From Archangium sp. (GTDB lineage Bacteria > Myxococcota > Myxococcia > Myxococcales > Myxococcaceae): a DNA stretch of 64,000 nucleotides. Under the pieces are notes generated by a model, which was not told where the DNA came from, made no database searches, and saw only the letters and a list, made by a program, of their open reading frames with translations. Positions 1 to 64,000 of the stretch are shown piece after piece. A program made the translations under genes and the position numbers. Each line of letters begins with the position of its first letter. The stretch's first letter is position 1. The stretch spans positions 62,001 through 126,000 of the forward strand of contig JAUYRZ010000015.1 of assembly GCA_030695565.1 (NCBI GenBank), in the 5' to 3' direction.

Positions 1-178
1 CCTGCTCGAGCACTTCCTTCTCGGCGGCGGAGAAGGTGTCGGCGTAGTCAGCCCGCGCCGTCGAGCAGAGAAGAAGAGCAGCCAACACCAAAGGTCCTCC
101 CGAGAGCAGTCGAGGGAGCACCGCGGCTGTGCGCGGCCAGTGGCCCCTCGACTGCCCTCGGGGCGAACGGTTGGTCAC
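1..178 (-). CDS. secreted protein, N-terminal part only (cut by window edge)
   Basis: Only the first 59 or so codons are in the window. The frame opens with a GTG that overlaps the TGA of the upstream MoxR gene as GTGA (175-178), so it is very likely translated with that operon. The start has a basic N-terminus (MTNRSPRGQSRGHWPR), then a hydrophobic stretch ending in a signal-peptidase-like CSTARA-DYAD site. A second GTG at 121 would leave a shorter signal peptide. In related MoxR/DUF58/transglutaminase operons the next gene is often another membrane or periplasmic protein of the set. The mature domain lies outside the window, so I assign no function. Confidence 0.6.
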   Translation of the reverse strand, partial: MTNRSPRGQSRGHWPRTAAVLPRLLSGGPLVLAALLLCSTARADYADTFSAAEKEVLEQ

Positions 179-1170
179 GCAGCACCCAACGTGGAGCGGG
201 AGAGCTTTTCGATCGGCCCCTTGAGCGCGTCCTTCACCAACAGGTCGGCCTGCACGCCGGGCATCAACTCCATGCGGTGCGCGAACAGCGGGTACGCGAG
301 CGCCTCGATGTCTTCCGACGAAACGAAGTCTCGCCCCAGCAGCATCGCGCGCGTCTGCAGCGCGGGAATCGCCTGCACCAACGAGCGGGTGGAGACGCCC
401 TGCCGCGTGCGCGTGGTGTCACGCAGGCCAGTCGCGATGTCGACCAGGCACTGCTGCACCGACCTCGACACGGCCACGCGCTCCCGCAGCAACTGGCGGC
501 CCGCGACCACTTCGGCGCGGTGCACCTTCGGCAACTCCATCGCGACGCGGGGCTTGCCCCACGCCTCCAGCACGCGCAGCTCGGAGGCCATGTCGATGTG
601 CTTCATGGTCAGCTTGAACAAGAACCGATCGAGCTGCGCCAGCGGCAACGGATAGGTGCCCACCGAATCGAGGGGGTTCTGGGTGGCCATCACGAAGAAG
701 AGCTCATCGAGGCGGTGACTCACGTTGTCGACGGTGACCTGCTTCTCCGCCATCGCCTCCAGCAGTGCCGACTGAACCTTGGGTGAGGTGCGGTTGATCT
801 CGTCGACCAGCAGCACCGAAGCGAACACCGGCCCGCGCCGAAACGAGAAGAGGTTGGTGACGGTGTCGAAGATGGTCACGCCCGTGATGTCGGACGGCAG
901 CAGGTCAGGCGTGAACTGCACGCGCCGGAAGGTGGCGATGCCCAGCGCGTCGGTGGGCGCCTCTTCGACGAACGCGCGGCCCAGCGCCTTGGCGAGCGTG
1001 GTCTTGCCCGAGCCCGGGTAGTCCTCGAGCAACACGTGACCATCGGCGAAGAGCGAAATGAGGACGAGCTCGACGATGTCGTCACGGCCGATCACGTCGT
1101 GGCGCACGTGGTCGCGGATGCGGGCGGCGATGCCGCGAACTTCGTCGAGGGTCGAGAGCACAGGAATCAT
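175..1170 (-). CDS. MoxR-family AAA+ ATPase
   Basis: A 331-aa protein, the usual MoxR length. Walker A is GSGKTTLAKAL, about residues 54-64. Walker B is LLVDEINR, followed by SPKVQSALLEAM as in MoxR ATPases. The sensor-1 region reads ATQNPLDSVGTYPLPLAQLDRF. MoxR proteins are chaperone-like ATPases that usually work with vWA or DUF58 partners. The genes just upstream encode a DUF58 protein and a transglutaminase, the classic MoxR-DUF58-TGase arrangement found in many bacteria. This gene starts 16 bases after the transglutaminase stop and its own stop overlaps the next gene. The substrate of such sets is generally unknown; a cell-envelope role is an inference. Confidence 0.93.
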   Translation of the reverse strand: MIPVLSTLDEVRGIAARIRDHVRHDVIGRDDIVELVLISLFADGHVLLEDYPGSGKTTLAKALGRAFVEEAPTDALGIATFRRVQFTPDLLPSDITGVTIFDTVTNLFSFRRGPVFASVLLVDEINRTSPKVQSALLEAMAEKQVTVDNVSHRLDELFFVMATQNPLDSVGTYPLPLAQLDRFLFKLTMKHIDMASELRVLEAWGKPRVAMELPKVHRAEVVAGRQLLRERVAVSRSVQQCLVDIATGLRDTTRTRQGVSTRSLVQAIPALQTRAMLLGRDFVSSEDIEALAYPLFAHRMELMPGVQADLLVKDALKGPIEKLSRSTLGAA

Positions 1171-1186
1171 GAGCCGTCTTTCGTCA

Positions 1187-3259
1187 TCATCGGGTGAACC
1201 ACCAGCCGACAGGGTTGAAGAGCCCGCCGATACGGGCGAGCAGAGAAGTGCGCGCGCGGAGCTCAGCGCGGGTGGCCTTCGCCAGCGCCTCGACCTGCGC
1301 GCGGCTTTCGGGATCGTCGTGGCCGAGCGTGAGGCGCAGGTGCGCCGAGGTCAGCGGCACGAAGCTGGGCGCGCGTTCAGCGAGGCGGTGCGCGTGGCGT
1401 TCCCGGCTCTCACCCGGGTGACGCGCTTGACCGAGATCGGAAAATACGTCGAGCACCGAGCGATACACCAGCCGGTGCGAACCACGGCCGAGTCGCCGCC
1501 AGAACTTCACGACGAAGGCGCCGGCCAGCGCGAGGCCCGCGAGCGTCACGGTGATGAAGCCGATGAGTTCCCACGGAATCACCAGCGGGGCCGTGTCTTC
1601 CAGCGTACCCGCGGGATCCTTGCGCGCGAGTTCTCCCAACGCCGACTCGAGATCCTGATCGACGTGCGGAGCCGGCGGCTCATCGGAGTGCTCCGGCATG
1701 ATGTCGAAGGTCACCCAACCCACGCCGTCCACGTAGAGCTCGGGCCAGGCGTGCGCCTCGTTGGCGAAGATGAGCACCGCCGAGCCGGCGCCGCGTTGCT
1801 GCGTCTGCACGCCGTAGCCGATGGCCACCCGCGCCGGCAGGCCCTGGCTTCGCAACAGGAAGACGGCTGCGTGGGCGAAGTGCACGCAGTACCCGCGCAA
1901 ATCACCGAAGAGGAACTGGGCGACCGGGTCGTCGCCGACGAGCGTCTTCTCCTCGAGCGAATAGAAGCCCTCCTTCTCGAGGTACTGCTTGATGGCGAGG
2001 GCCTTCATGATGTCGTCGCCCACGAAGCGGGGATCGACGTCACGCACGATGCGCTCGGAGAGTTCGGTGTAGCGGGGATCGGGCGGGATCGCGGTGTAGT
2101 GCGCGCGCTGCTCTTCGGGCCATTCGGGGGGCATCGACGAGCGGCCGAGCATGCGTTCCACCGGCCGGGTGAGAAACAACGAGTTCACGTCGTAGGCCGC
2201 CACGAAACGGCGCGGGTTGGGGTTCGACAGCGGCGCGATCTCTTCCGGGAAGCCGACCCCGAAGAGCTGCGCGTGATCGACCAGCAGGTACATCGAGGTG
2301 CGCAGGCGGCGATGAAACTCGGCAGCCTGGGTGAGCGTGACCTGCACCGGTGAGCCCGCGGGGAAACGCGTGGGCACGTCGGTGTCGAAGGCACCCGAGC
2401 CGTCTTCGACGAGTCGATCGCCGACCAGCTTCGAGCGCACCGCCTGGCGGAAGTAGAGCGCGTCGCTGTCGGGAAGATCGTCGTGCAGCACGGCCACCGC
2501 GATGGGCTCAGGCGGCTTGTTGCTCTTGTTGCTGTTGCTCCCGCCTTTGTTCTTGTTGTCCTTGTCGTCCTTGTTCTCGTTGCCACGAACGCCGAGCTCG
2601 TCTTCCTTCGGCACGTCGAGGCGCGGCGGCTCGCCCACCAGCAGCACCAGGATTCCGCCGAGGAACAACAAGGCCATCGAAACCAACCGGCGCGCGCGGC
2701 TGACCCGCAACAGGAGCAAGGCGGACAGCGCCATCGCGGTGACGCCCAACACCGCGAGCACCGGCTCTGGCTCGACGCCGTGCGACCACGCCCAGTCGCT
2801 CAGGAAGCGCGGCTGGTGAATGCGCATGTGCCGGTGATCGGCGAAAGCGTGCGCGACCGAGAAGACGACGAGCGCCAGCTCCACCACCGAGAAGGCGCGC
2901 CAGCGTGAAGAGCACAGCCGCAGCGCGAGGAAGAAGCCGAAGCAGGTGAAGCCGAGCACCAGGGCGTCGGCGAACATCAGCGTGAACCACGGCGGCAAGA
3001 ACGAGCCGAACGCCGAGAGCAGGCGCGCGGCCAGCTGACCGGTGAGCGCGATGCCCACGCCGAGCACCACCCAGTTGAGAATGCGCAGCCGCGCCGCCTC
3101 GAGCCGATGCGCGAGGAAGGTGGCGAACAACGTTCCCGCGACCGCGGCGAGCAGGCCCGGGGGCGTGGCGATCGACCACAACGCGAGCAGCACCGAGGCG
3201 CTCAGCAACAGCGCCTTGAGCACGGTGACGCGGCCTGAGTCGCGGCCGAGCGTGCTCAC
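1187..3259 (-). CDS. membrane-anchored transglutaminase-like (TgpA-type) protein
   Basis: A 690-aa protein. About six hydrophobic segments lie in residues 13-210, then a charged Asn/Lys/Gly/Ser linker (about 227-250). A periplasmic transglutaminase-like domain follows, with the catalytic triad visible as Cys458 (GYCVHFA), His503 (AHAWPE) and Asp519 (VTFDIMPE). One more membrane segment (about 560-587) precedes a short cytosolic tail. This matches the TgpA/YebA-like architecture. The start is GTG inside GTGA, overlapping the DUF58 stop, so translational coupling is likely. Family members are thiol-dependent enzymes of unclear substrate, probably acting on envelope proteins. The Lys/Asn-rich linker is unusual in this GC-rich context. 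Confidence 0.9.
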   Translation of the reverse strand: MSTLGRDSGRVTVLKALLLSASVLLALWSIATPPGLLAAVAGTLFATFLAHRLEAARLRILNWVVLGVGIALTGQLAARLLSAFGSFLPPWFTLMFADALVLGFTCFGFFLALRLCSSRWRAFSVVELALVVFSVAHAFADHRHMRIHQPRFLSDWAWSHGVEPEPVLAVLGVTAMALSALLLLRVSRARRLVSMALLFLGGILVLLVGEPPRLDVPKEDELGVRGNENKDDKDNKNKGGSNSNKSNKPPEPIAVAVLHDDLPDSDALYFRQAVRSKLVGDRLVEDGSGAFDTDVPTRFPAGSPVQVTLTQAAEFHRRLRTSMYLLVDHAQLFGVGFPEEIAPLSNPNPRRFVAAYDVNSLFLTRPVERMLGRSSMPPEWPEEQRAHYTAIPPDPRYTELSERIVRDVDPRFVGDDIMKALAIKQYLEKEGFYSLEEKTLVGDDPVAQFLFGDLRGYCVHFAHAAVFLLRSQGLPARVAIGYGVQTQQRGAGSAVLIFANEAHAWPELYVDGVGWVTFDIMPEHSDEPPAPHVDQDLESALGELARKDPAGTLEDTAPLVIPWELIGFITVTLAGLALAGAFVVKFWRRLGRGSHRLVYRSVLDVFSDLGQARHPGESRERHAHRLAERAPSFVPLTSAHLRLTLGHDDPESRAQVEALAKATRAELRARTSLLARIGGLFNPVGWWFTR

Positions 3260-4482
3260 GAGATCTGCCCCGTGGTTCTGTGCAGCACCTTGACCGGCAG
3301 GCCTTCGGCCTCCAGCGCAGCGCGCAGTGCCTTGAGAGAAGGCCTCGCCGTGTCGAGCGTGGCGTCAGGTTGAAACAAGAACGAGTTGAGCCGGGAAGGT
3401 GGCGCGGGTGCTTCACCGACTTCGTCGACGCCGATGATCACCGACGCGCTGAGTGAATGTTTCCGCACGAAGCCGACCACCCGCTCGCGCCACGCCCCAT
3501 CGACCGGAGGTACGAAGAGCACACACGAGGTGAGCCGGCCCGGATCGATCTGCGCCGCGGCGGCGTCGAGCGCTTCCCCACCCCGCCCTCGTTGCGTGGC
3601 CGAGTCGACCAGTTGCTCCACCGCGTCGCGCGCCGAACGTGCGGGCACGACGGAGCCATCCGCGGTGAAGAGCAGATCGGCGCCGAGCAGACCCGCTTCG
3701 ACGTACAGCCGCGCGGCGCCCGCGCTCGCTTCATCGTCAACACCTGCCACGAAGAAGGCGACGCTGATGGGGCCCGGCGCGAGCGCACGCTCGGGCATGC
3801 GCACCAGCAACTTGCGTGAACGTGCGTAGACCTTCCACAACACGTGGCGCATCGAGTCGCCGTAGGCGTACTGCCGCATCTCCACGAGATCGCCTTCGGC
3901 GCGCCCCGCCGGATTGGCCAGCGTCTCACCTTGCGAACGGCCTGCGGCGAGCTGGGCACCCTGCTTCGCCGACGCGGGGGTGATGGCGAGCGCGACGGTC
4001 CACTCCACGTCGAAGCTCGAGCGGGTCAGGCCGAACACGTCTTCCACCGTGAAGCGGCGCACGATGCGGGTGTACCGGCCTCGCTCCTTCGCGGTGACCA
4101 CTTCAGCGAGCTGGCCGTCGAGCGGCTCGAGCCTCACCTCGAGACCCAACGGCTCGACCCAGCTCAAGCCGACGTCGAGCACCAGCCAGCGGCTCAACGA
4201 AGGAATGCGGAACCCCGTGCCCGTGGGGCGCGTCGTCTCCAGTCGTTCAGGCACCGAGACCGCGAGCGCCTTTACCGTGCGCCGCAGCGACCATGTGCCC
4301 AGCACCACCAGAACGGTGCAGACCACCACCAACAACAAGGCCACCAACCCGGCCGGGTAGAGCAGGAAATCGGCTTCTTTGGGCGCCCACAGAAAGACGA
4401 GGGCCGCCGCGGCGGCGAGCAGAATGAGCGCGCCAGCACGGAGCGGAAATACGCGGCGCAGCCGGTCGAAGAGCCGCCTCAT
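3256..4482 (-). CDS. DUF58 membrane protein
   Basis: A 408-aa protein taken from the ATG at 4482. The frame stays open further upstream, but those extra residues (CACADDRPHDWW and similar) look unlike a protein of this family. The chosen start gives a basic N-terminus (MRRLFDRLRRVFPLR) and two membrane helices within residues 15-60, as expected. The DUF58 signature is clear: R.Y..GD..R.V.W...AR...L.V (QYAYGDSMRHVLWKVYARSR). DUF58 proteins have a vWA-like fold and pair with MoxR ATPases. The stop overlaps the transglutaminase start, making this the first gene of a DUF58-TGase-MoxR operon. The lack of a strong Shine-Dalgarno before 4482 leaves the start slightly open. Confidence 0.88.
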   Translation of the reverse strand: MRRLFDRLRRVFPLRAGALILLAAAAALVFLWAPKEADFLLYPAGLVALLLVVVCTVLVVLGTWSLRRTVKALAVSVPERLETTRPTGTGFRIPSLSRWLVLDVGLSWVEPLGLEVRLEPLDGQLAEVVTAKERGRYTRIVRRFTVEDVFGLTRSSFDVEWTVALAITPASAKQGAQLAAGRSQGETLANPAGRAEGDLVEMRQYAYGDSMRHVLWKVYARSRKLLVRMPERALAPGPISVAFFVAGVDDEASAGAARLYVEAGLLGADLLFTADGSVVPARSARDAVEQLVDSATQRGRGGEALDAAAAQIDPGRLTSCVLFVPPVDGAWRERVVGFVRKHSLSASVIIGVDEVGEAPAPPSRLNSFLFQPDATLDTARPSLKALRAALEAEGLPVKVLHRTTGQIS

Positions 4483-4756
4483 CGGGGGTGCGATGTAACA
4501 CGGCTGCCCTCCCGACCCTTCCCACCAATCATGTGGCCGGTCGTCTGCGCAGGCGCAGGCGAAAAGGCACCGGTCCTGCAATCCGCTGCTCCGTGCCAGT
4601 TCAATTGCTACCCCACAACCTTCACCGTCCGCCTGTGGCATCGCCTGAGCCATCAACGAGTGCGTGAGCCGGCCGCGCCGCCCAGTCGGGGCTTTGTGCC
4701 AAGGGCCGGTGCACGTCCTCCCTGTGCATCGCTCCGGGGATCGGAGTTAGAAAGAC

Positions 4757-5110
4757 GTGATGGCTCGACTCAGCGAACTCGTGGTTTCCAACACGGCGCC
4801 GCCGCAGGAATTGCTTTTTCGGCAAACGGCCAGATCTGCCCGTCACCGATGGAAAGAGGGATGGAGCCCAGCGGCGATCCTGCAAGAGGTCGCGGCTCTG
4901 CTCGGAGAACGCGGGCACCTGGGCAGAGTGTCGCTCTTGATCGTCTGGCATTACGCCTTCTGGACGTCGGTCGGCGACATGAAGGAGGCAGCACTGCACG
5001 TCGACCTCACGACGTTTGGCCCCAAGACATCGTTCGACTCGTTTATGCGGCCACTGATTGAGGCTCGACTGGAGCAATGGCCGGACTTGGAACTGGAAGA
5101 AGCCGTGTAG
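4757..5110 (+). CDS. small hypothetical protein
   Basis: A 117-aa protein with no family I recognise. It begins with adjacent GTG and ATG codons (4757, 4760). GGAG at 4743-4746 lies 10 bases before the GTG, favouring that start. It is helical in look, with a Trp- and His-containing centre (LLIVWHYAFW) and an acidic end (LEQWPDLELEEAV); no signal peptide or membrane helix is seen. Base composition is visibly less GC-rich than its neighbours, and it is the only plus-strand gene between two minus-strand operons. The 270 or so bases before it (4483-4756) hold no recognisable feature. An immunity-like or phage-derived protein is possible but unsupported. Confidence 0.6.
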   Translation: MMARLSELVVSNTAPPQELLFRQTARSARHRWKEGWSPAAILQEVAALLGERGHLGRVSLLIVWHYAFWTSVGDMKEAALHVDLTTFGPKTSFDSFMRPLIEARLEQWPDLELEEAV

Positions 5111-5167
5111 CCACGGGCGACGTCGCCTCGAAACGTCGGCAGCCGTTCGGTTACGCCGCGAAGGCAC

Positions 5168-5968
5168 TCAAAACTGCTCGCCCTCTTTGGGAACGCGGCA
5201 GGAGCCCCCCGGAAGCGAGAGGGTGAACGGCAACGTCTTGCGCTCGTTGCCGGGGTTCACGAACACCTCGAAGTGCAGATGGGGCGCCACCGGCGTGTCG
5301 TTGGTGGCGCCCGACTGCGCGATCACCGCGCCGCGCGAGATCGACTGCCCTTCTTTCACCACCACCGAGCCGCGTTTGAGGTGCGCGTACTGCGTCAACG
5401 TGCCGTCGCGATGCAGCACGCTCACCAGATTTCCGCCGGCGCGGGCGCCGTCTCGATCGTCGTCTTGAATCCAGGTCACCACCCCATCGCGGGCTGCCAG
5501 CACCGGAGTGCCTTCCGGCATCGCGAAGTCGATCGCGTGGCGCACGCGGTCTTTGTGCGTGAGTGCGCCGTCGAAGCCTTGAATCACCCGGAAGCGGCCG
5601 GTGGGCCGGAAGGGCAACCCCGCGGAGCAGTCTTCAGGCGCCGTGCGATCGAGGTCTCCGAGCTGCGTCTTGAAGGTGTACGCGCAGCGCCAGCGTTGGC
5701 CCGCGGTCGCCTGCTTCACCTCGAGGAGCTCGGTCTCACCGGCTCTGGTGATCAGCCGACGCATCGGCAGGGGCACCGAAGGCGTGCAGTTCTCGTACGC
5801 CGCGCCGGTCTCGAGGGTGATGGTCACCGGCAACGCCGGGCCTTCGACGGTCGCCACCACGGAGTAGCGGTTGCCTCCGAGGGAGACGTCTTTGACCTGC
5901 ACCTTCGGTTCGATCGCCAGGGCGACTGAAGACACCAACGCGAAGAGCACGCCTGAGGAACGCTGCAC
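5168..5968 (-). CDS. M23 (LytM) peptidase, secreted
   Basis: A 266-aa protein starting at GTG 5968, one base after the upstream stop. A signal peptide is visible (about residues 1-18, ending VALA). The C-terminal half is a LytM/M23 domain: first zinc motif HAIDF (His144, Asp147), then QYAHL (about 194-198) and PHLHFEV (His230, His232). All expected metal and catalytic residues are present, so it should be an active zinc endopeptidase cleaving peptidoglycan cross-bridges in the periplasm. The N-terminal 110 residues look like a beta-rich module with paired cysteines. It is the last gene of a three-gene minus-strand group with a vWA-like protein. Confidence 0.9.
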   Translation of the reverse strand: MQRSSGVLFALVSSVALAIEPKVQVKDVSLGGNRYSVVATVEGPALPVTITLETGAAYENCTPSVPLPMRRLITRAGETELLEVKQATAGQRWRCAYTFKTQLGDLDRTAPEDCSAGLPFRPTGRFRVIQGFDGALTHKDRVRHAIDFAMPEGTPVLAARDGVVTWIQDDDRDGARAGGNLVSVLHRDGTLTQYAHLKRGSVVVKEGQSISRGAVIAQSGATNDTPVAPHLHFEVFVNPGNERKTLPFTLSLPGGSCRVPKEGEQF

Positions 5969-5969
5969 G

Positions 5970-7424
5970 TCAGCGCCGCTTCAGCAGTCCATCGAGGAGC
6001 TGCCGGGTGGTCTCGGACCAGGCCTCGACTGCATTGGCCGTGGTCGGTTCACGTTCGGTGGTCGCTTCCGCCCAGTGCACGCGGGGGCGCGGGCCACTTG
6101 CGTCGATGATGGCATCGGGCGCAGCGTCACCTTCGAGCCCCGAAGGAATCTTGGTGGCGAACAGCATCACCCGAGCCCTGCCCCGATGCGCTTCACGTGC
6201 CTTCCGGATCGCAGACAGCGACGAGTCGGTGCGGTGCACGTCGACCTGCCCTCGCTCGCGGTATTCGCGCAGCAGCAACGAGAGCACGCCTTCTTCTTCA
6301 CTGAGGGCCACGTCTTCCGCGTCGCTGATGAAGATGAGCTCGAAACGCAGCGCTTCGGTGTTGAGCCACTCCGAGAGCTTGCGCACCAGCGCGGTCACCG
6401 AACCGAGCAGCCACATCAGGCGCTGATACGACTCACCGGGGTCCTTCACCCGGCAGCGCTGCAGCGAGGCGTCGAACACCAGCACCAGCGTTCGTTTCTT
6501 GCGCACCGCCACCGACTCATCGCGCGCGTAATAGAGCAGCTCACCTTCGACGAAACGCACGTCGAAGAGGTCGGGCCGCGACTCGGGGTCGTCGCCCTGC
6601 TCCATGTAGATGAGCTCGCTGGTGACCAGGTTCTCCACGCTGCCTTGGGTGCTGATGCTGGAGAAACCGCCGACTGGATACGCCGAGTCTTCTTCGAGCG
6701 AGGTGGGCGCGTCGCCGTCTTCGAAGACCTGGCCGCGCAGTCGGGTCGGCAGGTGCTCGTCGACCGCCTGCGCCACTTCGGCCAGCTGGGCGAGCGAGAC
6801 GCGCGCCGCCAGGCCCTTGAGCGCGGCGAGGTTCTCCATCAGGAACACTTCGGCGTCGCTGAGCAGCTCGCGGGTTCTGCGGGCGGCGCGGGAGAGCTGG
6901 TTCAAGCCTTCCACGATTCGCGCGGCGAGCTCTTCGTCGTAGAGCGCGGCGCGGCCGGCCTCGAGCACCTCTTCGGGCGGCCGGGTGGCGAAGCGGCGCA
7001 CCAGGCCCGTGCTCACCCCGGTGCCGACGCCGAGCTTCAGGCGCGAGAGCAGCTGCGCGGTGACCAGGCCGACCGCGGGCGCGCGCAATTCTTTGGGCAG
7101 GCCGGCAACGGCTTCGGTCAGCCGGGTCCACCTTCGATCGGCGGTGAGCCGGGCCAGCACGTGATCTTCGTACCCGCGCATCGCTTCGCGCACGGGCTCG
7201 AGACCGGGCGGCGGTACCGGGAGCAGCCGCTCTCCGTGGAGCAAGGCGGTGAGATCGAACACCAGCGTGGGCGCGGCCAGCAGCGGGCGTTCGGAATAGG
7301 CCGCTTCCAGCGCTCGCACAGACAGCTCGAACCAGGTGGGTGAGGTGGCCGCTTCTCTGGCGAGCGACATCGCGGCCGAGAGGAAAGCTTCTGCGCGTGG
7401 ACCATCGAGCCGCTCGTCAGACAT
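5970..7424 (-). CDS. vWA-like protein of a MoxR/FtsH ternary-type system (inferred)
   Basis: A 484-aa protein. Residues 1-300 are helical and acidic with no motif I know. Residues 310-450 look like a von Willebrand factor A fold: a hydrophobic strand ending LVFDAS, then SVTALVRKL, a second strand FELIFISDAED, and a later strand RVMLFATK. The MIDAS motif is degenerate (DASLQ instead of DxSxS), so metal binding may be altered. No MoxR gene is adjacent; the nearest are at 175-1170 and 14737-15759. Its size and layout fit the vWA component of MoxR-vWA partner systems. A TATAGT-like hexamer lies about 13 bases before the ATG. The vWA call rests on pattern reading only. Confidence 0.6.
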   Translation of the reverse strand: MSDERLDGPRAEAFLSAAMSLAREAATSPTWFELSVRALEAAYSERPLLAAPTLVFDLTALLHGERLLPVPPPGLEPVREAMRGYEDHVLARLTADRRWTRLTEAVAGLPKELRAPAVGLVTAQLLSRLKLGVGTGVSTGLVRRFATRPPEEVLEAGRAALYDEELAARIVEGLNQLSRAARRTRELLSDAEVFLMENLAALKGLAARVSLAQLAEVAQAVDEHLPTRLRGQVFEDGDAPTSLEEDSAYPVGGFSSISTQGSVENLVTSELIYMEQGDDPESRPDLFDVRFVEGELLYYARDESVAVRKKRTLVLVFDASLQRCRVKDPGESYQRLMWLLGSVTALVRKLSEWLNTEALRFELIFISDAEDVALSEEEGVLSLLLREYRERGQVDVHRTDSSLSAIRKAREAHRGRARVMLFATKIPSGLEGDAAPDAIIDASGPRPRVHWAEATTEREPTTANAVEAWSETTRQLLDGLLKRR

Positions 7425-7440
7425 CGAGCGGCAACTATAC

Positions 7441-8313
7441 CTATTCCCTCACCCCGACCCTCTCCCGAAGGGAGAGGGAGACGAAGACCAGCGCCTGACC
7501 CGGGCCGATCTCCAGTGGCATGCCTTCGGTGAAAGGAAGCACCTGGCCGTCGAGCTCGACCTGGTACTTCGTCTCTTTTTCCTCGAGCGTCACGCGGGCG
7601 ATCTGGGGCGAGAGCGGATTGCGGAACACGCCGTCACGCAATTCCACCGTCACCTGTGCAGCTTCAGCGGGATCACACTGAAGGCGGTTGTGCTTGATCA
7701 CCGCCGGCAACAGGTCGGCCCGGTACTGCTCGGTGCGTTCACGGAAAAGCGCCGGATTGCGGTCGGCGCGCACGGTGCCCACGCCGACCACCGAGAGCGT
7801 GATGGGGCAGTCGATCTTCGGCACCGGCGCGGGGGTGAACTCCACCGTGTAGTGACCCGCTGGGAGGCGCTCCGGGTCGGTCATCACCACGCCGTTGCGC
7901 TTGAGCGTGAGGGCGCCGGTGGTCTTGTTCTGCGCGCTCGACCACGCCGCTCGTTCGATGACGACCTTGCCGCCGTCACTCCAGAGATCGGCCTTGAGCT
8001 GCACGTCGAGGGGCCGCACCTGATTGACCAGGTTGAGCGGCAGCCGGCTGAAGTCGAAGCCCACTCGCCGCACCTTCTCGGCCGGCGTCCACGCGCGGAA
8101 ACAATCGGCGCCACTCTTCGTGAGGCGCGTGGCCGGGTGCCCGTTGAGCGTGAAGTCGAGGTCGAGCATCCAGGTGCCGTCGGTCAACGCGCGCATGTGC
8201 GGCTGGGCCGAGTTGGCAAAAAGAGCCACGCCTTCGGGGAGCTGCACGCAGATCTGGAGGGCCGCCGGCTTTTCGGCAGCGACCACCAGCGCGATGAGGA
8301 GAGCTGCGAGCAC
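7441..8313 (-). CDS. secreted hypothetical protein with repeat-derived C-terminus
   Basis: A 290-aa protein. I take the GTG at 8313 because GAGG at 8320-8323 is well placed and the next residues form a signal peptide (VLAALLIALVVAAEKPA). Starts further upstream would bury it. The mature part looks beta-rich, with five cysteines (one in CPITLS) and no family I recognise. The last twelve residues, SLSLRERVGVRE, are translated from a palindromic repeat (7446-7482), so the original C-terminus probably ended earlier and read-through into the repeat fixed the present end. It lies 16 bases upstream of the vWA-like gene on the same strand. Confidence 0.7.
   Translation of the reverse strand: MLAALLIALVVAAEKPAALQICVQLPEGVALFANSAQPHMRALTDGTWMLDLDFTLNGHPATRLTKSGADCFRAWTPAEKVRRVGFDFSRLPLNLVNQVRPLDVQLKADLWSDGGKVVIERAAWSSAQNKTTGALTLKRNGVVMTDPERLPAGHYTVEFTPAPVPKIDCPITLSVVGVGTVRADRNPALFRERTEQYRADLLPAVIKHNRLQCDPAEAAQVTVELRDGVFRNPLSPQIARVTLEEKETKYQVELDGQVLPFTEGMPLEIGPGQALVFVSLSLRERVGVRE
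7446..7482. repeat. palindromic repeat copy 1
   Basis: C-rich arm CCCTCACCCCGA followed by a perfect 9-bp stem CCCTCTCCC/GGGAGAGGG with a GAA loop. It lies inside the 3' end of the secreted-protein gene and supplies its last codons and stop context. Confidence 0.9.
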
Positions 8314-8319
8314 ATCCCA

Positions 8320-8323
8320 CCTC
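8320..8323 (-). promoter_or_regulatory. ribosome binding site deciding the start at 8313
   Basis: GAGG on the minus strand, six bases before GTG 8313. It favours this start over frame-open codons further upstream. Confidence 0.5.
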
Positions 8324-8468
8324 AAAGCATCCGGCGTGCCCGAACCATCAGCCCGCCATTCTTGCGCGGGGGGTGGGTCACTTGAGGCCACGCGGTTACC
8401 TTTACCCGCCGACGGACGTTGACTCTGGAATCAACTTTCTGCTCCAAAGCCACATCCACGCTGTTCAC

Positions 8469-8473
8469 GAGGG
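8469..8473 (+). promoter_or_regulatory. ribosome binding site deciding the start at 8481
   Basis: GAGGG seven bases before ATG 8481. The frame is open upstream to 8373, but this site and the SDR-type N-terminus after it fix the start. Confidence 0.6.
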
Positions 8474-8480
8474 TGTCCCC

Positions 8481-11435
8481 ATGGGTTCTGAGCTTCGATT
8501 CGATGGAAAGGTCGTCGTCATCACCGGCGCAGGCGCGGGCCTCGGCAGGAGCCACGCGCTCTTCTTCGGCAAGCGTGGCGCGAAGGTGGTGGTCAACGAC
8601 CTCGGCGGCACCTCGACGGGTGGCGGCAAGAGCTCGGCAGCGGCGGACAAGGTGGTCGAAGAGATCAAGGCCGCGGGCGGTACGGCGACGGCCAACTACG
8701 ACTCGGTGGAAGACGGCGACAAGATCATCAAGACGGCCATCGACGCGTTCGGCCGCATCGACGTGTTGATCAACAACGCGGGCATTCTGCGCGACGTCAG
8801 CTTCAAGAAGATGACGAAGGAAGATTGGGATCTCATCTTCCGCGTGCACGTCAACGGCGCCTTCCGCTGCAGCCACGCGGCGTGGCCGTACATGCAGGAG
8901 CAGGGTTACGGCCGCATCCTCTTCACGGCGTCGGCGGCCGGCATCTACGGCAACTTCGGCCAGGCCAACTACTCGGCGGCGAAGCTGGCCCTGGTGGGTC
9001 TGTCGAACACGCTGGCCATCGAAGGCGAGAAGAAGAACGTGAGGGTGAACACCATCGCGCCCATCGCCGCGTCGCGCCTGACCGAGACCATTCTGCCGAA
9101 GGACGTCCTGGAGAACCTGAAGCCCGAGTACGTGACGCCGCTGGTGGCGTGGCTCGCGCACGAGGAGTGCCAGGAGAACGGCGGCCTGTACGAAGTGGGC
9201 GGCGGTTACTTCGGCAAGCTGCGCTGGGAGCGCACCGAAGGAAAACTCTTCAAGCTCGGCCGCGACATCTCGCCCGAGGCCGTGCGCAACGCGTGGGACG
9301 AGGTGACGGATTGGGAAAAGGTCACCCACCCCGCCAACATCACAGAGTCGCTGGGCACGGTGATGAGCAACCTCTCGACCAAGTCGAAGGGCGGCAACGA
9401 GTTCATCGATGTGGATCAGGCGCTCGGGTACGAGCTGCCCGAGCTGGAGTCATCTTACGACGAACGTGACCTGGCGCTCTACGCGCTGGGCGTCGGCGCG
9501 GGAAAGAACCCGGGCGACCCGAAGGATCTGCACCTCGTCTACGAGCGCAACGGCGAAGGGTTCTACGCGTTGCCCACCTACGGCGTGGTGCCCGCGCTCA
9601 ACGCGATCTTCAAGATGGCCTCCGAAGGGCAGACCGCGCCCGGCCTCAACTACGGGCTCGATCGCATCCTGCACGGCGAGCAGTACCTCGAGGTGATGCG
9701 GCCGTTGCCCGAGAAGGCGACGCTCAAGCACAAGGCGCGCATCTCGGAGATCCTCGACAAGGGCAGGAACGCGATCGTCGTCACGCACCTCGACAGCTAC
9801 GACGCGAAGACCGGCGAGCTGCTGGTGAAGAACGACGTGTCGATGGTGGTGCGCGGTGCCGGCGGCTGGGGCGGCGAGCGCGGGCCTGCGACGGATCTGA
9901 ACCAGGCACCCGAGCGCGCGCCCGACGCGGTGATCACCGAGAAGACCTCGGAGAACCAGGCGCTGCTGTACCGCCTGTCGGGTGACTGGAACCCGCTCCA
10001 CGTCGACCCTGAGTTCGCCACCATGTTCGGGTTCGAGAAGCCGATCCTCCACGGGTTGTGCACGTTCGGCTTCGCGGGCCGCGCGGTGGTCAGCGCCTTC
10101 GCCAAGGGTGATCCCCGCACGTTCAAGAGCATCAAGGTGCGCTTCGCGGACTCCGTGTTCCCCGGCGAGACCTTGAAGATCGAGATGTGGAAGGAGAACG
10201 AGCTGAAGGTGCTGCTGCGGGCCACCGTGGTGGAGCGCAACAAGGTGGTGCTCAGCAACGGCGTCGTCGAGTTCTACCCGGAGATCCCGAAGCCGAAGGC
10301 GAAGGCGAAGGCCTCCCTCTCCCCCGCGGGGGAGAGGGTCGGGGAGAGGGCTGACGCGCCTTCAATCACCGCCGCGATGACCTTCGACGGCATCGGAGCG
10401 TACGTCGCCAAGACGCCCGACCTGCTCAAGCAGGTGAACATGGTCTACCAGTTCAAGCTGTCGTCACCTGACTCCGCCTGGGTGCTCGATCTGAAGAAGG
10501 GCACCGTGAATGCGGGCACCATCGAAAAGGCCGACTGCACGCTCGCGCTCTCCAACGCCGACTGGCTCGACATGGTCTCGGGCAAAGCCGACCCGAAGAA
10601 GTTGTTCCAGGGCGGCAAGCTCAAGATCACTGGCAACGTGATGGCCTCGCAGAAGCTCGACTTCCTCAAGAAGATCGAGAGGCCTGCGTCAGCCCTCTCC
10701 CCGACCCTCTCCCCCGCGGGGGAGAGGGAGACAGCGGTCACCGCTGCGATGACCTTCGAGGGCATCGGCGCCTACGTGGCGATGACGCCCGACCTGCTCA
10801 AGCAGGTGAACATGGTCTACCAGTTCAAGCTCTCGGCTCCCGACTCCGCGTGGGTGCTCGACCTGAAGAAGGGCACCGTGAGCTCGGGCACCGTGGAGAA
10901 GGCCGACTGCACGCTGGCGCTCTCGAACGCCGACTGGCTCGACATGGTCTCGGGCAAGGCCGACCCGATGAAGCTGTTCCAGGGCGGCAAGCTGAAGATC
11001 ACTGGCAACGTGATGGCCTCGCAGAAGCTCGACTTCCTCAAGAAGATCGATCGCGCCGCGATGCCCACGGCCTCCGCGGTTGCTGCCCCTGCTGCCGCTC
11101 CGGCCTCAGCCGAAGTGCTCGCTCCGAAGATCTTCAAGGCGCTGCAGGAGCGCCTCGCGAAGAACCCGGGGCTCGCCAAAGAAGTCGACGCCGTCATCGC
11201 CTTCAAGGTGAAGGACGCCGGCTTCGAGTTCACCGCGGAGCTGAAGGGTGGTTCGCCTTCGATCAAGCCGGGCTTCGACGCGAAGGCCGGCACGCGCATC
11301 GTGCTCACCGACGAAGCGCTCGGTGCGCTGGCGAAGGGCGAGAGCGCACAGAGCCTCTACCAGCACGGTCAGCTCCGCATCGATGGCGAGCTGATCGCCG
11401 CGCAACGACTTGGTTTCCTCAAGCAGCTCGTCTGA
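8481..11435 (+). CDS. multifunctional beta-oxidation enzyme: SDR + MaoC hydratase + three SCP2-like domains
   Basis: A 984-aa fusion resembling eukaryotic peroxisomal multifunctional enzyme 2. Residues 1-300 are a short-chain dehydrogenase: Rossmann motif TGAGAGLG, NNAG, catalytic Tyr164 and Lys168 (YSAAK). Residues 310-600 are a double hot-dog enoyl-CoA hydratase 2, with the motif SGDWNPLHVDPEFA near 500. Then follow two nearly identical SCP2 sterol-carrier domains (about 628-735 and 752-860) and a more divergent third SCP2-like domain (about 873-984). Together they should hydrate enoyl-CoA, oxidise the (R)-3-hydroxyacyl-CoA and bind lipid. The linkers before the first and second SCP2 domains are encoded by palindromic DNA repeats. 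A thiolase follows after 16 bases. Confidence 0.93.
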   Translation: MGSELRFDGKVVVITGAGAGLGRSHALFFGKRGAKVVVNDLGGTSTGGGKSSAAADKVVEEIKAAGGTATANYDSVEDGDKIIKTAIDAFGRIDVLINNAGILRDVSFKKMTKEDWDLIFRVHVNGAFRCSHAAWPYMQEQGYGRILFTASAAGIYGNFGQANYSAAKLALVGLSNTLAIEGEKKNVRVNTIAPIAASRLTETILPKDVLENLKPEYVTPLVAWLAHEECQENGGLYEVGGGYFGKLRWERTEGKLFKLGRDISPEAVRNAWDEVTDWEKVTHPANITESLGTVMSNLSTKSKGGNEFIDVDQALGYELPELESSYDERDLALYALGVGAGKNPGDPKDLHLVYERNGEGFYALPTYGVVPALNAIFKMASEGQTAPGLNYGLDRILHGEQYLEVMRPLPEKATLKHKARISEILDKGRNAIVVTHLDSYDAKTGELLVKNDVSMVVRGAGGWGGERGPATDLNQAPERAPDAVITEKTSENQALLYRLSGDWNPLHVDPEFATMFGFEKPILHGLCTFGFAGRAVVSAFAKGDPRTFKSIKVRFADSVFPGETLKIEMWKENELKVLLRATVVERNKVVLSNGVVEFYPEIPKPKAKAKASLSPAGERVGERADAPSITAAMTFDGIGAYVAKTPDLLKQVNMVYQFKLSSPDSAWVLDLKKGTVNAGTIEKADCTLALSNADWLDMVSGKADPKKLFQGGKLKITGNVMASQKLDFLKKIERPASALSPTLSPAGERETAVTAAMTFEGIGAYVAMTPDLLKQVNMVYQFKLSAPDSAWVLDLKKGTVSSGTVEKADCTLALSNADWLDMVSGKADPMKLFQGGKLKITGNVMASQKLDFLKKIDRAAMPTASAVAAPAAAPASAEVLAPKIFKALQERLAKNPGLAKEVDAVIAFKVKDAGFEFTAELKGGSPSIKPGFDAKAGTRIVLTDEALGALAKGESAQSLYQHGQLRIDGELIAAQRLGFLKQLV
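10315..10350. repeat. palindromic repeat copy 2, in frame inside a CDS
   Basis: Stem CCCTCTCCCCC/GGGGGAGAGGG around a CG centre, followed by the arm TCGGGGAGAGGG. Translated as SLSPAGERVGER in the linker before the first SCP2 domain. Confidence 0.9.
10693..10728. repeat. palindromic repeat copy 3, in frame inside a CDS
   Basis: Arm CCCTCTCCCCGA followed by the same stem as copy 2, so the arm is on the other side and the element is in opposite orientation. Translated as [12 protein letters not shown] in the linker before the second SCP2 domain. Confidence 0.9.
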
Positions 11436-11437
11436 AA

Positions 11438-11443
11438 AAGGAG
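11438..11443 (+). promoter_or_regulatory. ribosome binding site deciding the start at 11452
   Basis: AAGGAG eight bases before ATG 11452; the longer open frame from 11410 lies inside the preceding gene. Confidence 0.8.
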
Positions 11444-11451
11444 CACAACTC

Positions 11452-12633
11452 ATGGGTCGCAAGGTCAATGTACTCGGCGTGGGAATGGTGAAGTTTCAGA
11501 AGCCCGGCGCTTCTGACGGCTATGAAGTGATGGCGAACGGAGCCATCAAGGACGCGCTCAAGGATGGCGGCGTCGACTTCAAAGACGTGGAGCAGGCGTA
11601 CGCCGGCTACGTCTTCGGTGACAGCACGTGTGGTCAGCGCGCGGTCTACTCGGTGGGCACCACCGGCATTCCCGTCATCAACGTGAACAACAACTGCTCC
11701 ACCGGTAGCACCGCGCTCTACCTCGCGCGGCAGGCCATCGAAGGAGGCCTCGCGGAGTGTGTGCTCGCCGTGGGCTTCGAGCAGATGCAGAAGGGCGCGC
11801 TCGCTAGCGGGTGGAACGACCGCACCAACCCGCTCGACAAACACGTCGACGTGATGAACGCAGAGCAAGGCGTCAACCAGGCGCCGTTCGCCGCGCAGAT
11901 GTTCGGCGGCGCGGGCCGGGAGTACCGCTGGAAGTACGGCACCAAGCGGGAGACCTTCGCGAAGATCTCCGAGAAGGCGCGCAAGCACGCGGCGAAGAAC
12001 CCGTTCGCGCTGTTCCGCGAGGTGCTCTCGGTGGAGCAGATCCTCGCCAGCGAAGACGTGTTCGATCCGCTCACCCGCTTCCAGTGTTGCCCGCCCACCT
12101 GCGGCGCGGCGGCGGCCATTCTGTGCAGCGATGACTTCGCCAAGCGGAAGGGCCTCAAGCCGATGGTGCACATCGCAGGTCAGGTGATGACCACCGACTT
12201 CGCCTCGAGCTTCGACGGCAAGTCGATGATGAAGATGATCGGCTACGACATGGCGAAGGCAGCGGCCACGCAGCTGTACGAGAAGACCGGCACGGGCCCG
12301 AAAGACGTGCAGGTGGTCGAGCTGCACGACTGCTTCACCGCGAACGAGCTGCTCACCTACGAGGCGATCGGCCTGTGCCCCGAAGGCGGCGCCGAGAAGT
12401 TCATCGAAGCGAACGACAACACCTACGGAGGGCAGGTGGTGGTCAACCCGTCGGGTGGGCTGCTCTCGAAGGGTCACCCGCTGGGTGCGACGGGGCTCGC
12501 GCAGTGCACCGAGCTGGTGTGGCACCTGCGCGGCACGGCGGGGGATCGCCAGGTGGAGAACGCGAAGGTCGCCGTGCAGCACAACCTGGGGCTCGGTGGT
12601 GCGTGCGTGATGACGATGTACAAGCGCAACTAA
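11452..12633 (+). CDS. SCPx-type thiolase (acetyl-CoA acetyltransferase family)
   Basis: A 393-aa thiolase of the lipid-transfer/SCP-x branch. Visible landmarks are the nucleophilic Cys82 in NNNCSTGSTAL, the GHPLGATG motif near residue 342 and the C-terminal GLGGACVM loop with the second cysteine. This enzyme would cleave 3-ketoacyl-CoA with CoA, the last beta-oxidation step. The preceding gene would carry out hydration and dehydrogenation, so the pair covers three successive steps. A strong AAGGAG sits eight bases before the ATG. Co-transcription is likely given the 16-base gap. The SCP2 domain often fused to SCP-x thiolases is instead on the partner protein. Confidence 0.92.
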   Translation: MGRKVNVLGVGMVKFQKPGASDGYEVMANGAIKDALKDGGVDFKDVEQAYAGYVFGDSTCGQRAVYSVGTTGIPVINVNNNCSTGSTALYLARQAIEGGLAECVLAVGFEQMQKGALASGWNDRTNPLDKHVDVMNAEQGVNQAPFAAQMFGGAGREYRWKYGTKRETFAKISEKARKHAAKNPFALFREVLSVEQILASEDVFDPLTRFQCCPPTCGAAAAILCSDDFAKRKGLKPMVHIAGQVMTTDFASSFDGKSMMKMIGYDMAKAAATQLYEKTGTGPKDVQVVELHDCFTANELLTYEAIGLCPEGGAEKFIEANDNTYGGQVVVNPSGGLLSKGHPLGATGLAQCTELVWHLRGTAGDRQVENAKVAVQHNLGLGGACVMTMYKRN

Positions 12634-12643
12634 GTCACCGAGC

Positions 12644-12704
12644 TCCCTCTCCCTGCGAACGCGGGGAGAGCGGAGCCGGTCCAGCGGAACGCTGGGGTGA
12701 GGGG
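12644..12704. repeat. palindromic repeat copy 4, diverged
   Basis: Imperfect stem CCCTCTCCCTGCG...CGCGGGGAGAG, then an inserted small hairpin (CAGCGGAACGCTG) and the arm GGGGTGAGGGG. It lies between convergent genes ending at 12633 and 12715. Confidence 0.7.
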
Positions 12705-12714
12705 CCGACGAAGC

Positions 12715-13803
12715 TCAGCTGGTACGAGTCGAGCGCATGGCCGTAAACAAGCCGCACTCCATGCACTCGTATTCCCAGCGCTGGAAGTGGGTCGTCTCGA
12801 AGTGTGAGTACATCGACCAGTAATTCTTGAAGATGCGCCGGGTGTCTTCTCCCCCGCACCACCCGCATAGGCCGAACTCGTAGCTGCGGTGCTCGAAGCG
12901 CTCCCCCGGCCCATGCGCTTCGGCGTCGGTGCCGCCAGAATTCTGCGTGCCGCGGCTCGACTTCTCCACCCAACCCGGCAACTCGCGAAAACCCGTTCCA
13001 CCGGGCGCGACCGCAACCTCGGCCGGACCGTGCGAGTCCTCGGGATCGGAGGGCCGCTCCGGTACCGGCATCAGCTTGAACTCCGCCAGCGGCAAGCTGC
13101 GTCGCAGCTCAGGCGTGACCTGCTGAAGCACAGCCTGTTCGCACAACGCCACGAGCCCGCGGCCCTGACGCTCGACGACCGGCCCGCAGCTCAACAACGC
13201 GCGCAACCCTTCCGCGGATTGCACCCGATGCGTCCACGTCTTCAGTGACGGCCACCACGAGGCAGCAGCCGCAACGCGCATCAGCGTCGTTTCATCCTTC
13301 GCGGCGCAGCGGGTGTGCAAGGCACGCAACGCAGGGAGCGCCACGGTCCTCAGCCTCTCCGGATCACTGCCCTGAAGATCGAGCGTGAGTCGCTCCACCT
13401 GCGGCAGGCGCACGTTGGTGAGCGATTCACCGAAGAAGACGAGTTCCTCGAGTGCTCGCGCCCGCTCGAGCCCCACCAACGAAGCGCGCGCAGACGGACC
13501 GAACGCGAGGCGACGAAGGAATTGCAACGTGGGGAGCTCGAGGAACGACGAGAGCTGCCACTGCGCCGGGAGCTTCTTGAAGGCAGCCTCGACGACGAAG
13601 CCGCTCTCCCATCTCAGCAGCGAGTCAGCGGGGACGATCGAGCCGAGCCAGAGGCTCCAGTGCGCATCGATGAGCGTCCTGGCCCGCTCAGCGCGTCCGT
13701 AGAGGTGCGCCCGCACCAGCTCGGAACGTGGGTCACCACGCTCCTCCAATTGATCCGCGTAAACAGCGACTGCGGCTCCGTCTTCAAGTCTGGGAAGCTC
13801 CAT
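12715..13803 (-). CDS. TIGR02996-domain protein with C-terminal zinc-ribbon-like cysteines
   Basis: A 362-aa protein. The N-terminus (VYADQLEERGDPRSELVRAHL) matches the TIGR02996 repeat-companion domain that is common in myxobacteria and planctomycetes. The middle (about 100-230) has leucine-rich-like spacing (ALEELVFFG, VERLTLDLQ, LPALRALHT), again typical of this group. The C-terminal 60 residues contain CxxC pairs (GLCGWCGG and ECMEC) with His-Phe between them, suggesting a zinc ribbon. No enzyme motif is seen; a protein-interaction role is an inference. It is convergent with the thiolase gene and appears to be a single-gene unit. Confidence 0.75.
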   Translation of the reverse strand: MELPRLEDGAAVAVYADQLEERGDPRSELVRAHLYGRAERARTLIDAHWSLWLGSIVPADSLLRWESGFVVEAAFKKLPAQWQLSSFLELPTLQFLRRLAFGPSARASLVGLERARALEELVFFGESLTNVRLPQVERLTLDLQGSDPERLRTVALPALRALHTRCAAKDETTLMRVAAAASWWPSLKTWTHRVQSAEGLRALLSCGPVVERQGRGLVALCEQAVLQQVTPELRRSLPLAEFKLMPVPERPSDPEDSHGPAEVAVAPGGTGFRELPGWVEKSSRGTQNSGGTDAEAHGPGERFEHRSYEFGLCGWCGGEDTRRIFKNYWSMYSHFETTHFQRWEYECMECGLFTAMRSTRTS

Positions 13804-13851
13804 GCACTCTCCTGTGGGGTGAAGTAGGAGAGTGTAGGCAGCCAGACCGAC

Positions 13852-14033
13852 ATGTCCGGCAAGACGCAGTATTTTCAGACACTTACATCAGCCGCAAGCG
13901 GCCTGCACGGCGACCCGCGTGCGAGAGAGAAGCTCGCGCAGGTCTTCGCGCTCAGCGCAAACGCGCGGGCACGCTGGCCCGCGGTCAGAAGGATCTCGCC
14001 GAGGTGCAGAAGTGGCTGGTCAGCCACCGCTGA
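13852..14033 (+). pseudogene. possible frameshifted small gene
   Basis: Two frames each look partly protein-like. One starts at ATG 13852 (SGKTQYFQTLTSAASG...REKLAQVFALSANAR) and then turns into Arg-rich noise. Another frame gives a sensible end (KRAGTLARGQKDLAEVQKWL) with a stop at 14031-14033. A single indel near 13945-13960 would join them into a protein of about 60 residues. It abuts the convergent gene ending at 14037. The reading is tentative. Confidence 0.25.
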
Positions 14034-14036
14034 GCG

Positions 14037-14615
14037 TCAGGCCTGCCGCATGAAGAAGCGCAGCGCGGCCTTCACCGGCGGGAAGTCAACCAGCGGCCCC
14101 AGCGGCAACGCCTGCCGGGCCCACTTCGACCAGGACCAGTCATCACGCTGCGCGGTGATCTGCCCGTCCTTGATGGTCATGTTGCTGACCGCTTCGTTGT
14201 GCACCGGGCGCCCGAAGACCTTGTAGTCGGCCGTCCACGCGACCTTCGCGCCTTCGGGGCCAGCGTCGAGCACCTTGAAGGACAACTTGAGATCCTTGCC
14301 CGCGGCGAAGAGCGACTTCCACATGCCGAGCGTCTCGCTGCGGTTCTTCAGGTCGTAGATGGGATCGTGAAAGGTTGCGCCCGGTGCGTAGAGCTTCTCG
14401 AAGGCCGCGAGGTCCTTGTTCTGGAACGCGGTGAAGAAGGCGGTCGCCACTTCGGCCGAGGTGGCGGCGGGCGCAGAGGGCTTGATCGGCGCGGTGTTCT
14501 TGATGGCCCAGCCTGCGTTCGTGGCCGGCGAGGCGGCCGCCTGGGTCGCGGGCGCTGCTGCGGGCGGCCGGGGGGCGACGGGAGCGGGGGCGCTGTTCTT
14601 GGCGATTCGCGACAT
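14037..14615 (-). CDS. SnoaL/NTF2-like protein with Ala/Pro-rich N-terminus
   Basis: A 192-aa protein from ATG 14615. Residues 1-60 are low complexity (Ala, Pro, Thr). Residues 62-175 look like an NTF2/SnoaL-like cone fold: FFTAFQNKDLAAFEKLYAPGATFHDP is the typical opening, followed by KVAWTADYKVFG and VSNMTIKDGQI. Such domains are polyketide cyclases, isomerases or non-catalytic ligand binders, and nothing here separates these. No signal peptide is seen. A frame-open extension upstream crosses a palindromic repeat and was not accepted. Confidence 0.75.
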   Translation of the reverse strand: MSRIAKNSAPAPVAPRPPAAAPATQAAASPATNAGWAIKNTAPIKPSAPAATSAEVATAFFTAFQNKDLAAFEKLYAPGATFHDPIYDLKNRSETLGMWKSLFAAGKDLKLSFKVLDAGPEGAKVAWTADYKVFGRPVHNEAVSNMTIKDGQITAQRDDWSWSKWARQALPLGPLVDFPPVKAALRFFMRQA

Positions 14616-14686
14616 GGGAACTTTGTAGCGCAGGAATGACCTGGTCTGCTTTCGCAGCAATGAGAATTGTGGTCTCGAATTTGGGG

Positions 14687-14728
14687 CCCTCACCCCGACC
14701 ACCCCGACCCTCTCCCGAAGGGAGAGGG
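14687..14728. repeat. palindromic repeat copy 5
   Basis: Arm CCCTCACCCCGACC with an extra ACCCCGACC duplication, then stem CCCTCTCCC/GGGAGAGGG with a GAA loop. It lies between two minus-strand genes, just after the MoxR stop. Confidence 0.9.
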
Positions 14729-14736
14729 AGAACACG

Positions 14737-15759
14737 TCAGCTGATTCCCAGGAGGCGGGGGACTTTCTCTTCGAGCAGGTCGATCTCCTCGCGCGTCTCA
14801 CCCAGGTAGGCGAGCAGCTGGAGATCTTCCCGCTCCACCGCGCCGCCGTGAACGATCCACGCGCGGGTGCGCAGCAGGCGGTACAGCTTGATGAGCTTGC
14901 GGTCGGACACGAACACCTCGTCTTCACGCACCAGCGTCCGGATGACGCGGCGGAACTCGCGCATCACCTCGTCGCGGAAGAACAGCTCACGGTCTCTGGG
15001 CTCGCGACGTGACATCAGCAGCGTCAGGTAGCGGTGCGCCTTGAGCAGGTCTTCCAGGTTGGCGTGACCTTCCACCCAGGGCTTCTGGTTCAAGTCCTTG
15101 TTGGTCTGCGAATCGAGACCGGCGTCGAGCAGCTCGATGAAGTGGGTCTCCTGCACCGAGCGGCAGGCGGCCTTCAGCACGAACCGATCTTTGAGCGCGC
15201 CCAGCTCGCTGTGCTCGGGGATCTCGTTGGTCGCCGCGAAGAGCATCTTGAGCTTCACCGGCACGGCCACGCCGTCCTGGTAGAACTTGCGCTCGTTGAT
15301 CACGGTGAGCAGCGAGTTCAAGATCGCCGAGCTCGCCTTGAAGATCTCGTCGAGGAACACCAGCCGCGCGGTGGGCAGCTTGCCGCGCTCCCGGCGGATG
15401 TAGCGGCCGCTGCGCAGCTCGTTGATGTCGATGGGCCCGAGCACTTCAGACGGCTCGGTGAACCGCGTGAGCAGGTACTCGAAGTAGTCCGAGCCCTCGA
15501 TGCCCAGCGCGTCCTTGAACTTGATCACCAGGTCGCTCTTCGCCGTACCCGGAGGGCCGACCAACAGCAGCGGCTCCTGCGCCACCGCGGCCACCAGCAT
15601 CAGATCGATGAGCGGCTGCTTGTCGACGAAGTGCCGGCCGAGCGCGAGCCGAAAACGGTTGAGGCGATCGCGCAGGGCCTGGGCTTCGGCCTGCAGTTTT
15701 TCGAGCGGCATCTCCGCCACGGTGTCGAGCGGATCTCGGGGCTTCGCGGGTTGCGTCAT
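14737..15759 (-). CDS. MoxR/RavA-type AAA+ ATPase
   Basis: A 340-aa protein. Walker A is GPPGTAKS (68-75), Walker B is VFLDEIFK (134-141), followed by ASSAILNSLLTVINERKF and sensor 1 FAATNEIP. The AKS variant of Walker A and the DEIFKA stretch are typical of the RavA branch of MoxR ATPases, and the sequence is clearly different from the MoxR at 175-1170. RavA-type ATPases work with vWA proteins and other partners as chaperones or remodelers. Its ATG overlaps the stop of the 1076-aa upstream protein (ATGA, 15756-15759), so the two are almost certainly translated together and likely form a complex. Confidence 0.92.
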   Translation of the reverse strand: MTQPAKPRDPLDTVAEMPLEKLQAEAQALRDRLNRFRLALGRHFVDKQPLIDLMLVAAVAQEPLLLVGPPGTAKSDLVIKFKDALGIEGSDYFEYLLTRFTEPSEVLGPIDINELRSGRYIRRERGKLPTARLVFLDEIFKASSAILNSLLTVINERKFYQDGVAVPVKLKMLFAATNEIPEHSELGALKDRFVLKAACRSVQETHFIELLDAGLDSQTNKDLNQKPWVEGHANLEDLLKAHRYLTLLMSRREPRDRELFFRDEVMREFRRVIRTLVREDEVFVSDRKLIKLYRLLRTRAWIVHGGAVEREDLQLLAYLGETREEIDLLEEKVPRLLGIS

Positions 15760-18700
15760 GTCTCTCCTCCCACGTCGCGGTGCACCCGGCGGCGAACGAG
15801 ATACTCGTCCTCGTCGAGGAAGCGGCGGGTCGTCTCATTGAGCGTCAGGTCGTCGCCCACGTGCCCCAGCACGAGCGCGTCGGCGAAGTCGACCATCGAC
15901 AAACAGAAGTGCGAGTTGGTGTTGAAGCTGTCGGTGATCCACGGGAGCTGCTGCGCCACCCGGAGCAAGCCGGGCAACGCCAGCTCGGTCGAAGCGTGCG
16001 AGAGCGCCTGCGCGGTGGCCCGGGTCAGCTTGATGCGCTCGGCGATGATCAACCCCGACTCGCGGCCCAACCGGCCCAGCGACTCGTCGATGATCGGCTG
16101 CGCCTGCGCGAAGGCGCCCAGGTACATGAAGCCCGACGCGAGCCCGAGCCGCGCCTGCAGGGTGGGTACGTCTTCGCCCTTGAGCACAGTGGAGGCGCGC
16201 GCCAGCAGCTCGCCCGCTTCTTCACGCAGACCGACGCGGCGCAGCGACCGCACGCCCGAGACCAACAGGCCGCCGATCTCACCCACGCCTTCGCCGCCCA
16301 CCTCTTTGATCGCGTTGCCCAGCTGAAGCACCAGCTGCTTCACCAGCGCCGCGCGGCCGAAGTGACCTGCCACCTTGAGGGCGTCTTCCAGCACCACCGC
16401 GCGGTGTTTGGCCGCCAGCGCGTCACCGATGGTGAGGAAGCGTTGCAGCAAGGGGAGCGCCTGCGACTCGGGCAGCTGAGGAAGATAGTCGAGCAGGCCG
16501 TCGATCAACCGCACCCGCTCTTCCACGCCCAGCTGCGCGTCGGCCGCCACGCTCATGCGCGATTGAATGGCCTTGAGCAGCTCCGCAGGCTCTCGCAAGG
16601 AACGCAGCGCGCCCAGTTCTTCACCCCGCCCTTCACGCGTGTTGTTGCGCCAGAACGCGCTGATCGCCTCGAGGCGCTCCTGCGGCTCGAGCACCTGGCT
16701 GAACTGGCGCAGGCGATCGACCTTGTAGCGATCGAGCGACTCCAGCTGGGTGAGCAGGCCGTTGATCTCCGGCGCGAGCGGCGTGTACGGCGCCACGCCT
16801 TCGAGGGCCTGCTCGATGCGCGCCACGTACGCCCGGGTGAGGTACCCGTGCACGGCGTCCTTCCGATCCAGCGCCGCCAGCGCCGCGTCGCGCAGCTGCC
16901 GCGCGCGTTCAGCGTTGGCCAGTCGCGCGAAGCCCCACGCGAACTCGAGGCTGACGTAGGCCCGGGTGAGCTGCGGTGAAGACTCCACGGCAGACCGTTT
17001 GCGCGGGGTCTCTTCGAAGGCCTTGAGCAGCGCTTCGAGCTGCGCGCCGACGCGCATCGCGCGGCCCGTACCGACGCCCGCGGCGGTCGCCTGGCCCATC
17101 ACCCGGAGCAGCCGGGGCACGTCGCGATCGAGCGAGAGCCCACCCTGCACGCGCGCCAACACGCGGTCCCGAGCGCGCGCGAGCCCCAACGCATCGCCGC
17201 CCGCCAGCCGGGAGACCGCGACCTTGCCCAGCCAGTAGCTGCGCACGTCGAGGTCTTCACTGAAACGATCGAGGAAGGTGACCCAATCGGTCACGCGCGC
17301 CGCGATGCTCGGGTTCGATTCGAGCGCCGCCGCCAGCAGGTGCGCGACGGCGCCGCGGGTCTGCTCGACGTTGGGCGCGGTGTGCGCGAGCAGCCCCTCC
17401 AACCGAACGCCCGAGGTGTCGGCCCAACGCCGCGCCATGCGCAGCGCATCATCGGGGCCCGCTTCCCAGAGCGCGTGCGCCCAGGCCATGCCCGAGTCAC
17501 GCGGGCGTTGTACACGCGAGTACATCTCGGCCAGCCGCACCCACGCGTGACGCCGCGCGGCGGAATCAGCGCCTGCCTCGAGCTCGAGGAAGGCTTGCTC
17601 TTCGCGCGCCACCACCGCTTCCGCCTCGGAGAGGCTGCTGGGCAACTCGATGGCCACCACCGGCATCGAGGCCCGCGGCGCGCTCTCACTGGCCTGCGAT
17701 TCGCGCGGGGTGGACGGCCGCGGTTCACGCCGGTTGCGCGGCCGGCCGCGTTGCACGTCTTCGTCGTCCTTGTTCTCACTGGCGGCGGGCTGCGCGTCTT
17801 CCAGCGCCACGAAGGGCTCGAAGTCGAAGCGGGCCGAACGCGCCCAGGTCTGCAGCGTCTCCGCCGCACCGTCGATGACGTAGTCGACCCACTCGGTCAG
17901 CGGGCGGAAGGCCGCCTCGAGCACCGAACGCCGGCCGAAACCACCCGCGGTGGGCTCGAGCCAGGTGATCAGATCCGGATCGGGCGCGAGCCACGTGCGC
18001 AGGCGATCGCGGCGCAGCGGCGGCTCGACGGTGAGCGCAGCCGGAGCGAACAGGTTCGGCATGTCGAGCACGCGCGAATACGCGTCACCCGGCAACGCGC
18101 CTGAGTTGGCCTCGCGACCCGGCCGGGCGCGCAGCACCACCAGCTCTCCTGCGACGACGAAGAGGATGTTCTCCAGCTGCGCTTCGGGCGTGGAGCGCAC
18201 CAGCGCTTCGACGGCGCCCTGCCCCGCGGGGAGCACGAAGAGCGTGGCGGGCTCAGGGCGGGCAGCGCGGGCCAACGAGAGCGTGACCTTGACCTTGGGC
18301 GCATCGAGCTTCGGCTCGAGCCGGATGACCGCGCCCAGCCCCACCGGCACCACCAGCTGGTCGATGTCGAGCCACTCGCTGTCGGAGATCCGCCACCACG
18401 GACCCTCGCGCGTCATCAAGACCATGCCCACGTCGGGCGCCTCCAAAGTGGTGTCGAGCGGGTGCGACCAGCTCACCTCGGTCCACAACCGCTCCTGGCC
18501 CGGGGAGGTCGGCACGAAGGCGCGCAGCCCATCGAGGTGATCGAGCGCGCGAGACAACACGAACCAGGGCGGGTCGACCACGCGCACCAGGGCATGGGCG
18601 TGGGGCGACTTCACCATCGAGAGTTCCTGGCGATCGCAGCCCAACCGCAGCAGCTCGCCCGACAGCTCGAGCAACGAGCGGCTGCCCGTCACGGTGAAGA

Positions 18701-18986
18701 GCACCTGCTGCAGCGCACCCGACGGTTCGCCCACCCGGCGCGGGGCGAGCGCTTCGGCCCAGCACGAGACCTGGTTGAGCTGGACGGAGGACGCGCGGGC
18801 CTCCACGCCCGCGGCCAGCAGCGCCTTCCGGGCCCTGGCCGTCAGGCTGCCTTCGGGCACCACCTCCAAGAGCCCTTCGGGGGTGGTTCCGAAGCGCACC
18901 GGCTCCCGCTGCAGCTCCGCCGGAACGAGGCCTGATCGCATCGCGACCTGCAGCGCCTCTTCACTCGGAAAGACCAAAGCCTCCAT
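15756..18986 (-). CDS. large MoxR-partner protein (bpX/ternary-system-like, inferred)
   Basis: A 1076-aa protein taken from ATG 18986; the frame extends 11 codons further but without support. Residues 1-385 look beta-rich with repeated hydrophobic strands, consistent with a propeller-like module. Residues 390-440 are a charged disordered linker (SENKDDEDVQRGRPRNRREPRP). Residues 445-1076 are all-alpha with TPR-like periodicity (for example RHAWVRLAEMYSRVQRPRDS and ARLGLASGFMYLGAFAQAQP). No catalytic motif is seen. It is directly coupled to a RavA-type MoxR. Large beta-propeller-like proteins are known partners in MoxR-vWA ternary systems, which is why I suggest that role. A generic scaffold is the alternative. 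Confidence 0.6.
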   Translation of the reverse strand: MEALVFPSEEALQVAMRSGLVPAELQREPVRFGTTPEGLLEVVPEGSLTARARKALLAAGVEARASSVQLNQVSCWAEALAPRRVGEPSGALQQVLFTVTGSRSLLELSGELLRLGCDRQELSMVKSPHAHALVRVVDPPWFVLSRALDHLDGLRAFVPTSPGQERLWTEVSWSHPLDTTLEAPDVGMVLMTREGPWWRISDSEWLDIDQLVVPVGLGAVIRLEPKLDAPKVKVTLSLARAARPEPATLFVLPAGQGAVEALVRSTPEAQLENILFVVAGELVVLRARPGREANSGALPGDAYSRVLDMPNLFAPAALTVEPPLRRDRLRTWLAPDPDLITWLEPTAGGFGRRSVLEAAFRPLTEWVDYVIDGAAETLQTWARSARFDFEPFVALEDAQPAASENKDDEDVQRGRPRNRREPRPSTPRESQASESAPRASMPVVAIELPSSLSEAEAVVAREEQAFLELEAGADSAARRHAWVRLAEMYSRVQRPRDSGMAWAHALWEAGPDDALRMARRWADTSGVRLEGLLAHTAPNVEQTRGAVAHLLAAALESNPSIAARVTDWVTFLDRFSEDLDVRSYWLGKVAVSRLAGGDALGLARARDRVLARVQGGLSLDRDVPRLLRVMGQATAAGVGTGRAMRVGAQLEALLKAFEETPRKRSAVESSPQLTRAYVSLEFAWGFARLANAERARQLRDAALAALDRKDAVHGYLTRAYVARIEQALEGVAPYTPLAPEINGLLTQLESLDRYKVDRLRQFSQVLEPQERLEAISAFWRNNTREGRGEELGALRSLREPAELLKAIQSRMSVAADAQLGVEERVRLIDGLLDYLPQLPESQALPLLQRFLTIGDALAAKHRAVVLEDALKVAGHFGRAALVKQLVLQLGNAIKEVGGEGVGEIGGLLVSGVRSLRRVGLREEAGELLARASTVLKGEDVPTLQARLGLASGFMYLGAFAQAQPIIDESLGRLGRESGLIIAERIKLTRATAQALSHASTELALPGLLRVAQQLPWITDSFNTNSHFCLSMVDFADALVLGHVGDDLTLNETTRRFLDEDEYLVRRRVHRDVGGET

Positions 18987-19104
18987 GACCGGGGGCACTG
19001 TAGTGGAGCGATGCTGCACCGCCCACGCAAAGTGAGGGAGCCATTCGCCGGAATTCCTGAGACTTCCGCCTCAGCCCCCGGGTCGCCGACCTTGACGCAC
19101 CTTT

Positions 19105-19145
19105 GACCCAATTGAAGTGAATGACTCAGCCTGACAGATTGGGTC
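19105..19145. promoter_or_regulatory. inverted repeat in a divergent intergenic region
   Basis: GACCCAAT (19105-19112) and ATTGGGTC (19138-19145) form an 8-bp inverted repeat with a 25-base spacer, between the divergent starts at 18986 and 19206. It could be an operator or simply chance. Confidence 0.3.
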
Positions 19146-19205
19146 GGTCAAGTTGCAGCCGCAGTAGAAAGCACGCGGCGCCCCTCGGCAAGGAGCCGTA
19201 TCAAC

Positions 19206-22200
19206 ATGATCCATCGAGCCGTTGTGGTCTGCCTCTTTCTCCTGTCGTGCTCACCGGATCAAACGCAGCCGCAAGCGGTCGAAGTCGCGCACCAGAAGTC
19301 AGCCCTGGTGGCCAACTTCGCCAGCGGCACGCTGATCATCCCGATGGACACCACGAGCCAGAACAACGGCACGCTGCGGGCCTTCGGGCTGGTCGACCGC
19401 CTGCTGCGCGCGAACGTCAGCGTGCACCGCGTGGCGCTGACCGGCAAGCTGCAGACCGCGACTGACTTCTCTGCGACCGTCTCGCAGCGAGAGACGAACG
19501 CAGCCCTGGGCACGGTGAGCTACCGGGCCGGGCCCTTCATCGTCGCTTCGACCGACGTGACCCCCGCCGCGTTGACGCTGGTGGACACGTATCTGGCCAG
19601 CGACGCAGTCACCAACGTGCACGTCGCCACGGCGGCCTTCAGCGCTGACGTGCAGCGAACGCTCGTCGCGGCACCGCGCATCGCCGTGCTGCGTGATGGC
19701 AACGAGTCCATCGCGTACGGGTATCTCAACGCGGCCAACATTCAGGACTCCAACGGCAACACCTGGAGCGACACCAGCCCCGGTTCATTGAGCCTGACGG
19801 CGGCGGCCGGAGCCACCGGCGGCGCGTTCGACGGTGCGCTCTTCTCGGGTGGCCAGCCTGCCTTCGATCAGCTGACCTCGATGCACTACACGCCCCCCGC
19901 CGTTCCCGAAGTGGTGCGCGAGGTGCGTGGGTGGCTTTCGCTCGGCCCCACCACGCATGCATACATGCAGTGCGACGCCATCGCGGCGTTCGAGAACGAC
20001 GTCAACGGCCGCTTCCTCACCACCCTGGGCGTGGTGGATGACGGCGCTGCGATCACCCCCATCCGGGTGGTCTCAGGCGACAGCCTCTTCAACCAGTTCG
20101 ACGGCACGCTCACGGCTGACAACGGCTCGGTCGATTCGATCGGCCTGGCGCCGCTCTCGACGCTGCGGGTGAACAGCTCGTTGTTGATCGATCGTGCCGG
20201 TTCGCCCTCCACCACCCGCATGCTGTGGCTGACCGGGCACATCGACGGCGACACCACGAAAGGAAAGATCAGCTACCTCGGGGGCCACAACTACACGACG
20301 ACGCTGCCCATCTCGACCAACCCTCAGACCAACGGCACCCGGCTGTTCTTGAACGGGCTCTACGAGACGCCCGGATTGTTCGGCAGCGATCAGCCGGTGC
20401 TCACGGTGACCAAGACGGCGCCCGCGACGACGAGCGCCACCAACTTCACCTTCACCATCAACTACACCAACGCGGGCCCGGGCGCGGTCTTCGCGGCGAG
20501 CCTCGTCGACGTGCTCCCCACCGGCACGACCTTCGTCTCTGCCACGGGCGGCGGCGTGCACGCAGCCGGCACGGTGACCTGGACGCTGGGCACCCTGGCG
20601 AAGAACGCGACCGGCAGCGTCACGGTGACGGTGACCTCAGCCGAGGGGACCTACGCGAACCAGGCGACGCTGAATTACCGGGTGGGCCTGACGCGAAAGA
20701 GCACGGTCTCGAACACCACCTCGACCATCGTCGATCGCACCGCGCCCAACACGACGTTGACCTCGACGCCGCCTGCGGCGAGCAGCTCGACCTCGGCGAA
20801 CTTCGCGTTCACCAGCACCGAGGCGGGCACCTTCGAGTGCAGCCTGGATGGCGCCGCGTTCACGGTGTGCACCACGCCCTTCGCCGTGGCCGGGCTGTCC
20901 AACGGAAGCCACACGTTCGAAGTGCGCGCGCGTGACGCGGCCCTCAACGTGGATGCGACGCCCGCGAGCTTCACGTGGACGGTCGACACCATCGCGCCCG
21001 ACACCACGCTGACTGCGACTCCGCCCGCGCTGAGCAGCACGGCGACGGCGAACTTCAGCTTCACCTCGACTGAAGCGGGCACGTTCGAGTGCAGCCTCGA
21101 CGGGGCTGCTTTCGTGGCCTGCACCTCGCCTGCAGCGCTGAGCGGGCTGGCTGATGGCAGCCACACCTTCCGGGCCCGCGCGATCGACGCGGCTGGAAAC
21201 ACCGATGCGACGCCCGCCAGCTTCACGTGGACCATCGACACCACCGCGCCCGACACCACGCTGACGTCCACCCCGCCGGCGGTGAGCAACTCCTCGTCGG
21301 CCAACTTCGCGTTCACCTCGACCGAAGCGGGCACCTTCGAGTGCAGCCTCGACGGAGCGGCTTTCGCGGCCTGCACTTCGCCCAGAGCGCTCTCCGGTTT
21401 GACGGATGGCGCTCACACCTTCCGGGTCCGCGCGCGCGATGCGGCGGGCAACCTCGACGCGACGCCTGCCAGCTTCACGTGGACGGTCGACGCGACGGCG
21501 CCCGACACCACGCTCACCTCCACCCCGCCCACCCAGAGCAACTCGACCAGCGCGACCTTCACCTTCACCTCCAACGAGGCGGGCACGTTCGAGTGCAGCC
21601 TCGATGGCGCGGTCTTCGCGCTCTGCACTTCGCCTGCAGCGTTCGCTGCCTTGAGCGAAGGCAGCCACACCTTCGCGGTGCGCGCGCGTGACACCGCGGG
21701 CAACACCGACGCGACCCCGGCCCGCTTCAGTTGGAGCATCGACACCGCCGCGCCGGAGACCACCATCACCGGCGGCCCCGCTGCGTCGACCAACTCGACC
21801 AGCGCGAGCATCACCTTCACCTCGTCGGAAGCGGGCACCTTCGAGTGCAGCCTCGATGGAGCGGCCTTCACCACCTGCAGCTCGCCCTTCACCGCGACCG
21901 GCCTCGCCGAAGGCAGCCACACCGTGCTGGTGCGCGCGATCGATGCTTCTGGAAACGTCGACGCCACGCCCGCGAGCCGCACCTGGGTGGTCGACCTGAC
22001 CGCGCCCACCACCACCATCACCACCGCGCCGCCTGCGCTTTCGAGCAGCACCGCGGCCACCTTCGAGTTCACCAGCGGCGAGTTCGGAGCGACCTTTCAG
22101 TGCAGCCTCGATGGCGCGCCCTTCACCACGTGCGTCTCTCCGTTGACGCTCACGGGCCTCGGCCAGGGCAGCCACACCTTCCTGGTGCAGGCGGTCGATG

Positions 22201-25200
22201 CCGCAGGGAACGTCGACGCCACGCCGGCGAGCCACACCTGGTCGGTCGATACGATCGAGCCCGACACCACGCTGGTCTCCGGGCCGAGCGGCTCGGTCAG
22301 CAGCACCAGCGCCACCTTCGTGGTCACCAGCGAAGCGACCGCGACGTTCGAGTGCTCACTCGATGGCGCTGCGTTCACGGCGTGCAACGCGATGTCGAGT
22401 TACTCGGGCTTGAGCGAAGGCTCGCACACGGTGGCAATCCGCGCGGTGGACACCACCGGAAACGTCGATTCGACGCCGGTGAGCCGCACCTGGACGGTGG
22501 ACACCGTTCTGCCCGACACCACCATCGCGAGCGGGCCTTCGGGCGTCGTCTCATCGTCGACCGCCGCGTTCACGTTCACGTCGACTGAATCGCCGGTCAC
22601 CTTCGAGTGCGCGCTCGACGGCGCCGCCTTCACCGCTTGCAGTGCTTCGACTTCGTTGACGGGCCTCGGCGAAGGCAGCCACACGCTCCGGGTGCGCGCG
22701 GTCGACGCAGCGCTCAACGCCGATGCTTCTCCCGCTTCACAGGTGTGGACGGTCGATACGCTCGCGCCCGACACCACGATCACCGGCGCTCCGAGTGGGA
22801 CGACCAACGTCTCCACCGCCTCGATCACGTTCTCTTCGAACGAAGCGGGCGTGACGTTCGAGTGCAGCCTCGACGGCGCGGCCTTCGCTGCGTGTACTTC
22901 ACCCGTCTCTCTTTCTGCCCTCACCGATGGAGCTCACACCTTCAGCGCCCGGGCGATCGACGCGGCAGGCAACGTCGACCCCACGCCGGCCACCGCTTCG
23001 TGGACCATCGATGCCGCGGTGCCCGACACCTCCCTGACCGCGGGTCCCTCTGGCGCGGTCAGCAGCGCGGATGCGCAGTTCACCTTCACCAGCACCAAGG
23101 CGAACTCGACCTTCGAGTGCAGCCTCGACGGAGCCGCGTTCGCCGCGTGCACCACGCCGAGTTCGTTCACGGGCCTGAGTGATGGCAGCCACACCTTCAG
23201 CGTGCGGGCGATCGACCCGGTCGGGAACGTGGATCCGACTCCGGCGACGCGCACCTGGAGCATCGACACGCAGGCGCCCGACACCACCATCACCGTGAGT
23301 CCGGACGCGCTCACCAACACCACCTCGGGCCGCTTCGAGTTCACCAGCCCCGAGAGTGGTGCGACCTTCGAGTGCAGCCTCGACGGCGCCGCGTGGGCGG
23401 TCTGCACCTCGCCGCTCGTCACCACCGGCACCCTCGCCGATGGGGTGCACGTGATGCTGGTGCGTTCGGTCGATGCGGCTGGCAACGTCGACGCCACGCC
23501 CGCGAGCGCGACCTGGCAGGTCGACACCGTTGCCCCGGCTGCACCTGCCATCACCGAGCCGGTGGCCGACGCGACCACGGGCGCCCTGCCCCGCTTCGGA
23601 GGGCTGGCCGAAGCCGGCAGCACCGTCACCGTGACCATCAACGGCATGGCGGTTTGTACGGCCACCGCATCGGCGAACGGGCAGTGGGCCTGCAGCGCCA
23701 CTGTTGCCCTCACGAGCGGAGCGAACACCGCGACGGCCACCGCCACGGATGGTGCTGGCAACACCTCGGTTCCTTCTTTGCCGCGTGCGTTCACCGTCGG
23801 TGCTTCACCGCCCGACACCGTCATTCTCACCGGGCCTGCCGCGTTGACCCGCGTCGCGCAGGCAGACTTCACGCTGTCCTCCGACGTGAACGGCGCCACC
23901 TTCGAGTGCAGCCTCGACGGCGCAGCCTTCATGCCCTGCACGGCCGCGGTGTCCTTCACGGTGAGCGACGGCGCGCATGTGCTCGCGGTTCGCGCGGTCA
24001 GCAACGGAGCGACCGATGCTTCGCCTGCCACGCGTGCGTGGACGCTCGACAGCACCGCGCCCGCCGCTCCCGTGCTGACCTCGCCCACGGCGAGTAGCAC
24101 CACCAGCACGACGCCGACGTTCAGCGGCACCGCCGAGCCCGGGAGCACGGTGGTGGTCTCCATCGATGGGCAGCCCGTGTGCACCGCGGTCTCCGACGCC
24201 GCGGGCACCTTCTCCTGCGCGGGTGCCACGGCGCTGCCGCCAGGTGCGCACTCCGCCACCGCTGTGGCAACCGACCCTGCCGGCAATGTCTCGCCGCCTT
24301 CGCCCGGAGTTCCCTTCACGGTGGGTGGCGTGACGCTCGACACGGCCATCATCGCGGGTCCGAGCGGAACGGTGAGCTCCACCAGCGCAGGCTTCGCGTT
24401 CACCTCGACGTTGGTCGGGGCGACGTTCGAGTGCAGCCTCGATGGCGCTGCGTTCGTCGCGTGTTCGACGCCCGTCACGTTCAGCGGGCTCGCTTCGGGC
24501 AGCCACACGCTCGAGGTCCGCGCGGTCGATGGAGCGAACGTCGACACCACCCCGGCCACTCGTACGTGGATCATCGACGCCACGGCGCCGATCGCGCCCA
24601 CCGTCACCACGCCGATCGATCAGGCCACCATTCGCACGCGCACGCCGCGCTACAGCGGCACCGCCGAGCCGGGCAGCACGGTGATCGTCTCGGTCGACGA
24701 TCGCCAGGTCTGCACCACGATCGCCGACGCCAACGGGGCGTGGAGCTGCACCAGCACGCTTCCCCTCTCCGATGGCGCGCACCGGGTCGCGGCGACCGCC
24801 GTGGATGGCGCGGGCAACAGGAGCGCGCAGTCGACCGTGAACCGCTTCGTGGTCGACATCCCCGCGATGACGGTGGCCATCACCTCGCCCGTCAGCGGCG
24901 CGCTCACCAACGACGCCACGCCGGGCCTCAGCGGCACGGCCACGCCGGGATCCACGGTGTCGGTCTTCGTCGACGGCGTGCTGTTGGGTACGGCGCTGGC
25001 CGACTCGAGCGGGGCCTGGTCGTTCACGCCCAGCGCACCCATCGCCGACGGCGTGCATGTGATCACCGCCCGCGCCGAGCTCGAGGGGCTCGTCTCGGCC
25101 ACTTCAGACGCGGTGAACATCACCATCGACACACGCGCACCGGTGGTGACCTTGACGGTGACGCAGGAGAACACCGAGACCGTGCCCGACGTCACGTTCA

Positions 25201-25571
25201 CCGCTGACGAGTCACCCGTGACGTACACGTGCAGCATCGACGGCGCTGCGTTCACCGCGTGCAGCAGCCCGCTCGACGTCAGCCTGGTGGGCGACGGCAA
25301 TCACACGGTGGTGGTGCGAGCGACTGATGCGGCCGGCAATACCGGTGAAGCGACGAAGACGTACGTGGTCACGGCGCCCATCGTCACGCGTCCTGCCATC
25401 GCCGTGCGGGGTGGTGGTTGTGGGTGCGCGAGCACCGATGGGCTGAGCGGCGTGCTGTCGGCGTTCGCGCTCCTGTTCTTCGCGGCCCGCGGTGCGCGTC
25501 GAAGGTCACGCCGACTCGAACGCGTGAGCGTTCAAGTTCAGGGAGGTGAGGCTGTTCGACCCTCACCCTGA
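19206..25571 (+). CDS. giant repeat lipoprotein with MYXO-CTERM-type C-terminus
   Basis: A 2121-aa protein; AAGGAG at 19190-19195 supports ATG 19206. A short lipoprotein signal (lipobox LLSC) opens it. Residues 30-395 are a unique domain; about 400-495 is a DUF11-type repeat (VLTVTKTAPA...TNAGPGAV). Then come fourteen copies of an approximately 82-aa module with core FECSLDGAAF.AC, GSHTF.VRA.DAAGN.D.TPA and a WTVDT linker. Eleven are in tandem (about 20740-23530) and three are interspersed with four bacterial Ig-like modules (AEPGSTV.VS.DG). Each module has two cysteines, probably a disulfide. The end GGGCGCASTDG, a hydrophobic helix and ARRRSRR match MYXO-CTERM sorting signals. A lipid anchor and a C-terminal anchor on one protein is odd. 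Likely surface-exposed. Confidence 0.9.
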   Translation: MIHRAVVVCLFLLSCSPDQTQPQAVEVAHQKSALVANFASGTLIIPMDTTSQNNGTLRAFGLVDRLLRANVSVHRVALTGKLQTATDFSATVSQRETNAALGTVSYRAGPFIVASTDVTPAALTLVDTYLASDAVTNVHVATAAFSADVQRTLVAAPRIAVLRDGNESIAYGYLNAANIQDSNGNTWSDTSPGSLSLTAAAGATGGAFDGALFSGGQPAFDQLTSMHYTPPAVPEVVREVRGWLSLGPTTHAYMQCDAIAAFENDVNGRFLTTLGVVDDGAAITPIRVVSGDSLFNQFDGTLTADNGSVDSIGLAPLSTLRVNSSLLIDRAGSPSTTRMLWLTGHIDGDTTKGKISYLGGHNYTTTLPISTNPQTNGTRLFLNGLYETPGLFGSDQPVLTVTKTAPATTSATNFTFTINYTNAGPGAVFAASLVDVLPTGTTFVSATGGGVHAAGTVTWTLGTLAKNATGSVTVTVTSAEGTYANQATLNYRVGLTRKSTVSNTTSTIVDRTAPNTTLTSTPPAASSSTSANFAFTSTEAGTFECSLDGAAFTVCTTPFAVAGLSNGSHTFEVRARDAALNVDATPASFTWTVDTIAPDTTLTATPPALSSTATANFSFTSTEAGTFECSLDGAAFVACTSPAALSGLADGSHTFRARAIDAAGNTDATPASFTWTIDTTAPDTTLTSTPPAVSNSSSANFAFTSTEAGTFECSLDGAAFAACTSPRALSGLTDGAHTFRVRARDAAGNLDATPASFTWTVDATAPDTTLTSTPPTQSNSTSATFTFTSNEAGTFECSLDGAVFALCTSPAAFAALSEGSHTFAVRARDTAGNTDATPARFSWSIDTAAPETTITGGPAASTNSTSASITFTSSEAGTFECSLDGAAFTTCSSPFTATGLAEGSHTVLVRAIDASGNVDATPASRTWVVDLTAPTTTITTAPPALSSSTAATFEFTSGEFGATFQCSLDGAPFTTCVSPLTLTGLGQGSHTFLVQAVDAAGNVDATPASHTWSVDTIEPDTTLVSGPSGSVSSTSATFVVTSEATATFECSLDGAAFTACNAMSSYSGLSEGSHTVAIRAVDTTGNVDSTPVSRTWTVDTVLPDTTIASGPSGVVSSSTAAFTFTSTESPVTFECALDGAAFTACSASTSLTGLGEGSHTLRVRAVDAALNADASPASQVWTVDTLAPDTTITGAPSGTTNVSTASITFSSNEAGVTFECSLDGAAFAACTSPVSLSALTDGAHTFSARAIDAAGNVDPTPATASWTIDAAVPDTSLTAGPSGAVSSADAQFTFTSTKANSTFECSLDGAAFAACTTPSSFTGLSDGSHTFSVRAIDPVGNVDPTPATRTWSIDTQAPDTTITVSPDALTNTTSGRFEFTSPESGATFECSLDGAAWAVCTSPLVTTGTLADGVHVMLVRSVDAAGNVDATPASATWQVDTVAPAAPAITEPVADATTGALPRFGGLAEAGSTVTVTINGMAVCTATASANGQWACSATVALTSGANTATATATDGAGNTSVPSLPRAFTVGASPPDTVILTGPAALTRVAQADFTLSSDVNGATFECSLDGAAFMPCTAAVSFTVSDGAHVLAVRAVSNGATDASPATRAWTLDSTAPAAPVLTSPTASSTTSTTPTFSGTAEPGSTVVVSIDGQPVCTAVSDAAGTFSCAGATALPPGAHSATAVATDPAGNVSPPSPGVPFTVGGVTLDTAIIAGPSGTVSSTSAGFAFTSTLVGATFECSLDGAAFVACSTPVTFSGLASGSHTLEVRAVDGANVDTTPATRTWIIDATAPIAPTVTTPIDQATIRTRTPRYSGTAEPGSTVIVSVDDRQVCTTIADANGAWSCTSTLPLSDGAHRVAATAVDGAGNRSAQSTVNRFVVDIPAMTVAITSPVSGALTNDATPGLSGTATPGSTVSVFVDGVLLGTALADSSGAWSFTPSAPIADGVHVITARAELEGLVSATSDAVNITIDTRAPVVTLTVTQENTETVPDVTFTADESPVTYTCSIDGAAFTACSSPLDVSLVGDGNHTVVVRATDAAGNTGEATKTYVVTAPIVTRPAIAVRGGGCGCASTDGLSGVLSAFALLFFAARGARRRSRRLERVSVQVQGGEAVRPSP
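20740..23530 (+). repeat. eleven tandem ~246-bp coding repeats
   Basis: The DNA encoding the first eleven FECSLDGA modules repeats about every 246 bases, with strongly conserved stretches such as TTCGAGTGCAGCCTCGA. Related single copies recur at about 23815-24060, 24345-24590 and 25130-25370. Confidence 0.9.
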
Positions 25572-25593
25572 CCCTCTCGCGAAGGGAGAGGGG
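25560..25593. repeat. palindromic repeat copy 6
   Basis: Arm CCCTCACCCTGA, then stem CCCTCTCGC/GAAGGGAGAGGG (one mismatch). The stop codon of the giant repeat protein (25569-25571) lies in its arm, and the convergent esterase gene ends just after it. Confidence 0.85.
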
Positions 25594-25594
25594 A

Positions 25595-26488
25595 TCACGG
25601 TCGTGCATGGGCTTCGAGCCACGACCAGACGTGGCCTGCGAACGCGTTGGTGAACTCGGGGTTGTGACGGCCTTCCCGCATCGTCCACAGCGAGACGCCC
25701 ACACCCGCCGGGCACCCGTCGAAGTCCTCCACCATCGTCTCTGCGCCCGGGAGCCCCGCCTCGAGATCGATCGGCGCGCCTTCACGCCGCGGCGGCGCCG
25801 GCGCGTACGGCTTGCAGCCGTCGTCCAGCGCCCACCGCTCGACACTCTCGAGCGCGCCGAAGTAGTCGCCGCCGCCCTTCTTCAAGATGTTCGTGCCGCC
25901 CTCGTAGCGAACGCCCACGTCTCGATCGCCGTGGATCTGCAGCACGCTCACCGGCGACGTGGGATGGCAGTTCGGCGTGGCACCCGCGAGGCTCATGATC
26001 GCGGCGAGCTCACCCGACAGCTCACACGCGAGCCGGTACGCCATGAAGCCGCCATTCGAATGCCCCACCACGAAGATGCGGCGCGGGTCGACGTTGTAGA
26101 CGCCGCGGAGCTCCGCCAGCAGCTCGCGCAGATATTTCACGTCGTCGACCGCGCTCCCTCCGAAGTTGCAGCACGCGTCGCTGCCGGCGTTCCAGAACCG
26201 TTGGCCCTTCGCGTCGACCGTGCCGTCGGGTGACACGAGGATGATTCCCTCCGACTCCACGAGACTGGGGAGCCCCAGATACGACTCGAAGGGTTTTCCC
26301 GAGTTCCCGTACCCATGAAGCGCGAGCAGCAGCGGCGTCGCGCGGCCCGCGTAGTTCTTCGGCACGGACACCTTCACCGGGCGAGAACCACCGAACATCC
26401 GCTCCGTGCCCGCGTCGACGGGCGTGACGGCCACACTCTTCGCGCACGAAAGGTTCAGCACGAGGGCCGCCGCGAAGAGGATTCTCAT
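25595..26488 (-). CDS. PHB-depolymerase/feruloyl-esterase-like lipoprotein
   Basis: A 297-aa alpha/beta hydrolase from ATG 26488. The signal ends in a lipobox (LNLSC, Cys15). The fold landmarks are [13 protein letters not shown] (oxyanion loop), the nucleophile elbow [10 protein letters not shown] with Ser144, [10 protein letters not shown] with the probable acid, and a late His (AGHVWSW). This matches the LpqC/poly(3-hydroxybutyrate) depolymerase-like esterase family, which hydrolyses polyesters or hydroxycinnamate esters. The true substrate cannot be read. It should be attached to a membrane by lipid and act outside the cytoplasm. It is divergent from pgi, with about 50 bases between starts. 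Confidence 0.88.
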
Positions 26489-26540
26489 GCCGGTGTTTGT
26501 ACATCGCGCGGGCACTGCAAAGCAGCGACACTCCGCCGCC

Positions 26541-28094
26541 ATGAGCTCGAACTGGCAGCGGTATCAAGAGTTCCTCTGCGTGGTGGACTCGCTCGGCATC
26601 ACCCTCGACGTCTCGCGCATGAACTTCACGAAGACGTGGCTCGAGGCAATGGCGCCGAAGCTGGCCCATGCCTTCGACGCGATGGAGGCTCTCGAGCAGG
26701 GGAAGATCGCCAACCCCGACGAGAAGCGGCGCGTGGGGCACTACTGGCTGCGTGCGCCAGAGCTCGCTTCGACCGCTGACGCCGCGGCGATCAACGACGC
26801 GTTGTCGAAGGTGAAGTCGTTCGCGGCCGACGTGCATGCGGGCCGGGTGGTGCCTCCGAATGCACCGCGCTTCACCCGGCAGTTGATCATCGGCATCGGG
26901 GGCTCCGCGCTCGGCCCTCAGCTCGCGGCGGATGCGCTGGGTGGTGAAGGGGATCGCCTGCAGCCGTTCTTCTTCGACAACACGGATCCCGATGGTTTCG
27001 ATCGGGTGCTGGCGAAGTTGTCGGGGCACTTGAAAGAGACGCTGGTGCTGGTCATCTCGAAGTCCGGCGGCACCAAGGAGACCCGCAACGGAATGCTCGA
27101 GGCGCAGGCGGCCTGGGCGCGAGCGGGCCTGGACTTCTCGAAGCAGGCCGTGGCGGTGACCGGCGCGGGCAGTGAGCTCGAGCGCGCGGCGATGGGTTGG
27201 CTGGCGCGCTTTCCCATGTGGGATTGGGTTGGCGGCCGTACCTCGCAGACCTCGGCCGTGGGGCTGCTGCCGGCGGCGTTGCAGGGGCTCGATGTCGACG
27301 CGTTGCTCGCGGGCGCTCGCGAGATGGATCGGGTGACCCGCGTGCGAGATCCGCTCAAGAACCCGGCCGCGTTGATGGCGCTCATGTGGCACCACGCCAG
27401 CAAGGGCGTCGGCGCGAAAGACATGGTGGTGCTGCCGTACAAGGATCGCCTGCTGCTGATGAGCCGGTACCTGCAGCAGCTGGTGATGGAGTCGCTCGGG
27501 AAGGAGAAGGATCTCGAGGGCAAGGTCGTCGAGCAGGGGCTGAGCGTCTATGGAAACAAGGGGTCGACGGATCAGCACGCGTACGTGCAGCAGCTCCGTG
27601 ACGGCGTGGCCAATCACTTCGTGTTGTTCATGGAGGTGCTCAAAGATCGCGCGGGCGCCACGTTCGAGGTCGAGCCGGGTGTGACCTCGGGTGACTATCT
27701 GCAGGGTTTTCTGCTCGGTACGCGCGCGGCACTCGCGGAGAAAGGGCGCGAGTCACTCACGCTCACGCTGCCCGAGGTGAACGCGAAGACGCTCGGCGCG
27801 TTGATCGCGTTGTTCGAACGCACGGTCGGGCTCTACGGGAGCTTGATCAACGTCAACGCGTACCATCAGCCAGGCGTCGAGGCCGGCAAGAAGGCGGCAG
27901 AGGCGGTGCTGGCGGTTCAGCGGGCGATCGTGAGTGCGCTCAGTGAGACGCCTCGTACGGTTGAAGAGCTGGCGAAGTCGGCTGGCGTTGAGGATGTCGA
28001 GACGGCGTTCATGTGCCTGCGGCATTTGGCGAGCAACGGCAGGGTGAAGCGTGAGGCGGGTGAGCGGATCACCGGTGAGCGGTTTTTCAGATAG
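26541..28094 (+). CDS. pgi: glucose-6-phosphate isomerase with C-terminal winged-helix-like extension
   Basis: A 517-aa protein starting at ATG 26541. PGI landmarks are GIGGSALGP (about 118), [13 protein letters not shown] (about 173), [17 protein letters not shown] and [14 protein letters not shown] (about 338-351, with the catalytic His). The enzyme interconverts glucose-6-phosphate and fructose-6-phosphate; a phosphofructokinase gene lies 7 kb downstream. After the PGI core ends (about residue 450) there are roughly 65 further residues that read as a winged helix ([33 protein letters not shown]). Such an extension is not part of the standard PGI fold. A palindromic repeat immediately follows the stop. 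Confidence 0.94.
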
Positions 28095-28129
28095 CCCTCT
28101 CCCCGACCCTCTCCCCCTCGGGGAGAGGG
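28095..28129. repeat. palindromic repeat copy 7
   Basis: Arm CCCTCTCCCCGA then stem CCCTCTCCCC/GGGGAGAGGG with a short loop, one base after the pgi stop and facing the convergent FHA gene. It could act as a bidirectional terminator. Confidence 0.9.
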
Positions 28130-28162
28130 AGACAGTTTTGTGATTTGAGTTTGGCGTTTCGG

Positions 28163-28690
28163 TTAGCGGGTTCGAACGAGGGCGTAGAGCGTCTCGGTGC
28201 GCAGGAACAAGAACGCAGTCTCGTCACCCAGCGTCACCACGTTCCCTTCCGCCAGCTCCTTCTCGTCGGCGGTGACCTGGTGGCCGTTGATCAACGTGCC
28301 GTTGGTCGAGCCGAGATCCGACAACCAGGCGATCCGCTTCCAGCCATCCCAGCGCACGCGCGCGTGTTTCGAGCTGACCGAGCCATCGAACAACCGCACG
28401 TCGGCCTCTTCACCCCGCCCCAGCACCAGCTCACCTTCGGGGTTCTCGCGGCCCAGGGGCACCACGAGCCCATCTTCCAAACCAAGCATCAACGAGAGCG
28501 CGTGCCGGGCGACTTGAGGCCGGCCTTCGGTCTCGATGGTGCGAGAGAGCTGCTTGTGGAGCGTGGCCTGCTCGTCCTTCGCGGCGAGGCGCTGCACGAG
28601 GGCCAGCGGCCCCACCTCTTGCAGCATCGCGTCGATCGGAAACGTCGAGAGCCGTTTGAGCGCTTCGATGGAAGTCGTCGTGATCCCCAC
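28163..28690 (-). CDS. FHA-domain protein
   Basis: A 175-aa protein from GTG 28690; upstream codons in frame are Arg-rich noise overlapping the neighbour. Residues 1-75 are helical. Residues 80-175 are an FHA phosphothreonine-binding domain with LVLGRGEEADVRL, SSKHARV and DLGSTNGTLING, which are the binding residues of the family. It is the last gene of the minus-strand cluster with the FtsH-like protease, and so may recruit that machinery to phosphorylated partners (inference). No kinase is adjacent. Confidence 0.85.
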   Translation of the reverse strand: MGITTTSIEALKRLSTFPIDAMLQEVGPLALVQRLAAKDEQATLHKQLSRTIETEGRPQVARHALSLMLGLEDGLVVPLGRENPEGELVLGRGEEADVRLFDGSVSSKHARVRWDGWKRIAWLSDLGSTNGTLINGHQVTADEKELAEGNVVTLGDETAFLFLRTETLYALVRTR

Positions 28691-28706
28691 GTCGGGGAGT
28701 GTACGT

Positions 28707-28964
28707 CTACGAACGCGGCAAGGTGCCCAGATACTTCGCGAGCTCTGCGTTCTGGGTGGCCGACAACAGCGGATCTTTCGCGCGCGCTTCGGCCCCCGCC
28801 AACCACTCGGGAACGAGCGCGGGCAACTCGAGCTTCTGCTCCCGCGCAAAGCGCATCAGCCGCTGCGCTTCGTCGTACCAGGCGCGCAGCGACATCGCGT
28901 CGCCGGTGCCCATGCGCAGCAACTCGGTGAGCTGGTTGCGCAGCGTGACGTAAGGGTCGCTCAT
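28707..28964 (-). CDS. small hypothetical protein of the FtsH-like cluster
   Basis: An 85-aa, all-helical soluble protein (TLRNQLTELLRMGTGDA...AWYDEAQRLMRFA). It has no motif I recognise. Its ATG overlaps the stop of the preceding gene (ATGA, 28961-28964) and the FHA gene starts 16 bases after its stop, so it belongs to the operon. An adaptor role is possible. Confidence 0.75.
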   Translation of the reverse strand: MSDPYVTLRNQLTELLRMGTGDAMSLRAWYDEAQRLMRFAREQKLELPALVPEWLAGAEARAKDPLLSATQNAELAKYLGTLPRS

Positions 28965-29230
28965 CCCTTGGTGCTCACGGGTTCGCGGGCCGCGGGCGGG
29001 GCTTCGGTCTTCTTCTCCTGAACCACCGCGCCCTGCCCTTCACGCTCGATGGTGATGTGCCCGATGTCTTCGGCCTTGAGCCCGCCATTGGCGAGCAGGG
29101 CCTCGACGATGCGTTTGTGCTGCTCCTCGTGTTCCATCGGCAGCGCATCGGAGTCGCTGTCGAGCTTCACGAAGACGTTCTTCTTGCGCGTGGTGGGGTC
29201 GATCTCGAGACGGAGAATGAGGGTGGCCAT
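28961..29230 (-). CDS. small hypothetical protein following the FtsH-like protease
   Basis: An 89-aa protein from ATG 29230, two bases after the protease stop. It begins with a beta strand (ATLILRLEIDPTTRKKNVFVKLDSDSDA) and continues with a helix and a second strand (IGHITIEREG), then a Pro/Glu/Ala tail likely to be disordered. I think it corresponds to one of the small conserved proteins reported beside FtsH-type ternary systems, but this is from memory and not certain. The overlaps on its 3' side show tight coupling. Confidence 0.75.
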   Translation of the reverse strand: MATLILRLEIDPTTRKKNVFVKLDSDSDALPMEHEEQHKRIVEALLANGGLKAEDIGHITIEREGQGAVVQEKKTEAPPAAREPVSTKG

Positions 29231-29232
29231 GA

Positions 29233-31347
29233 TCAGCGCTCCAGAGCGACGAGGTCTTTTTTCTCTGGCTTGGGCAACCACGCGGCGAGGGTCTCGGCGT
29301 CGAGCACCTTCTTCTCGACCAGGAGATCGCGCAGCGACTTCACCAGGGGCTTGTTGGCCGCGAGAATGTCCACGGCGCGTTTGCGCTGGGTCTCCAGAAT
29401 GTCCTTCACCGAACGCTCCATCGCCGCCTGCAGCTCCTGCGAGACGGGATCGGTGGGCGAGACCTCGACGCGGCGAATGCCGACCTCTGCGCTGCCCATG
29501 CCGTAGTCCTCGACCAGCGAGCGGGCGAGATCGGTGGCGTTGCTCAGGTCACCGGCGATGCCCCACGAGAGGTCTTCGAAGAACAACAGCTCGGCTTCAC
29601 GCCCGCCGAACAGCACGCAGATGGAGTCGCCCAGCTGCTTGAAGGTCTTCACCGTGTTGTGTTCGCCCTCGGCGTGCTTCACGTAGCCGGCGGCGAAGTC
29701 ACCCAGGATGCTGATGCGATCGATGGGCGGCGAGGTCGGGCAGAACAACGAGACCACCGCGTGCCCCGCTTCGTGCGTGGCGATCACCAGCTCTTCGCGA
29801 GGGGTGAGCTTGCGGCGATCGGCCCAGCTCGAGAGCGCCTTCTCCACGTCTTCCACTTCGAGCGGGCCCACCCGCTTGTCACGCAGCCGCGCGCGCGCGA
29901 GCGCCCGGCAGAGCGCCTGCAGATGGTCACCGGAGAACCTGGTGTTCTGGCCTTCGACCTGATCGGCGGTGCGCTTGACCGCGTAGTCCAACGCGCGCGG
30001 TGACAGCTCGAGGCCCAGCTTCTGATCGTAGATGCCCAGGATGGCGCGGCGATCTTCGGCCGTGGGGAAAGGCACGTGCAGGTGGAACTCGAAGCGGCCC
30101 GGGCGCAGCAGCGCGGGGTCGAGTGACTCGACGAAGTTGGTGGTGCCCACCACGAAGACGAGCTCGTCCTTGCGGAAGCCGTCCATCTCGGTGAGCAGCT
30201 GGTTGACCATCGAGTGTTCCACGCCGCTGCCCTGGTACGTGCCGCGGGCCGTGGCGAAGCTGTCGAGCTCGTCGAAGACGATGATGGCGGGGGCCGCCTG
30301 CCGCGCGCGGGCGAACACCTGGCGCAGGTTCTCTTCAGACTCGCCGACCCACTTCGACTTGAGCTCAGGCCCCGAGACGATGGTGACGGCTGCGCCCAGC
30401 GCGGTGGCCATGGCCTTGGCGAAGAGCGTCTTGCCGGTGCCGGGAGGCCCCCAGAAGATCATGCCCCGGGGAATGAGCCCCTCGATCTTCTTCATCGCCT
30501 GCTCGTCGTCGCTCGTGTCCTTGATGGCGAGCACGTCGAGGATCTCTTTGCCCAGGCGCTCCTTGACCTTCTTGTAGCCGCCGATGTCCCGCTCGAGGTC
30601 CACGTCGGGCAAGGTCAGCTGGCCCACCAGGGTGGCCTGGCGAAGCTGGTGGTACGCGGGCTTGGTGTCGACCGGGTAGTCCTCACCGGTGAGCGTGCTG
30701 AGCAGACGGCGCATGCGCACCGCGTTGACGCCCGAGACGCTCTTGTAGAGCTGGTACGGCTTCAAGGTGCGATCGGCCGACAGCTTGCGGCTCTCGCGCT
30801 GGGTGACCAGCTGGCCGAGGCGATCGCGCGGCACACCCAGCAACGACTCGCGCCGGGGGAACAGGTTCTCGATCACCTTGGGCAGCGGGAACGACGGATC
30901 CTTGAAGCCCATGAAACAGAGCTCGGGGTTTTCATACAGGAGCGGGATCACCTCGCGCGCTTCGCTGGTCAGCCCACCGACCGAGGTGGTGAGCAGATCG
31001 AGGTGCGGCAACACGAGGATGCGATCGGCCACCGCGCCACGCACCGCTTCGCGCAGGTAATAGAGGATGGTCGCGACCAGGCCCATGCCCGGCTGCGGCG
31101 GGGGCATGTCGTTGATCGGCCGCCCGTCGAGGTAGAGGAACTGGCGCGGCGGGGTCTCCTTCTTCAGGCGATCGCGCACGCACTTGTAGAGATACGGGGT
31201 GAGCTCTTTCTCCGCCTCGACCAGCACGGGAAGGCCACGGCGCAGAGAGTCGGTGATGCGGGCGAGCTCAGCGGGGTAGGCCGCTTCGACGGCAGCAAAC
31301 GCCGAGAGCTCTGCAGGGAGCTTGTCTTCAGGAATGGAGACGGACAC
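29233..31347 (-). CDS. soluble FtsH-like AAA+ metalloprotease
   Basis: A 704-aa protein from GTG 31347; codons further upstream overlap the previous gene. There are no membrane helices, unlike housekeeping FtsH. Residues 300-307 are Walker A (GPPGTGKT), 355-362 Walker B (IIVFDELD), and about 410-417 hold the LRPGRFEF arginine-finger region. The M41 zinc protease has HEAGH (525-529) and the third ligand in AGDLSNATDLAR (Asp600), so both activities should be intact. Residues 70-200 resemble a second AAA core without a Walker A (ILVLPHLDLL as Walker-B-like, CFMGFKDPSFPLP as sensor-like). It would unfold and degrade proteins. It is central to a nine-gene minus-strand cluster. Confidence 0.92.
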   Translation of the reverse strand: MSVSIPEDKLPAELSAFAAVEAAYPAELARITDSLRRGLPVLVEAEKELTPYLYKCVRDRLKKETPPRQFLYLDGRPINDMPPPQPGMGLVATILYYLREAVRGAVADRILVLPHLDLLTTSVGGLTSEAREVIPLLYENPELCFMGFKDPSFPLPKVIENLFPRRESLLGVPRDRLGQLVTQRESRKLSADRTLKPYQLYKSVSGVNAVRMRRLLSTLTGEDYPVDTKPAYHQLRQATLVGQLTLPDVDLERDIGGYKKVKERLGKEILDVLAIKDTSDDEQAMKKIEGLIPRGMIFWGPPGTGKTLFAKAMATALGAAVTIVSGPELKSKWVGESEENLRQVFARARQAAPAIIVFDELDSFATARGTYQGSGVEHSMVNQLLTEMDGFRKDELVFVVGTTNFVESLDPALLRPGRFEFHLHVPFPTAEDRRAILGIYDQKLGLELSPRALDYAVKRTADQVEGQNTRFSGDHLQALCRALARARLRDKRVGPLEVEDVEKALSSWADRRKLTPREELVIATHEAGHAVVSLFCPTSPPIDRISILGDFAAGYVKHAEGEHNTVKTFKQLGDSICVLFGGREAELLFFEDLSWGIAGDLSNATDLARSLVEDYGMGSAEVGIRRVEVSPTDPVSQELQAAMERSVKDILETQRKRAVDILAANKPLVKSLRDLLVEKKVLDAETLAAWLPKPEKKDLVALER

Positions 31348-31351
31348 GGAG

Positions 31352-31909
31352 TTAGACGCGGACCTTGATGGTGATGCTGCCGTTGGCCTCTTCGTGGATC
31401 TCTTCCACCTGGCCCAGCTCGGCAGCGCGTTGTTTGAGCGCGAGACCGGTGACGCGATTGACGGCGCCATCGAGCTCTTCCTTGAGATCGCGCAGCTTGG
31501 CTTCGAGCTGCTCGGTCACCTTGCGGCGCAGCGAGTCTTCTTCGGCCGTGGCTACACGCTCGAGCGATTGTTTGGCGGCGTCGCGTAGATGCCGCTCGCG
31601 ATCGCCGGCCAGGGTGTTGTCGACCACCGCGGTGCGCTCGGTCTCGAGGTTGACCTGGGCGTGACCTTCGGCGGTGACCGACACGTCTCCGGTCTCCAGG
31701 TTCACTTCGACCAGGGTCTCGCCTTCTTTGCGTTGCGCCGTCTTGCCGTCACGTTTGAAGCCCCGCTGCTCGAGCTCGGCGCCCAGCAGCTCGGCCATGC
31801 GCTCCTTCGGCAGAATGGGCAGGAGCTCGAGCGACGAACACACCCCGTCCTCTACCTCGACATGGCGGGACAGGCTCTCTTTGACGCTGATCCGGTAGGC
31901 GCGTGACAT
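31352..31909 (-). CDS. hypothetical protein upstream of the FtsH-like protease (DUF1257/Ycf35-like N-terminus?)
   Basis: A 185-aa protein from ATG 31909, with the protease starting four bases after its stop. Residues 1-80 (ISVKESLSRHVEVEDG and later EGETLVEVNLETGDVSV) faintly recall the DUF1257/Ycf35 family, which accompanies AAA proteins in cyanobacteria. Residues 85-185 are a long amphipathic, probably coiled-coil region (SLERVATAEEDSLRRKVTEQ) ending in a strand (GSITIKVRV). It may be a substrate adaptor or regulatory subunit of the protease; this is inferred from position only. About 150 bases without a clear gene separate it from rlpA. Confidence 0.7.
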   Translation of the reverse strand: MSRAYRISVKESLSRHVEVEDGVCSSLELLPILPKERMAELLGAELEQRGFKRDGKTAQRKEGETLVEVNLETGDVSVTAEGHAQVNLETERTAVVDNTLAGDRERHLRDAAKQSLERVATAEEDSLRRKVTEQLEAKLRDLKEELDGAVNRVTGLALKQRAAELGQVEEIHEEANGSITIKVRV

Positions 31910-32059
31910 GGGGCTAGACGAACACACCTAAGCCCTCCGCGTCATCAGCGCAGGAGAATCAGGCGGGGCACTGCTCGAACTGTGGGGAGACGGTTACGGA
32001 GACGAAAGCAACCGTCGGCTGCGGGCAAATTGCAGGATCTCGTTGACGCTCGGCTGCCT

Positions 32060-32422
32060 TCAGCGGCAGGGCGATAGCTTCACCCGGCCGACGCCCGAGT
32101 CGATCATTCCCAATTCGCGCGCGGCCGCCTCGGAGAGATCGATGATCCGGTTGCCGACAAAAGGGCCGCGGTCGTTGATGCGCACGTTCACCGAGCGACC
32201 CGTCGCTTGCGACTCCACGTGCACGCACGAGCCGAAGGGCAACGTGCGATGCGCGGCGGTCAGCTTGTTCTTGTCGAAGGTTTCGCCATTCGCGGTGGGC
32301 CGGCCGTGCAGACCGGCGCCGTAGTACGACGCGAGGCCTTCATCGTTGCGCACGTTCAAGGTGCCCGTGGTGCGGCAGCCCACCAACCCGAAGACAGCGG
32401 CGGCGACGAGCGCGCGCTTCAC
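32060..32422 (-). CDS. rlpA: RlpA-like septal-ring lipoprotein
   Basis: A 120-aa protein starting at GTG 32422, overlapping the preceding stop as GTGA. The lipobox is FGLVGC (Cys16). The double-psi beta-barrel domain fills the rest: ASYYGAGLHGRPTANGE, AAHRTLPFGSCV, VRINDRGPF and IIDLSEAAARELGM, all RlpA hallmarks including the catalytic-type Asp of NDRGPF. RlpA proteins are outer-membrane lipoproteins, some with lytic transglycosylase activity on denuded glycan. There is no SPOR domain, so it is shorter than typical RlpA. Its tight overlap with the unknown gene upstream is curious. Confidence 0.9.
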   Translation of the reverse strand: MKRALVAAAVFGLVGCRTTGTLNVRNDEGLASYYGAGLHGRPTANGETFDKNKLTAAHRTLPFGSCVHVESQATGRSVNVRINDRGPFVGNRIIDLSEAAARELGMIDSGVGRVKLSPCR

Positions 32423-33450
32423 GCAGGCTCCACCGGGCGCAGGGTGGGAATGGCGTCGAGCTCGGTCACCAGGTGGGCCGCGCGGGTGAAGCCGCGTTCC
32501 CCCAGCCGCTCCCAGTCGACCACCAGGCGCTGGGCCAGGGCGTAGTCGTCTTCGATGAAGCGCACGCTGCGGTGTTGCTGATCCCACTCGCGCAGCCGGG
32601 CGAAGCTGCGCAGCATCGCCGCCGCACGCCGCCGCGCGTCGGTGCGTTCCCGCAGCGGCGCGTCGGCCGACATCGAACGGGTCAGCTCTTCTGCCGTGCG
32701 ATCCGCCGCGAGCCAGCTCGAGCCCGCGTCGATGAGGAAGGTGGCCAGGTCTCTTCGCCCCGCCTGGTCGATCGCGGTGAGGAACGCCTCGAGCACGTCG
32801 GTCTGCGCCCGGCCCAGGCGGCTCAACATGTCGGGCGCGACCAGATCGCGTTTCGAGCGCTCAGCCGCCAGCCACGAACGCCCGAGCAGCACGCGCAGCC
32901 CCTCGAGGAACGGCGCCAGCACCGCCACGTCGAACGCAGGCATTTCGTCGAGCGAGAGTTCGCGCGCCATCAACGCGGCGTGCGCCAGGGTGGTCAGCGG
33001 CAAGCGGCGAATGGCCAGCTGACGCGCCAGCAACGCATCACAGCCGGTGCCGCGCAGGCGATCGATCAGCAGCGCGATGAGAAAGTCTTCGGCCACGGTG
33101 AGCGGGCCCCGGAAGAGCAGCGGCCCCGCATCGGCCTCGGCCAGCGGCGTGGTGAGCACCCACGAGAGCAGGCGCACCGTGTTGCCGGTGAAGCTCAGCG
33201 GCGGCGGCTGGTGACGCTCCCAGAGGCGAACGGCGCCGTCCTGGAGCCAACCACCCTGCCTCGCCAACGAGAGCACCGAGCCGCGCGAGAGCGTGTCACT
33301 GAGCGCCGCGCGTGCGGTCGGCCCCAGCTTCTGCGGCGGCGAGACCGAGGTGACCAACAACCGCATCGCATCCATCGGAGGCACGACGCCGACCGCGACG
33401 CGCGCGACGGTGAGCAGGTACGCCTCTGCCCTGGTGACGCTGATGCTCAT
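32419..33450 (-). CDS. helical hypothetical protein of the FtsH-like cluster
   Basis: A 343-aa, all-helical soluble protein without signal peptide. It contains Leu/Arg/Ala-rich helices (for example RQLAIRRLPLTTLAHAALMAREL and DDYALAQRLVVDWERLGERG) and no recognisable catalytic motif. Its start overlaps the radical SAM stop (ATGA, 33447-33450) and its stop overlaps rlpA (GTGA). It may be one of the uncharacterised conserved components that accompany FtsH ternary systems, which I infer from context only. Confidence 0.7.
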   Translation of the reverse strand: MSISVTRAEAYLLTVARVAVGVVPPMDAMRLLVTSVSPPQKLGPTARAALSDTLSRGSVLSLARQGGWLQDGAVRLWERHQPPPLSFTGNTVRLLSWVLTTPLAEADAGPLLFRGPLTVAEDFLIALLIDRLRGTGCDALLARQLAIRRLPLTTLAHAALMARELSLDEMPAFDVAVLAPFLEGLRVLLGRSWLAAERSKRDLVAPDMLSRLGRAQTDVLEAFLTAIDQAGRRDLATFLIDAGSSWLAADRTAEELTRSMSADAPLRERTDARRRAAAMLRSFARLREWDQQHRSVRFIEDDYALAQRLVVDWERLGERGFTRAAHLVTELDAIPTLRPVEPA

Positions 33451-34022
33451 GGCTTGCGCATCGCGTCTGCGGCCTGGGGCCAGCCGTTGATGGTGAGTTG
33501 ACCGTTCACGAAACGCAGCTCGATGGTGTTCGGCGTACCGAAGCGCGGATCGGTGGCGGTGTAGCGGTCAGACAAGAAGTGCATCACCTGGTTGCTCGAG
33601 CCAATCCAGCGGCGGCTCTTCTCGGGCTTCGTTTGATCGTACCGGCCATCGACGAGGAGATCGGTGGTGGCCAGCAACGGCGCCGACGTGCCTTGCGCGC
33701 GCAGCTCTTCCATCGTGTACCCGGAGTAGATCATCACCGTCAGGCCACCGGCTCGAACGAGCGCGCACAGTTCAGCCAGCGCTTCGGGTTGCTGAAACGG
33801 CTCGCCACCCAGCACCGAGATGCCTTCGATGCCCGGCGTCTGGAGAATGGTCTTCGCGAACTGAGCGGTGTCGACCCACTGGCCGCCTTTGTCGGGCGCG
33901 AACATCTCGGGGTTGCAGCAGCCGGGGCAACGCAACGTGCAGCCCTGCACCCACAAGGCGAACCGCTTGCCCGGCCCTTCAGCTTCGGTGTCAGGCACGG
34001 TCTGGGCGATGCGGAGCTGCAT
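33447..34022 (-). CDS. radical SAM activating-enzyme-like protein (NrdG-type)
   Basis: A 191-aa short radical SAM protein. The [4Fe-4S] motif is at Cys28, Cys32 and Cys35 (C-x3-C-x2-C in GCTLRCPGCC), followed by the SAM-binding GGEPF motif (about residues 73-77). It matches the length and layout of anaerobic ribonucleotide reductase activase (NrdG) and other glycyl-radical activases. No nrdD or other glycyl-radical enzyme is nearby. Instead it begins an overlapped run with an unknown protein, RlpA and an FtsH-like protease, so it may act on a component of that cluster. It follows the calpain gene by nine bases. Confidence 0.85.
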   Translation of the reverse strand: MQLRIAQTVPDTEAEGPGKRFALWVQGCTLRCPGCCNPEMFAPDKGGQWVDTAQFAKTILQTPGIEGISVLGGEPFQQPEALAELCALVRAGGLTVMIYSGYTMEELRAQGTSAPLLATTDLLVDGRYDQTKPEKSRRWIGSSNQVMHFLSDRYTATDPRFGTPNTIELRFVNGQLTINGWPQAADAMRKP

Positions 34023-34031
34023 TGTGTTTTC

Positions 34032-35060
34032 TTAAGGCTTCGCGAACTCGACCGTCGAGAACGAGGTGATGAACTTCTCCAGCGGCATCGTGAAGATACC
34101 GTCGTCGCGCCCATCATGCCCGGGCTCGCGTTCTCCCCAGGGGTTGCGCAGGGAAACGAGCTTCTGCCCGTTCTTCTCTTCCACGCCGAGCAGGGTGTAC
34201 GCGTGATCCGCCACCACGCCGCTCTCTGACGGGTCCCACGGCTTACTCAGCGCCACCACGCAGCCGCCGCCGGCCGTCGCCTTCTTCAGCTCGGCAAACA
34301 GCTGGGCAGGTTTCGAGTCGGAGGTCACCACGAAGAACTCGGGCGTGACGCCGGTGAGCGCCTCGAGCGCGGTGGAGGACATGCCGGCTTCGATGGCGTC
34401 GAACCCACCCTTCCAGGTGGCGTAGGCCTTCTCGAAGATCATCGGCCACAGCTCTCTGGTCTCACGTGCCGACGCGTACTCGAGCCGGCCCGAACGGTTG
34501 GCGAAGGTGCCGTCGATGGTCACCGAGACCGGCCTCTTCACGCCCTTCTGGTTCTCGAAGAAGGTGACCGTGTACGTGCCGTCGCGGTTGGTCTTCACCG
34601 CTTTGGCGAGCAGCTCGGGGTGCGTCTTGGCGACCGAAGCGAGCGCGGCGATGAAGTAGCAATCACCGACCTGACCCTGCAGCGCGTCGTCGACGCCGAA
34701 GCCTTTGACCGTGAGCTCGCCGGGCCGCGCGTCGTACGTGACGCCGGCCTTCTTGCTGTCTTCGGTGAGCTTCGGTTGTTTGGGCTGGGTCTTGAGCCCG
34801 GTGTCGCCGGCGATCTTCGCGAGGCTCTCCATCTCGCCGTGCACGAACGCGACGAGCTTCGCGCGCGCGGCGGGATCGAAGGATCGTTTCTTTCGATCGA
34901 CGAAGCCCGAGAGGTAGTGGGCTTCGACTTCGCTGAAGTGGCCGTTCTTCGCGTTCTTGATCAACGCGTCGGCTTCTTTGACCGTCACGCGCCCGTCCGA
35001 CATCACGCCGTCGAGCTTCGCGCGGTAGCGGGTGGCTTCTTTGTCGATCTTGGAACCCAT
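34032..35060 (-). CDS. calpain-like (C2) cysteine protease
   Basis: A 342-aa soluble protein. Residues 1-100 are helical, with an EF-hand-like or prodomain-like stretch (DGVMSDGRVTVKEADALIKNA). The protease domain follows with the calpain triad: Cys134 in QGQVGDCYFIAALAS, His286 in ADHAYTLLGV and Asn306 in SLRNPWGE. All three are intact. Calpains are uncommon in bacteria but recur in Myxococcota. It lies nine bases upstream of the radical SAM gene, so it probably leads the protease cluster operon. Whether calcium controls it cannot be read, though the N-terminal loop (Asp, Asp, Arg/Thr, Glu spacing) is suggestive. Confidence 0.9.
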   Translation of the reverse strand: MGSKIDKEATRYRAKLDGVMSDGRVTVKEADALIKNAKNGHFSEVEAHYLSGFVDRKKRSFDPAARAKLVAFVHGEMESLAKIAGDTGLKTQPKQPKLTEDSKKAGVTYDARPGELTVKGFGVDDALQGQVGDCYFIAALASVAKTHPELLAKAVKTNRDGTYTVTFFENQKGVKRPVSVTIDGTFANRSGRLEYASARETRELWPMIFEKAYATWKGGFDAIEAGMSSTALEALTGVTPEFFVVTSDSKPAQLFAELKKATAGGGCVVALSKPWDPSESGVVADHAYTLLGVEEKNGQKLVSLRNPWGEREPGHDGRDDGIFTMPLEKFITSFSTVEFAKP

Positions 35061-35115
35061 CGAGCGAGCCTAGCGCGGAGGGGTTTTCAAAGGCCAAATC
35101 GCTTTGTGGGCGAGG

Positions 35116-35151
35116 CCCTGACCCCGACCCTCTCCCAGAGGGAGTTGAGAG
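35116..35151. repeat. palindromic repeat copy 8, degenerate
   Basis: Arm CCCTGACCCCGA, then CCCTCTCCC facing an eroded GAGGGAGTTGAGAG. It lies between the calpain start and the end of the phosphofructokinase gene. Confidence 0.75.
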
Positions 35152-36237
35152 TCAGAGGGCGAGCACACCCGACGCCTGCGTCATCAGCGCCACGCGGCGT
35201 TTGGTCACCGGAGAGCTGCCATCGATCAACGCCCGCGTTTCTTCCAGCACGCGCTCGAGCGAGAAGCGCACCACCGAGCTGTCGGCCGTCGGCGTGCCAC
35301 CCGAGACCGGAGGCAACCAACCCACCATCTCGTCGGTGGCGCCCTTGAGAATCGAGTTGAGCGCTCCGAAACCCAGCCGGCCCGCCACCGCACGATCCTG
35401 ATAGCTCGGGTTGCCCCCGCGCACGACGTGCCCCAGCACCGTGCCGCGGATCTCCAGGCTCGGCAGCTCTTCCTTCATGCGCTCTTCCGTGTGCCGCACC
35501 AACCGGGTGCAGGGCACCGACACGCCTTCGGCCTTGATGATCAAGATGCGCCGCTTGCCGCGCGCGAAGCCGCTCAAGATCACCTGCCGCACGTCATCGA
35601 CCAGCTGATCTTCCGTCTTGCCTGATTCACGAATGAGCACTGCATCGGCGGCCATGGCGATCGCGCTGGCCATGGCGAGGTAGCCACAATCGCGGCCCAT
35701 CACCTCGACCACGAAGGCGCGGCGGTGTGCCCGGGCCGTGTCGCTGATGCGATCGCACGCCTCGACGATGGTGTTGAGCGCGGTGTCCACGCCCAGCGAC
35801 GTCGAGGTACAGCCGATGTCGTTGTCGATGGAGCCCGGAATCCCCATCACCTTGATCCCCGACTCGGCCGCGAAGGCGTGCGCGCCAGTCAGGCTGCCGT
35901 TGCCGCCGATCACGATGAGCCCCTCGGCGTCGAGCTTGCGCAGCTGATCCGCGGCCACCGCCCGGCCCGCCTGTTCACGAAACCGCGCCGAACGCGCCGA
36001 GCCGATGATGGTGCCGCCCTGCCCGCCCGCGGCGTCGACCTCGATGTCCACCGAGACCGCACCGTCGCTGAGCACCCGGGTCAGCTCACGGAAGTGGCCG
36101 TCGATCAGCCCGTCGTAGCCATCGAGCGTGCCGAAGACCTGCAGCCCCTGCGCAGCGCCCAGCTTGGCGATGGCCCGCAAAGCGGCGTTCATTCCGGGCG
36201 AGTCGCCACCAGAGGTCAACACCACGATTCGTTTCAT
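35152..36237 (-). CDS. pfkA: 6-phosphofructokinase
   Basis: A 361-aa protein from ATG 36237, longer than E. coli PfkA (320 aa). Landmarks are LTSGGDSPGMNAALRA at the start, IGGNGSLTGA, PGSIDNDI with the catalytic Asp, VEVMGRDCGYLA, and GHVVRGGNP. It phosphorylates fructose-6-phosphate, following the isomerase encoded nearby. The usual GGDGS metal/nucleotide loop reads GGNGS, and PGTIDND reads PGSIDND. The Gly after the Asn argues for ATP rather than pyrophosphate as donor by family rule. The region around residues 55-80 (DIEVDAAGGQGGT) also differs from E. coli. It is divergent from the FHA-sigma54 activator. Confidence 0.92.
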   Translation of the reverse strand: MKRIVVLTSGGDSPGMNAALRAIAKLGAAQGLQVFGTLDGYDGLIDGHFRELTRVLSDGAVSVDIEVDAAGGQGGTIIGSARSARFREQAGRAVAADQLRKLDAEGLIVIGGNGSLTGAHAFAAESGIKVMGIPGSIDNDIGCTSTSLGVDTALNTIVEACDRISDTARAHRRAFVVEVMGRDCGYLAMASAIAMAADAVLIRESGKTEDQLVDDVRQVILSGFARGKRRILIIKAEGVSVPCTRLVRHTEERMKEELPSLEIRGTVLGHVVRGGNPSYQDRAVAGRLGFGALNSILKGATDEMVGWLPPVSGGTPTADSSVVRFSLERVLEETRALIDGSSPVTKRRVALMTQASGVLAL

Positions 36238-36286
36238 TCGAAGCAGGTTACCTGAGCCCAACGCTGGCGACTGCTATACCCAGCAC

Positions 36287-37711
36287 ATGACGCGGAAGGG
36301 CCGGGGGCCCCTGGAAGACGAGGATGACGATCACTCGACTCGGGCCACGAGCCTCGAGCTCAAGCCGCTGCCCGTGCCCGCGCCCCATTCCGCGCCCAAG
36401 AAGCCCGACGACAAGACGCTGCAGGTGGGCTCGGGCTACCGGCTGGCGCCTTCGGTGTTGGGCTTCGCGCTCACCTGGAGAGACGACCGGGTGCTGGTCA
36501 CCGACGGCCGCGCCCAGTTGGGCAGTGGTGAAGGCAACACGCTGGTGATCGGCGATGCCACCGCGTCGCGGTTTCACTGCGAGCTGCGCATCGAAGACAA
36601 CCGCGTGCTGGTGCGCGACCTCGGCAGCACCAACGGCACCTTCGTCGACGGCGTGCGCATTCGAGAGGCCTACCTCAAGGACGGCTCGCGGCTGAAGCTG
36701 GGCACCGCCGAGGTGAGCTTCGAGCTGGAGGGCACGCGGCACTTCCTCCCGGTCTCCGATGCGTCGACCTTCGGTGAGCTGGTGGGGCCCTCCTCGGTGA
36801 TGCGGCAGCTGTTCAGCGTGCTGGAGAAAGCGGCGCGCAGCGACACCACGCTCATCCTCGATGGCGAGACCGGCACCGGGAAGACGCGGGCGGCCTCGGC
36901 GATTCACGAGAAGAGCGCGCGGGCCCACAAGCCGTTCCTGGTGGTCGACTGCGGTGCGCTGCCCCCCACGCTGCTCGAGGCCGAGCTGTTCGGTCATGAG
37001 AAGGGCGCCTTCACCGGGGCGGTCAATCGCCGCGTGGGCGTCTTCGAAGAAGCCGAAGGCGGCACGGTGCTGCTCGATGAGATCGGCGAGATGCCGCTCG
37101 AGCTGCAGCCGCGCCTGCTGCGCGTGCTCGAGGAGAAACAGATCAAGCGGCTGGGCCAGAACAAGTTCACGCCCATCGACGTGCGCATCCTCGCGGCCAC
37201 GCACCGAGATCTGCGCGCCGAGGTGAACGCCGGCAAGTTCCGCGCAGACCTCTACTTCCGTCTCGCGGTGGTGCGCGTCACCGTGCCCTCGTTGAGAGAC
37301 CGCCTGGCCGATCTTCCCGCCATCGCCCGCACCGTGCTCGCCCAGCTCGGCGCGACTCAACGCACGCACCCGCGGTTGTTCGAGGAGACGTTTCTCGCCT
37401 CGCTCTCGCGCGCTGACTGGCCGGGCAACGTGCGGGAGCTGCGCAACCACCTCGAGCGCTGCATGTTGTTCGACGAGGAGATGCCGCTGGGTGAACGCGC
37501 GGCCAGCGGCGCCGCGAGCACTCCGGAGTCGTGGAGTGGGCTGTCGCTCACCTCGGCGCGGCAGCGGATGATCGAGCAGTTCGAGCGCGCGTACCTGGCG
37601 CAGCTGCTGGAGCGGCATGAAGGCAAGGTCAGCCTGGCGGCGAAGGAGGCTGAGGTCGATCGGGTGTATTTGTACCGACTGCTTCGGAAGTACGGGTTGA
37701 AGGCGAAGTAG
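36287..37711 (+). CDS. FHA-domain sigma54-dependent transcriptional activator
   Basis: A 474-aa protein. Residues 1-45 are acidic and Pro-rich. An FHA domain covers about 65-150 (LVIGDATASRFHCEL, DLGSTNGTFVDG). A sigma54-interaction AAA+ domain covers about 163-400: Walker A GETGTGKT (193-200), the sigma54 loop GAFTGA (240-245), Walker B GTVLLDEIGEM. The Fis-type helix-turn-helix is at the C-terminus (GKVSLAAKEAEVDRVYLYRLLRK). FHA-sigma54 activators are a myxobacterial hallmark and respond to Ser/Thr phosphorylation; the kinase is not in this window. A TATACC hexamer lies about ten bases before the ATG, suggesting a very short leader. Confidence 0.95.
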   Translation: MTRKGRGPLEDEDDDHSTRATSLELKPLPVPAPHSAPKKPDDKTLQVGSGYRLAPSVLGFALTWRDDRVLVTDGRAQLGSGEGNTLVIGDATASRFHCELRIEDNRVLVRDLGSTNGTFVDGVRIREAYLKDGSRLKLGTAEVSFELEGTRHFLPVSDASTFGELVGPSSVMRQLFSVLEKAARSDTTLILDGETGTGKTRAASAIHEKSARAHKPFLVVDCGALPPTLLEAELFGHEKGAFTGAVNRRVGVFEEAEGGTVLLDEIGEMPLELQPRLLRVLEEKQIKRLGQNKFTPIDVRILAATHRDLRAEVNAGKFRADLYFRLAVVRVTVPSLRDRLADLPAIARTVLAQLGATQRTHPRLFEETFLASLSRADWPGNVRELRNHLERCMLFDEEMPLGERAASGAASTPESWSGLSLTSARQRMIEQFERAYLAQLLERHEGKVSLAAKEAEVDRVYLYRLLRKYGLKAK

Positions 37712-37713
37712 GG

Positions 37714-37755
37714 CCCTCACCCCGACCCTGCGCGACCGGCTTCGCAGGGCGAGGG
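37714..37755. repeat. palindromic repeat copy 9, variant
   Basis: Arm CCCTCACCCCGA then stem CCCTGCG/CGCAGGG with a longer loop and a GCGAGGG end. It sits between the convergent sigma54-activator and kup genes. Confidence 0.8.
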
Positions 37756-37758
37756 GGT

Positions 37759-39699
37759 TCAGAGTTCGACCTGGGCGCCCAGCTCGACCACGCGGTTCGG
37801 CGGCAACCGGAAGTAGGCGGTGGCCGGCCTCGCGTTCTTCGACATCCAGCCGAACAGCGCCTTGCGCCATTGCGGCATGCCGCCGCGCGAGGTGGCCAGC
37901 AGCGTCTCGCGACCCAGGAAGTACGAGGTGTCCATCTCGCGCAGCTCCAGGCCCGCCTGCGCGAGCTTCTGCAGCAACACCGGGACCTCAGGCGTCTCCA
38001 TGAAACCGAAGTTCGCTCGCACGCGAAAGAAGCCGTTGCTCATGGGCGTCGCGGTGAGGCGCTCCGCGTCAGGCACGTGCGGCTCGTCGGCCGTCTGCAC
38101 GGTCAGCAGCACCACCCGCGCGTGAACCACCTTGTTGTGTTTGAAGTTGTGCAGCAGCGCAGGGGGCGTGCCGTCTGCGTTGCCGGTCATGAAGACCGCC
38201 GTGCCGGGCACTCTGACGACCCGGGTCTGCTCCAACGACTCGAGGAATGACTCGAGGGGCAGCGCACTCTCACGCAACCGATCCTCCAGGAGCGTGCGCC
38301 CGCGCCGCCACGTCTTCATGAGCGCGAAGATGGCGGCTGCCAGCAACATCGGGAACCAACCACCGTCGAAGAACTTCACCGCGTTCGCCGCGAGGAACGC
38401 GGCATCGATGACGATGAAGGTGCCAAACACCAGCAACGCCGCCGGCGCGCTCCAGCGCCACAGGTCGCGCGCCGTGAGGTACGCCAGCGCTGCCGTGATG
38501 ACCATCGTGCTGGCGACCGCGATTCCGTACGCAGCCGCCAGACTGCTCGAGGTGCGAAAGCTGAGCACCAGACCCAGCACGGCCACCAGCAGCGCCCAGT
38601 TCACGGCCGGCACGTAGATTTGGCCTATCTCCGTCGCAGAGGTGTGCACGATCTCGAGGCGCGGGCAGAAGCCGAGCTGCACCGCCTGTCGCGTCAGAGA
38701 AAAGGCGCCCGAGATGACGGCCTGCGAAGCGATGCACGCGGCTGCCGTGGAGAGCCCCACCAGCGGCAGCACGGCCCAGGACGGCGCCAGGAGGTAGAAC
38801 GGGTTCGTCACCGCCGAAGGGTCTCCGAGAATCAGCGCGCCCTGGCCGAAGTAGTTGAGCACCAGCGCCGGCAGCACGAGCGCGAACCACGCCAGCCGAA
38901 TCGGCTTCGCGCCGAAGTGGCCCATGTCGGCGTAGAGCGCCTCGCTGCCCGTCACCACCAGGAAGACCGCGCCCAGCACGAAGAAGCCTTGCCAACCATG
39001 CAGGAGAAAGAACTCCACCGCATAGACCGGGTTGAGCGCAGCCAGCACCGAGGGGTTCTGCGCGATGCCCCTCACACCCAGTAGAGAAAGGGTGAAGAAC
39101 CACAGCAGCGTGACCGGCCCGAAGATCGCCCCCACCGCGCCGGTGCCCTTGCGCTGAATGAGAAAGATCGCCACCAGGATGCCCAGCGAGATCGGCACGA
39201 TGAAGGGGTGAAACCGCGGCTGGTACACCGCGATGCCCTCGAGCGCGCTGAGCACCGAGATGGCCGGCGTGATGATGCCGTCGCCGTAGAGCAGCGCCGC
39301 CCCGAAGATGCCCAGGGCCAACACCGCCAACCGCAGCTTCGGCCCGCGCTTCGAGACCTTCTGAACCAGGGCCATCAACGCCAGAATGCCGCCCTCGCCG
39401 CGGTTGTCAGCCCGTAGGATCAACGCGAGGTACTTGAGCGTCACCACCACCACGAGCACCCAGAAAATGAGCGAAAGCACACCCAGAACGTTCGCCGGGG
39501 TGACCGGCAGCGGCGCGTGGCCGGTGAAACACTCGCGCATCGCGTAGAGCGGGCTGGTGCCGATGTCGCCGTAGACGACGCCCAGCGCGCCCAGCGACAT
39601 GGTGAGCAGGTAGCGGGTGGACGACTTGTCAGCGTCGGCCGAGTGGGAATGCGGAGGTTCGTCAGCGGGTGCGGCGTCTTGAGGCGCTTCAGCAGGCAT
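37759..39699 (-). CDS. kup: KUP-family potassium uptake transporter
   Basis: A 646-aa membrane protein. The family signature is at the first helix (GALGVVYGDIGTSPLYAMRE), with LRADNRGEGGILAL after helix 2. About twelve membrane helices follow, then a cytosolic C-terminal domain (about 490-646). Residues 1-27 are a soluble Pro/Ala/His-rich extension. KUP transporters take up K+ with protons. It is divergent from a small membrane protein and a kdpD/kdpE-like pair. The shared upstream region carries CATCAAG repeats typical of response-regulator sites, so regulation by that pair is likely (inference). Confidence 0.95.
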   Translation of the reverse strand: MPAEAPQDAAPADEPPHSHSADADKSSTRYLLTMSLGALGVVYGDIGTSPLYAMRECFTGHAPLPVTPANVLGVLSLIFWVLVVVVTLKYLALILRADNRGEGGILALMALVQKVSKRGPKLRLAVLALGIFGAALLYGDGIITPAISVLSALEGIAVYQPRFHPFIVPISLGILVAIFLIQRKGTGAVGAIFGPVTLLWFFTLSLLGVRGIAQNPSVLAALNPVYAVEFFLLHGWQGFFVLGAVFLVVTGSEALYADMGHFGAKPIRLAWFALVLPALVLNYFGQGALILGDPSAVTNPFYLLAPSWAVLPLVGLSTAAACIASQAVISGAFSLTRQAVQLGFCPRLEIVHTSATEIGQIYVPAVNWALLVAVLGLVLSFRTSSSLAAAYGIAVASTMVITAALAYLTARDLWRWSAPAALLVFGTFIVIDAAFLAANAVKFFDGGWFPMLLAAAIFALMKTWRRGRTLLEDRLRESALPLESFLESLEQTRVVRVPGTAVFMTGNADGTPPALLHNFKHNKVVHARVVLLTVQTADEPHVPDAERLTATPMSNGFFRVRANFGFMETPEVPVLLQKLAQAGLELREMDTSYFLGRETLLATSRGGMPQWRKALFGWMSKNARPATAYFRLPPNRVVELGAQVEL

Positions 39700-39721
39700 G
39701 CGGCGGGCGTAGTGATACCCG

Positions 39722-39771
39722 CATCAAGAGGACGTATGAACCCGGCTGCTCCACATCAAGGAAACATCAAG
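39722..39771. promoter_or_regulatory. CATCAAG direct repeats, putative KdpE-like operator
   Basis: CATCAAG occurs at 39722-39728, 39754-39760 and 39765-39771. The last two are a 7-base repeat with a 4-base spacer, the usual spacing for OmpR/PhoB-family regulators. The block lies 23-72 bases before the kup start and upstream of the kdpDE-like genes. Confidence 0.5.
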
Positions 39772-39789
39772 ACCGCGCCCTGAGGTCTT
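39769..39789. promoter_or_regulatory. inverted repeat AAGACC/GGTCTT next to the CATCAAG block
   Basis: AAGACC (39769-39774) and GGTCTT (39784-39789) are separated by nine bases. TTGATG follows directly, so CATCAAGACC is partly mirrored. It may extend the operator. Confidence 0.35.
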
Positions 39790-39850
39790 GTTGATGCGCG
39801 CGCGCCTTCATTTGAGAAAGCCTTGATTCGAGGCCCGGTACATCCCGCTG

Positions 39851-40093
39851 ATGTCCCAGGCGACCGCAGGCGTGCTCGAGCTCTACCTGGCCATCGAGGA
39901 GGCCCGCGCCGAGCGTTCCCGCCGCGTTCACCTCACCGCGCTGCTGTCGGCGCCCCTCTTCGTGGCCGTGTGGTGGCCGACGCTGCTGTCCGACGTGGGT
40001 CGCCGGGCGGTGCTCACCTTCTGGGCTTTCAGTGCGCTCTCGGCGTGCTGGGCCCTCGCGCTGGAATGGCGCCTGCGCTTGCGCAGCACATGA
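39851..40093 (+). CDS. small two-helix membrane protein
   Basis: An 80-aa protein. A short acidic/basic N-terminal helix (LAIEEARAERSRRVH) is followed by two hydrophobic segments (about 30-45 and 53-72) and a basic end. No family is recognised. It is the first gene before the kdpD-like kinase (25 bases between), so it may belong to the potassium signalling unit, for example as a sensor accessory. This is inferred from position. Confidence 0.6.
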   Translation: MSQATAGVLELYLAIEEARAERSRRVHLTALLSAPLFVAVWWPTLLSDVGRRAVLTFWAFSALSACWALALEWRLRLRST

Positions 40094-40118
40094 ACAGAGA
40101 GCGCTGTATGACGAGCGC

Positions 40119-41183
40119 ATGCAAGTGCCCCGGAGTCTCATCGGCCGCAACGTGCTGCTGACGGTGGCGTTGATCGCGCTGGCCACGGCCATCGGCCACC
40201 TCGCGCGAGATCACTTCGCGGCGCCCGACTTCGTGATGCTCTACCTGCTGGTGGTCGTCGTCGCCGCGACCCGCTTCGGCCGCAAACCCGCGCTGCTCGC
40301 TTCGGGGCTGTCGGTGCTCGCCTACGACTTCTTCTTCGTCACGCCCAACTTCACCTTCGCCGTCGCCGATGAGCGGCACCTGCTCACCTTCGCCACGCTG
40401 TTCATCGTGAGCCTGTCCATCAGTGCGCTCGCGGAGACCGCACGTTCGTCGTCGCTCAAGGCCCAGACGGAAGAGATGCGCAGCTCGTTGTTGAGCGCGG
40501 TCTCGCACGATCTCCGCACGCCGCTGGCCGCCATCACGGGCGCGGCCACCACGCTCAAGGAGAACGCCGCCACCCTCGCTCCCGCGACCCGGGATGAGCT
40601 GATCGACGCCATCTGCGTGGAGGCCGAGCGGCTGGAGCGGCTGGTCGGCAACCTCCTCGACATGTCGCGGCTGCAGTCAGGCGTGCTCGAGGTGAAGCGC
40701 GAGTGGGTGCCGCTCGAAGAAGTGATCGGCGCCGCGCTGGGTTTCGTCGAAGGCGCGCTCGGAGCCCGGCCCATTCGCACCCGGCTGCCTGCCGACCTGC
40801 CGCTGATCCCGGTCGACCCCGTGCTGCTCGAGCAGGTGTTCCGCAACCTGCTCGACAACGTGGCCAAGTACACGCCCGCGGGGACCCCGGTGGAGCTCGC
40901 CGCGCGGGCCGTCGAAGGCGGCGTGGAGGTGGTGGTGGAAGACGAAGGCCCGGGCCTCGCACCGGGCACGGAGCAGAAGGTGTTCGAGAAGTTCTTTCGA
41001 GGGGCGCACCCCGGCACGCAGGGCGCGGGGCTGGGGCTCGCCATCTGCAAGGGCATCATCGACGCGCATGGGGGCACGCTGCGTGCGGGCACCTCGGCCC
41101 GAGGCGGAGCGCGCTTCACCCTGACGATCCCACTCGTCGGCGTGGCCCCTCAGGTTCCGCACGAAGTGGAGACAGCGACATGA
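40119..41183 (+). CDS. KdpD-like sensor histidine kinase lacking the N-terminal sensor half
   Basis: A 354-aa protein from ATG 40119. Residues 10-105 hold the four-helix DUF4118 membrane domain typical of KdpD (DFVMLYLLVVVVAATRFG, LAYDFFFVTPNFTF). The HisKA box follows with His130 (SAVSHDLRTPLAA) and the ATPase domain with NLLDN, EDEGPGL and GAGLGLAI. Full-length KdpD has about 400 additional N-terminal residues with the KdpD/UspA domains, all missing here, and no remnant is seen upstream. It should autophosphorylate and pass phosphate to the KdpE-like protein encoded next (ATGA overlap). No kdpFABC genes are present; the adjacent potassium gene is kup. Confidence 0.9.
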   Translation: MQVPRSLIGRNVLLTVALIALATAIGHLARDHFAAPDFVMLYLLVVVVAATRFGRKPALLASGLSVLAYDFFFVTPNFTFAVADERHLLTFATLFIVSLSISALAETARSSSLKAQTEEMRSSLLSAVSHDLRTPLAAITGAATTLKENAATLAPATRDELIDAICVEAERLERLVGNLLDMSRLQSGVLEVKREWVPLEEVIGAALGFVEGALGARPIRTRLPADLPLIPVDPVLLEQVFRNLLDNVAKYTPAGTPVELAARAVEGGVEVVVEDEGPGLAPGTEQKVFEKFFRGAHPGTQGAGLGLAICKGIIDAHGGTLRAGTSARGGARFTLTIPLVGVAPQVPHEVETAT

Positions 41184-41890
41184 GTTCGTCCGAGCCGACG
41201 GTGTTGCTGATCGACGACGAAGTGCAGATGCGGCGGTTTCTGCGCGCCTCCCTCAGCGCGAGCGGCTTCAAGCTGATCGAAGCGGGCACGGCCGCCGAGG
41301 GGCTCTCGTTGGCCGCCAGTCACAACCCCGAGCTGATCCTGCTCGACCTGGGGTTGCCTGATGAAGACGGGGTGAACGTGACGCGCACGCTCCGTGAGTG
41401 GACGCGCGTGCCCATCATCGTCATCTCGGCGCGCGGGCGGGAAGCGAGCAAGGTCGAGGCCCTCGATGCGGGCGCTGACGACTACCTCACCAAGCCCTTC
41501 GGCGTCAGCGAGCTGCTCGCGCGCATGCGGGTGGCGCTCCGGCACGCGGCGCACGCAGGGGGTGCACCCGAGCCGGTCTTCGAAGTCGGAGCCCTTCGCC
41601 TCGATCTCGCGCGACGCGAGGTCACGCTCAACGGCGAAGACGTGCACCTGACGCCGCTCGAATACCGGCTGTTGAGCCTGCTCGCCCAGCACGCAGGCAA
41701 GGTGCTCACCCACAGCCACATTCTCAAAGAGGTCTGGGGCCCGGGCCACGCGGCGCAGACGCACTACCTGCGGGTCTACATGGCTCAGCTGCGGCGCAAG
41801 CTGGAGCCCGATCCCGCGCGGCCCCGGCTGCTGATGACCGAGCCCGGCGTCGGCTACCGCCTGAAGGATGAACCGACCTCGAGACGCTGA
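41180..41890 (+). CDS. KdpE-like OmpR-family response regulator
   Basis: A 236-aa protein. The receiver has the acidic pair Asp12/Asp13, phosphoacceptor Asp56 (LILLDLGLP), a conserved Ser (IVISARG) and Lys in TKPFG. The C-terminal winged helix (about 125-230) has LTPLEYRLLSLLAQHAGKVLTH and TEPGVGYRL. Its start overlaps the kinase stop (ATGA, 41180-41183). OmpR-family proteins bind pairs of 7-base direct repeats, matching the CATCAAG block before kup. Likely target genes are therefore kup and its own operon (inference). Confidence 0.92.
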   Translation: MSSSEPTVLLIDDEVQMRRFLRASLSASGFKLIEAGTAAEGLSLAASHNPELILLDLGLPDEDGVNVTRTLREWTRVPIIVISARGREASKVEALDAGADDYLTKPFGVSELLARMRVALRHAAHAGGAPEPVFEVGALRLDLARREVTLNGEDVHLTPLEYRLLSLLAQHAGKVLTHSHILKEVWGPGHAAQTHYLRVYMAQLRRKLEPDPARPRLLMTEPGVGYRLKDEPTSRR

Positions 41891-41974
41891 GGCAGGGGTG
41901 ACTCCCAGTTACAGGGAGGCCGACCAGAAAAAGCAGCATGGACACGCGCAGGGCCCCGCCCGATAAAAGGGAGC

Positions 41975-43855
41975 ATGGCCGTACCGTTGAGCGATGCGTG
42001 GAGCGCGGTGGCGCTCGACTCCCTCGAGGATCCCATCAGCGTCTTCTCGCTCGAAGGGGTCTACGTCTCCATCAACGCCGCCGGCGAGACGCTGCTGGGG
42101 AAACGCGCGGCAGAGCTCGTCGGCCGCACGTACCTCGAGGTCTTTCCCGAGCTCGAAAGCCATCCGTTCCACGAGGTCTTCCGGCGCCTTTCGGCAGCGA
42201 AGACCGGCATCGAGCGGCTCGAGTTCTACTACCCGCCGATGGAGGTCTGGTCGAGCCAACGCATGCAAGCGGTCTCAGGCGTCATCGTCGTTGAGTGGCG
42301 CAACATCACCACCCTCAAACGCGCGGAGCAGGAGCAGGAACGAACCAGGTCATCGCTGGAGCGCGAGAAGGATCGGTACGCGGCGCTGGTGCGCGCCACC
42401 GGCCACATCGTGTGGACCAACACCTCAGAAGGAGAGATGTCAGGCGAGCAACCCGACTGGTGCGCGTTCACGGGGCAGACCCGCGACGAATGCGCAGGCT
42501 TCGGCTGGTCAAAGGCCGTGCACCCCGAAGACGCTCAACCCACCATCGACGCGTGGAAGAGGGCCGTCGAACGACGCACGACCTTCGAGTTCGAGCACCG
42601 GCTCCGCCGCGTCGATGGGCAATACCGGTGGTTCGCCATCCGCGCGGCGCCGATCATGCTCGCCGACGGCTCGGTGCGCGAGTGGGTCGGCTTGCACAGC
42701 GACATCGAGGAGCAGAAGCAGGCTGCCCAGAAGCTCGAAGAAGCACGCCTCGCTGCCGAAGCCGGAAATCGCACGAAAGACGAGTTCCTCGCGATGCTCG
42801 GTCACGAGCTGCGCAACCCCCTGGCGCCGATCACCACGGCCCTGCAGCTGATGCGGCTGCGCGGCGCCGGCATTCTCGAGCGCGAACGCGGCGTCATCGA
42901 GCGGCAGGTCAATCACCTCGTGCTGCTCGTCAACGACCTGCTCGACATCGCGCGCATCACCAGCGGCAAGGTCACCCTCACCCGGGAGCGGCTGGAGCTG
43001 GCAGACGTGATCGCCAAGGCGCTCGAGATCTCAGGCCCGTTGATCGACCAACGCCAGCAGCGCGTCTCGACCGAAGTGCCACGAGGGCTGATCATCGACG
43101 GCGACCCCCATCGCCTCGGGCAGATCTTCGCCAACATCCTCACCAACGCCGCGAAGTTCACGCCGCCGGGTGGCCGCATCGAGGTGCGGGGGGCGCGTGA
43201 AGGCAACGACACCGTGGTGCACGTCACCGACACCGGCGTGGGGATCGCAGCGCAGCTGCTCCCCCGGGTGTTCGACCGCTTCGTGCAAGGCCACCAGGAG
43301 ATCGACCGCGAGCGGGGCGGGTTGGGCCTGGGGCTGGCCATCGTGCGCCACCTGGTGACGATGCATGGAGGCCAGGTCTCCGTGTTCAGCCCGGGCACGG
43401 GCAAGGGCACCACCTTCACCGTTCGGCTGCCTGCCGCCGGGCCCGATGGCACGGCCGAGGAAGCGCCAGCCATCAACCCCGCCCCGCGTTCGACGGGAAG
43501 GCGGGTGTTGGTGGTCGACGACAACGAAGACGCCGCGGATCTCCTTGCCTACGCACTGCAAAATATCGGCTACCAGACGCGCACGGCCTACGACGGGGCC
43601 TCGGCGCTGCGAGTCGTCGACAGCTTCCGGCCCGACGTCGCCCTGCTCGACATCGGCTTGCCGGTGATGAACGGCTACGAGCTCGCCCAGAAGCTGCGAG
43701 CGCTGGTGGAGCTGCGGCCGCTGCGGCTGGTGGCCCTGACCGGCTACGGCCAGGACCGGGATCGCGACCGGGCGAGAGAGGCCGGCTTCGATGCGCACGT
43801 GGTCAAGCCCGTCGATCTCACGCAGCTGGCAGCGCTGCTCGACGAGAAGAAGTAG
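41975..43855 (+). CDS. hybrid PAS-PAS histidine kinase with receiver domain
   Basis: A 626-aa soluble protein. Two PAS-type sensor domains come first (about 10-115 and 135-245, the second with a PAC-like end, REWVGLHSDIEEQK). A HisKA domain carries His277 (AMLGHELRNPLAPI), followed by the ATPase domain with NILTNAAKF, DTGVGI and GGLGLGLAI. The C-terminal receiver (about 505-625) has VLVVDDNED, a phosphoacceptor Asp near 559 (ALLDIGLP) and KPVD. No membrane segment is present, so it senses a cytosolic signal. No DNA-binding partner is adjacent. It is downstream of the kdpDE-like pair by 84 bases but has its own start context. Confidence 0.93.
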   Translation: MAVPLSDAWSAVALDSLEDPISVFSLEGVYVSINAAGETLLGKRAAELVGRTYLEVFPELESHPFHEVFRRLSAAKTGIERLEFYYPPMEVWSSQRMQAVSGVIVVEWRNITTLKRAEQEQERTRSSLEREKDRYAALVRATGHIVWTNTSEGEMSGEQPDWCAFTGQTRDECAGFGWSKAVHPEDAQPTIDAWKRAVERRTTFEFEHRLRRVDGQYRWFAIRAAPIMLADGSVREWVGLHSDIEEQKQAAQKLEEARLAAEAGNRTKDEFLAMLGHELRNPLAPITTALQLMRLRGAGILERERGVIERQVNHLVLLVNDLLDIARITSGKVTLTRERLELADVIAKALEISGPLIDQRQQRVSTEVPRGLIIDGDPHRLGQIFANILTNAAKFTPPGGRIEVRGAREGNDTVVHVTDTGVGIAAQLLPRVFDRFVQGHQEIDRERGGLGLGLAIVRHLVTMHGGQVSVFSPGTGKGTTFTVRLPAAGPDGTAEEAPAINPAPRSTGRRVLVVDDNEDAADLLAYALQNIGYQTRTAYDGASALRVVDSFRPDVALLDIGLPVMNGYELAQKLRALVELRPLRLVALTGYGQDRDRDRAREAGFDAHVVKPVDLTQLAALLDEKK

Positions 43856-43865
43856 TGCTCCCACT

Positions 43866-45182
43866 TCAAGGCAGCGCGTGGAACAACGGCAGCCCCGCGG
43901 GCGCAGGGTAGAACGCGAGGTTCGACGCCGAGCCGATGTCGCCGCTGGTCAACACGGTCGAAGGCGCCGTGGGCATGCCGGCGTTCGAGCTGACATCGAG
44001 CTGCGCCGGCGCGAGGCGAACGATCGTCCCGCCCGAACCCGCGCTCCACAGGCCGCCTTCACCATCGAAGGCAAACCCCTCGAGAAGCGCCAGCACGCCC
44101 AGGGTGATGCGCACCTGCGGCTGCTCATCCGACGTGCCCGTGCCGCGCAGGCGGGCTGCGCCGAAGCGGAAGAAGATGTTGCCGCCGAAGTCATTGGCCC
44201 ACAGATCGCCGCGCGCATCGAAGGCGATCCAGTGGGGGGTGAGCAACGAGGTGTCCATCGGCATGCTGGTGGCCAGGCCGCCGAGCTTGAACGCAGGCGC
44301 CGCCACCGAACCTGCCGCCAGCTGCGCCGCGTCGTAGCGCCACACGTGATTGTCCATGCGCGAGGCGACCCAGAGGTTGCCCGCGCGATCGAAGGCAATG
44401 CCGCTCGGATCCGCGACGGCGATGGTGAGCGAAGGCATGACCGACCCACTGACGCTCAAGAGGGCCGCGTCGACCCGCACCACGGCATCGCGGCAAGGCG
44501 AGCTCACCCACAGATTGCCAGCGGCATCGAACGCCACGCCCGCCACCAGGGGAAGACACGCACTGCCGGCGAGGCCGATCTCGAGATCCGGCTCCACCGC
44601 GGCCGACGAAGCGAACCGCGCCGCCGGGAAACGCTGGAGCGCAGCGTCAGCGGTGGTACCGCCGGGCACCCAGGCGTTGCCGTCGCGATCGAAGGCGATG
44701 TCGGTGCCGAAGCCGCCGCGTGACACCACGTCGGCCGCGACGGTGGCGCTGGTGGCCAACGACGCCGAGCGGAAGCCGAGGAACTGGCCGGTGGCGTTCG
44801 CGTTGGTCACCCAGAGCTTGTTGCTGGTGGCGACCGGTGCCCAGGTGACGATGACGTCCTGGGTGCCGCCCGAGGTGAGGCAGAACGTCGAAGGCGTGAC
44901 GGTGGGCAGGTACACGGTGCGCACGAAGGGATCAGCGGCGGTCGCTCGATCGGCGGCGACACTCCACGCGCCCGAGCCCACGGTGAGCGTGCGGCTGGAG
45001 GTGACGGTCTGCGCGGTCGGCCCGGTGAGGTGGAGGTTGCCCGTCACGCCCGACGGCAGCCCGGTGGAGGTGACCACGATGGTGCCCGTGCCGTCGTTGG
45101 TGCAGCCGGGGGGCGGGGGAACGGGGCACGGCGTACAGGAGACGACGAAGCTCAGCGAAGCGAAGGCGATGAGACGATTCAT
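43866..45182 (-). CDS. lipoprotein with NHL/Kelch-like repeats
   Basis: A 438-aa protein from ATG 45182; AAGGAG on the minus strand at 45190-45195 fixes this start. The lipobox is FVVSC (Cys16). Residues 20-125 are a beta-rich module. From about 165 on there are five repeats of the kind FD..GNLWV.....: FDRDGNAWVPGG, FDAAGNLWVSS, FDRAGNLWVAS, FDARGDLWAND and FDGEGGLWSAG. These suggest a beta-propeller of NHL/SMP-30-like type. Such surface propellers bind ligands or partners; no catalytic residues can be named. It is convergent with the hybrid kinase (10 bases apart). Confidence 0.85.
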   Translation of the reverse strand: MNRLIAFASLSFVVSCTPCPVPPPPGCTNDGTGTIVVTSTGLPSGVTGNLHLTGPTAQTVTSSRTLTVGSGAWSVAADRATAADPFVRTVYLPTVTPSTFCLTSGGTQDVIVTWAPVATSNKLWVTNANATGQFLGFRSASLATSATVAADVVSRGGFGTDIAFDRDGNAWVPGGTTADAALQRFPAARFASSAAVEPDLEIGLAGSACLPLVAGVAFDAAGNLWVSSPCRDAVVRVDAALLSVSGSVMPSLTIAVADPSGIAFDRAGNLWVASRMDNHVWRYDAAQLAAGSVAAPAFKLGGLATSMPMDTSLLTPHWIAFDARGDLWANDFGGNIFFRFGAARLRGTGTSDEQPQVRITLGVLALLEGFAFDGEGGLWSAGSGGTIVRLAPAQLDVSSNAGMPTAPSTVLTSGDIGSASNLAFYPAPAGLPLFHALP

Positions 45183-45382
45183 GGTGTGGCTCCTTGCGGC
45201 GCTCAAAGAGCACACCGGGGGCCAACCCTCAATCGGGGTGATTCCCCGCGCTTGCAGAGCTCGAGGTGTGGACTGGCAGGTCACTGCCGGGGAGCGTTGT
45301 GAACTCCCCGGCCACCCAGAGGTGGGGACTCCCGCGCGGTACCGAATCGGTTGCCCCGAGGTGAACGCGTTATGCGGATGGG

Positions 45383-46495
45383 ATGGCGAACGAGTTGGCG
45401 GCGCGGCGGTTCCTGTTCGTCTTGTTGATCGGCGCACTCATTCTGGTGGCGGTGGCGTTCTACCCGCTGGCCAACGCGCTCTTCCTGGGCGCTGCCTTCG
45501 CGGCGGTGTTCTGGAGATGGAACCTGAAGCTCGCGAAGCGGTTGGGCCACAGACACGGCCGCTCGTTGGCCGCGGGGATCATCACGGGTGGCGTGGTGCT
45601 GGTGATTCTGGGGCCGGTGGTCGGGCTCTCTGCCTTCCTGATCAAGGAGGCGAACGATGGCCTCAAGTTCGTGGCAAAGACCGCGCGCAGTGAAGGCACC
45701 AGCGGGCTCATCGAGCGGCTGCCCGATCCCGTGGAGAAGGTGGTGCGTCAGCTCATCGAGCAGTTCGCAGGAGAGATCACCGAAGACGACGCGAAGCTCG
45801 ACAAGGCGCTCGGCGCCCAGGTGGCTGCGCAGGGCGGCAAGGCGGCCAACGTGTTGGGCGCGGCGGTGAGCGCGACGGGCTCGTTGTTGTTCATGGCGGC
45901 GATGATGCTGATCGCGTTCTTCTGCCTGCTGGCTGAAGGCGAGAAGCTGGTCGACTGGATCGACTCGATCACGCCGCTGCGGCGAGGGCGCATTCTGGAG
46001 TTGATGGAGGCGGTGCGGCAGATGTCGTCGTCGGTGATCAAGTCGACGCTGATCACCTCGGCCGCGCAGGCCACGGTGGCGCTGGTCGGCTACCTGATCG
46101 CGCGCGTGCCGTACCCGGTCTTCTTCACCGCGCTCACCTTCTTCATCGCCTTCATTCCGGCCATCGGCGCCGGTTCCGTGTGCCTGGCGGCCGCGGCGGT
46201 GCTGCTGGTGACGGGCCACCCGTACATGGCGCTGTTCCTGGCGATCTGGGCGCTGAGCGCGGTGGGGTTGATCGACAACGTGATCAAACCGTTCCTGATC
46301 AAAGATGAGGTGCGACTGCATGGGGCCATCGTCTTCTTCGCGCTGCTGGGAGGGCTGGCCGCGTTCGGGCCCGTGGGTCTCCTGATCGGACCGATCGCCG
46401 TCGCGCTGCTGGTAGAGATCATCCGCGTGTACCGCAGCGACTTCTTGCGGGCGCCCGAAGTGCTGGTGACCTCCAGGCCGGAGGTGGAGGGTTGA
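45383..46495 (+). CDS. AI-2E (PerM/TqsA) family membrane transporter
   Basis: A 370-aa protein. Two helices open it (about 8-45), a third at about 60-85, then a soluble periplasmic-like segment (about 85-165) and a group of helices in 170-355. The late stretch GHPYMALFLAIWALSAVGLIDNVIKPFLI is the family hallmark. Members export autoinducer-2 or act as Na+/H+ antiporters, and the substrate here cannot be assigned. It is divergent from the NHL lipoprotein, with about 200 bases between starts that hold no other recognisable feature. Confidence 0.9.
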   Translation: MANELAARRFLFVLLIGALILVAVAFYPLANALFLGAAFAAVFWRWNLKLAKRLGHRHGRSLAAGIITGGVVLVILGPVVGLSAFLIKEANDGLKFVAKTARSEGTSGLIERLPDPVEKVVRQLIEQFAGEITEDDAKLDKALGAQVAAQGGKAANVLGAAVSATGSLLFMAAMMLIAFFCLLAEGEKLVDWIDSITPLRRGRILELMEAVRQMSSSVIKSTLITSAAQATVALVGYLIARVPYPVFFTALTFFIAFIPAIGAGSVCLAAAAVLLVTGHPYMALFLAIWALSAVGLIDNVIKPFLIKDEVRLHGAIVFFALLGGLAAFGPVGLLIGPIAVALLVEIIRVYRSDFLRAPEVLVTSRPEVEG

Positions 46496-46584
46496 GGTTG
46501 GTGAGCGGTAGGCCTTGCCCCGTGGGTTGACGGAAGGGGTTGGGCGATGGCGACGAAGCTGCAGGCCGTGCACACCCAGAGGAC

Positions 46585-47055
46585 TCAGCCGCTGAGCAAC
46601 TCGCCGGCAGCGCCCCACCAGAACCCACTGCCGTCGACCTCGACCTGCAGGTCGGCCCTGGTCAGCTCAGCGTCGACCCGCGTGCGTTCGTCGAACAATG
46701 ACGCGAGCGCCGCGGCCACCACGTCCATCGGTGACGAGCCCTGCATCGGCCAACACGCCGAGGCCATCACCGCGCGGGGCCAGCCCCACGCCTTGAGTTG
46801 ACGGCGAGCGCGTTCGACCAGCAGCCAGCTCTCGGCCGGCCCCGCGTGCCGCACCAGCAGGATGAACAACGAGTCACCCGCGTCGAGCACTTCGCTCCCG
46901 GGCACCAGCTGCGCCAGCTTGCGGCTCAACCAGGTGGTCTGAGCTCCACGCGCGTCGACCACCAGCACGGAGCCCTCGCGCGCCCGGGAGAAGCCGTCCT
47001 CCACGAGCTGTTCGAAGTTCGGCGTCGGCTCTTCCTGGGGCTGTGCTGCGCTCAT
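46585..47055 (-). CDS. degenerate GGDEF-like protein (tentative)
   Basis: A 156-aa protein from ATG 47055; a GTG at 47118 would add 21 residues and is equally possible. Residues 35-140 can be laid over a GGDEF domain. VLVVDARG is at the metal-Asp strand, AGDSLFILL replaces GGDEF, and VMASACWPMQGSSPMDVVAAALASL matches the SIGVA...P.DG.S...LL..A end. The signature loop is changed (AGDSL), and the region between is shortened, so diguanylate cyclase activity is unlikely. It could bind a nucleotide or be a regulatory remnant. It is divergent from the TonB-dependent receptor. Confidence 0.5.
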   Translation of the reverse strand: MSAAQPQEEPTPNFEQLVEDGFSRAREGSVLVVDARGAQTTWLSRKLAQLVPGSEVLDAGDSLFILLVRHAGPAESWLLVERARRQLKAWGWPRAVMASACWPMQGSSPMDVVAAALASLFDERTRVDAELTRADLQVEVDGSGFWWGAAGELLSG

Positions 47056-47138
47056 GAAGGTTGCTTCGGCACGCGCGCGCCAAGCCTTGAGCGCGACATC
47101 TTTCTGACGGGGTGACACTGAGCTAAGCCACCGGTCGC

Positions 47139-49730
47139 TTGATTCGCCGTGCGTTGATCCTCAGCCTGCTCTTCACCTCGATCGCGCTCGCGGACACCGA
47201 CGCGGGCAGCGGCGTGCTCACCAAAGCCCCCACCCTGCTGCACCAGGTCGAGCCCGTCTTCCCCGCGGCTCAGATGGACGCCGGCGTGGGTGGCACGGTC
47301 ACGCTCGAGCTCGACATCGGGCCCGACGGCAAGGTGTTCGACGTGCGGGTGGCGAAGAGTGCGGGCGAGGCGTTCGACACCGAGGCGATGAAGGCGGCGC
47401 TCCAGTTCGTCTTCACCCCCGCGGAGATCGACGGCGTGCCGGCCGCGGTGCGCATCTCGTTCTCACTCGAGTTCCTCTACCGGCCGCAGGTCGTCGAGGT
47501 GGTCACCCTCGATGCCGGGGTGAAGGTGAACTTCACCGGCGTGGTGGTCGAACGCGGCACCCGAGATCCCGTCGAAGGCGCGCAGGTAGTGGTGGAAGGC
47601 CTCGAGACCATCACGGGAGAAGGCGGCCGCTTCGAGTTCAGCGAGGTGCCCGAAGGCACGTTCCCCGTGGTGGTGGTGAGCTCCGACTACCAGCGCTACG
47701 AGGTGAGCGAGACCTTCACCGCCGGCAAACGCACCGAGGTGAAGTACTTCATTCGCAAGAAGACCTACGGCGGCTACGAGACGGTCGTTCGCGCGCCGAA
47801 GGAACGGAAAGAAGTCGCGCAGGTCACCCTCTCGCAAGAAGAGATCAAGCTCATCCCCGGCACCAACGGCGACGCGTTTCGCGTGGTGCAGAACCTGCCG
47901 GGCGTGGCGCGGGCTCCGTTCGGCATCGGGCTGCTGGTGGTGCGCGGCGGAAAGTCGTGGGACACGCGCACCTACGTCGACGAAGCGCCGGTGCCGCAGC
48001 TGTTCCACTTCGGCGGTCTGTTCTCGACGTACAACGCGGGGTTGCTGGAGAACATCAACTTCCAGGCCGGCAACTTCAACGCCGACTACGGGCGCAACAT
48101 CGGCGGCCTGGTGAGCGCCGAATCGCGCACGCCTTCGAAGAAGGGTTTCCACGGGTATCTCGACGTCAACCTGGTCGACGTCTCGGGAATTCTGCAGGGG
48201 CCGATCAACGAGAACTGGAGCTTCTCGGTCAGCGCCCGGCGCAGCTACATCGACGTGATCCTGCCTGCGGTGATGGGGCTCATTCCCGGCGCGAAAGACA
48301 CCGTCAGCTTCACGCTCGCGCCCCGCTACTACGACTACCAGGCGCGCATCGAGTACCGGCCGAAGAGCGGCAAGGTGCGCTTCTTCGTGAGCTTCTTCGG
48401 TTCGTCAGACGAGCTGGTGCTCGCGCTTCCAAATCCATCGATCGATCCTGAAGGGCGCGGCACCTTCGGCACCAGCATTCTCTACAACCGCCTGCTCGTC
48501 GGCCTCGACTTCAAGCTGAGCCAGGGCTTCGACTTTCGCAGCCGCACCTCGTTCGGGCTCGATGAGCTCAGCTTCACGCTGGGCGACGACATCTTCGCCC
48601 GGGGCAAGCAGTACCCGGTGCGATCGCGCAACACGTTCACGTACGCGCTCCCGCAGCTCAACGCAGAGCTGAGCTTCGGTCTCGACCTCGGCGTGATGCC
48701 CTATTCGGTGGAGGTGCAGTCGCCCCCGCTGCCCAAGCTGAACCAGGTGCCCGACCCGTTCCAGAGCAAGTCGCTGCAGTACATCAACGAGTTCGTCACC
48801 GCGGTGGAGCCCGGGCTGTTCGCACAGATGTTGTGGAAGCCGCTCGACTCGTTGCGGATCATCGGAGGCGCGCGCATCGACTACAACTCGCAGATGAACA
48901 AGGCGTGGGCCGACCCGCGGCTCGCCGTGTTCTGGCAAGTGCACGAGCGGGTGGCGATCAAGGGCGCGGCGGGCATCTACCATCAGACCCCGGACTACCG
49001 GGGTGGCCTGCTCACCAGGGGCTTCGGCAACCCCAACCTCGAGGCCGAAGGCGCGCGGCAGTACATGCTCGGCACCGAAGCGCGCTTCACCGACGCGATC
49101 AGCCTCGACGTGCAGCTCTATTACAAAGACCTGTTCAACCAGGCGCGCTCGACGCTGGGTGAGACCGGCGGCTCGCTCGATCTCGACGCGGTCGATCTCA
49201 AGTACACCAGCATCGGCCGCGGCCGCAGTTACGGGGCTGAGATCCTGCTGCGCCATGCGCTGACCAAGAACTTCTTCGGGTGGATCGCGTACTCGCTCTC
49301 CCGCGTGGAGCGCGACTTCTACGGCGGCACCGTGTTCGGGCTCTCGCAGTACGACCAGCCGCACAACCTGATCGTGGTGGCCAGCTACAAGCTGCCCTTC
49401 GACTTCATCGTGGGCGCGAAGCTTCGCTACACCTCGGGGCCGCTCAACCGGCCGGTGCAGTCGGCCATCTACGACGCGAACGGGAACTACTTCTTCCCCA
49501 TTCAGGATCAGCAGTACTCGCGCCGGCTGCCGGACTTCTTTCAGCTCGATCTGCGCATCGACAAACGTTTCGTGTTCCGCGACTTCATGATCGCGCTGTA
49601 CCTCGACGTGCAGAACGTGACGTACCAGCGCAACGTGGAAGCGGTGATGAACAGCTACGACTACTCGGAGCAGGCATATTTGACCGGCTTGCCGATTCTG
49701 CCGGTGCTGGGTTTGAGGGCGGAGTTTTGA
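47139..49730 (+). CDS. TonB-dependent receptor with an N-terminal TonB C-terminal-type domain
   Basis: An 863-aa outer-membrane protein; TTG 47139 is the first possible start after an in-frame stop (TAA 47124-47126). After the signal peptide (about 1-18), residues 28-110 read as a TonB_C domain (HQVEPVFPAAQMDAG, GGTVTLELDIGPDGKV, ALQFVFTPAEIDG). Residues 120-200 are a carboxypeptidase-regulatory-like domain, then the plug (LPGVARAPFGIGLLVVRGGK; TYVDEAPVPQLFHFGG; FNADYGRNIGG) and a 22-strand-type barrel ending in LRAEF. The receptor would import a large nutrient. Finding a TonB_C module on the receptor itself is unusual. The next gene, overlapping by one base, encodes a lipoprotein likely to be its partner. 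Confidence 0.9.
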   Translation: MIRRALILSLLFTSIALADTDAGSGVLTKAPTLLHQVEPVFPAAQMDAGVGGTVTLELDIGPDGKVFDVRVAKSAGEAFDTEAMKAALQFVFTPAEIDGVPAAVRISFSLEFLYRPQVVEVVTLDAGVKVNFTGVVVERGTRDPVEGAQVVVEGLETITGEGGRFEFSEVPEGTFPVVVVSSDYQRYEVSETFTAGKRTEVKYFIRKKTYGGYETVVRAPKERKEVAQVTLSQEEIKLIPGTNGDAFRVVQNLPGVARAPFGIGLLVVRGGKSWDTRTYVDEAPVPQLFHFGGLFSTYNAGLLENINFQAGNFNADYGRNIGGLVSAESRTPSKKGFHGYLDVNLVDVSGILQGPINENWSFSVSARRSYIDVILPAVMGLIPGAKDTVSFTLAPRYYDYQARIEYRPKSGKVRFFVSFFGSSDELVLALPNPSIDPEGRGTFGTSILYNRLLVGLDFKLSQGFDFRSRTSFGLDELSFTLGDDIFARGKQYPVRSRNTFTYALPQLNAELSFGLDLGVMPYSVEVQSPPLPKLNQVPDPFQSKSLQYINEFVTAVEPGLFAQMLWKPLDSLRIIGGARIDYNSQMNKAWADPRLAVFWQVHERVAIKGAAGIYHQTPDYRGGLLTRGFGNPNLEAEGARQYMLGTEARFTDAISLDVQLYYKDLFNQARSTLGETGGSLDLDAVDLKYTSIGRGRSYGAEILLRHALTKNFFGWIAYSLSRVERDFYGGTVFGLSQYDQPHNLIVVASYKLPFDFIVGAKLRYTSGPLNRPVQSAIYDANGNYFFPIQDQQYSRRLPDFFQLDLRIDKRFVFRDFMIALYLDVQNVTYQRNVEAVMNSYDYSEQAYLTGLPILPVLGLRAEF

Positions 49731-50902
49731 TGAAGCGCGCACTTCCTCTGGTGATGTTGTTCACGGCGTGTGATCCCGGCTTCCGCCCCGAGACCCTCGT
49801 CGAGAACCTGCGGCTGATCGGCATCAGCGCCGACAACCCCAAGCTCATCCCCGGCGAGACCACGCGAATCCGTTCGCTGGTGCTCGACCCCTCACGCAAC
49901 ACCCCCAGCACCGTGCTGTGGCTGGGCTGTGAAGCCGACCCCTTCAACCTGAACCGCAGCGCCTGCGCGAACCCGGAGATCCTGCAAGATCCCTCCGCGC
50001 TCACCTCAGGCACCGGCACGCTCCCGCCCGGAGTCACGGTGATCGGCTTCAACGATCAAGCCTCCTACTCCGTGCCCGCGGGCCTCTTCGACGTGCTCGC
50101 ACCCGAAGATCCCCGCCGCCAGACGGGCACGGTCGGCCAGTTGATCGCCTTCGCGGTCGCCGAGACGGTGAGCCCGCAGGCCCCGATGGAAGAACTGCAG
50201 GCGCTCTTCGATCGCGTGCAGCGCAAGGAGCTCAAGTCGATCATCGCCCTCTTCCGCGTGGCGATCAGTGAGTCGCTGGTGCGCAATACGAACCCCATCG
50301 TCGACGCGCTGGTGGTGGCCAACGAGCCGTGGCCGAAGGGCGCCCGCTTCTTCGTGAGAGAGCGAGAGCCCATCACCCTCGACATCAACGCGCCCGAGTC
50401 GACCTTCGAACCCTTCGTGCTCTCCACGCCGACGGGCGACGAGATGAAGACGGAGCGCGTGCTGACCGCCTGGTACTCCACGTCGGGCCGCTTCACCGAG
50501 ACGAGCACCGCGCTGGGCGAGGGCGTGAAGACCATCTTCACCGCGCCCGGCTCGACGGCAGATCCGGTGCCCGAGCGCCGCACCGGCATGCTGTACACGG
50601 TCTTCCGCGACACCCGCGGCGGGCAGTCGTGGCGTGAGTGGCCCTTCTTCGTCTGCGACACCTCGCTCGCCGCGCCCGCCGTCACCAGCGTGGAGTGGCC
50701 CGCGACCGCGACCGATCCCGTGGTGCTGCGGGGCAGCGGGCTCGCGTCGGTGCTCGACCTCATCGTCGACGGCGTGGCCCTGGAGCGCGGCGCGTACAGC
50801 GAAGCGTCGGGCACCTGGCAGGGCTACCTGCCCTCCCCAGTTTCAGTGGGGCAGAAGCGCGGCACCCTTCACACCCGTCTCTGCACGCGCCTGCCGCTCT
50901 GA
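49730..50902 (+). CDS. lipoprotein partner of the TonB-dependent receptor
   Basis: A 390-aa protein whose ATG shares the last base of the receptor stop (TGATG). GGAG lies five bases before. The lipobox is MLFTAC (Cys14). The mature part has Ig-like or beta-sandwich features in the second half (FEPFVLSTPTGDEMKTERVLTAWYSTSG) and no catalytic motif. By analogy with SusD- or BtuG-type lipoproteins it may capture ligand for the receptor, but there is no sequence similarity I can name. It ends with CTRLPL. Confidence 0.75.
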   Translation: MKRALPLVMLFTACDPGFRPETLVENLRLIGISADNPKLIPGETTRIRSLVLDPSRNTPSTVLWLGCEADPFNLNRSACANPEILQDPSALTSGTGTLPPGVTVIGFNDQASYSVPAGLFDVLAPEDPRRQTGTVGQLIAFAVAETVSPQAPMEELQALFDRVQRKELKSIIALFRVAISESLVRNTNPIVDALVVANEPWPKGARFFVREREPITLDINAPESTFEPFVLSTPTGDEMKTERVLTAWYSTSGRFTETSTALGEGVKTIFTAPGSTADPVPERRTGMLYTVFRDTRGGQSWREWPFFVCDTSLAAPAVTSVEWPATATDPVVLRGSGLASVLDLIVDGVALERGAYSEASGTWQGYLPSPVSVGQKRGTLHTRLCTRLPL

Positions 50903-50964
50903 ATCGTTGCCACGTTGCGCGGCGCGGTGTGTAACGCGAGGGCAATTCTTCCTCGGAGACCACC

Positions 50965-52128
50965 ATGACTCGTCTCGCCACTGCCGCGCTCTCGATCGTC
51001 CTCGCAGGCTGCGCCACCACCAGCTCGGGCACCTCAACCTCGTCTTCCGCTGCACCCTCGGAGAAGGGCGGGTCTGGTGACTCGAAGAAGATGGCGATCA
51101 CCAACGTGATCCCCTTCGACGTGGCCTCGTGCGGGCCGCGCACGTTGACGCTCTCCCCGCTCACGCCCGAGGTGCTCACCGGCGCGATGCTCTCGATGAC
51201 GCCCGCCATGCAGGAGTGTTTCATCGACCTGCAGAACCGTGACGGTCAGCCCTTCGACCTGAAGGCGAAGCTCACCGTGGCGGAGAGCGGCGTGACCGTC
51301 GAGCTCACCGGCCTGGGCGCTTCACCCACGGGCAAGGCGTGCGTCGAGGCGGCGTACAAGAAGCTCCCGCTGCAGGCGCTGCCCGCGGGCAGTAAAGCAG
51401 TCGTCGCCGAGATTCCCATCGGCGCCAGCTCGCAGATGGTCAAGGTGGGCGACAACGCCGCCAACGACATCGCCGGCACGCTTCGCCTCGCGCAGCCTTC
51501 GATGTGTGACTGCTACGCGAAGCTCGGCGACAAGCAGGTGCCGGTGCTCAAGGCCGACGTCGAAGTCGCCGCGGATGGCAGCGCGAAGATCGACCTCAAC
51601 TCCAGGGATGAGCTGGCCACCTGCCTGACCGCCAAGATGCAGGCGCTCAAGTTCGCCGAGGCCGCCACCAAGCTGAGCTGGCCGTTGCTGCTCAAGAACA
51701 CCTACGCCGACGAGCTCGAGGCGTCGGCTCCGGCCGCGCTGCGTTTCCAGCAGCTCGACGGCATGCGCGCGCAGCGCACGGCGGACATCTTGATCGCCTC
51801 GGGCCAGCGCGTCGCAGCCGCGGTCGCGTACGACGACCTCGCGCAGAAGTACAAGAAGAAGCCGGCCAAGGGCCTGCTGGAAGAACTCAAGACGAAGTGC
51901 GCGGAGGTCGCCGCGGGTGACGACAAGCAGATGGCCGCGGTGAAGAGCCTGGTCTCAGTGCTCGAGGCCTCGCAGAAGCTGGTCTCGGGTGAGAAGGCGA
52001 AGGACGCACAGTGGGCGCCGGTGGAGCAGGCCCTCGCGCAGCAACTCACTGCGTCGACCGCCGAGGTGGTGCGAATCGAAGAGCAGAAGAAGAACGACCT
52101 CAACGCCTGCCCCAAGACGAAGTACTGA
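50965..52128 (+). CDS. Cys-containing hypothetical lipoprotein
   Basis: A 387-aa protein. The lipobox is VLAGC (Cys16), followed by a Ser/Thr/Gly-rich tether (TTSSGTSTSSSAAPSEKGG). Two similar beta-rich halves, each with paired cysteines, cover about 45-155 (ECFIDLQNRDGQPFDLKAKL) and 160-235 (CDCYAKLGDKQVPVLKADV). Both recall the AgmX/PglI-type C-terminal module of myxobacterial gliding and export proteins, an uncertain match. The C-terminal third is helical. It is anchored in a membrane and may belong to the envelope machinery. It lies 62 bases after the receptor lipoprotein and just before xdhC. Confidence 0.75.
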   Translation: MTRLATAALSIVLAGCATTSSGTSTSSSAAPSEKGGSGDSKKMAITNVIPFDVASCGPRTLTLSPLTPEVLTGAMLSMTPAMQECFIDLQNRDGQPFDLKAKLTVAESGVTVELTGLGASPTGKACVEAAYKKLPLQALPAGSKAVVAEIPIGASSQMVKVGDNAANDIAGTLRLAQPSMCDCYAKLGDKQVPVLKADVEVAADGSAKIDLNSRDELATCLTAKMQALKFAEAATKLSWPLLLKNTYADELEASAPAALRFQQLDGMRAQRTADILIASGQRVAAAVAYDDLAQKYKKKPAKGLLEELKTKCAEVAAGDDKQMAAVKSLVSVLEASQKLVSGEKAKDAQWAPVEQALAQQLTASTAEVVRIEEQKKNDLNACPKTKY

Positions 52129-52131
52129 CAA

Positions 52132-52923
52132 GTGGGCGCGTCGCTCTTCACCGAGATTGCGCAGCTGGAGGCCGAAGGCCGGCCCTTCGTGCTGTGCACG
52201 GTGACGGCGGCGCATGGCAGTACTCCGCAGAAGCCGGGTTCACGGCTGGTGGTGCTGGGCGACGGTTCGTTGCGCGGCACCATCGGCGGCGGGGCCATCG
52301 AGAAGCAGGTCATCGACGCGGCGCTCGCGCTGCTGAGTGACGCGACGCAAGACACGCGCACGCTCGAGACGCACCTGACGCACGACCTCGGCATGTGCTG
52401 CGGGGGAAAGATGACGGTGTTCCTGGAGAAGCACGGAGCACCCGCGACGTTGTTCGTGTTCGGCGCGGGGCACGTGGCCAAAGAACTGGCCGCGCTCGCG
52501 CAGCACGTGGGGTTCCAGGTCACGGTCGTCGATGAACGCGCCGAGTGGCTCAACGCCGAGCGGTTTCCCCACGCGGTGCGCAGGCTCGAGCAGCCCGACG
52601 TGGTGGCGAAGTCATTGAGTGAGGGCGAGCACACGTACTGCTGCGTGACGACGCACGATCACCCGCTCGACCAGGCGTGCATCGAGGCGCTGGTGAAGAA
52701 GAAGCTCGCCTACCTGGGGGTCATCGGCAGCCAGCGCAAGGCCCTGCGGTTCCGGCAGCGCATGGAAGCGGCGGGCTTCAGCGCGGAGGAAGTCGCTGGC
52801 TTCGAGAGCCCCATGGGCGTGGAGATCGACGCCCTCACGCCCGCGGAGATTGCAGTGTCGATCGTGGCGAGGTTGATCTCGGTGCGGAGAGCGCCCTCTC
52901 CCTTCGGGAGAAGGTCGGGGTGA
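52132..52923 (+). CDS. xdhC: XdhC-family protein (molybdenum-cofactor enzyme maturation)
   Basis: A 263-aa protein from GTG 52132, three bases after the previous stop. N-terminal XdhC/CoxI part: AHGSTPQKPGSRLVV and GTIGGGAIEKQVI. C-terminal Rossmann part: LFVFGAGHVAKELAALA and YLGVIGSQRKALRFRQRM. XdhC inserts the sulfurated molybdenum cofactor into xanthine dehydrogenase-type enzymes, but none is encoded in this window. The last residues (RRAPSPFGRRSG) come from a palindromic repeat at 52894-52926, so the family end has probably been replaced by read-through into the repeat. Confidence 0.9.
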   Translation: MGASLFTEIAQLEAEGRPFVLCTVTAAHGSTPQKPGSRLVVLGDGSLRGTIGGGAIEKQVIDAALALLSDATQDTRTLETHLTHDLGMCCGGKMTVFLEKHGAPATLFVFGAGHVAKELAALAQHVGFQVTVVDERAEWLNAERFPHAVRRLEQPDVVAKSLSEGEHTYCCVTTHDHPLDQACIEALVKKKLAYLGVIGSQRKALRFRQRMEAAGFSAEEVAGFESPMGVEIDALTPAEIAVSIVARLISVRRAPSPFGRRSG

Positions 52924-52926
52924 GGG
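52894..52926. repeat. palindromic repeat copy 10, inside a CDS end
   Basis: Stem CCCTCTCCC/GGGAGAAGG (one mismatch) then arm TCGGGGTGAGGG. It encodes the last residues and stop of xdhC. Confidence 0.85.
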
Positions 52927-52943
52927 CCGAGTACAGTAGGTAA

Positions 52944-55022
52944 GTGCTCACTCTCGTCACACTGCTCGCATGCACGGCAGCCACCGAACCCGCTGACGTC
53001 AGACCCCTCGGAGCCGTCTTCGCAGGCGGCGTGCTCGACCTGATGACCGAGCCCAAACGCGACGTGACGCCCTCCTTCGCCGCGCTGATCGCCGCACCGT
53101 TGGGCTACCCGGTCGCAGGCCGCGCAGCCGAGTTCTCCATGCTGCACTTCGCGCTGCAACCCGCAGCGCGCACCTCGAACCCCGCGCTCACCGCCGACGC
53201 GCCTTCACTGGTGGGCATCTGCGCGCTCCCGGACGATGCCACCACGACGAACCTCGAGGCGCTGCTGCAGGGCAAGACGCGCCTGTGGAAGATCTCCATC
53301 AAGGCGAAGACGAGCGCCGAGCATCCACCCGCGTTCTTCTTCACGGGGTTGACGCCGCTCAAGGAGCCCCTCGAGCGGCACCTCCAGCCTGAGGTGTGCA
53401 AGCCGGTCCAGCGCGACGCCGTGGGTGACGTGTTCTTCGACGGAGAGAAGAAGCCCGTGCGCTTCGAGACCACCTGGGGCGAGCCGTGGCCTTCCGGCTC
53501 CGATCACCTGCTCGACTTCGTCGACGATCAAGATCGCGCCGTCGGAGGCCTGATGCCCCCTGAGGTCTTCGTCAGTCAGCACAAGTCTCTGCCCCGCCCA
53601 CGCGCGGCCGCCGTGCTCAGCCTGGTCGCCGCCTCCGAAGCGATGTGGAAGGTGCTCAACACGCTGACCGTGGTGGCCACTCCGCCCGTGCCCACGCCCG
53701 ACACCGCCGTCTTCCTCGCGAAGGATGAGAACGCAGTGCGGGTGAGCTTCAAGAACGGCTACTTCGCCAGTGCGCAGGTGGTCTCTCCGGCGGTCGCGCT
53801 CCCGGGGCAGTGGTCGAAGTGGTCGTGGTCGATGATCGAACCGAGCGTGCCCGCGCAGACGCTGCTCGACCTGACGCCGGCCGCTGCGAGCTGTCTGGAC
53901 GCCTTGCCCAAGGTGCCGGATGCGGAGCTCTCCACGAAGGTGCAGAAGTGTTTCGACCTCTCGCTCGCCGATGCAGGCCCGGTCTTCCGGGTGCGCCGCG
54001 AACGCTGGCTCGAGGCGGTGCGGCAGCACGAGACCGCCGCTGCCAATCGGGTGGAGTCGTTCTGCGCTGATCAGAACGCGCTCGCGGCCCTCCCCGTCTT
54101 TCAGCGTCCTCCCGAGGGGAAGAAGCGCGACGCAGGGCCGCTGCTCAACGGCGTGTTGGGTTGGGAAGACCGAGGCCCGAAGAAGTTTCCGGGCTCGATG
54201 AAGTTGTCGCTCACGCTCGAAGAGAGGTTCTCCTCGAGCGGCTTCATGGAGGTCAGCGAGAAGGACCTCGCCGCCTTCAGCGGCACCGAGACGTCCTTCT
54301 TCACGAAGCTGGCGAACTTCGATCGCTGGGAGCTGACCGGGGGCAAGGGCCCGCTCACCGCGGCGTCCACGGCGAACGCAGCCCAGGCACCGTTGCCGGA
54401 GTTCAATCGGCTCACCCTGGCTGCGCGGCTTCACCTGCGTCGTGCGCTCAAGGGCGGGAAGCTGGTGCAGGCGGCTGGTGACGTACGGCACGCCGCTCGC
54501 CTCGCGTTCACCGTGGAGAACCTGGTCGGGCAGATCACCGCGCTGCGCCTGCTGACCATCGAGTGGCGTGCGTGGGAGTGGGCGCAGCGACACGGTGTGA
54601 CCACCGCGGGGTGGGCCCCCATCGATGAAGAGACCGTCGAACGGGCGCGGCGGGTGGTGTTCACCGCGCCTGCGTTCTTCAGCCCCATGGCGAAGGGGGA
54701 GACGTTTGCGCGCGCGGTGGCGTGCGATCAGGTGACGCGCTGCTCCGCGTTGACCGAGGTGGTCGCAGTGAACGCGGGCCTCGAGTCACTGCTGCGTGCA
54801 CCGTGGAGTGTTCGGTATGCGGGCGTGCTGAAGGCGGTCGCGAAGCCGGATGAGCGGTGTTCGTTCGACCTCGCCAGGTATTGGTCGACGCGCACGATGG
54901 TCGAGGTCGAGCAGGCGAAGCAGTCACGCCATCAAGAGGTGATCGCCGGAGCGATGATGAGCTCGGCGGCGAAGGCGTTCTATTTGCCGACGCTCGAGAA
55001 GTATTACCCCGCTCACAACTGA
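52944..55022 (+). CDS. hypothetical secreted or lipoprotein-like protein
   Basis: A 692-aa protein from GTG 52944. The N-terminus (MLTLVTLLACTAATEP) is a short hydrophobic signal with an imperfect lipobox (TLLAC, Cys10). The mature protein is mixed alpha/beta with scattered cysteines, Lys/Pro-rich loops and no motif I recognise. The later part is helical (RLTLAARLHLRRALKGGKL, ITALRLLTIEWRAWEWAQRHG). A palindromic repeat follows the stop. Function unknown. Confidence 0.75.
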   Translation: MLTLVTLLACTAATEPADVRPLGAVFAGGVLDLMTEPKRDVTPSFAALIAAPLGYPVAGRAAEFSMLHFALQPAARTSNPALTADAPSLVGICALPDDATTTNLEALLQGKTRLWKISIKAKTSAEHPPAFFFTGLTPLKEPLERHLQPEVCKPVQRDAVGDVFFDGEKKPVRFETTWGEPWPSGSDHLLDFVDDQDRAVGGLMPPEVFVSQHKSLPRPRAAAVLSLVAASEAMWKVLNTLTVVATPPVPTPDTAVFLAKDENAVRVSFKNGYFASAQVVSPAVALPGQWSKWSWSMIEPSVPAQTLLDLTPAAASCLDALPKVPDAELSTKVQKCFDLSLADAGPVFRVRRERWLEAVRQHETAAANRVESFCADQNALAALPVFQRPPEGKKRDAGPLLNGVLGWEDRGPKKFPGSMKLSLTLEERFSSSGFMEVSEKDLAAFSGTETSFFTKLANFDRWELTGGKGPLTAASTANAAQAPLPEFNRLTLAARLHLRRALKGGKLVQAAGDVRHAARLAFTVENLVGQITALRLLTIEWRAWEWAQRHGVTTAGWAPIDEETVERARRVVFTAPAFFSPMAKGETFARAVACDQVTRCSALTEVVAVNAGLESLLRAPWSVRYAGVLKAVAKPDERCSFDLARYWSTRTMVEVEQAKQSRHQEVIAGAMMSSAAKAFYLPTLEKYYPAHN

Positions 55023-55034
55023 GGAGCGACCGGA

Positions 55035-55076
55035 CCCTCACCCTGACCCGCTCCCAAAGGGCCCAAAGGGAGAGGG
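55035..55076. repeat. palindromic repeat copy 11, variant
   Basis: Arm CCCTCACCCTGA, then CCCGCTCCC facing GGGAGAGGG with an enlarged loop that contains AAAGGGCCCAAAGGG. It lies between convergent genes ending at 55022 and 55087. Confidence 0.8.
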
Positions 55077-55086
55077 AAACAAATAC

Positions 55087-56496
55087 TCAGCAGCCGCCGG
55101 GCCAGGCCGGGTTGCAGAAGCTGACATCACGGGTCACCACGCGCGTGGTCTCGCGCAACCACACGCGCCCATCGGTGCTGAACCTGAACCCGTACTCGAG
55201 CTTCTGCCACTTCGGCCCGTAGTACAGCTCGCTCTTGGGCACCTCGAAGTGGAACCGGTAGTCATTGCCGAACCGGCCCACGAACGTGAGATCGCTTCCC
55301 GCCATCGCCACGCCGTCGAGCTTGAGCTCGGCCTGCGCGAACACCGCACCTGGCTGCGTCTCACCCGAGTCCGTCAGCCCCGGCACGTAGACATCGACCT
55401 CCACGAACATGCACGCGCGCTGTTGAACGTACGAGTCGAGCGTGGTCGAAGCCGGCACGCCCTCCTGCCGCGCACACGCCCTGGTGAAGCTCGAGCCCGC
55501 GTTGCCCACCCACTGCACGCGCGCAGGCGCCGCTGCGAAGACGGGGAAGCGGTAGTTACTCCCGTTGTTCGAATCCCACGCTTCGCAGTTCATGCCGGCG
55601 CCGCTGGAGTTGCGGAACCAGACCTCCATCGAGGTGGTGCCCGAAGGAATGTTCACCTCGAGCGGCACGCTCTTCGCGCCCGCGTTCGAAGGCACGCCGT
55701 TGGGCGCGTCGAAACCACGCACCGTGCCTTCGGCCACCGACCCCGAGGGGAAGAACCGAACCGAGGCCTGCAGCTCCCACGCGGGGAACCCGTTGTGCGT
55801 ACCGCGGCAGGTGGTGAGGCGATCGAGCGCGTAGTTCAGCGTCACGGGCTGGCCGGCCACCAACGTGCCGCGCTGCGTGATGCGGTAGCCGCTCTGGAAA
55901 TCGAGCGTGCGTGAGGCGACCACGTCGCCGTTGCAGACCGCCGCGTCAGGCGCCACGCGCCAACCACCCGCCTGGCTCAGCACGTACGCGTCGAGCTCGC
56001 CGGGCACCCGGTTGTGATCGAACAGCCGCGCGCCGGTGGTGGTCATCAGGTACGGAGCGACCTGCACGTTCGCGCGCGCGTACGCGGTGGCCGACATGCC
56101 GTCGCGCAGCGTGTCGCGGGTCAGGCGAAAGCGGTACCGCGTGAAGCCCGCCGGAGCACCAGTGGTCCTGGTGGTGGAGACGCTCGACCACGGCGTGGCG
56201 TCGATGTTCTTGAAGAGCACCCTCGCGCGCGCACCTTCGGCTTCGGCCTGCTTCGAGATGTCGATGAGCCCGGTCCACGTCCACCAGCAGATGCCGTTGG
56301 TGCACGACGTGGCGCCCCGGTCGAGGCTGCGCAGCACGATCTGGCACGAGCGTTCGGCGGCATCTTTGCCATTGGCGCCCAGCAGCGGCGCGTCGACCAC
56401 GGACTCGAAATCGGCGAGCTCACCTTCGTCGACGAACGCGTCTTGAACGCCACAACCCGACAGCACGACCAGCGCCAGCCAGTGGAGGTTCTTCAT
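55087..56496 (-). CDS. secreted hypothetical lipoprotein
   Basis: A 469-aa protein from ATG 56496; sequence before it in the same frame is not protein-like. The lipobox is VVLSGC (Cys15). The mature part is beta-rich, with many aromatic and Asn residues and paired cysteines (CTNGICWWTW; NCEAWDSNNGSNYRF). It reads like two or three beta-sandwich modules, the last with a strand pattern like DYRFHFEVPKSELYYG. No catalytic motif is apparent. It may bind carbohydrate or cell surface, which is inferred only from its fold-like look. It is divergent from the Cys-rich pair. Confidence 0.75.
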   Translation of the reverse strand: MKNLHWLALVVLSGCGVQDAFVDEGELADFESVVDAPLLGANGKDAAERSCQIVLRSLDRGATSCTNGICWWTWTGLIDISKQAEAEGARARVLFKNIDATPWSSVSTTRTTGAPAGFTRYRFRLTRDTLRDGMSATAYARANVQVAPYLMTTTGARLFDHNRVPGELDAYVLSQAGGWRVAPDAAVCNGDVVASRTLDFQSGYRITQRGTLVAGQPVTLNYALDRLTTCRGTHNGFPAWELQASVRFFPSGSVAEGTVRGFDAPNGVPSNAGAKSVPLEVNIPSGTTSMEVWFRNSSGAGMNCEAWDSNNGSNYRFPVFAAAPARVQWVGNAGSSFTRACARQEGVPASTTLDSYVQQRACMFVEVDVYVPGLTDSGETQPGAVFAQAELKLDGVAMAGSDLTFVGRFGNDYRFHFEVPKSELYYGPKWQKLEYGFRFSTDGRVWLRETTRVVTRDVSFCNPAWPGGC

Positions 56497-56556
56497 GGAG
56501 CCGGGCGGTAGCACACGTTGTCCTACATGCACCAGCCGGGAGGAACGGTCACCCCG

Positions 56557-57837
56557 GTGATAGCTTCCCGCGCCGTGCGTCAGGCCCTGCTCCCCAGCGT
56601 GTTGGCGTTCCTCGTCGCAGGCTGTCCACCCGCGCCCGTGCCCGACTCCGGATTGCCCGAAGTCGACGCAGGCACCGACGCAGGTCCCTCCGATGCCGGC
56701 CGCCCGCCGCGTGATGCCGGCACACCCGACGCGGGGTTTCTCGCAGCCCCCATCGAGTCGTGGTGCGCCCTGCGCGCGCTCGCCGAGTGCGGCCGCGATC
56801 TGCGCTGTGGCCGGCTGAGTCAGGCCGGTTTTTCCGGCTGCGTACTCACCCGCACCAACATCGCAGCCTGCGATCAAACCGCGCTTCAGCGCGGCGTGCG
56901 GGAGCTGCGCAGCCAGTACCTCGAGGCCGAAGCGGTGAGCTGCCTGAACGGGTTCGGCGCCGACAGCTGCGAAGAGCTGCCCCTGCCCTGCTCCACCGTC
57001 TTCACCGGCCTGACCTCACCCGACGCGGGCTGCCTCGGGCCGACCGACTGCAACGGCTCGGGCTTCTGCGACCTCTACGACGGCACCTGCCCTCACACCT
57101 GCCGGGCCTGGACCGCGCCGGGTCAGCCTTGCGACGGCTTCACCCGCCGCTGCGATCCCTTCAACGGCAGCTGCGATCTCAACGACGCGGGCACGCCGGT
57201 CTGCCAGCCGAAGAAGAACGACGGCGACCCCTGCCAGCGCTACGACGCGTGCGGCGACCGCAGCTCCTGCGTGGAGAACGTCTGCACCACCCGCCAGGCC
57301 GACCCCGGTCAGCCCTGCGCCACCCGCGGCAGTTTCCCCTTCTGCCGGGAGGAGTATTTCTGCCGGCAGGCGGCCCCGGTGAACGGCGTTCGCCCCCCCG
57401 GTACCTGCGAGCGCAAGTCGGGTCTGGGCGGCACCTGCACGGGCCCCGGCAGCTGCTTGCCCAGCCTGCGCTGCAGCACGTTGCTCACCACCGGCACCTG
57501 CCTGGTCAAGGCCGCGCTGCGTGAAGGCTGCATCAACTACGACGACTGCGAAGACGGGCTTTTCTGCGACGTGACCACCCAACGCTGCGAAGGGTTGCCG
57601 GATGCAGGGGGCGATTGCTCGTTCGAGCGCACCGGGTATCGCTGCTCCCCGGGAAATGCGTGTGCGTTTTCGGGTACCTCTGACGACAGATGCGTGGCCT
57701 GGAAGACGGTCGGCCAGGACTGCGGGTATGGTGCGGAGTGCCTGTCGAACGACTGCGAGTTCGTCACCTTGCCGGATGCTGGATTCGGTGGCAGATGCAA
57801 CGCGAGTTGCTCGCAGAGGGCCGACGGCGGGCTGTAA
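56557..57837 (+). CDS. Cys-rich secreted protein with Asp/Ala/Gly tether, copy A
   Basis: About 426 aa. I prefer GTG 56557 (GGGAGGAA upstream at 56538-56545); GTG 56575 is the alternative. The signal ends in a lipobox (FLVAGC), followed by a DAG/DSG-rich tether (EVDAGTDAGPSDAG). Residues 65-145 have a conserved Cys pattern starting WCALRALAECGRDLRC; the rest is a run of short C-x2-6-C modules (CNGSGFCDLYDGTC, CNDGD and similar), resembling dickkopf or EB-type modules. This pattern is common in Myxococcota surface proteins. It is eight bases upstream of a paralogue. Function unknown, probably outside the cell surface. Confidence 0.8.
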   Translation: MIASRAVRQALLPSVLAFLVAGCPPAPVPDSGLPEVDAGTDAGPSDAGRPPRDAGTPDAGFLAAPIESWCALRALAECGRDLRCGRLSQAGFSGCVLTRTNIAACDQTALQRGVRELRSQYLEAEAVSCLNGFGADSCEELPLPCSTVFTGLTSPDAGCLGPTDCNGSGFCDLYDGTCPHTCRAWTAPGQPCDGFTRRCDPFNGSCDLNDAGTPVCQPKKNDGDPCQRYDACGDRSSCVENVCTTRQADPGQPCATRGSFPFCREEYFCRQAAPVNGVRPPGTCERKSGLGGTCTGPGSCLPSLRCSTLLTTGTCLVKAALREGCINYDDCEDGLFCDVTTQRCEGLPDAGGDCSFERTGYRCSPGNACAFSGTSDDRCVAWKTVGQDCGYGAECLSNDCEFVTLPDAGFGGRCNASCSQRADGGL

Positions 57838-57844
57838 ACGAGTC

Positions 57845-59191
57845 TTGAAGCTGCCTCCCAACCTCAGAGCCGTTCTTTTTCTTTGCTGCCTCGCCACCGC
57901 GTTGGCGTGTTCTTTCGCGCCCAGCATTCCCCCGCCAGACGCTGGAAAATCCGACAGCGGCACTCCGGTGATCGTCGACGGAGGCAAGCCGGTCGACGCC
58001 GGGCTCACCGCGGCCGATGCCTGCGGCGTGCTCAACCTGCAGCGCTGCAACTACCTCGCGCGGTGTGGCCTCATCGAAACGAGCGCCTCCGTGGAGTGCC
58101 AACGCTTCCTCGAGGCGACCTGGTGCGGGCCGATGACCTGGCCCAGCCACGTGGCCGCGGGCGCCCTGAAATACGAGCCCTCGCGCGCCGAAGCGTGCGG
58201 CCAGGCCTTCCTCACCCAGGCCTGTGGTGAATGGGAGACGCTGCCCGACTCCTGCACCCGCTTCCTGCTCCCGCGCGTGCCGTTGGGAGAAGAGTGTTAC
58301 GACGGTTTTGCCGAGTGCACCGACGGCGTGTGCCGCGGCTCGTCTTGTCCGCGCACCTGCCAGCCGCGCGCGTTGCTCGACGATCCCTGCACGGCCGATG
58401 GCGATTGCCGCAGCGGGTTGTACTGCAAGCTCTCTCCGTTCCAGCCCGGCGCCGGCCAGTGCGCGCCGTTCGGCACCAACGGCACCGCGTGTGACCTCGA
58501 CGCCCACTGCCTCCAGGGTCTGCAGTGCCTCGCGCAGCAGTGCCGCGTGTTGCCGCCCCCGGGTTCTTCGTGCGTCGAAGGGCAGTGCTCCGAGACCGGC
58601 TTCTGCGAAGGCGGCGGCGATGCGGGGGTCTGCTTCGCGCGCAAGCAGGAAGGCGCCACGTGCACCGAAGGCCAGTGCCAGACCAGCTTCGTGTGCGATC
58701 CGATTCGCGCGGTGTGCGTGCGCATTCGCCTCTCGTCGGGAGACTCCTGCTCGCTGGCGCAACGATGTCCGGCCGGCGAAGTCTGCCTGGGCGGCTCGTC
58801 GCAGAAAGCAGGCGTGTGCAGCCCGGCGCAGTTGGAAGGTGAACGCTGCGAGTCACACCTCGACTGTGAAGCGCACCTCGCCTGCGGTGAAGCCGATGGT
58901 GGCCGCGCCTGTCAGCGCCGGGCCGCAGCCGGCGCGCGGTGTGATTCGGTGCAGGTGTGTCAGGCGGGCTCGTTGTGCTCGAACGCCCAATGCACCGCGC
59001 TGCCGCTACCCGGGGAGAGCTGTTCGGCGACCCGGGCCTGCCGCTGGGGCCTGTGCCGCGATCTCGCGAACACCGATGGTGGCGCCGTGTGTGGCCCGCT
59101 GTTGAGCGCCGCGCAGCCCTGCAACAAGGGCGAAGACTGCGCCTCGGGCTCGTGCGTCAGCGGCGCCTGCGTGGCCCGCTGCGTTCCTTAG
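57845..59191 (+). CDS. Cys-rich secreted protein, copy B
   Basis: A 448-aa protein from TTG 57845 (the upstream codons overlap copy A and are not signal-like). The lipobox is ATALAC, then a DAG-rich tether (PPDAGKSDSG, GGKPVDAG). It repeats copy A's plan: ADACGVLNLQRCNYLARC opens the conserved module, then about fifteen short Cys-rich modules with motifs such as CTADGDCRSGLYC and CFARKQEGATCTEGQC. Clearly a paralogue of copy A by domain order, although spacing differs. No enzyme motif. It is convergent with the FAD monooxygenase gene. Confidence 0.8.
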   Translation: MKLPPNLRAVLFLCCLATALACSFAPSIPPPDAGKSDSGTPVIVDGGKPVDAGLTAADACGVLNLQRCNYLARCGLIETSASVECQRFLEATWCGPMTWPSHVAAGALKYEPSRAEACGQAFLTQACGEWETLPDSCTRFLLPRVPLGEECYDGFAECTDGVCRGSSCPRTCQPRALLDDPCTADGDCRSGLYCKLSPFQPGAGQCAPFGTNGTACDLDAHCLQGLQCLAQQCRVLPPPGSSCVEGQCSETGFCEGGGDAGVCFARKQEGATCTEGQCQTSFVCDPIRAVCVRIRLSSGDSCSLAQRCPAGEVCLGGSSQKAGVCSPAQLEGERCESHLDCEAHLACGEADGGRACQRRAAAGARCDSVQVCQAGSLCSNAQCTALPLPGESCSATRACRWGLCRDLANTDGGAVCGPLLSAAQPCNKGEDCASGSCVSGACVARCVP

Positions 59192-59205
59192 AGACGAGCG
59201 CGAAG

Positions 59206-60429
59206 TCAGCTCTCGCCGGGCAGCTCGAGCAAGTCCATGAAGGGGCCCCGCGAGACACCGCACATCGCGGACACCATCTGCTTGCGCACCCAGGGCACTT
59301 TTGCGGCCCAGGTCATGCCCACGTCGCGCAGCGGCTGCAGCCAGAGGTGATCCGACTGGAAGAACGGGGTCAGCCAGCGGGTGATGAACTGGTACCAGCT
59401 CAAGTGCCAACGGCGCGTGCGTGAGTAGTGAAAGAGCGCGTCGGGCACGCTCTCGCTGTGGCGCAGCGACTGGGCGAGATACCAGGCGTCGAGCAGCGCG
59501 AGGTTACAGCCCTGCCCCAGCTGCGGGCTCATCGCGTGCGCCGCGTCGCCCAGGTACACCACGCGCTCGGTGTTCCACGGCCACATCACCACGTCGTGGT
59601 AGCTGCTGAAGAGCAGGTTCTCGTGTGACGTGAGCTGGTCGAGCACCGGCGCCGATTCGGGGACGTCGGCCAGCACCCCGGCTTTCCACCCCTCGAAGTT
59701 GCCTGCGTGAAACGCCTCGAGCTGATCGGCGCGCAGGCTGAAGAAGAAGCTCACCTGCCGCTGGCCGCCCTGGGGTCCCACACCGGTGGGCAACAACCCA
59801 ATCAAGCGCCGCGTGCCGCGCACCACCTGGAACAACCGGCCGGTGAAGCGGTGATCATGATCAGGCACGATCGCCCACAACGCTCCCCACGGGTACGGCT
59901 CGACGCTCTTCACGAAGGCGGTGTCATCTCGAAGCGAGCTGCGCGCGCCGTTCGCCACCACCACGAGATCGTGCAGCCCGTGACGTTTCCGCGTGCCGCG
60001 TTCGACCACCGACTGACGGCCATCACGCGCGGTGTGCAGATCCTCCACGTCGATGCCGGTGCACACGGTCACGCCGTGCTCCTTGCGCGCGGCCTTGAAG
60101 AGCACGTCGAACAAGACGCCACGATGCAGACCCACGCCGAAGAGCGACGAGTGCAGCTGCGCGTACTCGAGCTCCATCACCTTGTGGCCGGCCGCCGTCT
60201 GCACCCACAGCCGATCGATGCGATCGCCGCGGGGCACCACGTCTTGCTCGAGCCCCAACGCGCGCAAGACCGCCATGCCGGTGGGCTGCAGCATGATGCC
60301 CGCGCCCAGGGTCTGCGGCTCGGCGACCTTCTCGTAGAGGGTGACGCGGTGGCCCTGCCGGGCGAGGAACAACGCGGTGGCGCTGCCGACGGTTCCGGTG
60401 CCCACCACGGCGACATCGAGCTGGCGCAT
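59206..60429 (-). CDS. FAD-dependent monooxygenase/hydroxylase
   Basis: A 407-aa protein. The FAD dinucleotide motif is VAVVGTGTVGSATA (GxGxxG, 10-15), and the second FAD motif is YLGDAAHAMSPQLGQG (about 290-305). A DG-type NAD(P)H loop is only weakly visible. It belongs to the flavin hydroxylase (PHBH/UbiH-like) group; the substrate could be an aromatic or polyketide compound. The C-terminal 50 residues include an amphipathic helical part (WLTPFFQSDHLWLQPLRD). It is soluble. No neighbour clearly shares its pathway. Confidence 0.9.
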   Translation of the reverse strand: MRQLDVAVVGTGTVGSATALFLARQGHRVTLYEKVAEPQTLGAGIMLQPTGMAVLRALGLEQDVVPRGDRIDRLWVQTAAGHKVMELEYAQLHSSLFGVGLHRGVLFDVLFKAARKEHGVTVCTGIDVEDLHTARDGRQSVVERGTRKRHGLHDLVVVANGARSSLRDDTAFVKSVEPYPWGALWAIVPDHDHRFTGRLFQVVRGTRRLIGLLPTGVGPQGGQRQVSFFFSLRADQLEAFHAGNFEGWKAGVLADVPESAPVLDQLTSHENLLFSSYHDVVMWPWNTERVVYLGDAAHAMSPQLGQGCNLALLDAWYLAQSLRHSESVPDALFHYSRTRRWHLSWYQFITRWLTPFFQSDHLWLQPLRDVGMTWAAKVPWVRKQMVSAMCGVSRGPFMDLLELPGES

Positions 60430-60500
60430 CAGGCCGCCGGTGTATCGCGTCAGCTGGCGTCCCGGTTTCGGAAACGACGTCGAAGGCCACCGCTCATCGG

Positions 60501-61769
60501 TCAGGGCGTTCGGGGCGCATCACCGAGGGCCTCGCGAAGGACGGCATCCATGATCGCGTTCGCAGCCTCTGCGTAGGTGCATTCGAGCGGCGGCGAGGCA
60601 CCCGTCGTTCTGAGGCGCAGCCGCGACCCCGCTGGTTCCAGCTCCGACACGTCAGCCAGACCGAGCGACAGGACGAACGAGCCCTGGCGTCCAACAGAGA
60701 AGAATTGCCTGGAGAAATGCGGCGCCGAATCGACCTCCACCTCGATGGACCCGGGCTCCGCGTTGAGCTCTTTCCCGTGCTCCGGGCTCCGAGAGACTCG
60801 AACCCGTTGGCTTCCAGCCTGCTGATTCGTCCGTTCCGCCCAGTCGCTGAGCTCAGCGGTGAGGTGGGTCAATGCGTCTCGCCATGCTTGCAGGGCGCCC
60901 TTCGAGTCGGGCGTCCTGAGCCGCTCGGCGAAGTAGTGAACCGAACGCTCGCGCACTTCGATGGCACCGTTGAGCCGTTCGTACTCAGCGAGGGTCGCCT
61001 CGACACACTCCGCGGAAAGCTCGATGAAGGGGCTCAGGTCACCGGTGCAATGCGCGTGATCGAGCGCATCGTAATACCGGGGGCGACTTTCGAGCCCCAA
61101 CAGGCTGATGGGATACGTGCGGCGCAGCAGCACGAGGTTGGAGAGCAATCGCGCGGTCCGTCCGTTGCCATCACGAAACGGGTGAACACCGACCAGCCAC
61201 GCGTGCGCGATCGCCGAAGAGATGAGGGGGTCTGGATCCATGTCGCTGGAAAGGAAGGCGCCCAGCTTCGCCATCAGGTCCCCCACATGGGCGTGATTCG
61301 GCGTGCGATGCCTGGCACCAGACACCATGTTGCCTTCGCGCCGGTAGGAGCCAGGCAACACGTCATCCTCCCCGCGGGTCACGAGTTGGTGGACTTCGCG
61401 GATGAGCCGCTCCGACAGGGGCTCGTCGCGCCGAGCAACGAGGTGAACCCAGTCCAGCGCGTCGGCCAGATTCTTCGCCGCCAGGAGGTCACGCAGCGGC
61501 CGGCCACCGACCGTGAGCCCGTCCCCAATGACGACCTGTGTCTCGGACAGCGTCAGCGCGCTGCCTTCGATGGCATTGGAGTCGTAGACGTGTTGCGTCC
61601 TGAACCAACTCTGCAGGCTTTTGAGTGTCACACCCGGCAGCGGGTGCGCCCACGCCCTCTCGACCCGCCTCGCCAACTGCGTCAGCCTGACGCTTGCGTC
61701 CGTCCACGTGAACGGATGCTGAGTCCCGGCGGGGGGAAACAGCGAGCGATCAGCATCCGGGAGACTCAT
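60501..61769 (-). CDS. Fic-domain protein (class II-like AMPylator)
   Basis: A 422-aa soluble protein. Fic motif HPFRDGNGRTAR (196-207) is complete, with the catalytic His196. An N-terminal inhibitory motif of the form S-x3-E-G is present at residues 64-69 (SNAIEG), marking it as autoinhibited (class II). The N-terminal 45 residues and the C-terminal 150 are extra; the latter is mixed alpha/beta with no DNA-binding helix I can name. Fic proteins usually transfer AMP to target proteins. No separate antitoxin gene is adjacent. It is divergent from the Hsp70-like gene, with about 118 bases between. Confidence 0.9.
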   Translation of the reverse strand: MSLPDADRSLFPPAGTQHPFTWTDASVRLTQLARRVERAWAHPLPGVTLKSLQSWFRTQHVYDSNAIEGSALTLSETQVVIGDGLTVGGRPLRDLLAAKNLADALDWVHLVARRDEPLSERLIREVHQLVTRGEDDVLPGSYRREGNMVSGARHRTPNHAHVGDLMAKLGAFLSSDMDPDPLISSAIAHAWLVGVHPFRDGNGRTARLLSNLVLLRRTYPISLLGLESRPRYYDALDHAHCTGDLSPFIELSAECVEATLAEYERLNGAIEVRERSVHYFAERLRTPDSKGALQAWRDALTHLTAELSDWAERTNQQAGSQRVRVSRSPEHGKELNAEPGSIEVEVDSAPHFSRQFFSVGRQGSFVLSLGLADVSELEPAGSRLRLRTTGASPPLECTYAEAANAIMDAVLREALGDAPRTP

Positions 61770-61887
61770 GGTCAGGAACGTAACGCGAGGCAGCAGGCAG
61801 CGGCGTTCTTCAACTGACTGGGTAGGAAGGTGTGGGCCCCTTTATATAGTGCGCGCGACGTCCCTCCCGGGTGTGATCCACGACCAC

Positions 61888-64000
61888 ATGAGCACGACGG
61901 ACCGCAGCCTCTTTCTCGGCATCGACCTGGGCACCACCAACTCGGCGGCGGCCGTGTTCGACGGCACGCAGGTGCACCTGGTGCGCAACCCCCAGGGTGC
62001 CACGCTCACGCCGTCCATCATCCGCCTCGACGCCAAAGGCAACGCGCTGGTGGGGGCCAAGGCCCGGCGCATGCTCGACGCCGATCCCGACAACACGCGC
62101 GGTGAGTTCAAGCGCCTGATGGGCACCGGCCAGGAGCTCGAGTTCCCCGCGGCGAAGAAGAAGCTCAAGCCCGAAGAGCTGTCGGCCGAGGTCCTGAAGT
62201 CGCTGCGCGCCGACGTGCAAGAGCAGTTCGGCATCGCGCCCTCCCGCGCCGTCATCTCGGTGCCCGCGCTCTTCGAGCTGCCGCAGTCCTCGGCCACCAG
62301 TGAGGCCGCGCGGCTGGCGGGCTTCGAGCGCGTGGAGCTCATTCAAGAACCCATCGCCAGCGCGCTCGCCGCCGGGTGGACCACCGACAACGCGGCCGGC
62401 TCGTGGATGGTCTACGACCTGGGCGGCGGCACCTTCGACGCGTCGTTGCTGGAGACCCGCGATGGCCTGCTCCGCGTCATCGGCCACGACGGCGACAACT
62501 TTCTGGGCGGGCGTGACTTCGACTTCACCCTGGTCGACTTCGTGCTGCAGAAGCTCTCGGCCGACACCGGCACCTTGCTGCTGCGCGCGGACCCCGAATT
62601 GGCGGCGGGGCTGCGCAAGCTCAAGCTCGGGGTGGAAGACGTGAAGATCGAGCTCACCCGCGCCCTGAGCGCGAACCTGCTCATCCCCGCGCTCAAGCTG
62701 GGCGACCACGTGATCGACGTCGACCTCACGCTGACCCGCGACGACGTGACCCGGCTGTGCACGCCGCTGGTGGATCGCTCCATCGGCGTCTGCGTGCGGC
62801 TCTTGAGGACGCACGGCCTCGACCCCGGTCAGCTCAGCCGGCTGGTGCTGGTGGGAGGACCCACGGTGATGCCGGTGCTGCGGCAACGCCTGAGCGAGCT
62901 CTTCGGCGTGAAGCTGGCCGACGGGCTCGATCCGATGACCCTGGTCGCTCAGGGTGCGGCGCTCTACGCGGCGTCGGCCAACCTCGACGCGCGTCCCGCT
63001 CCGAAGGTGGAAGAACAGGGCCGCCGCATCTGGCTGCAGTACCCCGCGATGACCAGCGATCTCTCGCCGCACGTGGTGGGCCGGCTGGTGGAGGAGCCGG
63101 GCGTCAAGCCGGTGAGCATTCAGCTCGAGCGCCACGACGGGTGGAAGAGCGCCGAAGCACAGCTCAATGAAGAAGGCGCCTTCGTGCTCGCGGTCGACGT
63201 GCAGCCGCGCCGCCCCAACGAGTTCACCCTGCGAGGCAAGAGCGCCGACGGCAAGCCGGTCGCGCTCAGGCCTTCGAAGTTCAACATCGTGCAGGGCGTC
63301 ACCCTCACCGATCCACCGCTCTCTCGCACCATCGGCGTGGCCATGGCCAACGACATGGTGAACATCTACTTCGAGCGCGGTGCGCCGCTGCCCGCCCGTC
63401 GCAGCTTTCGCCACGAGACGGTGGAGGCGCTGGTGAAGGGCGAGCGCGAGAGCCTGCTGCGAATTCCCATCGTGCAGGGTGAATATGATCAAGCGCACCT
63501 GTGCCGCCTGGTGGGGGCGCTGCAGATTCGCGGCGATCAGCTCAACGCCACGTTGCCCGCGGCCAGCCAGGTCGAGCTCACGTTGGAGCTGGATCGGGGC
63601 GGCCGGTTGTCTGCGCGCGCGATGATCATCTCCACCCAACAGGTGTTCGAAGAGATCGCCCAGCTGCTGGTGCCCGATGCCACGCCCGAAGCGCTGCAAG
63701 GCGGTCTGGTGGCCACGCGTGAACGGCTGGCCCAACTGCGCACCGCCGCGTTCCGGCACGGCCTGACCCGCAGCATCGAGCAGCTCAGCACCGTGGAGCA
63801 GACCCTGCACGAGGTGGAGGCCGACATCGCCGCCTCGCGGGGTGGTGACGCCGACGCAGGGCAGAAAGCCAAACGCGGCCTGCTCGAGGTCGACGCCAAC
63901 CTGGAGCAACTCGAAGGCGACTCCAAGTTTCCCGAGCTCGAGGAAGAAGCGGTCAGCGCTGTGTCGTGGGCTTCGCGTTGGGTGGCGCAGTTCGCCTCAC
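61888..64000 (+). CDS. Hsp70/DnaK-like chaperone, runs off the right edge
   Basis: The first 704 codons are in the window from ATG 61888 (an in-frame GTG at 61873 is an alternative). The ATPase domain is well kept: FLGIDLGTTNSAAAVFD (phosphate 1), EPIASALAAG, YDLGGGTFDASLL (about 176-188) and RLVLVGGPTVMPVLRQRL. After residue 375 the sequence no longer resembles the DnaK substrate domain; it gives a beta-rich part to about 560 and then long helices (LEEIAQLLVP, HGLTRSIEQLSTVEQTLHEVEADI). There is no stop before 64000. It is therefore a divergent Hsp70 longer than DnaK. DnaJ and GrpE are not nearby. Confidence 0.88.
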   Translation, partial: MSTTDRSLFLGIDLGTTNSAAAVFDGTQVHLVRNPQGATLTPSIIRLDAKGNALVGAKARRMLDADPDNTRGEFKRLMGTGQELEFPAAKKKLKPEELSAEVLKSLRADVQEQFGIAPSRAVISVPALFELPQSSATSEAARLAGFERVELIQEPIASALAAGWTTDNAAGSWMVYDLGGGTFDASLLETRDGLLRVIGHDGDNFLGGRDFDFTLVDFVLQKLSADTGTLLLRADPELAAGLRKLKLGVEDVKIELTRALSANLLIPALKLGDHVIDVDLTLTRDDVTRLCTPLVDRSIGVCVRLLRTHGLDPGQLSRLVLVGGPTVMPVLRQRLSELFGVKLADGLDPMTLVAQGAALYAASANLDARPAPKVEEQGRRIWLQYPAMTSDLSPHVVGRLVEEPGVKPVSIQLERHDGWKSAEAQLNEEGAFVLAVDVQPRRPNEFTLRGKSADGKPVALRPSKFNIVQGVTLTDPPLSRTIGVAMANDMVNIYFERGAPLPARRSFRHETVEALVKGERESLLRIPIVQGEYDQAHLCRLVGALQIRGDQLNATLPAASQVELTLELDRGGRLSARAMIISTQQVFEEIAQLLVPDATPEALQGGLVATRERLAQLRTAAFRHGLTRSIEQLSTVEQTLHEVEADIAASRGGDADAGQKAKRGLLEVDANLEQLEGDSKFPELEEEAVSAVSWASRWVAQFAS

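Follow-up and report, generated by a model that had tools for sequence, protein, structure and literature searches.

Predicted KdpE-type tandem operators between kup and a KdpDE-like operon in an Archangium genome

Which protein reads the short CATCAAG repeats that lie between kup and a kdpD-like/kdpE-like gene pair in Archangium sp., and which genes do they serve? KdpDE, a textbook two-component system, takes its definition from its control of the Kdp pump. The window analyzed here (the whole stretch of 64 kb, taken from an 8.5-Mb genome, G000) carries such a pair beside a different transporter. A genome-wide search of G000 revealed no KdpA, kdpFABC thus being missing, and no KdpD sensor domain (PF02702), and the absence of kdpFABC noted in the initial annotation holds for the entire genome. 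Judging from sequence, the circuit that elsewhere governs the Kdp pump appears to drive another transporter here, with KdpE-type control attached to Kup, and the CATCAAG repeats are most likely part of operators read by the neighboring potassium-sensing regulator. The features of the locus are collected in Table 1.

Table 1. Genes and predicted regulatory features of the kup–regulator locus (positions in the 64-kb window).
Feature	Position	Strand	Basis
kup, K+ uptake permease, 646 aa	37759-39699	-	PF02705 5.7e-188; TIGR00794 above its cut-off
Probable kup -10, TACGCC, 10 bp past operator	39706-39711	-	predicted from TA position in aligned boxes
kup-facing tandem operator	39722-39771	-	half-sites; conservation before kup in G003, G004, G081
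kup operator half-sites CTTGATG; CTTGATG; TCATACG (degenerate); CTTGATG	39771-39765; 39760-39754; 39739-39733; 39728-39722	-	
Second tandem operator, facing regulator operon	39779-39828	+	top matrix match in window; homologous position in G004, G006
Second operator half-sites CCTGAGG; GTTGATG; TTTGAGA; CTTGATT	39779; 39790; 39811; 39822 (starts)	+	
Probable -10 of regulator operon, TACATC	39839-39844	+	predicted
80-aa ORF, two hydrophobic stretches, first gene of regulator operon	39851-40093	+	no Pfam/NCBIfam match
KdpD-like histidine kinase, 354 aa, DUF4118 + HisKA + HATPase_c	40119-41183	+	domain search
KdpE-like response regulator, 236 aa, ATG overlaps kinase stop	41180-41890	+	Response_reg + Trans_reg_C

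Repeats, operators and promoter anatomy

CATCAAG occurs at 39722-39728, 39754-39760 and 39765-39771, and the last two copies form an exact 7+4+7 pair (39754-39771) that reads CTTGATG-n4-CTTGATG on the minus strand. The initial annotation had recorded the three copies and the pair, and both were confirmed. It had also likened the spacing to that of OmpR/PhoB-family sites, which agrees with the geometry of the E. coli KdpE site: TTGATG n5 TTGATG at 39770-39754 (-) consists of TT-initial 6-bp half-sites with 5 bp between them. By itself the pair is weak evidence and only modestly unusual. It is the sole match in the 64 kb at up to 2 mismatches, with 0.23 matches expected and at least one match in 20 of 100 shuffles, and CATCAAG is frequent in the window (17 observed vs. 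4.6 expected). Both figures would suit chance or codon-driven repetition of a heptamer common in the genome. The pair is the first half of a larger element, in which the half-sites on the kup strand start at 0, 11, 32, and 43 bp and the lone CATCAAG at 39722 is the fourth.

A 66-bp matrix was built from 21 kdp and kimA boxes (elements of this four-half-site layout) of other genomes together with their -10 region, and seven kup and small-ORF boxes were deliberately excluded. On the 64 kb the matrix ranked 39779-39844 (+) first with 32.8 bits and 39706-39771 (-) second with 32.6 bits. The next-best score was 14.2, the kup box out of register, and the top score over 100 simulated 64-kb windows was 17.9 bits. 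The repeats go beyond chance because of this wider structure, the matrix-scored 66-bp element, and not because of the pair alone. With the two top ranks against the simulated maximum, and with the box conserved in relatives, chance repetition is scarcely credible. The region 39706-39851 is best explained as a divergent promoter region with two predicted back-to-back KdpE-type operators. The initial annotation was right in taking the repeats for an operator and in placing a KdpE-like gene next door, but it did not record the second operator, the layout of four half-sites or the small ORF separating the repeats from the kinase gene; the extent it gave, 39722-39789, ends in a cut through the second operator.

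Promoter anatomy was read from an alignment of 28 boxes. This alignment includes two 4-mismatch boxes from fetched loci (L068 7995 and L071 7529) and omits six fetched 3-mismatch matches without a K+ gene (L074, L085, L086, L087, L088, and L089) as well as the G092 match (L067, a kdpA locus without an adjoining KdpE). The consensus half-site is CTTGATG, present as four direct repeats that form two pairs, the second starting 32 bp after the first; since the boxes were chosen by a TTGANG pattern, the selection itself accounts for part of the conservation at those letters. The search pattern included neither the -10-like TA nor the distance to the start codon. A TA lies 10 or 11 bases past the last half-site in 20 of the 28 boxes, and an ATG lies 22–24 past the box in 15, including all four aligned kup boxes and all three small-ORF boxes. 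The kup ATG at 39699 and the small-ORF ATG at 39851 are each 22 bp past their operators. At E. coli kdp, a KdpE footprint spanning -72 to -50 relative to the start site has been reported (PMC3264566); with E. coli-like distances, the start site would fall at or beside the ATG, and the kup and small-ORF mRNAs are therefore probably leaderless. A sigma-70 consensus scan of the region found no promoter, which would be expected where a regulator substitutes for the -35 element.

Alternatively, the repeats might work at the RNA level, the kup leader forming a hairpin or riboswitch. Folding of an inverted repeat of the region is slightly more stable than that of shuffled sequences (z -2.29), and a single terminator-like site was detected. 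No Rfam family, however, reached its gathering score, and the only weak sub-threshold match was to a Caulobacter sRNA model. The conserved features are fixed-spacing direct repeats, which are found in single-box relatives too, and two genomes, G003 and G081, lack the second arm of the inverted repeat. Since the inverted repeat is a product of the junction between the two operators, an RNA element was rejected, and this explanation is considered highly improbable.

Regulator, kinase and small ORF

The KdpE-like protein has an OmpR/PhoB-family receiver (PF00072, 3.3e-26) and winged helix (PF00486, 8.6e-24). Its best NCBIfam model is KdpE, with 277 bits against an equivalog cut-off of 325. Three kdp-linked regulators of relatives are also under this cut-off (277.8, 258.7, and 276.5 bits), so that the NCBIfam cut-off excludes the whole lineage, and the protein is called KdpE-like. 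Its best solved-structure matches include KdpE 4kny. Numbered from that match, R198, R205, and T220 correspond to R193, R200, and T215, which have been reported as DNA-contact residues of E. coli KdpE (PMC3264566), and all 10 regulators that were aligned have them unchanged. The protein clusters with the kdp-linked KdpE of relatives: the four regulators linked to kup make up a single group (99/99) next to those linked to kdp and kimA in Myxococcota, and the branching that unites them all is weaker (87/94, drawn open). Because the genome has no KdpA, the protein does not activate kdpFABC here, and a KdpE-like action would be on another target.

The kinase lacks the KdpD sensor, Usp and GAF parts and scores below the NCBIfam KdpD cut-off. 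Without the N-terminal PF02702 sensor and Usp domain it was filed as KdpD-like, of the C-terminal type. The closest named relatives that carry it are metagenome-assembled genomes labeled Archangium sp. and Myxococcaceae. The KdpD sensor domain is often found in an open frame of about 390–460 aa, not in a full-length kinase, in many Myxococcota genomes, and NCBIfam has a model for a non-kinase KdpD-like sensor; in several genomes with such a stand-alone frame, neither a KdpE ortholog nor a low-mismatch box is present. Directly 3' of the KdpE-like gene, at 41975-43855, lies a PAS-HisKA-HATPase-receiver hybrid kinase, a homolog of which was found beside the system in neither G003 nor G006.

Relatives of the 80-aa ORF were found in two of 98 other genomes (G004 and G006), each behind a box. 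ORFs of 86–90 aa and similar make-up, with no evident similarity to the 80-aa ORF, open box-controlled operons in G057, G059, G084, and G090. A small ORF at the head of box-controlled operons is possibly a recurring accessory protein.

Boxes in other genomes and their link to KdpE and K+ importers

In G003, G004, and G081 the operator is again found before kup. G003 has kup and the kinase gene divergent, with CTTGATG-n4-CCTGATG between them, and in both G003 and G081 a single box, facing kup, lies between two divergent genes. G006 has kup downstream of the regulator gene and convergent with it, with one element before kup and another before the regulator operon; the kup element (locus L126) was missed by the matrix because its spacer, as read by eye, is 13 bp instead of 14 bp. 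The box before the small ORF is also found in G004 and G006. The initial annotation had proposed looking for the repeats in relatives with the same gene order, and they are kept there, as well as in G006 where kup has moved. No box of at least 8 bits was found at any of 17 loci of other Kup copies, including the second Kup of G000 (L122).

These layouts bear on whether the regulator might bind and repress kup, or might govern its own operon only, with kup constitutive as in E. coli. Kup of E. coli has been described as constitutive (PMC5458449, PMC5716572), and kup of Sinorhizobium fredii has been reported to fall at low K+ (PMC9239096). At the present locus, however, each gene is faced by a separate box at equal distance to a -10-like TA and an ATG, the sole box in G003 and G081 faces kup, and the arrangement matches that of kdp, a KdpE-activated operon (PMC3264566). 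Repression, or control of the regulator operon only, is thus regarded as unlikely, and activation of both genes is preferred.

A search of 99 genomes with TTGANG four times at the operator spacing, up to 3 mismatches being allowed, gave 41 places in 31 genomes, and a reversed control pattern gave 5 matches. Sixteen of the 17 places with at most 2 mismatches adjoin K+ import genes, and the 17th adjoins a BBP2 porin gene (G018). Among 14 of the 24 places with 3 mismatches that were examined, 8 adjoin K+ genes and 6, which were fetched, do not. A phylum search gave matches before kdpA in G152 and G189 and matches without a K+ gene in G187 and G191. The targets of the box across Myxococcota are kdpFABC, kup, the small-ORF operon and a KimA-type permease, for which the search gave just one solved relative, the K+ importer KimA (E 1.2e-57). 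Boxes stand before kdpFABC and KimA-type importers that have a KdpE ortholog as neighbor. Operons of BBP2 porin and kdp genes are also preceded by a box; the porin gene is first behind the box at L078 (4751-5959), L079, L081, and L084, and ahead of kdpA in L078, L079, and L084. The BBP2-type outer-membrane porin is a possible outer-membrane K+ port.

KdpE orthologs are present in 19 of the 99 genomes (at least 59% identity to the window protein, the next matches being at 43%). A box with at most 2 mismatches is found in 12 of these 19 vs. 1 of the 80 other genomes (Fisher 7e-10), and with at most 3 mismatches in 18 of 19 vs. 13 of 80 (Fisher 1e-10), both values being descriptive as the genomes are related. 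At least some of the 3-mismatch matches in the 13 KdpE-less genomes are background. The single KdpE-bearing genome without a box is G010, whose contig begins inside kdpA. The lone KdpE-less genome with a box of at most 2 mismatches is G055, where it precedes a kdpAB-kdpD stretch on a contig that ends inside kdpD.

Another OmpR/PhoB-family regulator could own the box, the neighboring KdpE-like protein not being its reader. Direct repeats of the 7+4+7 type are common to many OmpR/PhoB regulators, for example PhoP of M. tuberculosis (PMC4832192), and G004 (L076) keeps both boxes, kup and the small ORF with another gene and no kinase after the small ORF, no KdpE ortholog having been found in its genome. 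Either this assembly lacks KdpE, or KdpE was recently lost, or another protein reads the box; the G004 boxes are either orphan operators or the mark of an assembly gap. Against a different reader, a box is present in 18 of the 19 genomes with a KdpE ortholog, G010 being the lone miss, and it sits at kdp, kimA and kup loci alike, which makes such a reader quite improbable. The KdpE-like protein is the preferred reader, and the initial proposal of a KdpDE-type pair redirected to kup gains support from box conservation and from the linkage to K+ importers.

Proposed circuit and comparison with known KdpE systems

It is very probable, from the evidence of the sequences compared, that the phosphorylated KdpE-like regulator activates kup and its own operon via the two back-to-back operators. 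We infer binding, activation, the low-K+ signal and the start sites as follows. Low K+ would lead the short KdpD-like kinase to phosphorylate the KdpE-like regulator, and two dimers of the phosphorylated regulator would fill both pairs of each operator. The second pair would sit at the -35 position and stand in for the -35 element, with the -10-like hexamer after it, and RNA polymerase would be recruited. Expression of kup and of the regulator's own operon would thus be switched on, the latter as positive autoregulation. Counting against this model are the degenerate third half-site of the kup box, the G004 boxes without a KdpE found, the single box of G003 and G081, and the scores of the regulator and the kinase below the NCBIfam KdpE and KdpD cut-offs.

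Studies of other KdpE systems offer both likenesses and differences. The E. coli kdpFABC site, TTTATA n5 TTTACA, consists, like the window site, of two TT-initial 6-bp direct repeats 5 bp apart (PMC3264566); the half-sites in the window are TTGATG and the target is kup. In two reports, each promoter is described with one pair or one motif (PMC3264566; PMC5401905). The E. coli K-12 kdp promoter (L213 2320-2640) has TTTATA-n5-TTTACA, then 32 bp on TTTGCG-n5-TTTGCA, and then TACCCT at the -10 place, so that a second pair is readable at +32 and the -10-like hexamer is at the same distance as in the window. Deinococcus radiodurans has been reported to have a KdpD C-terminal-half kinase and a regulator divergent from K+ transporter genes, as in the window, and its regulator binds the intergenic DNA between kdpD-C/RR and kdpBAC (PMC5716572); D. 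radiodurans has Kdp as the transporter and also a KdpD N-terminal protein, whereas the window has Kup and its genome no KdpD N-terminal domain. The KdpE site of Mycobacterium smegmatis is likewise in the promoter of an inducible K+ transporter, but its motif is A-rich, 22 bp long and reported as unlike other KdpE sites, and KdpE reportedly did not bind its own kdpDE promoter (PMC5401905). KdpE of S. fredii, like the window regulator, regulates K+ uptake genes; it has been reported to bind the kdpFABC promoter and not the trkA or kup promoters, which counts against kup control (PMC9239096).

The tandem layout was followed further in 53 kdpA upstream regions of other phyla and Pseudomonadota, comprising 24 of 26 KdpA matches (two partial ones omitted) and 29 loci among the matches listed, 47 genomes having matched. 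Two TTnA pairs at a spacing of 32 were found at 11 or 12 of 12 letters in 14 of the 53 regions, whereas the other 43 spacings averaged 0.70 regions and reached 5 at most; related rows in this comparison are not independent. Many of the regions, including those of Paenibacillus, several Alphaproteobacteria-like genomes and Streptomyces, had no tandem. A tandem box of 22.6 bits lies before kdpA, divergent from kdpD, in a Chloroflexota metagenome-assembled genome (L148 5874-5939), far outside Myxococcota. A literature search, mostly outside subscription journals, found no published report of the tandem layout or of KdpE control of kup or kimA. The balance leans slightly toward the view that KdpE promoters generally, including E. 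coli kdp, consist of two tandem pairs 32 bp apart with the second over the -35 position, and that the Myxococcota form would be a cassette portable before Kdp, KimA or Kup, the importer being swapped and the circuit kept, with a kinase lacking the KdpD sensor domains in the Kup case.

The tandem layout predicts a second KdpE pair at E. coli kdp, at about -40 to -24. The short kinase is a natural test of KdpD K+ sensing without the N-terminal domains. Overall, a lineage with Kup, and elsewhere KimA, under a KdpE promoter module would be a case in which transporters are exchanged while the circuit above them is kept.
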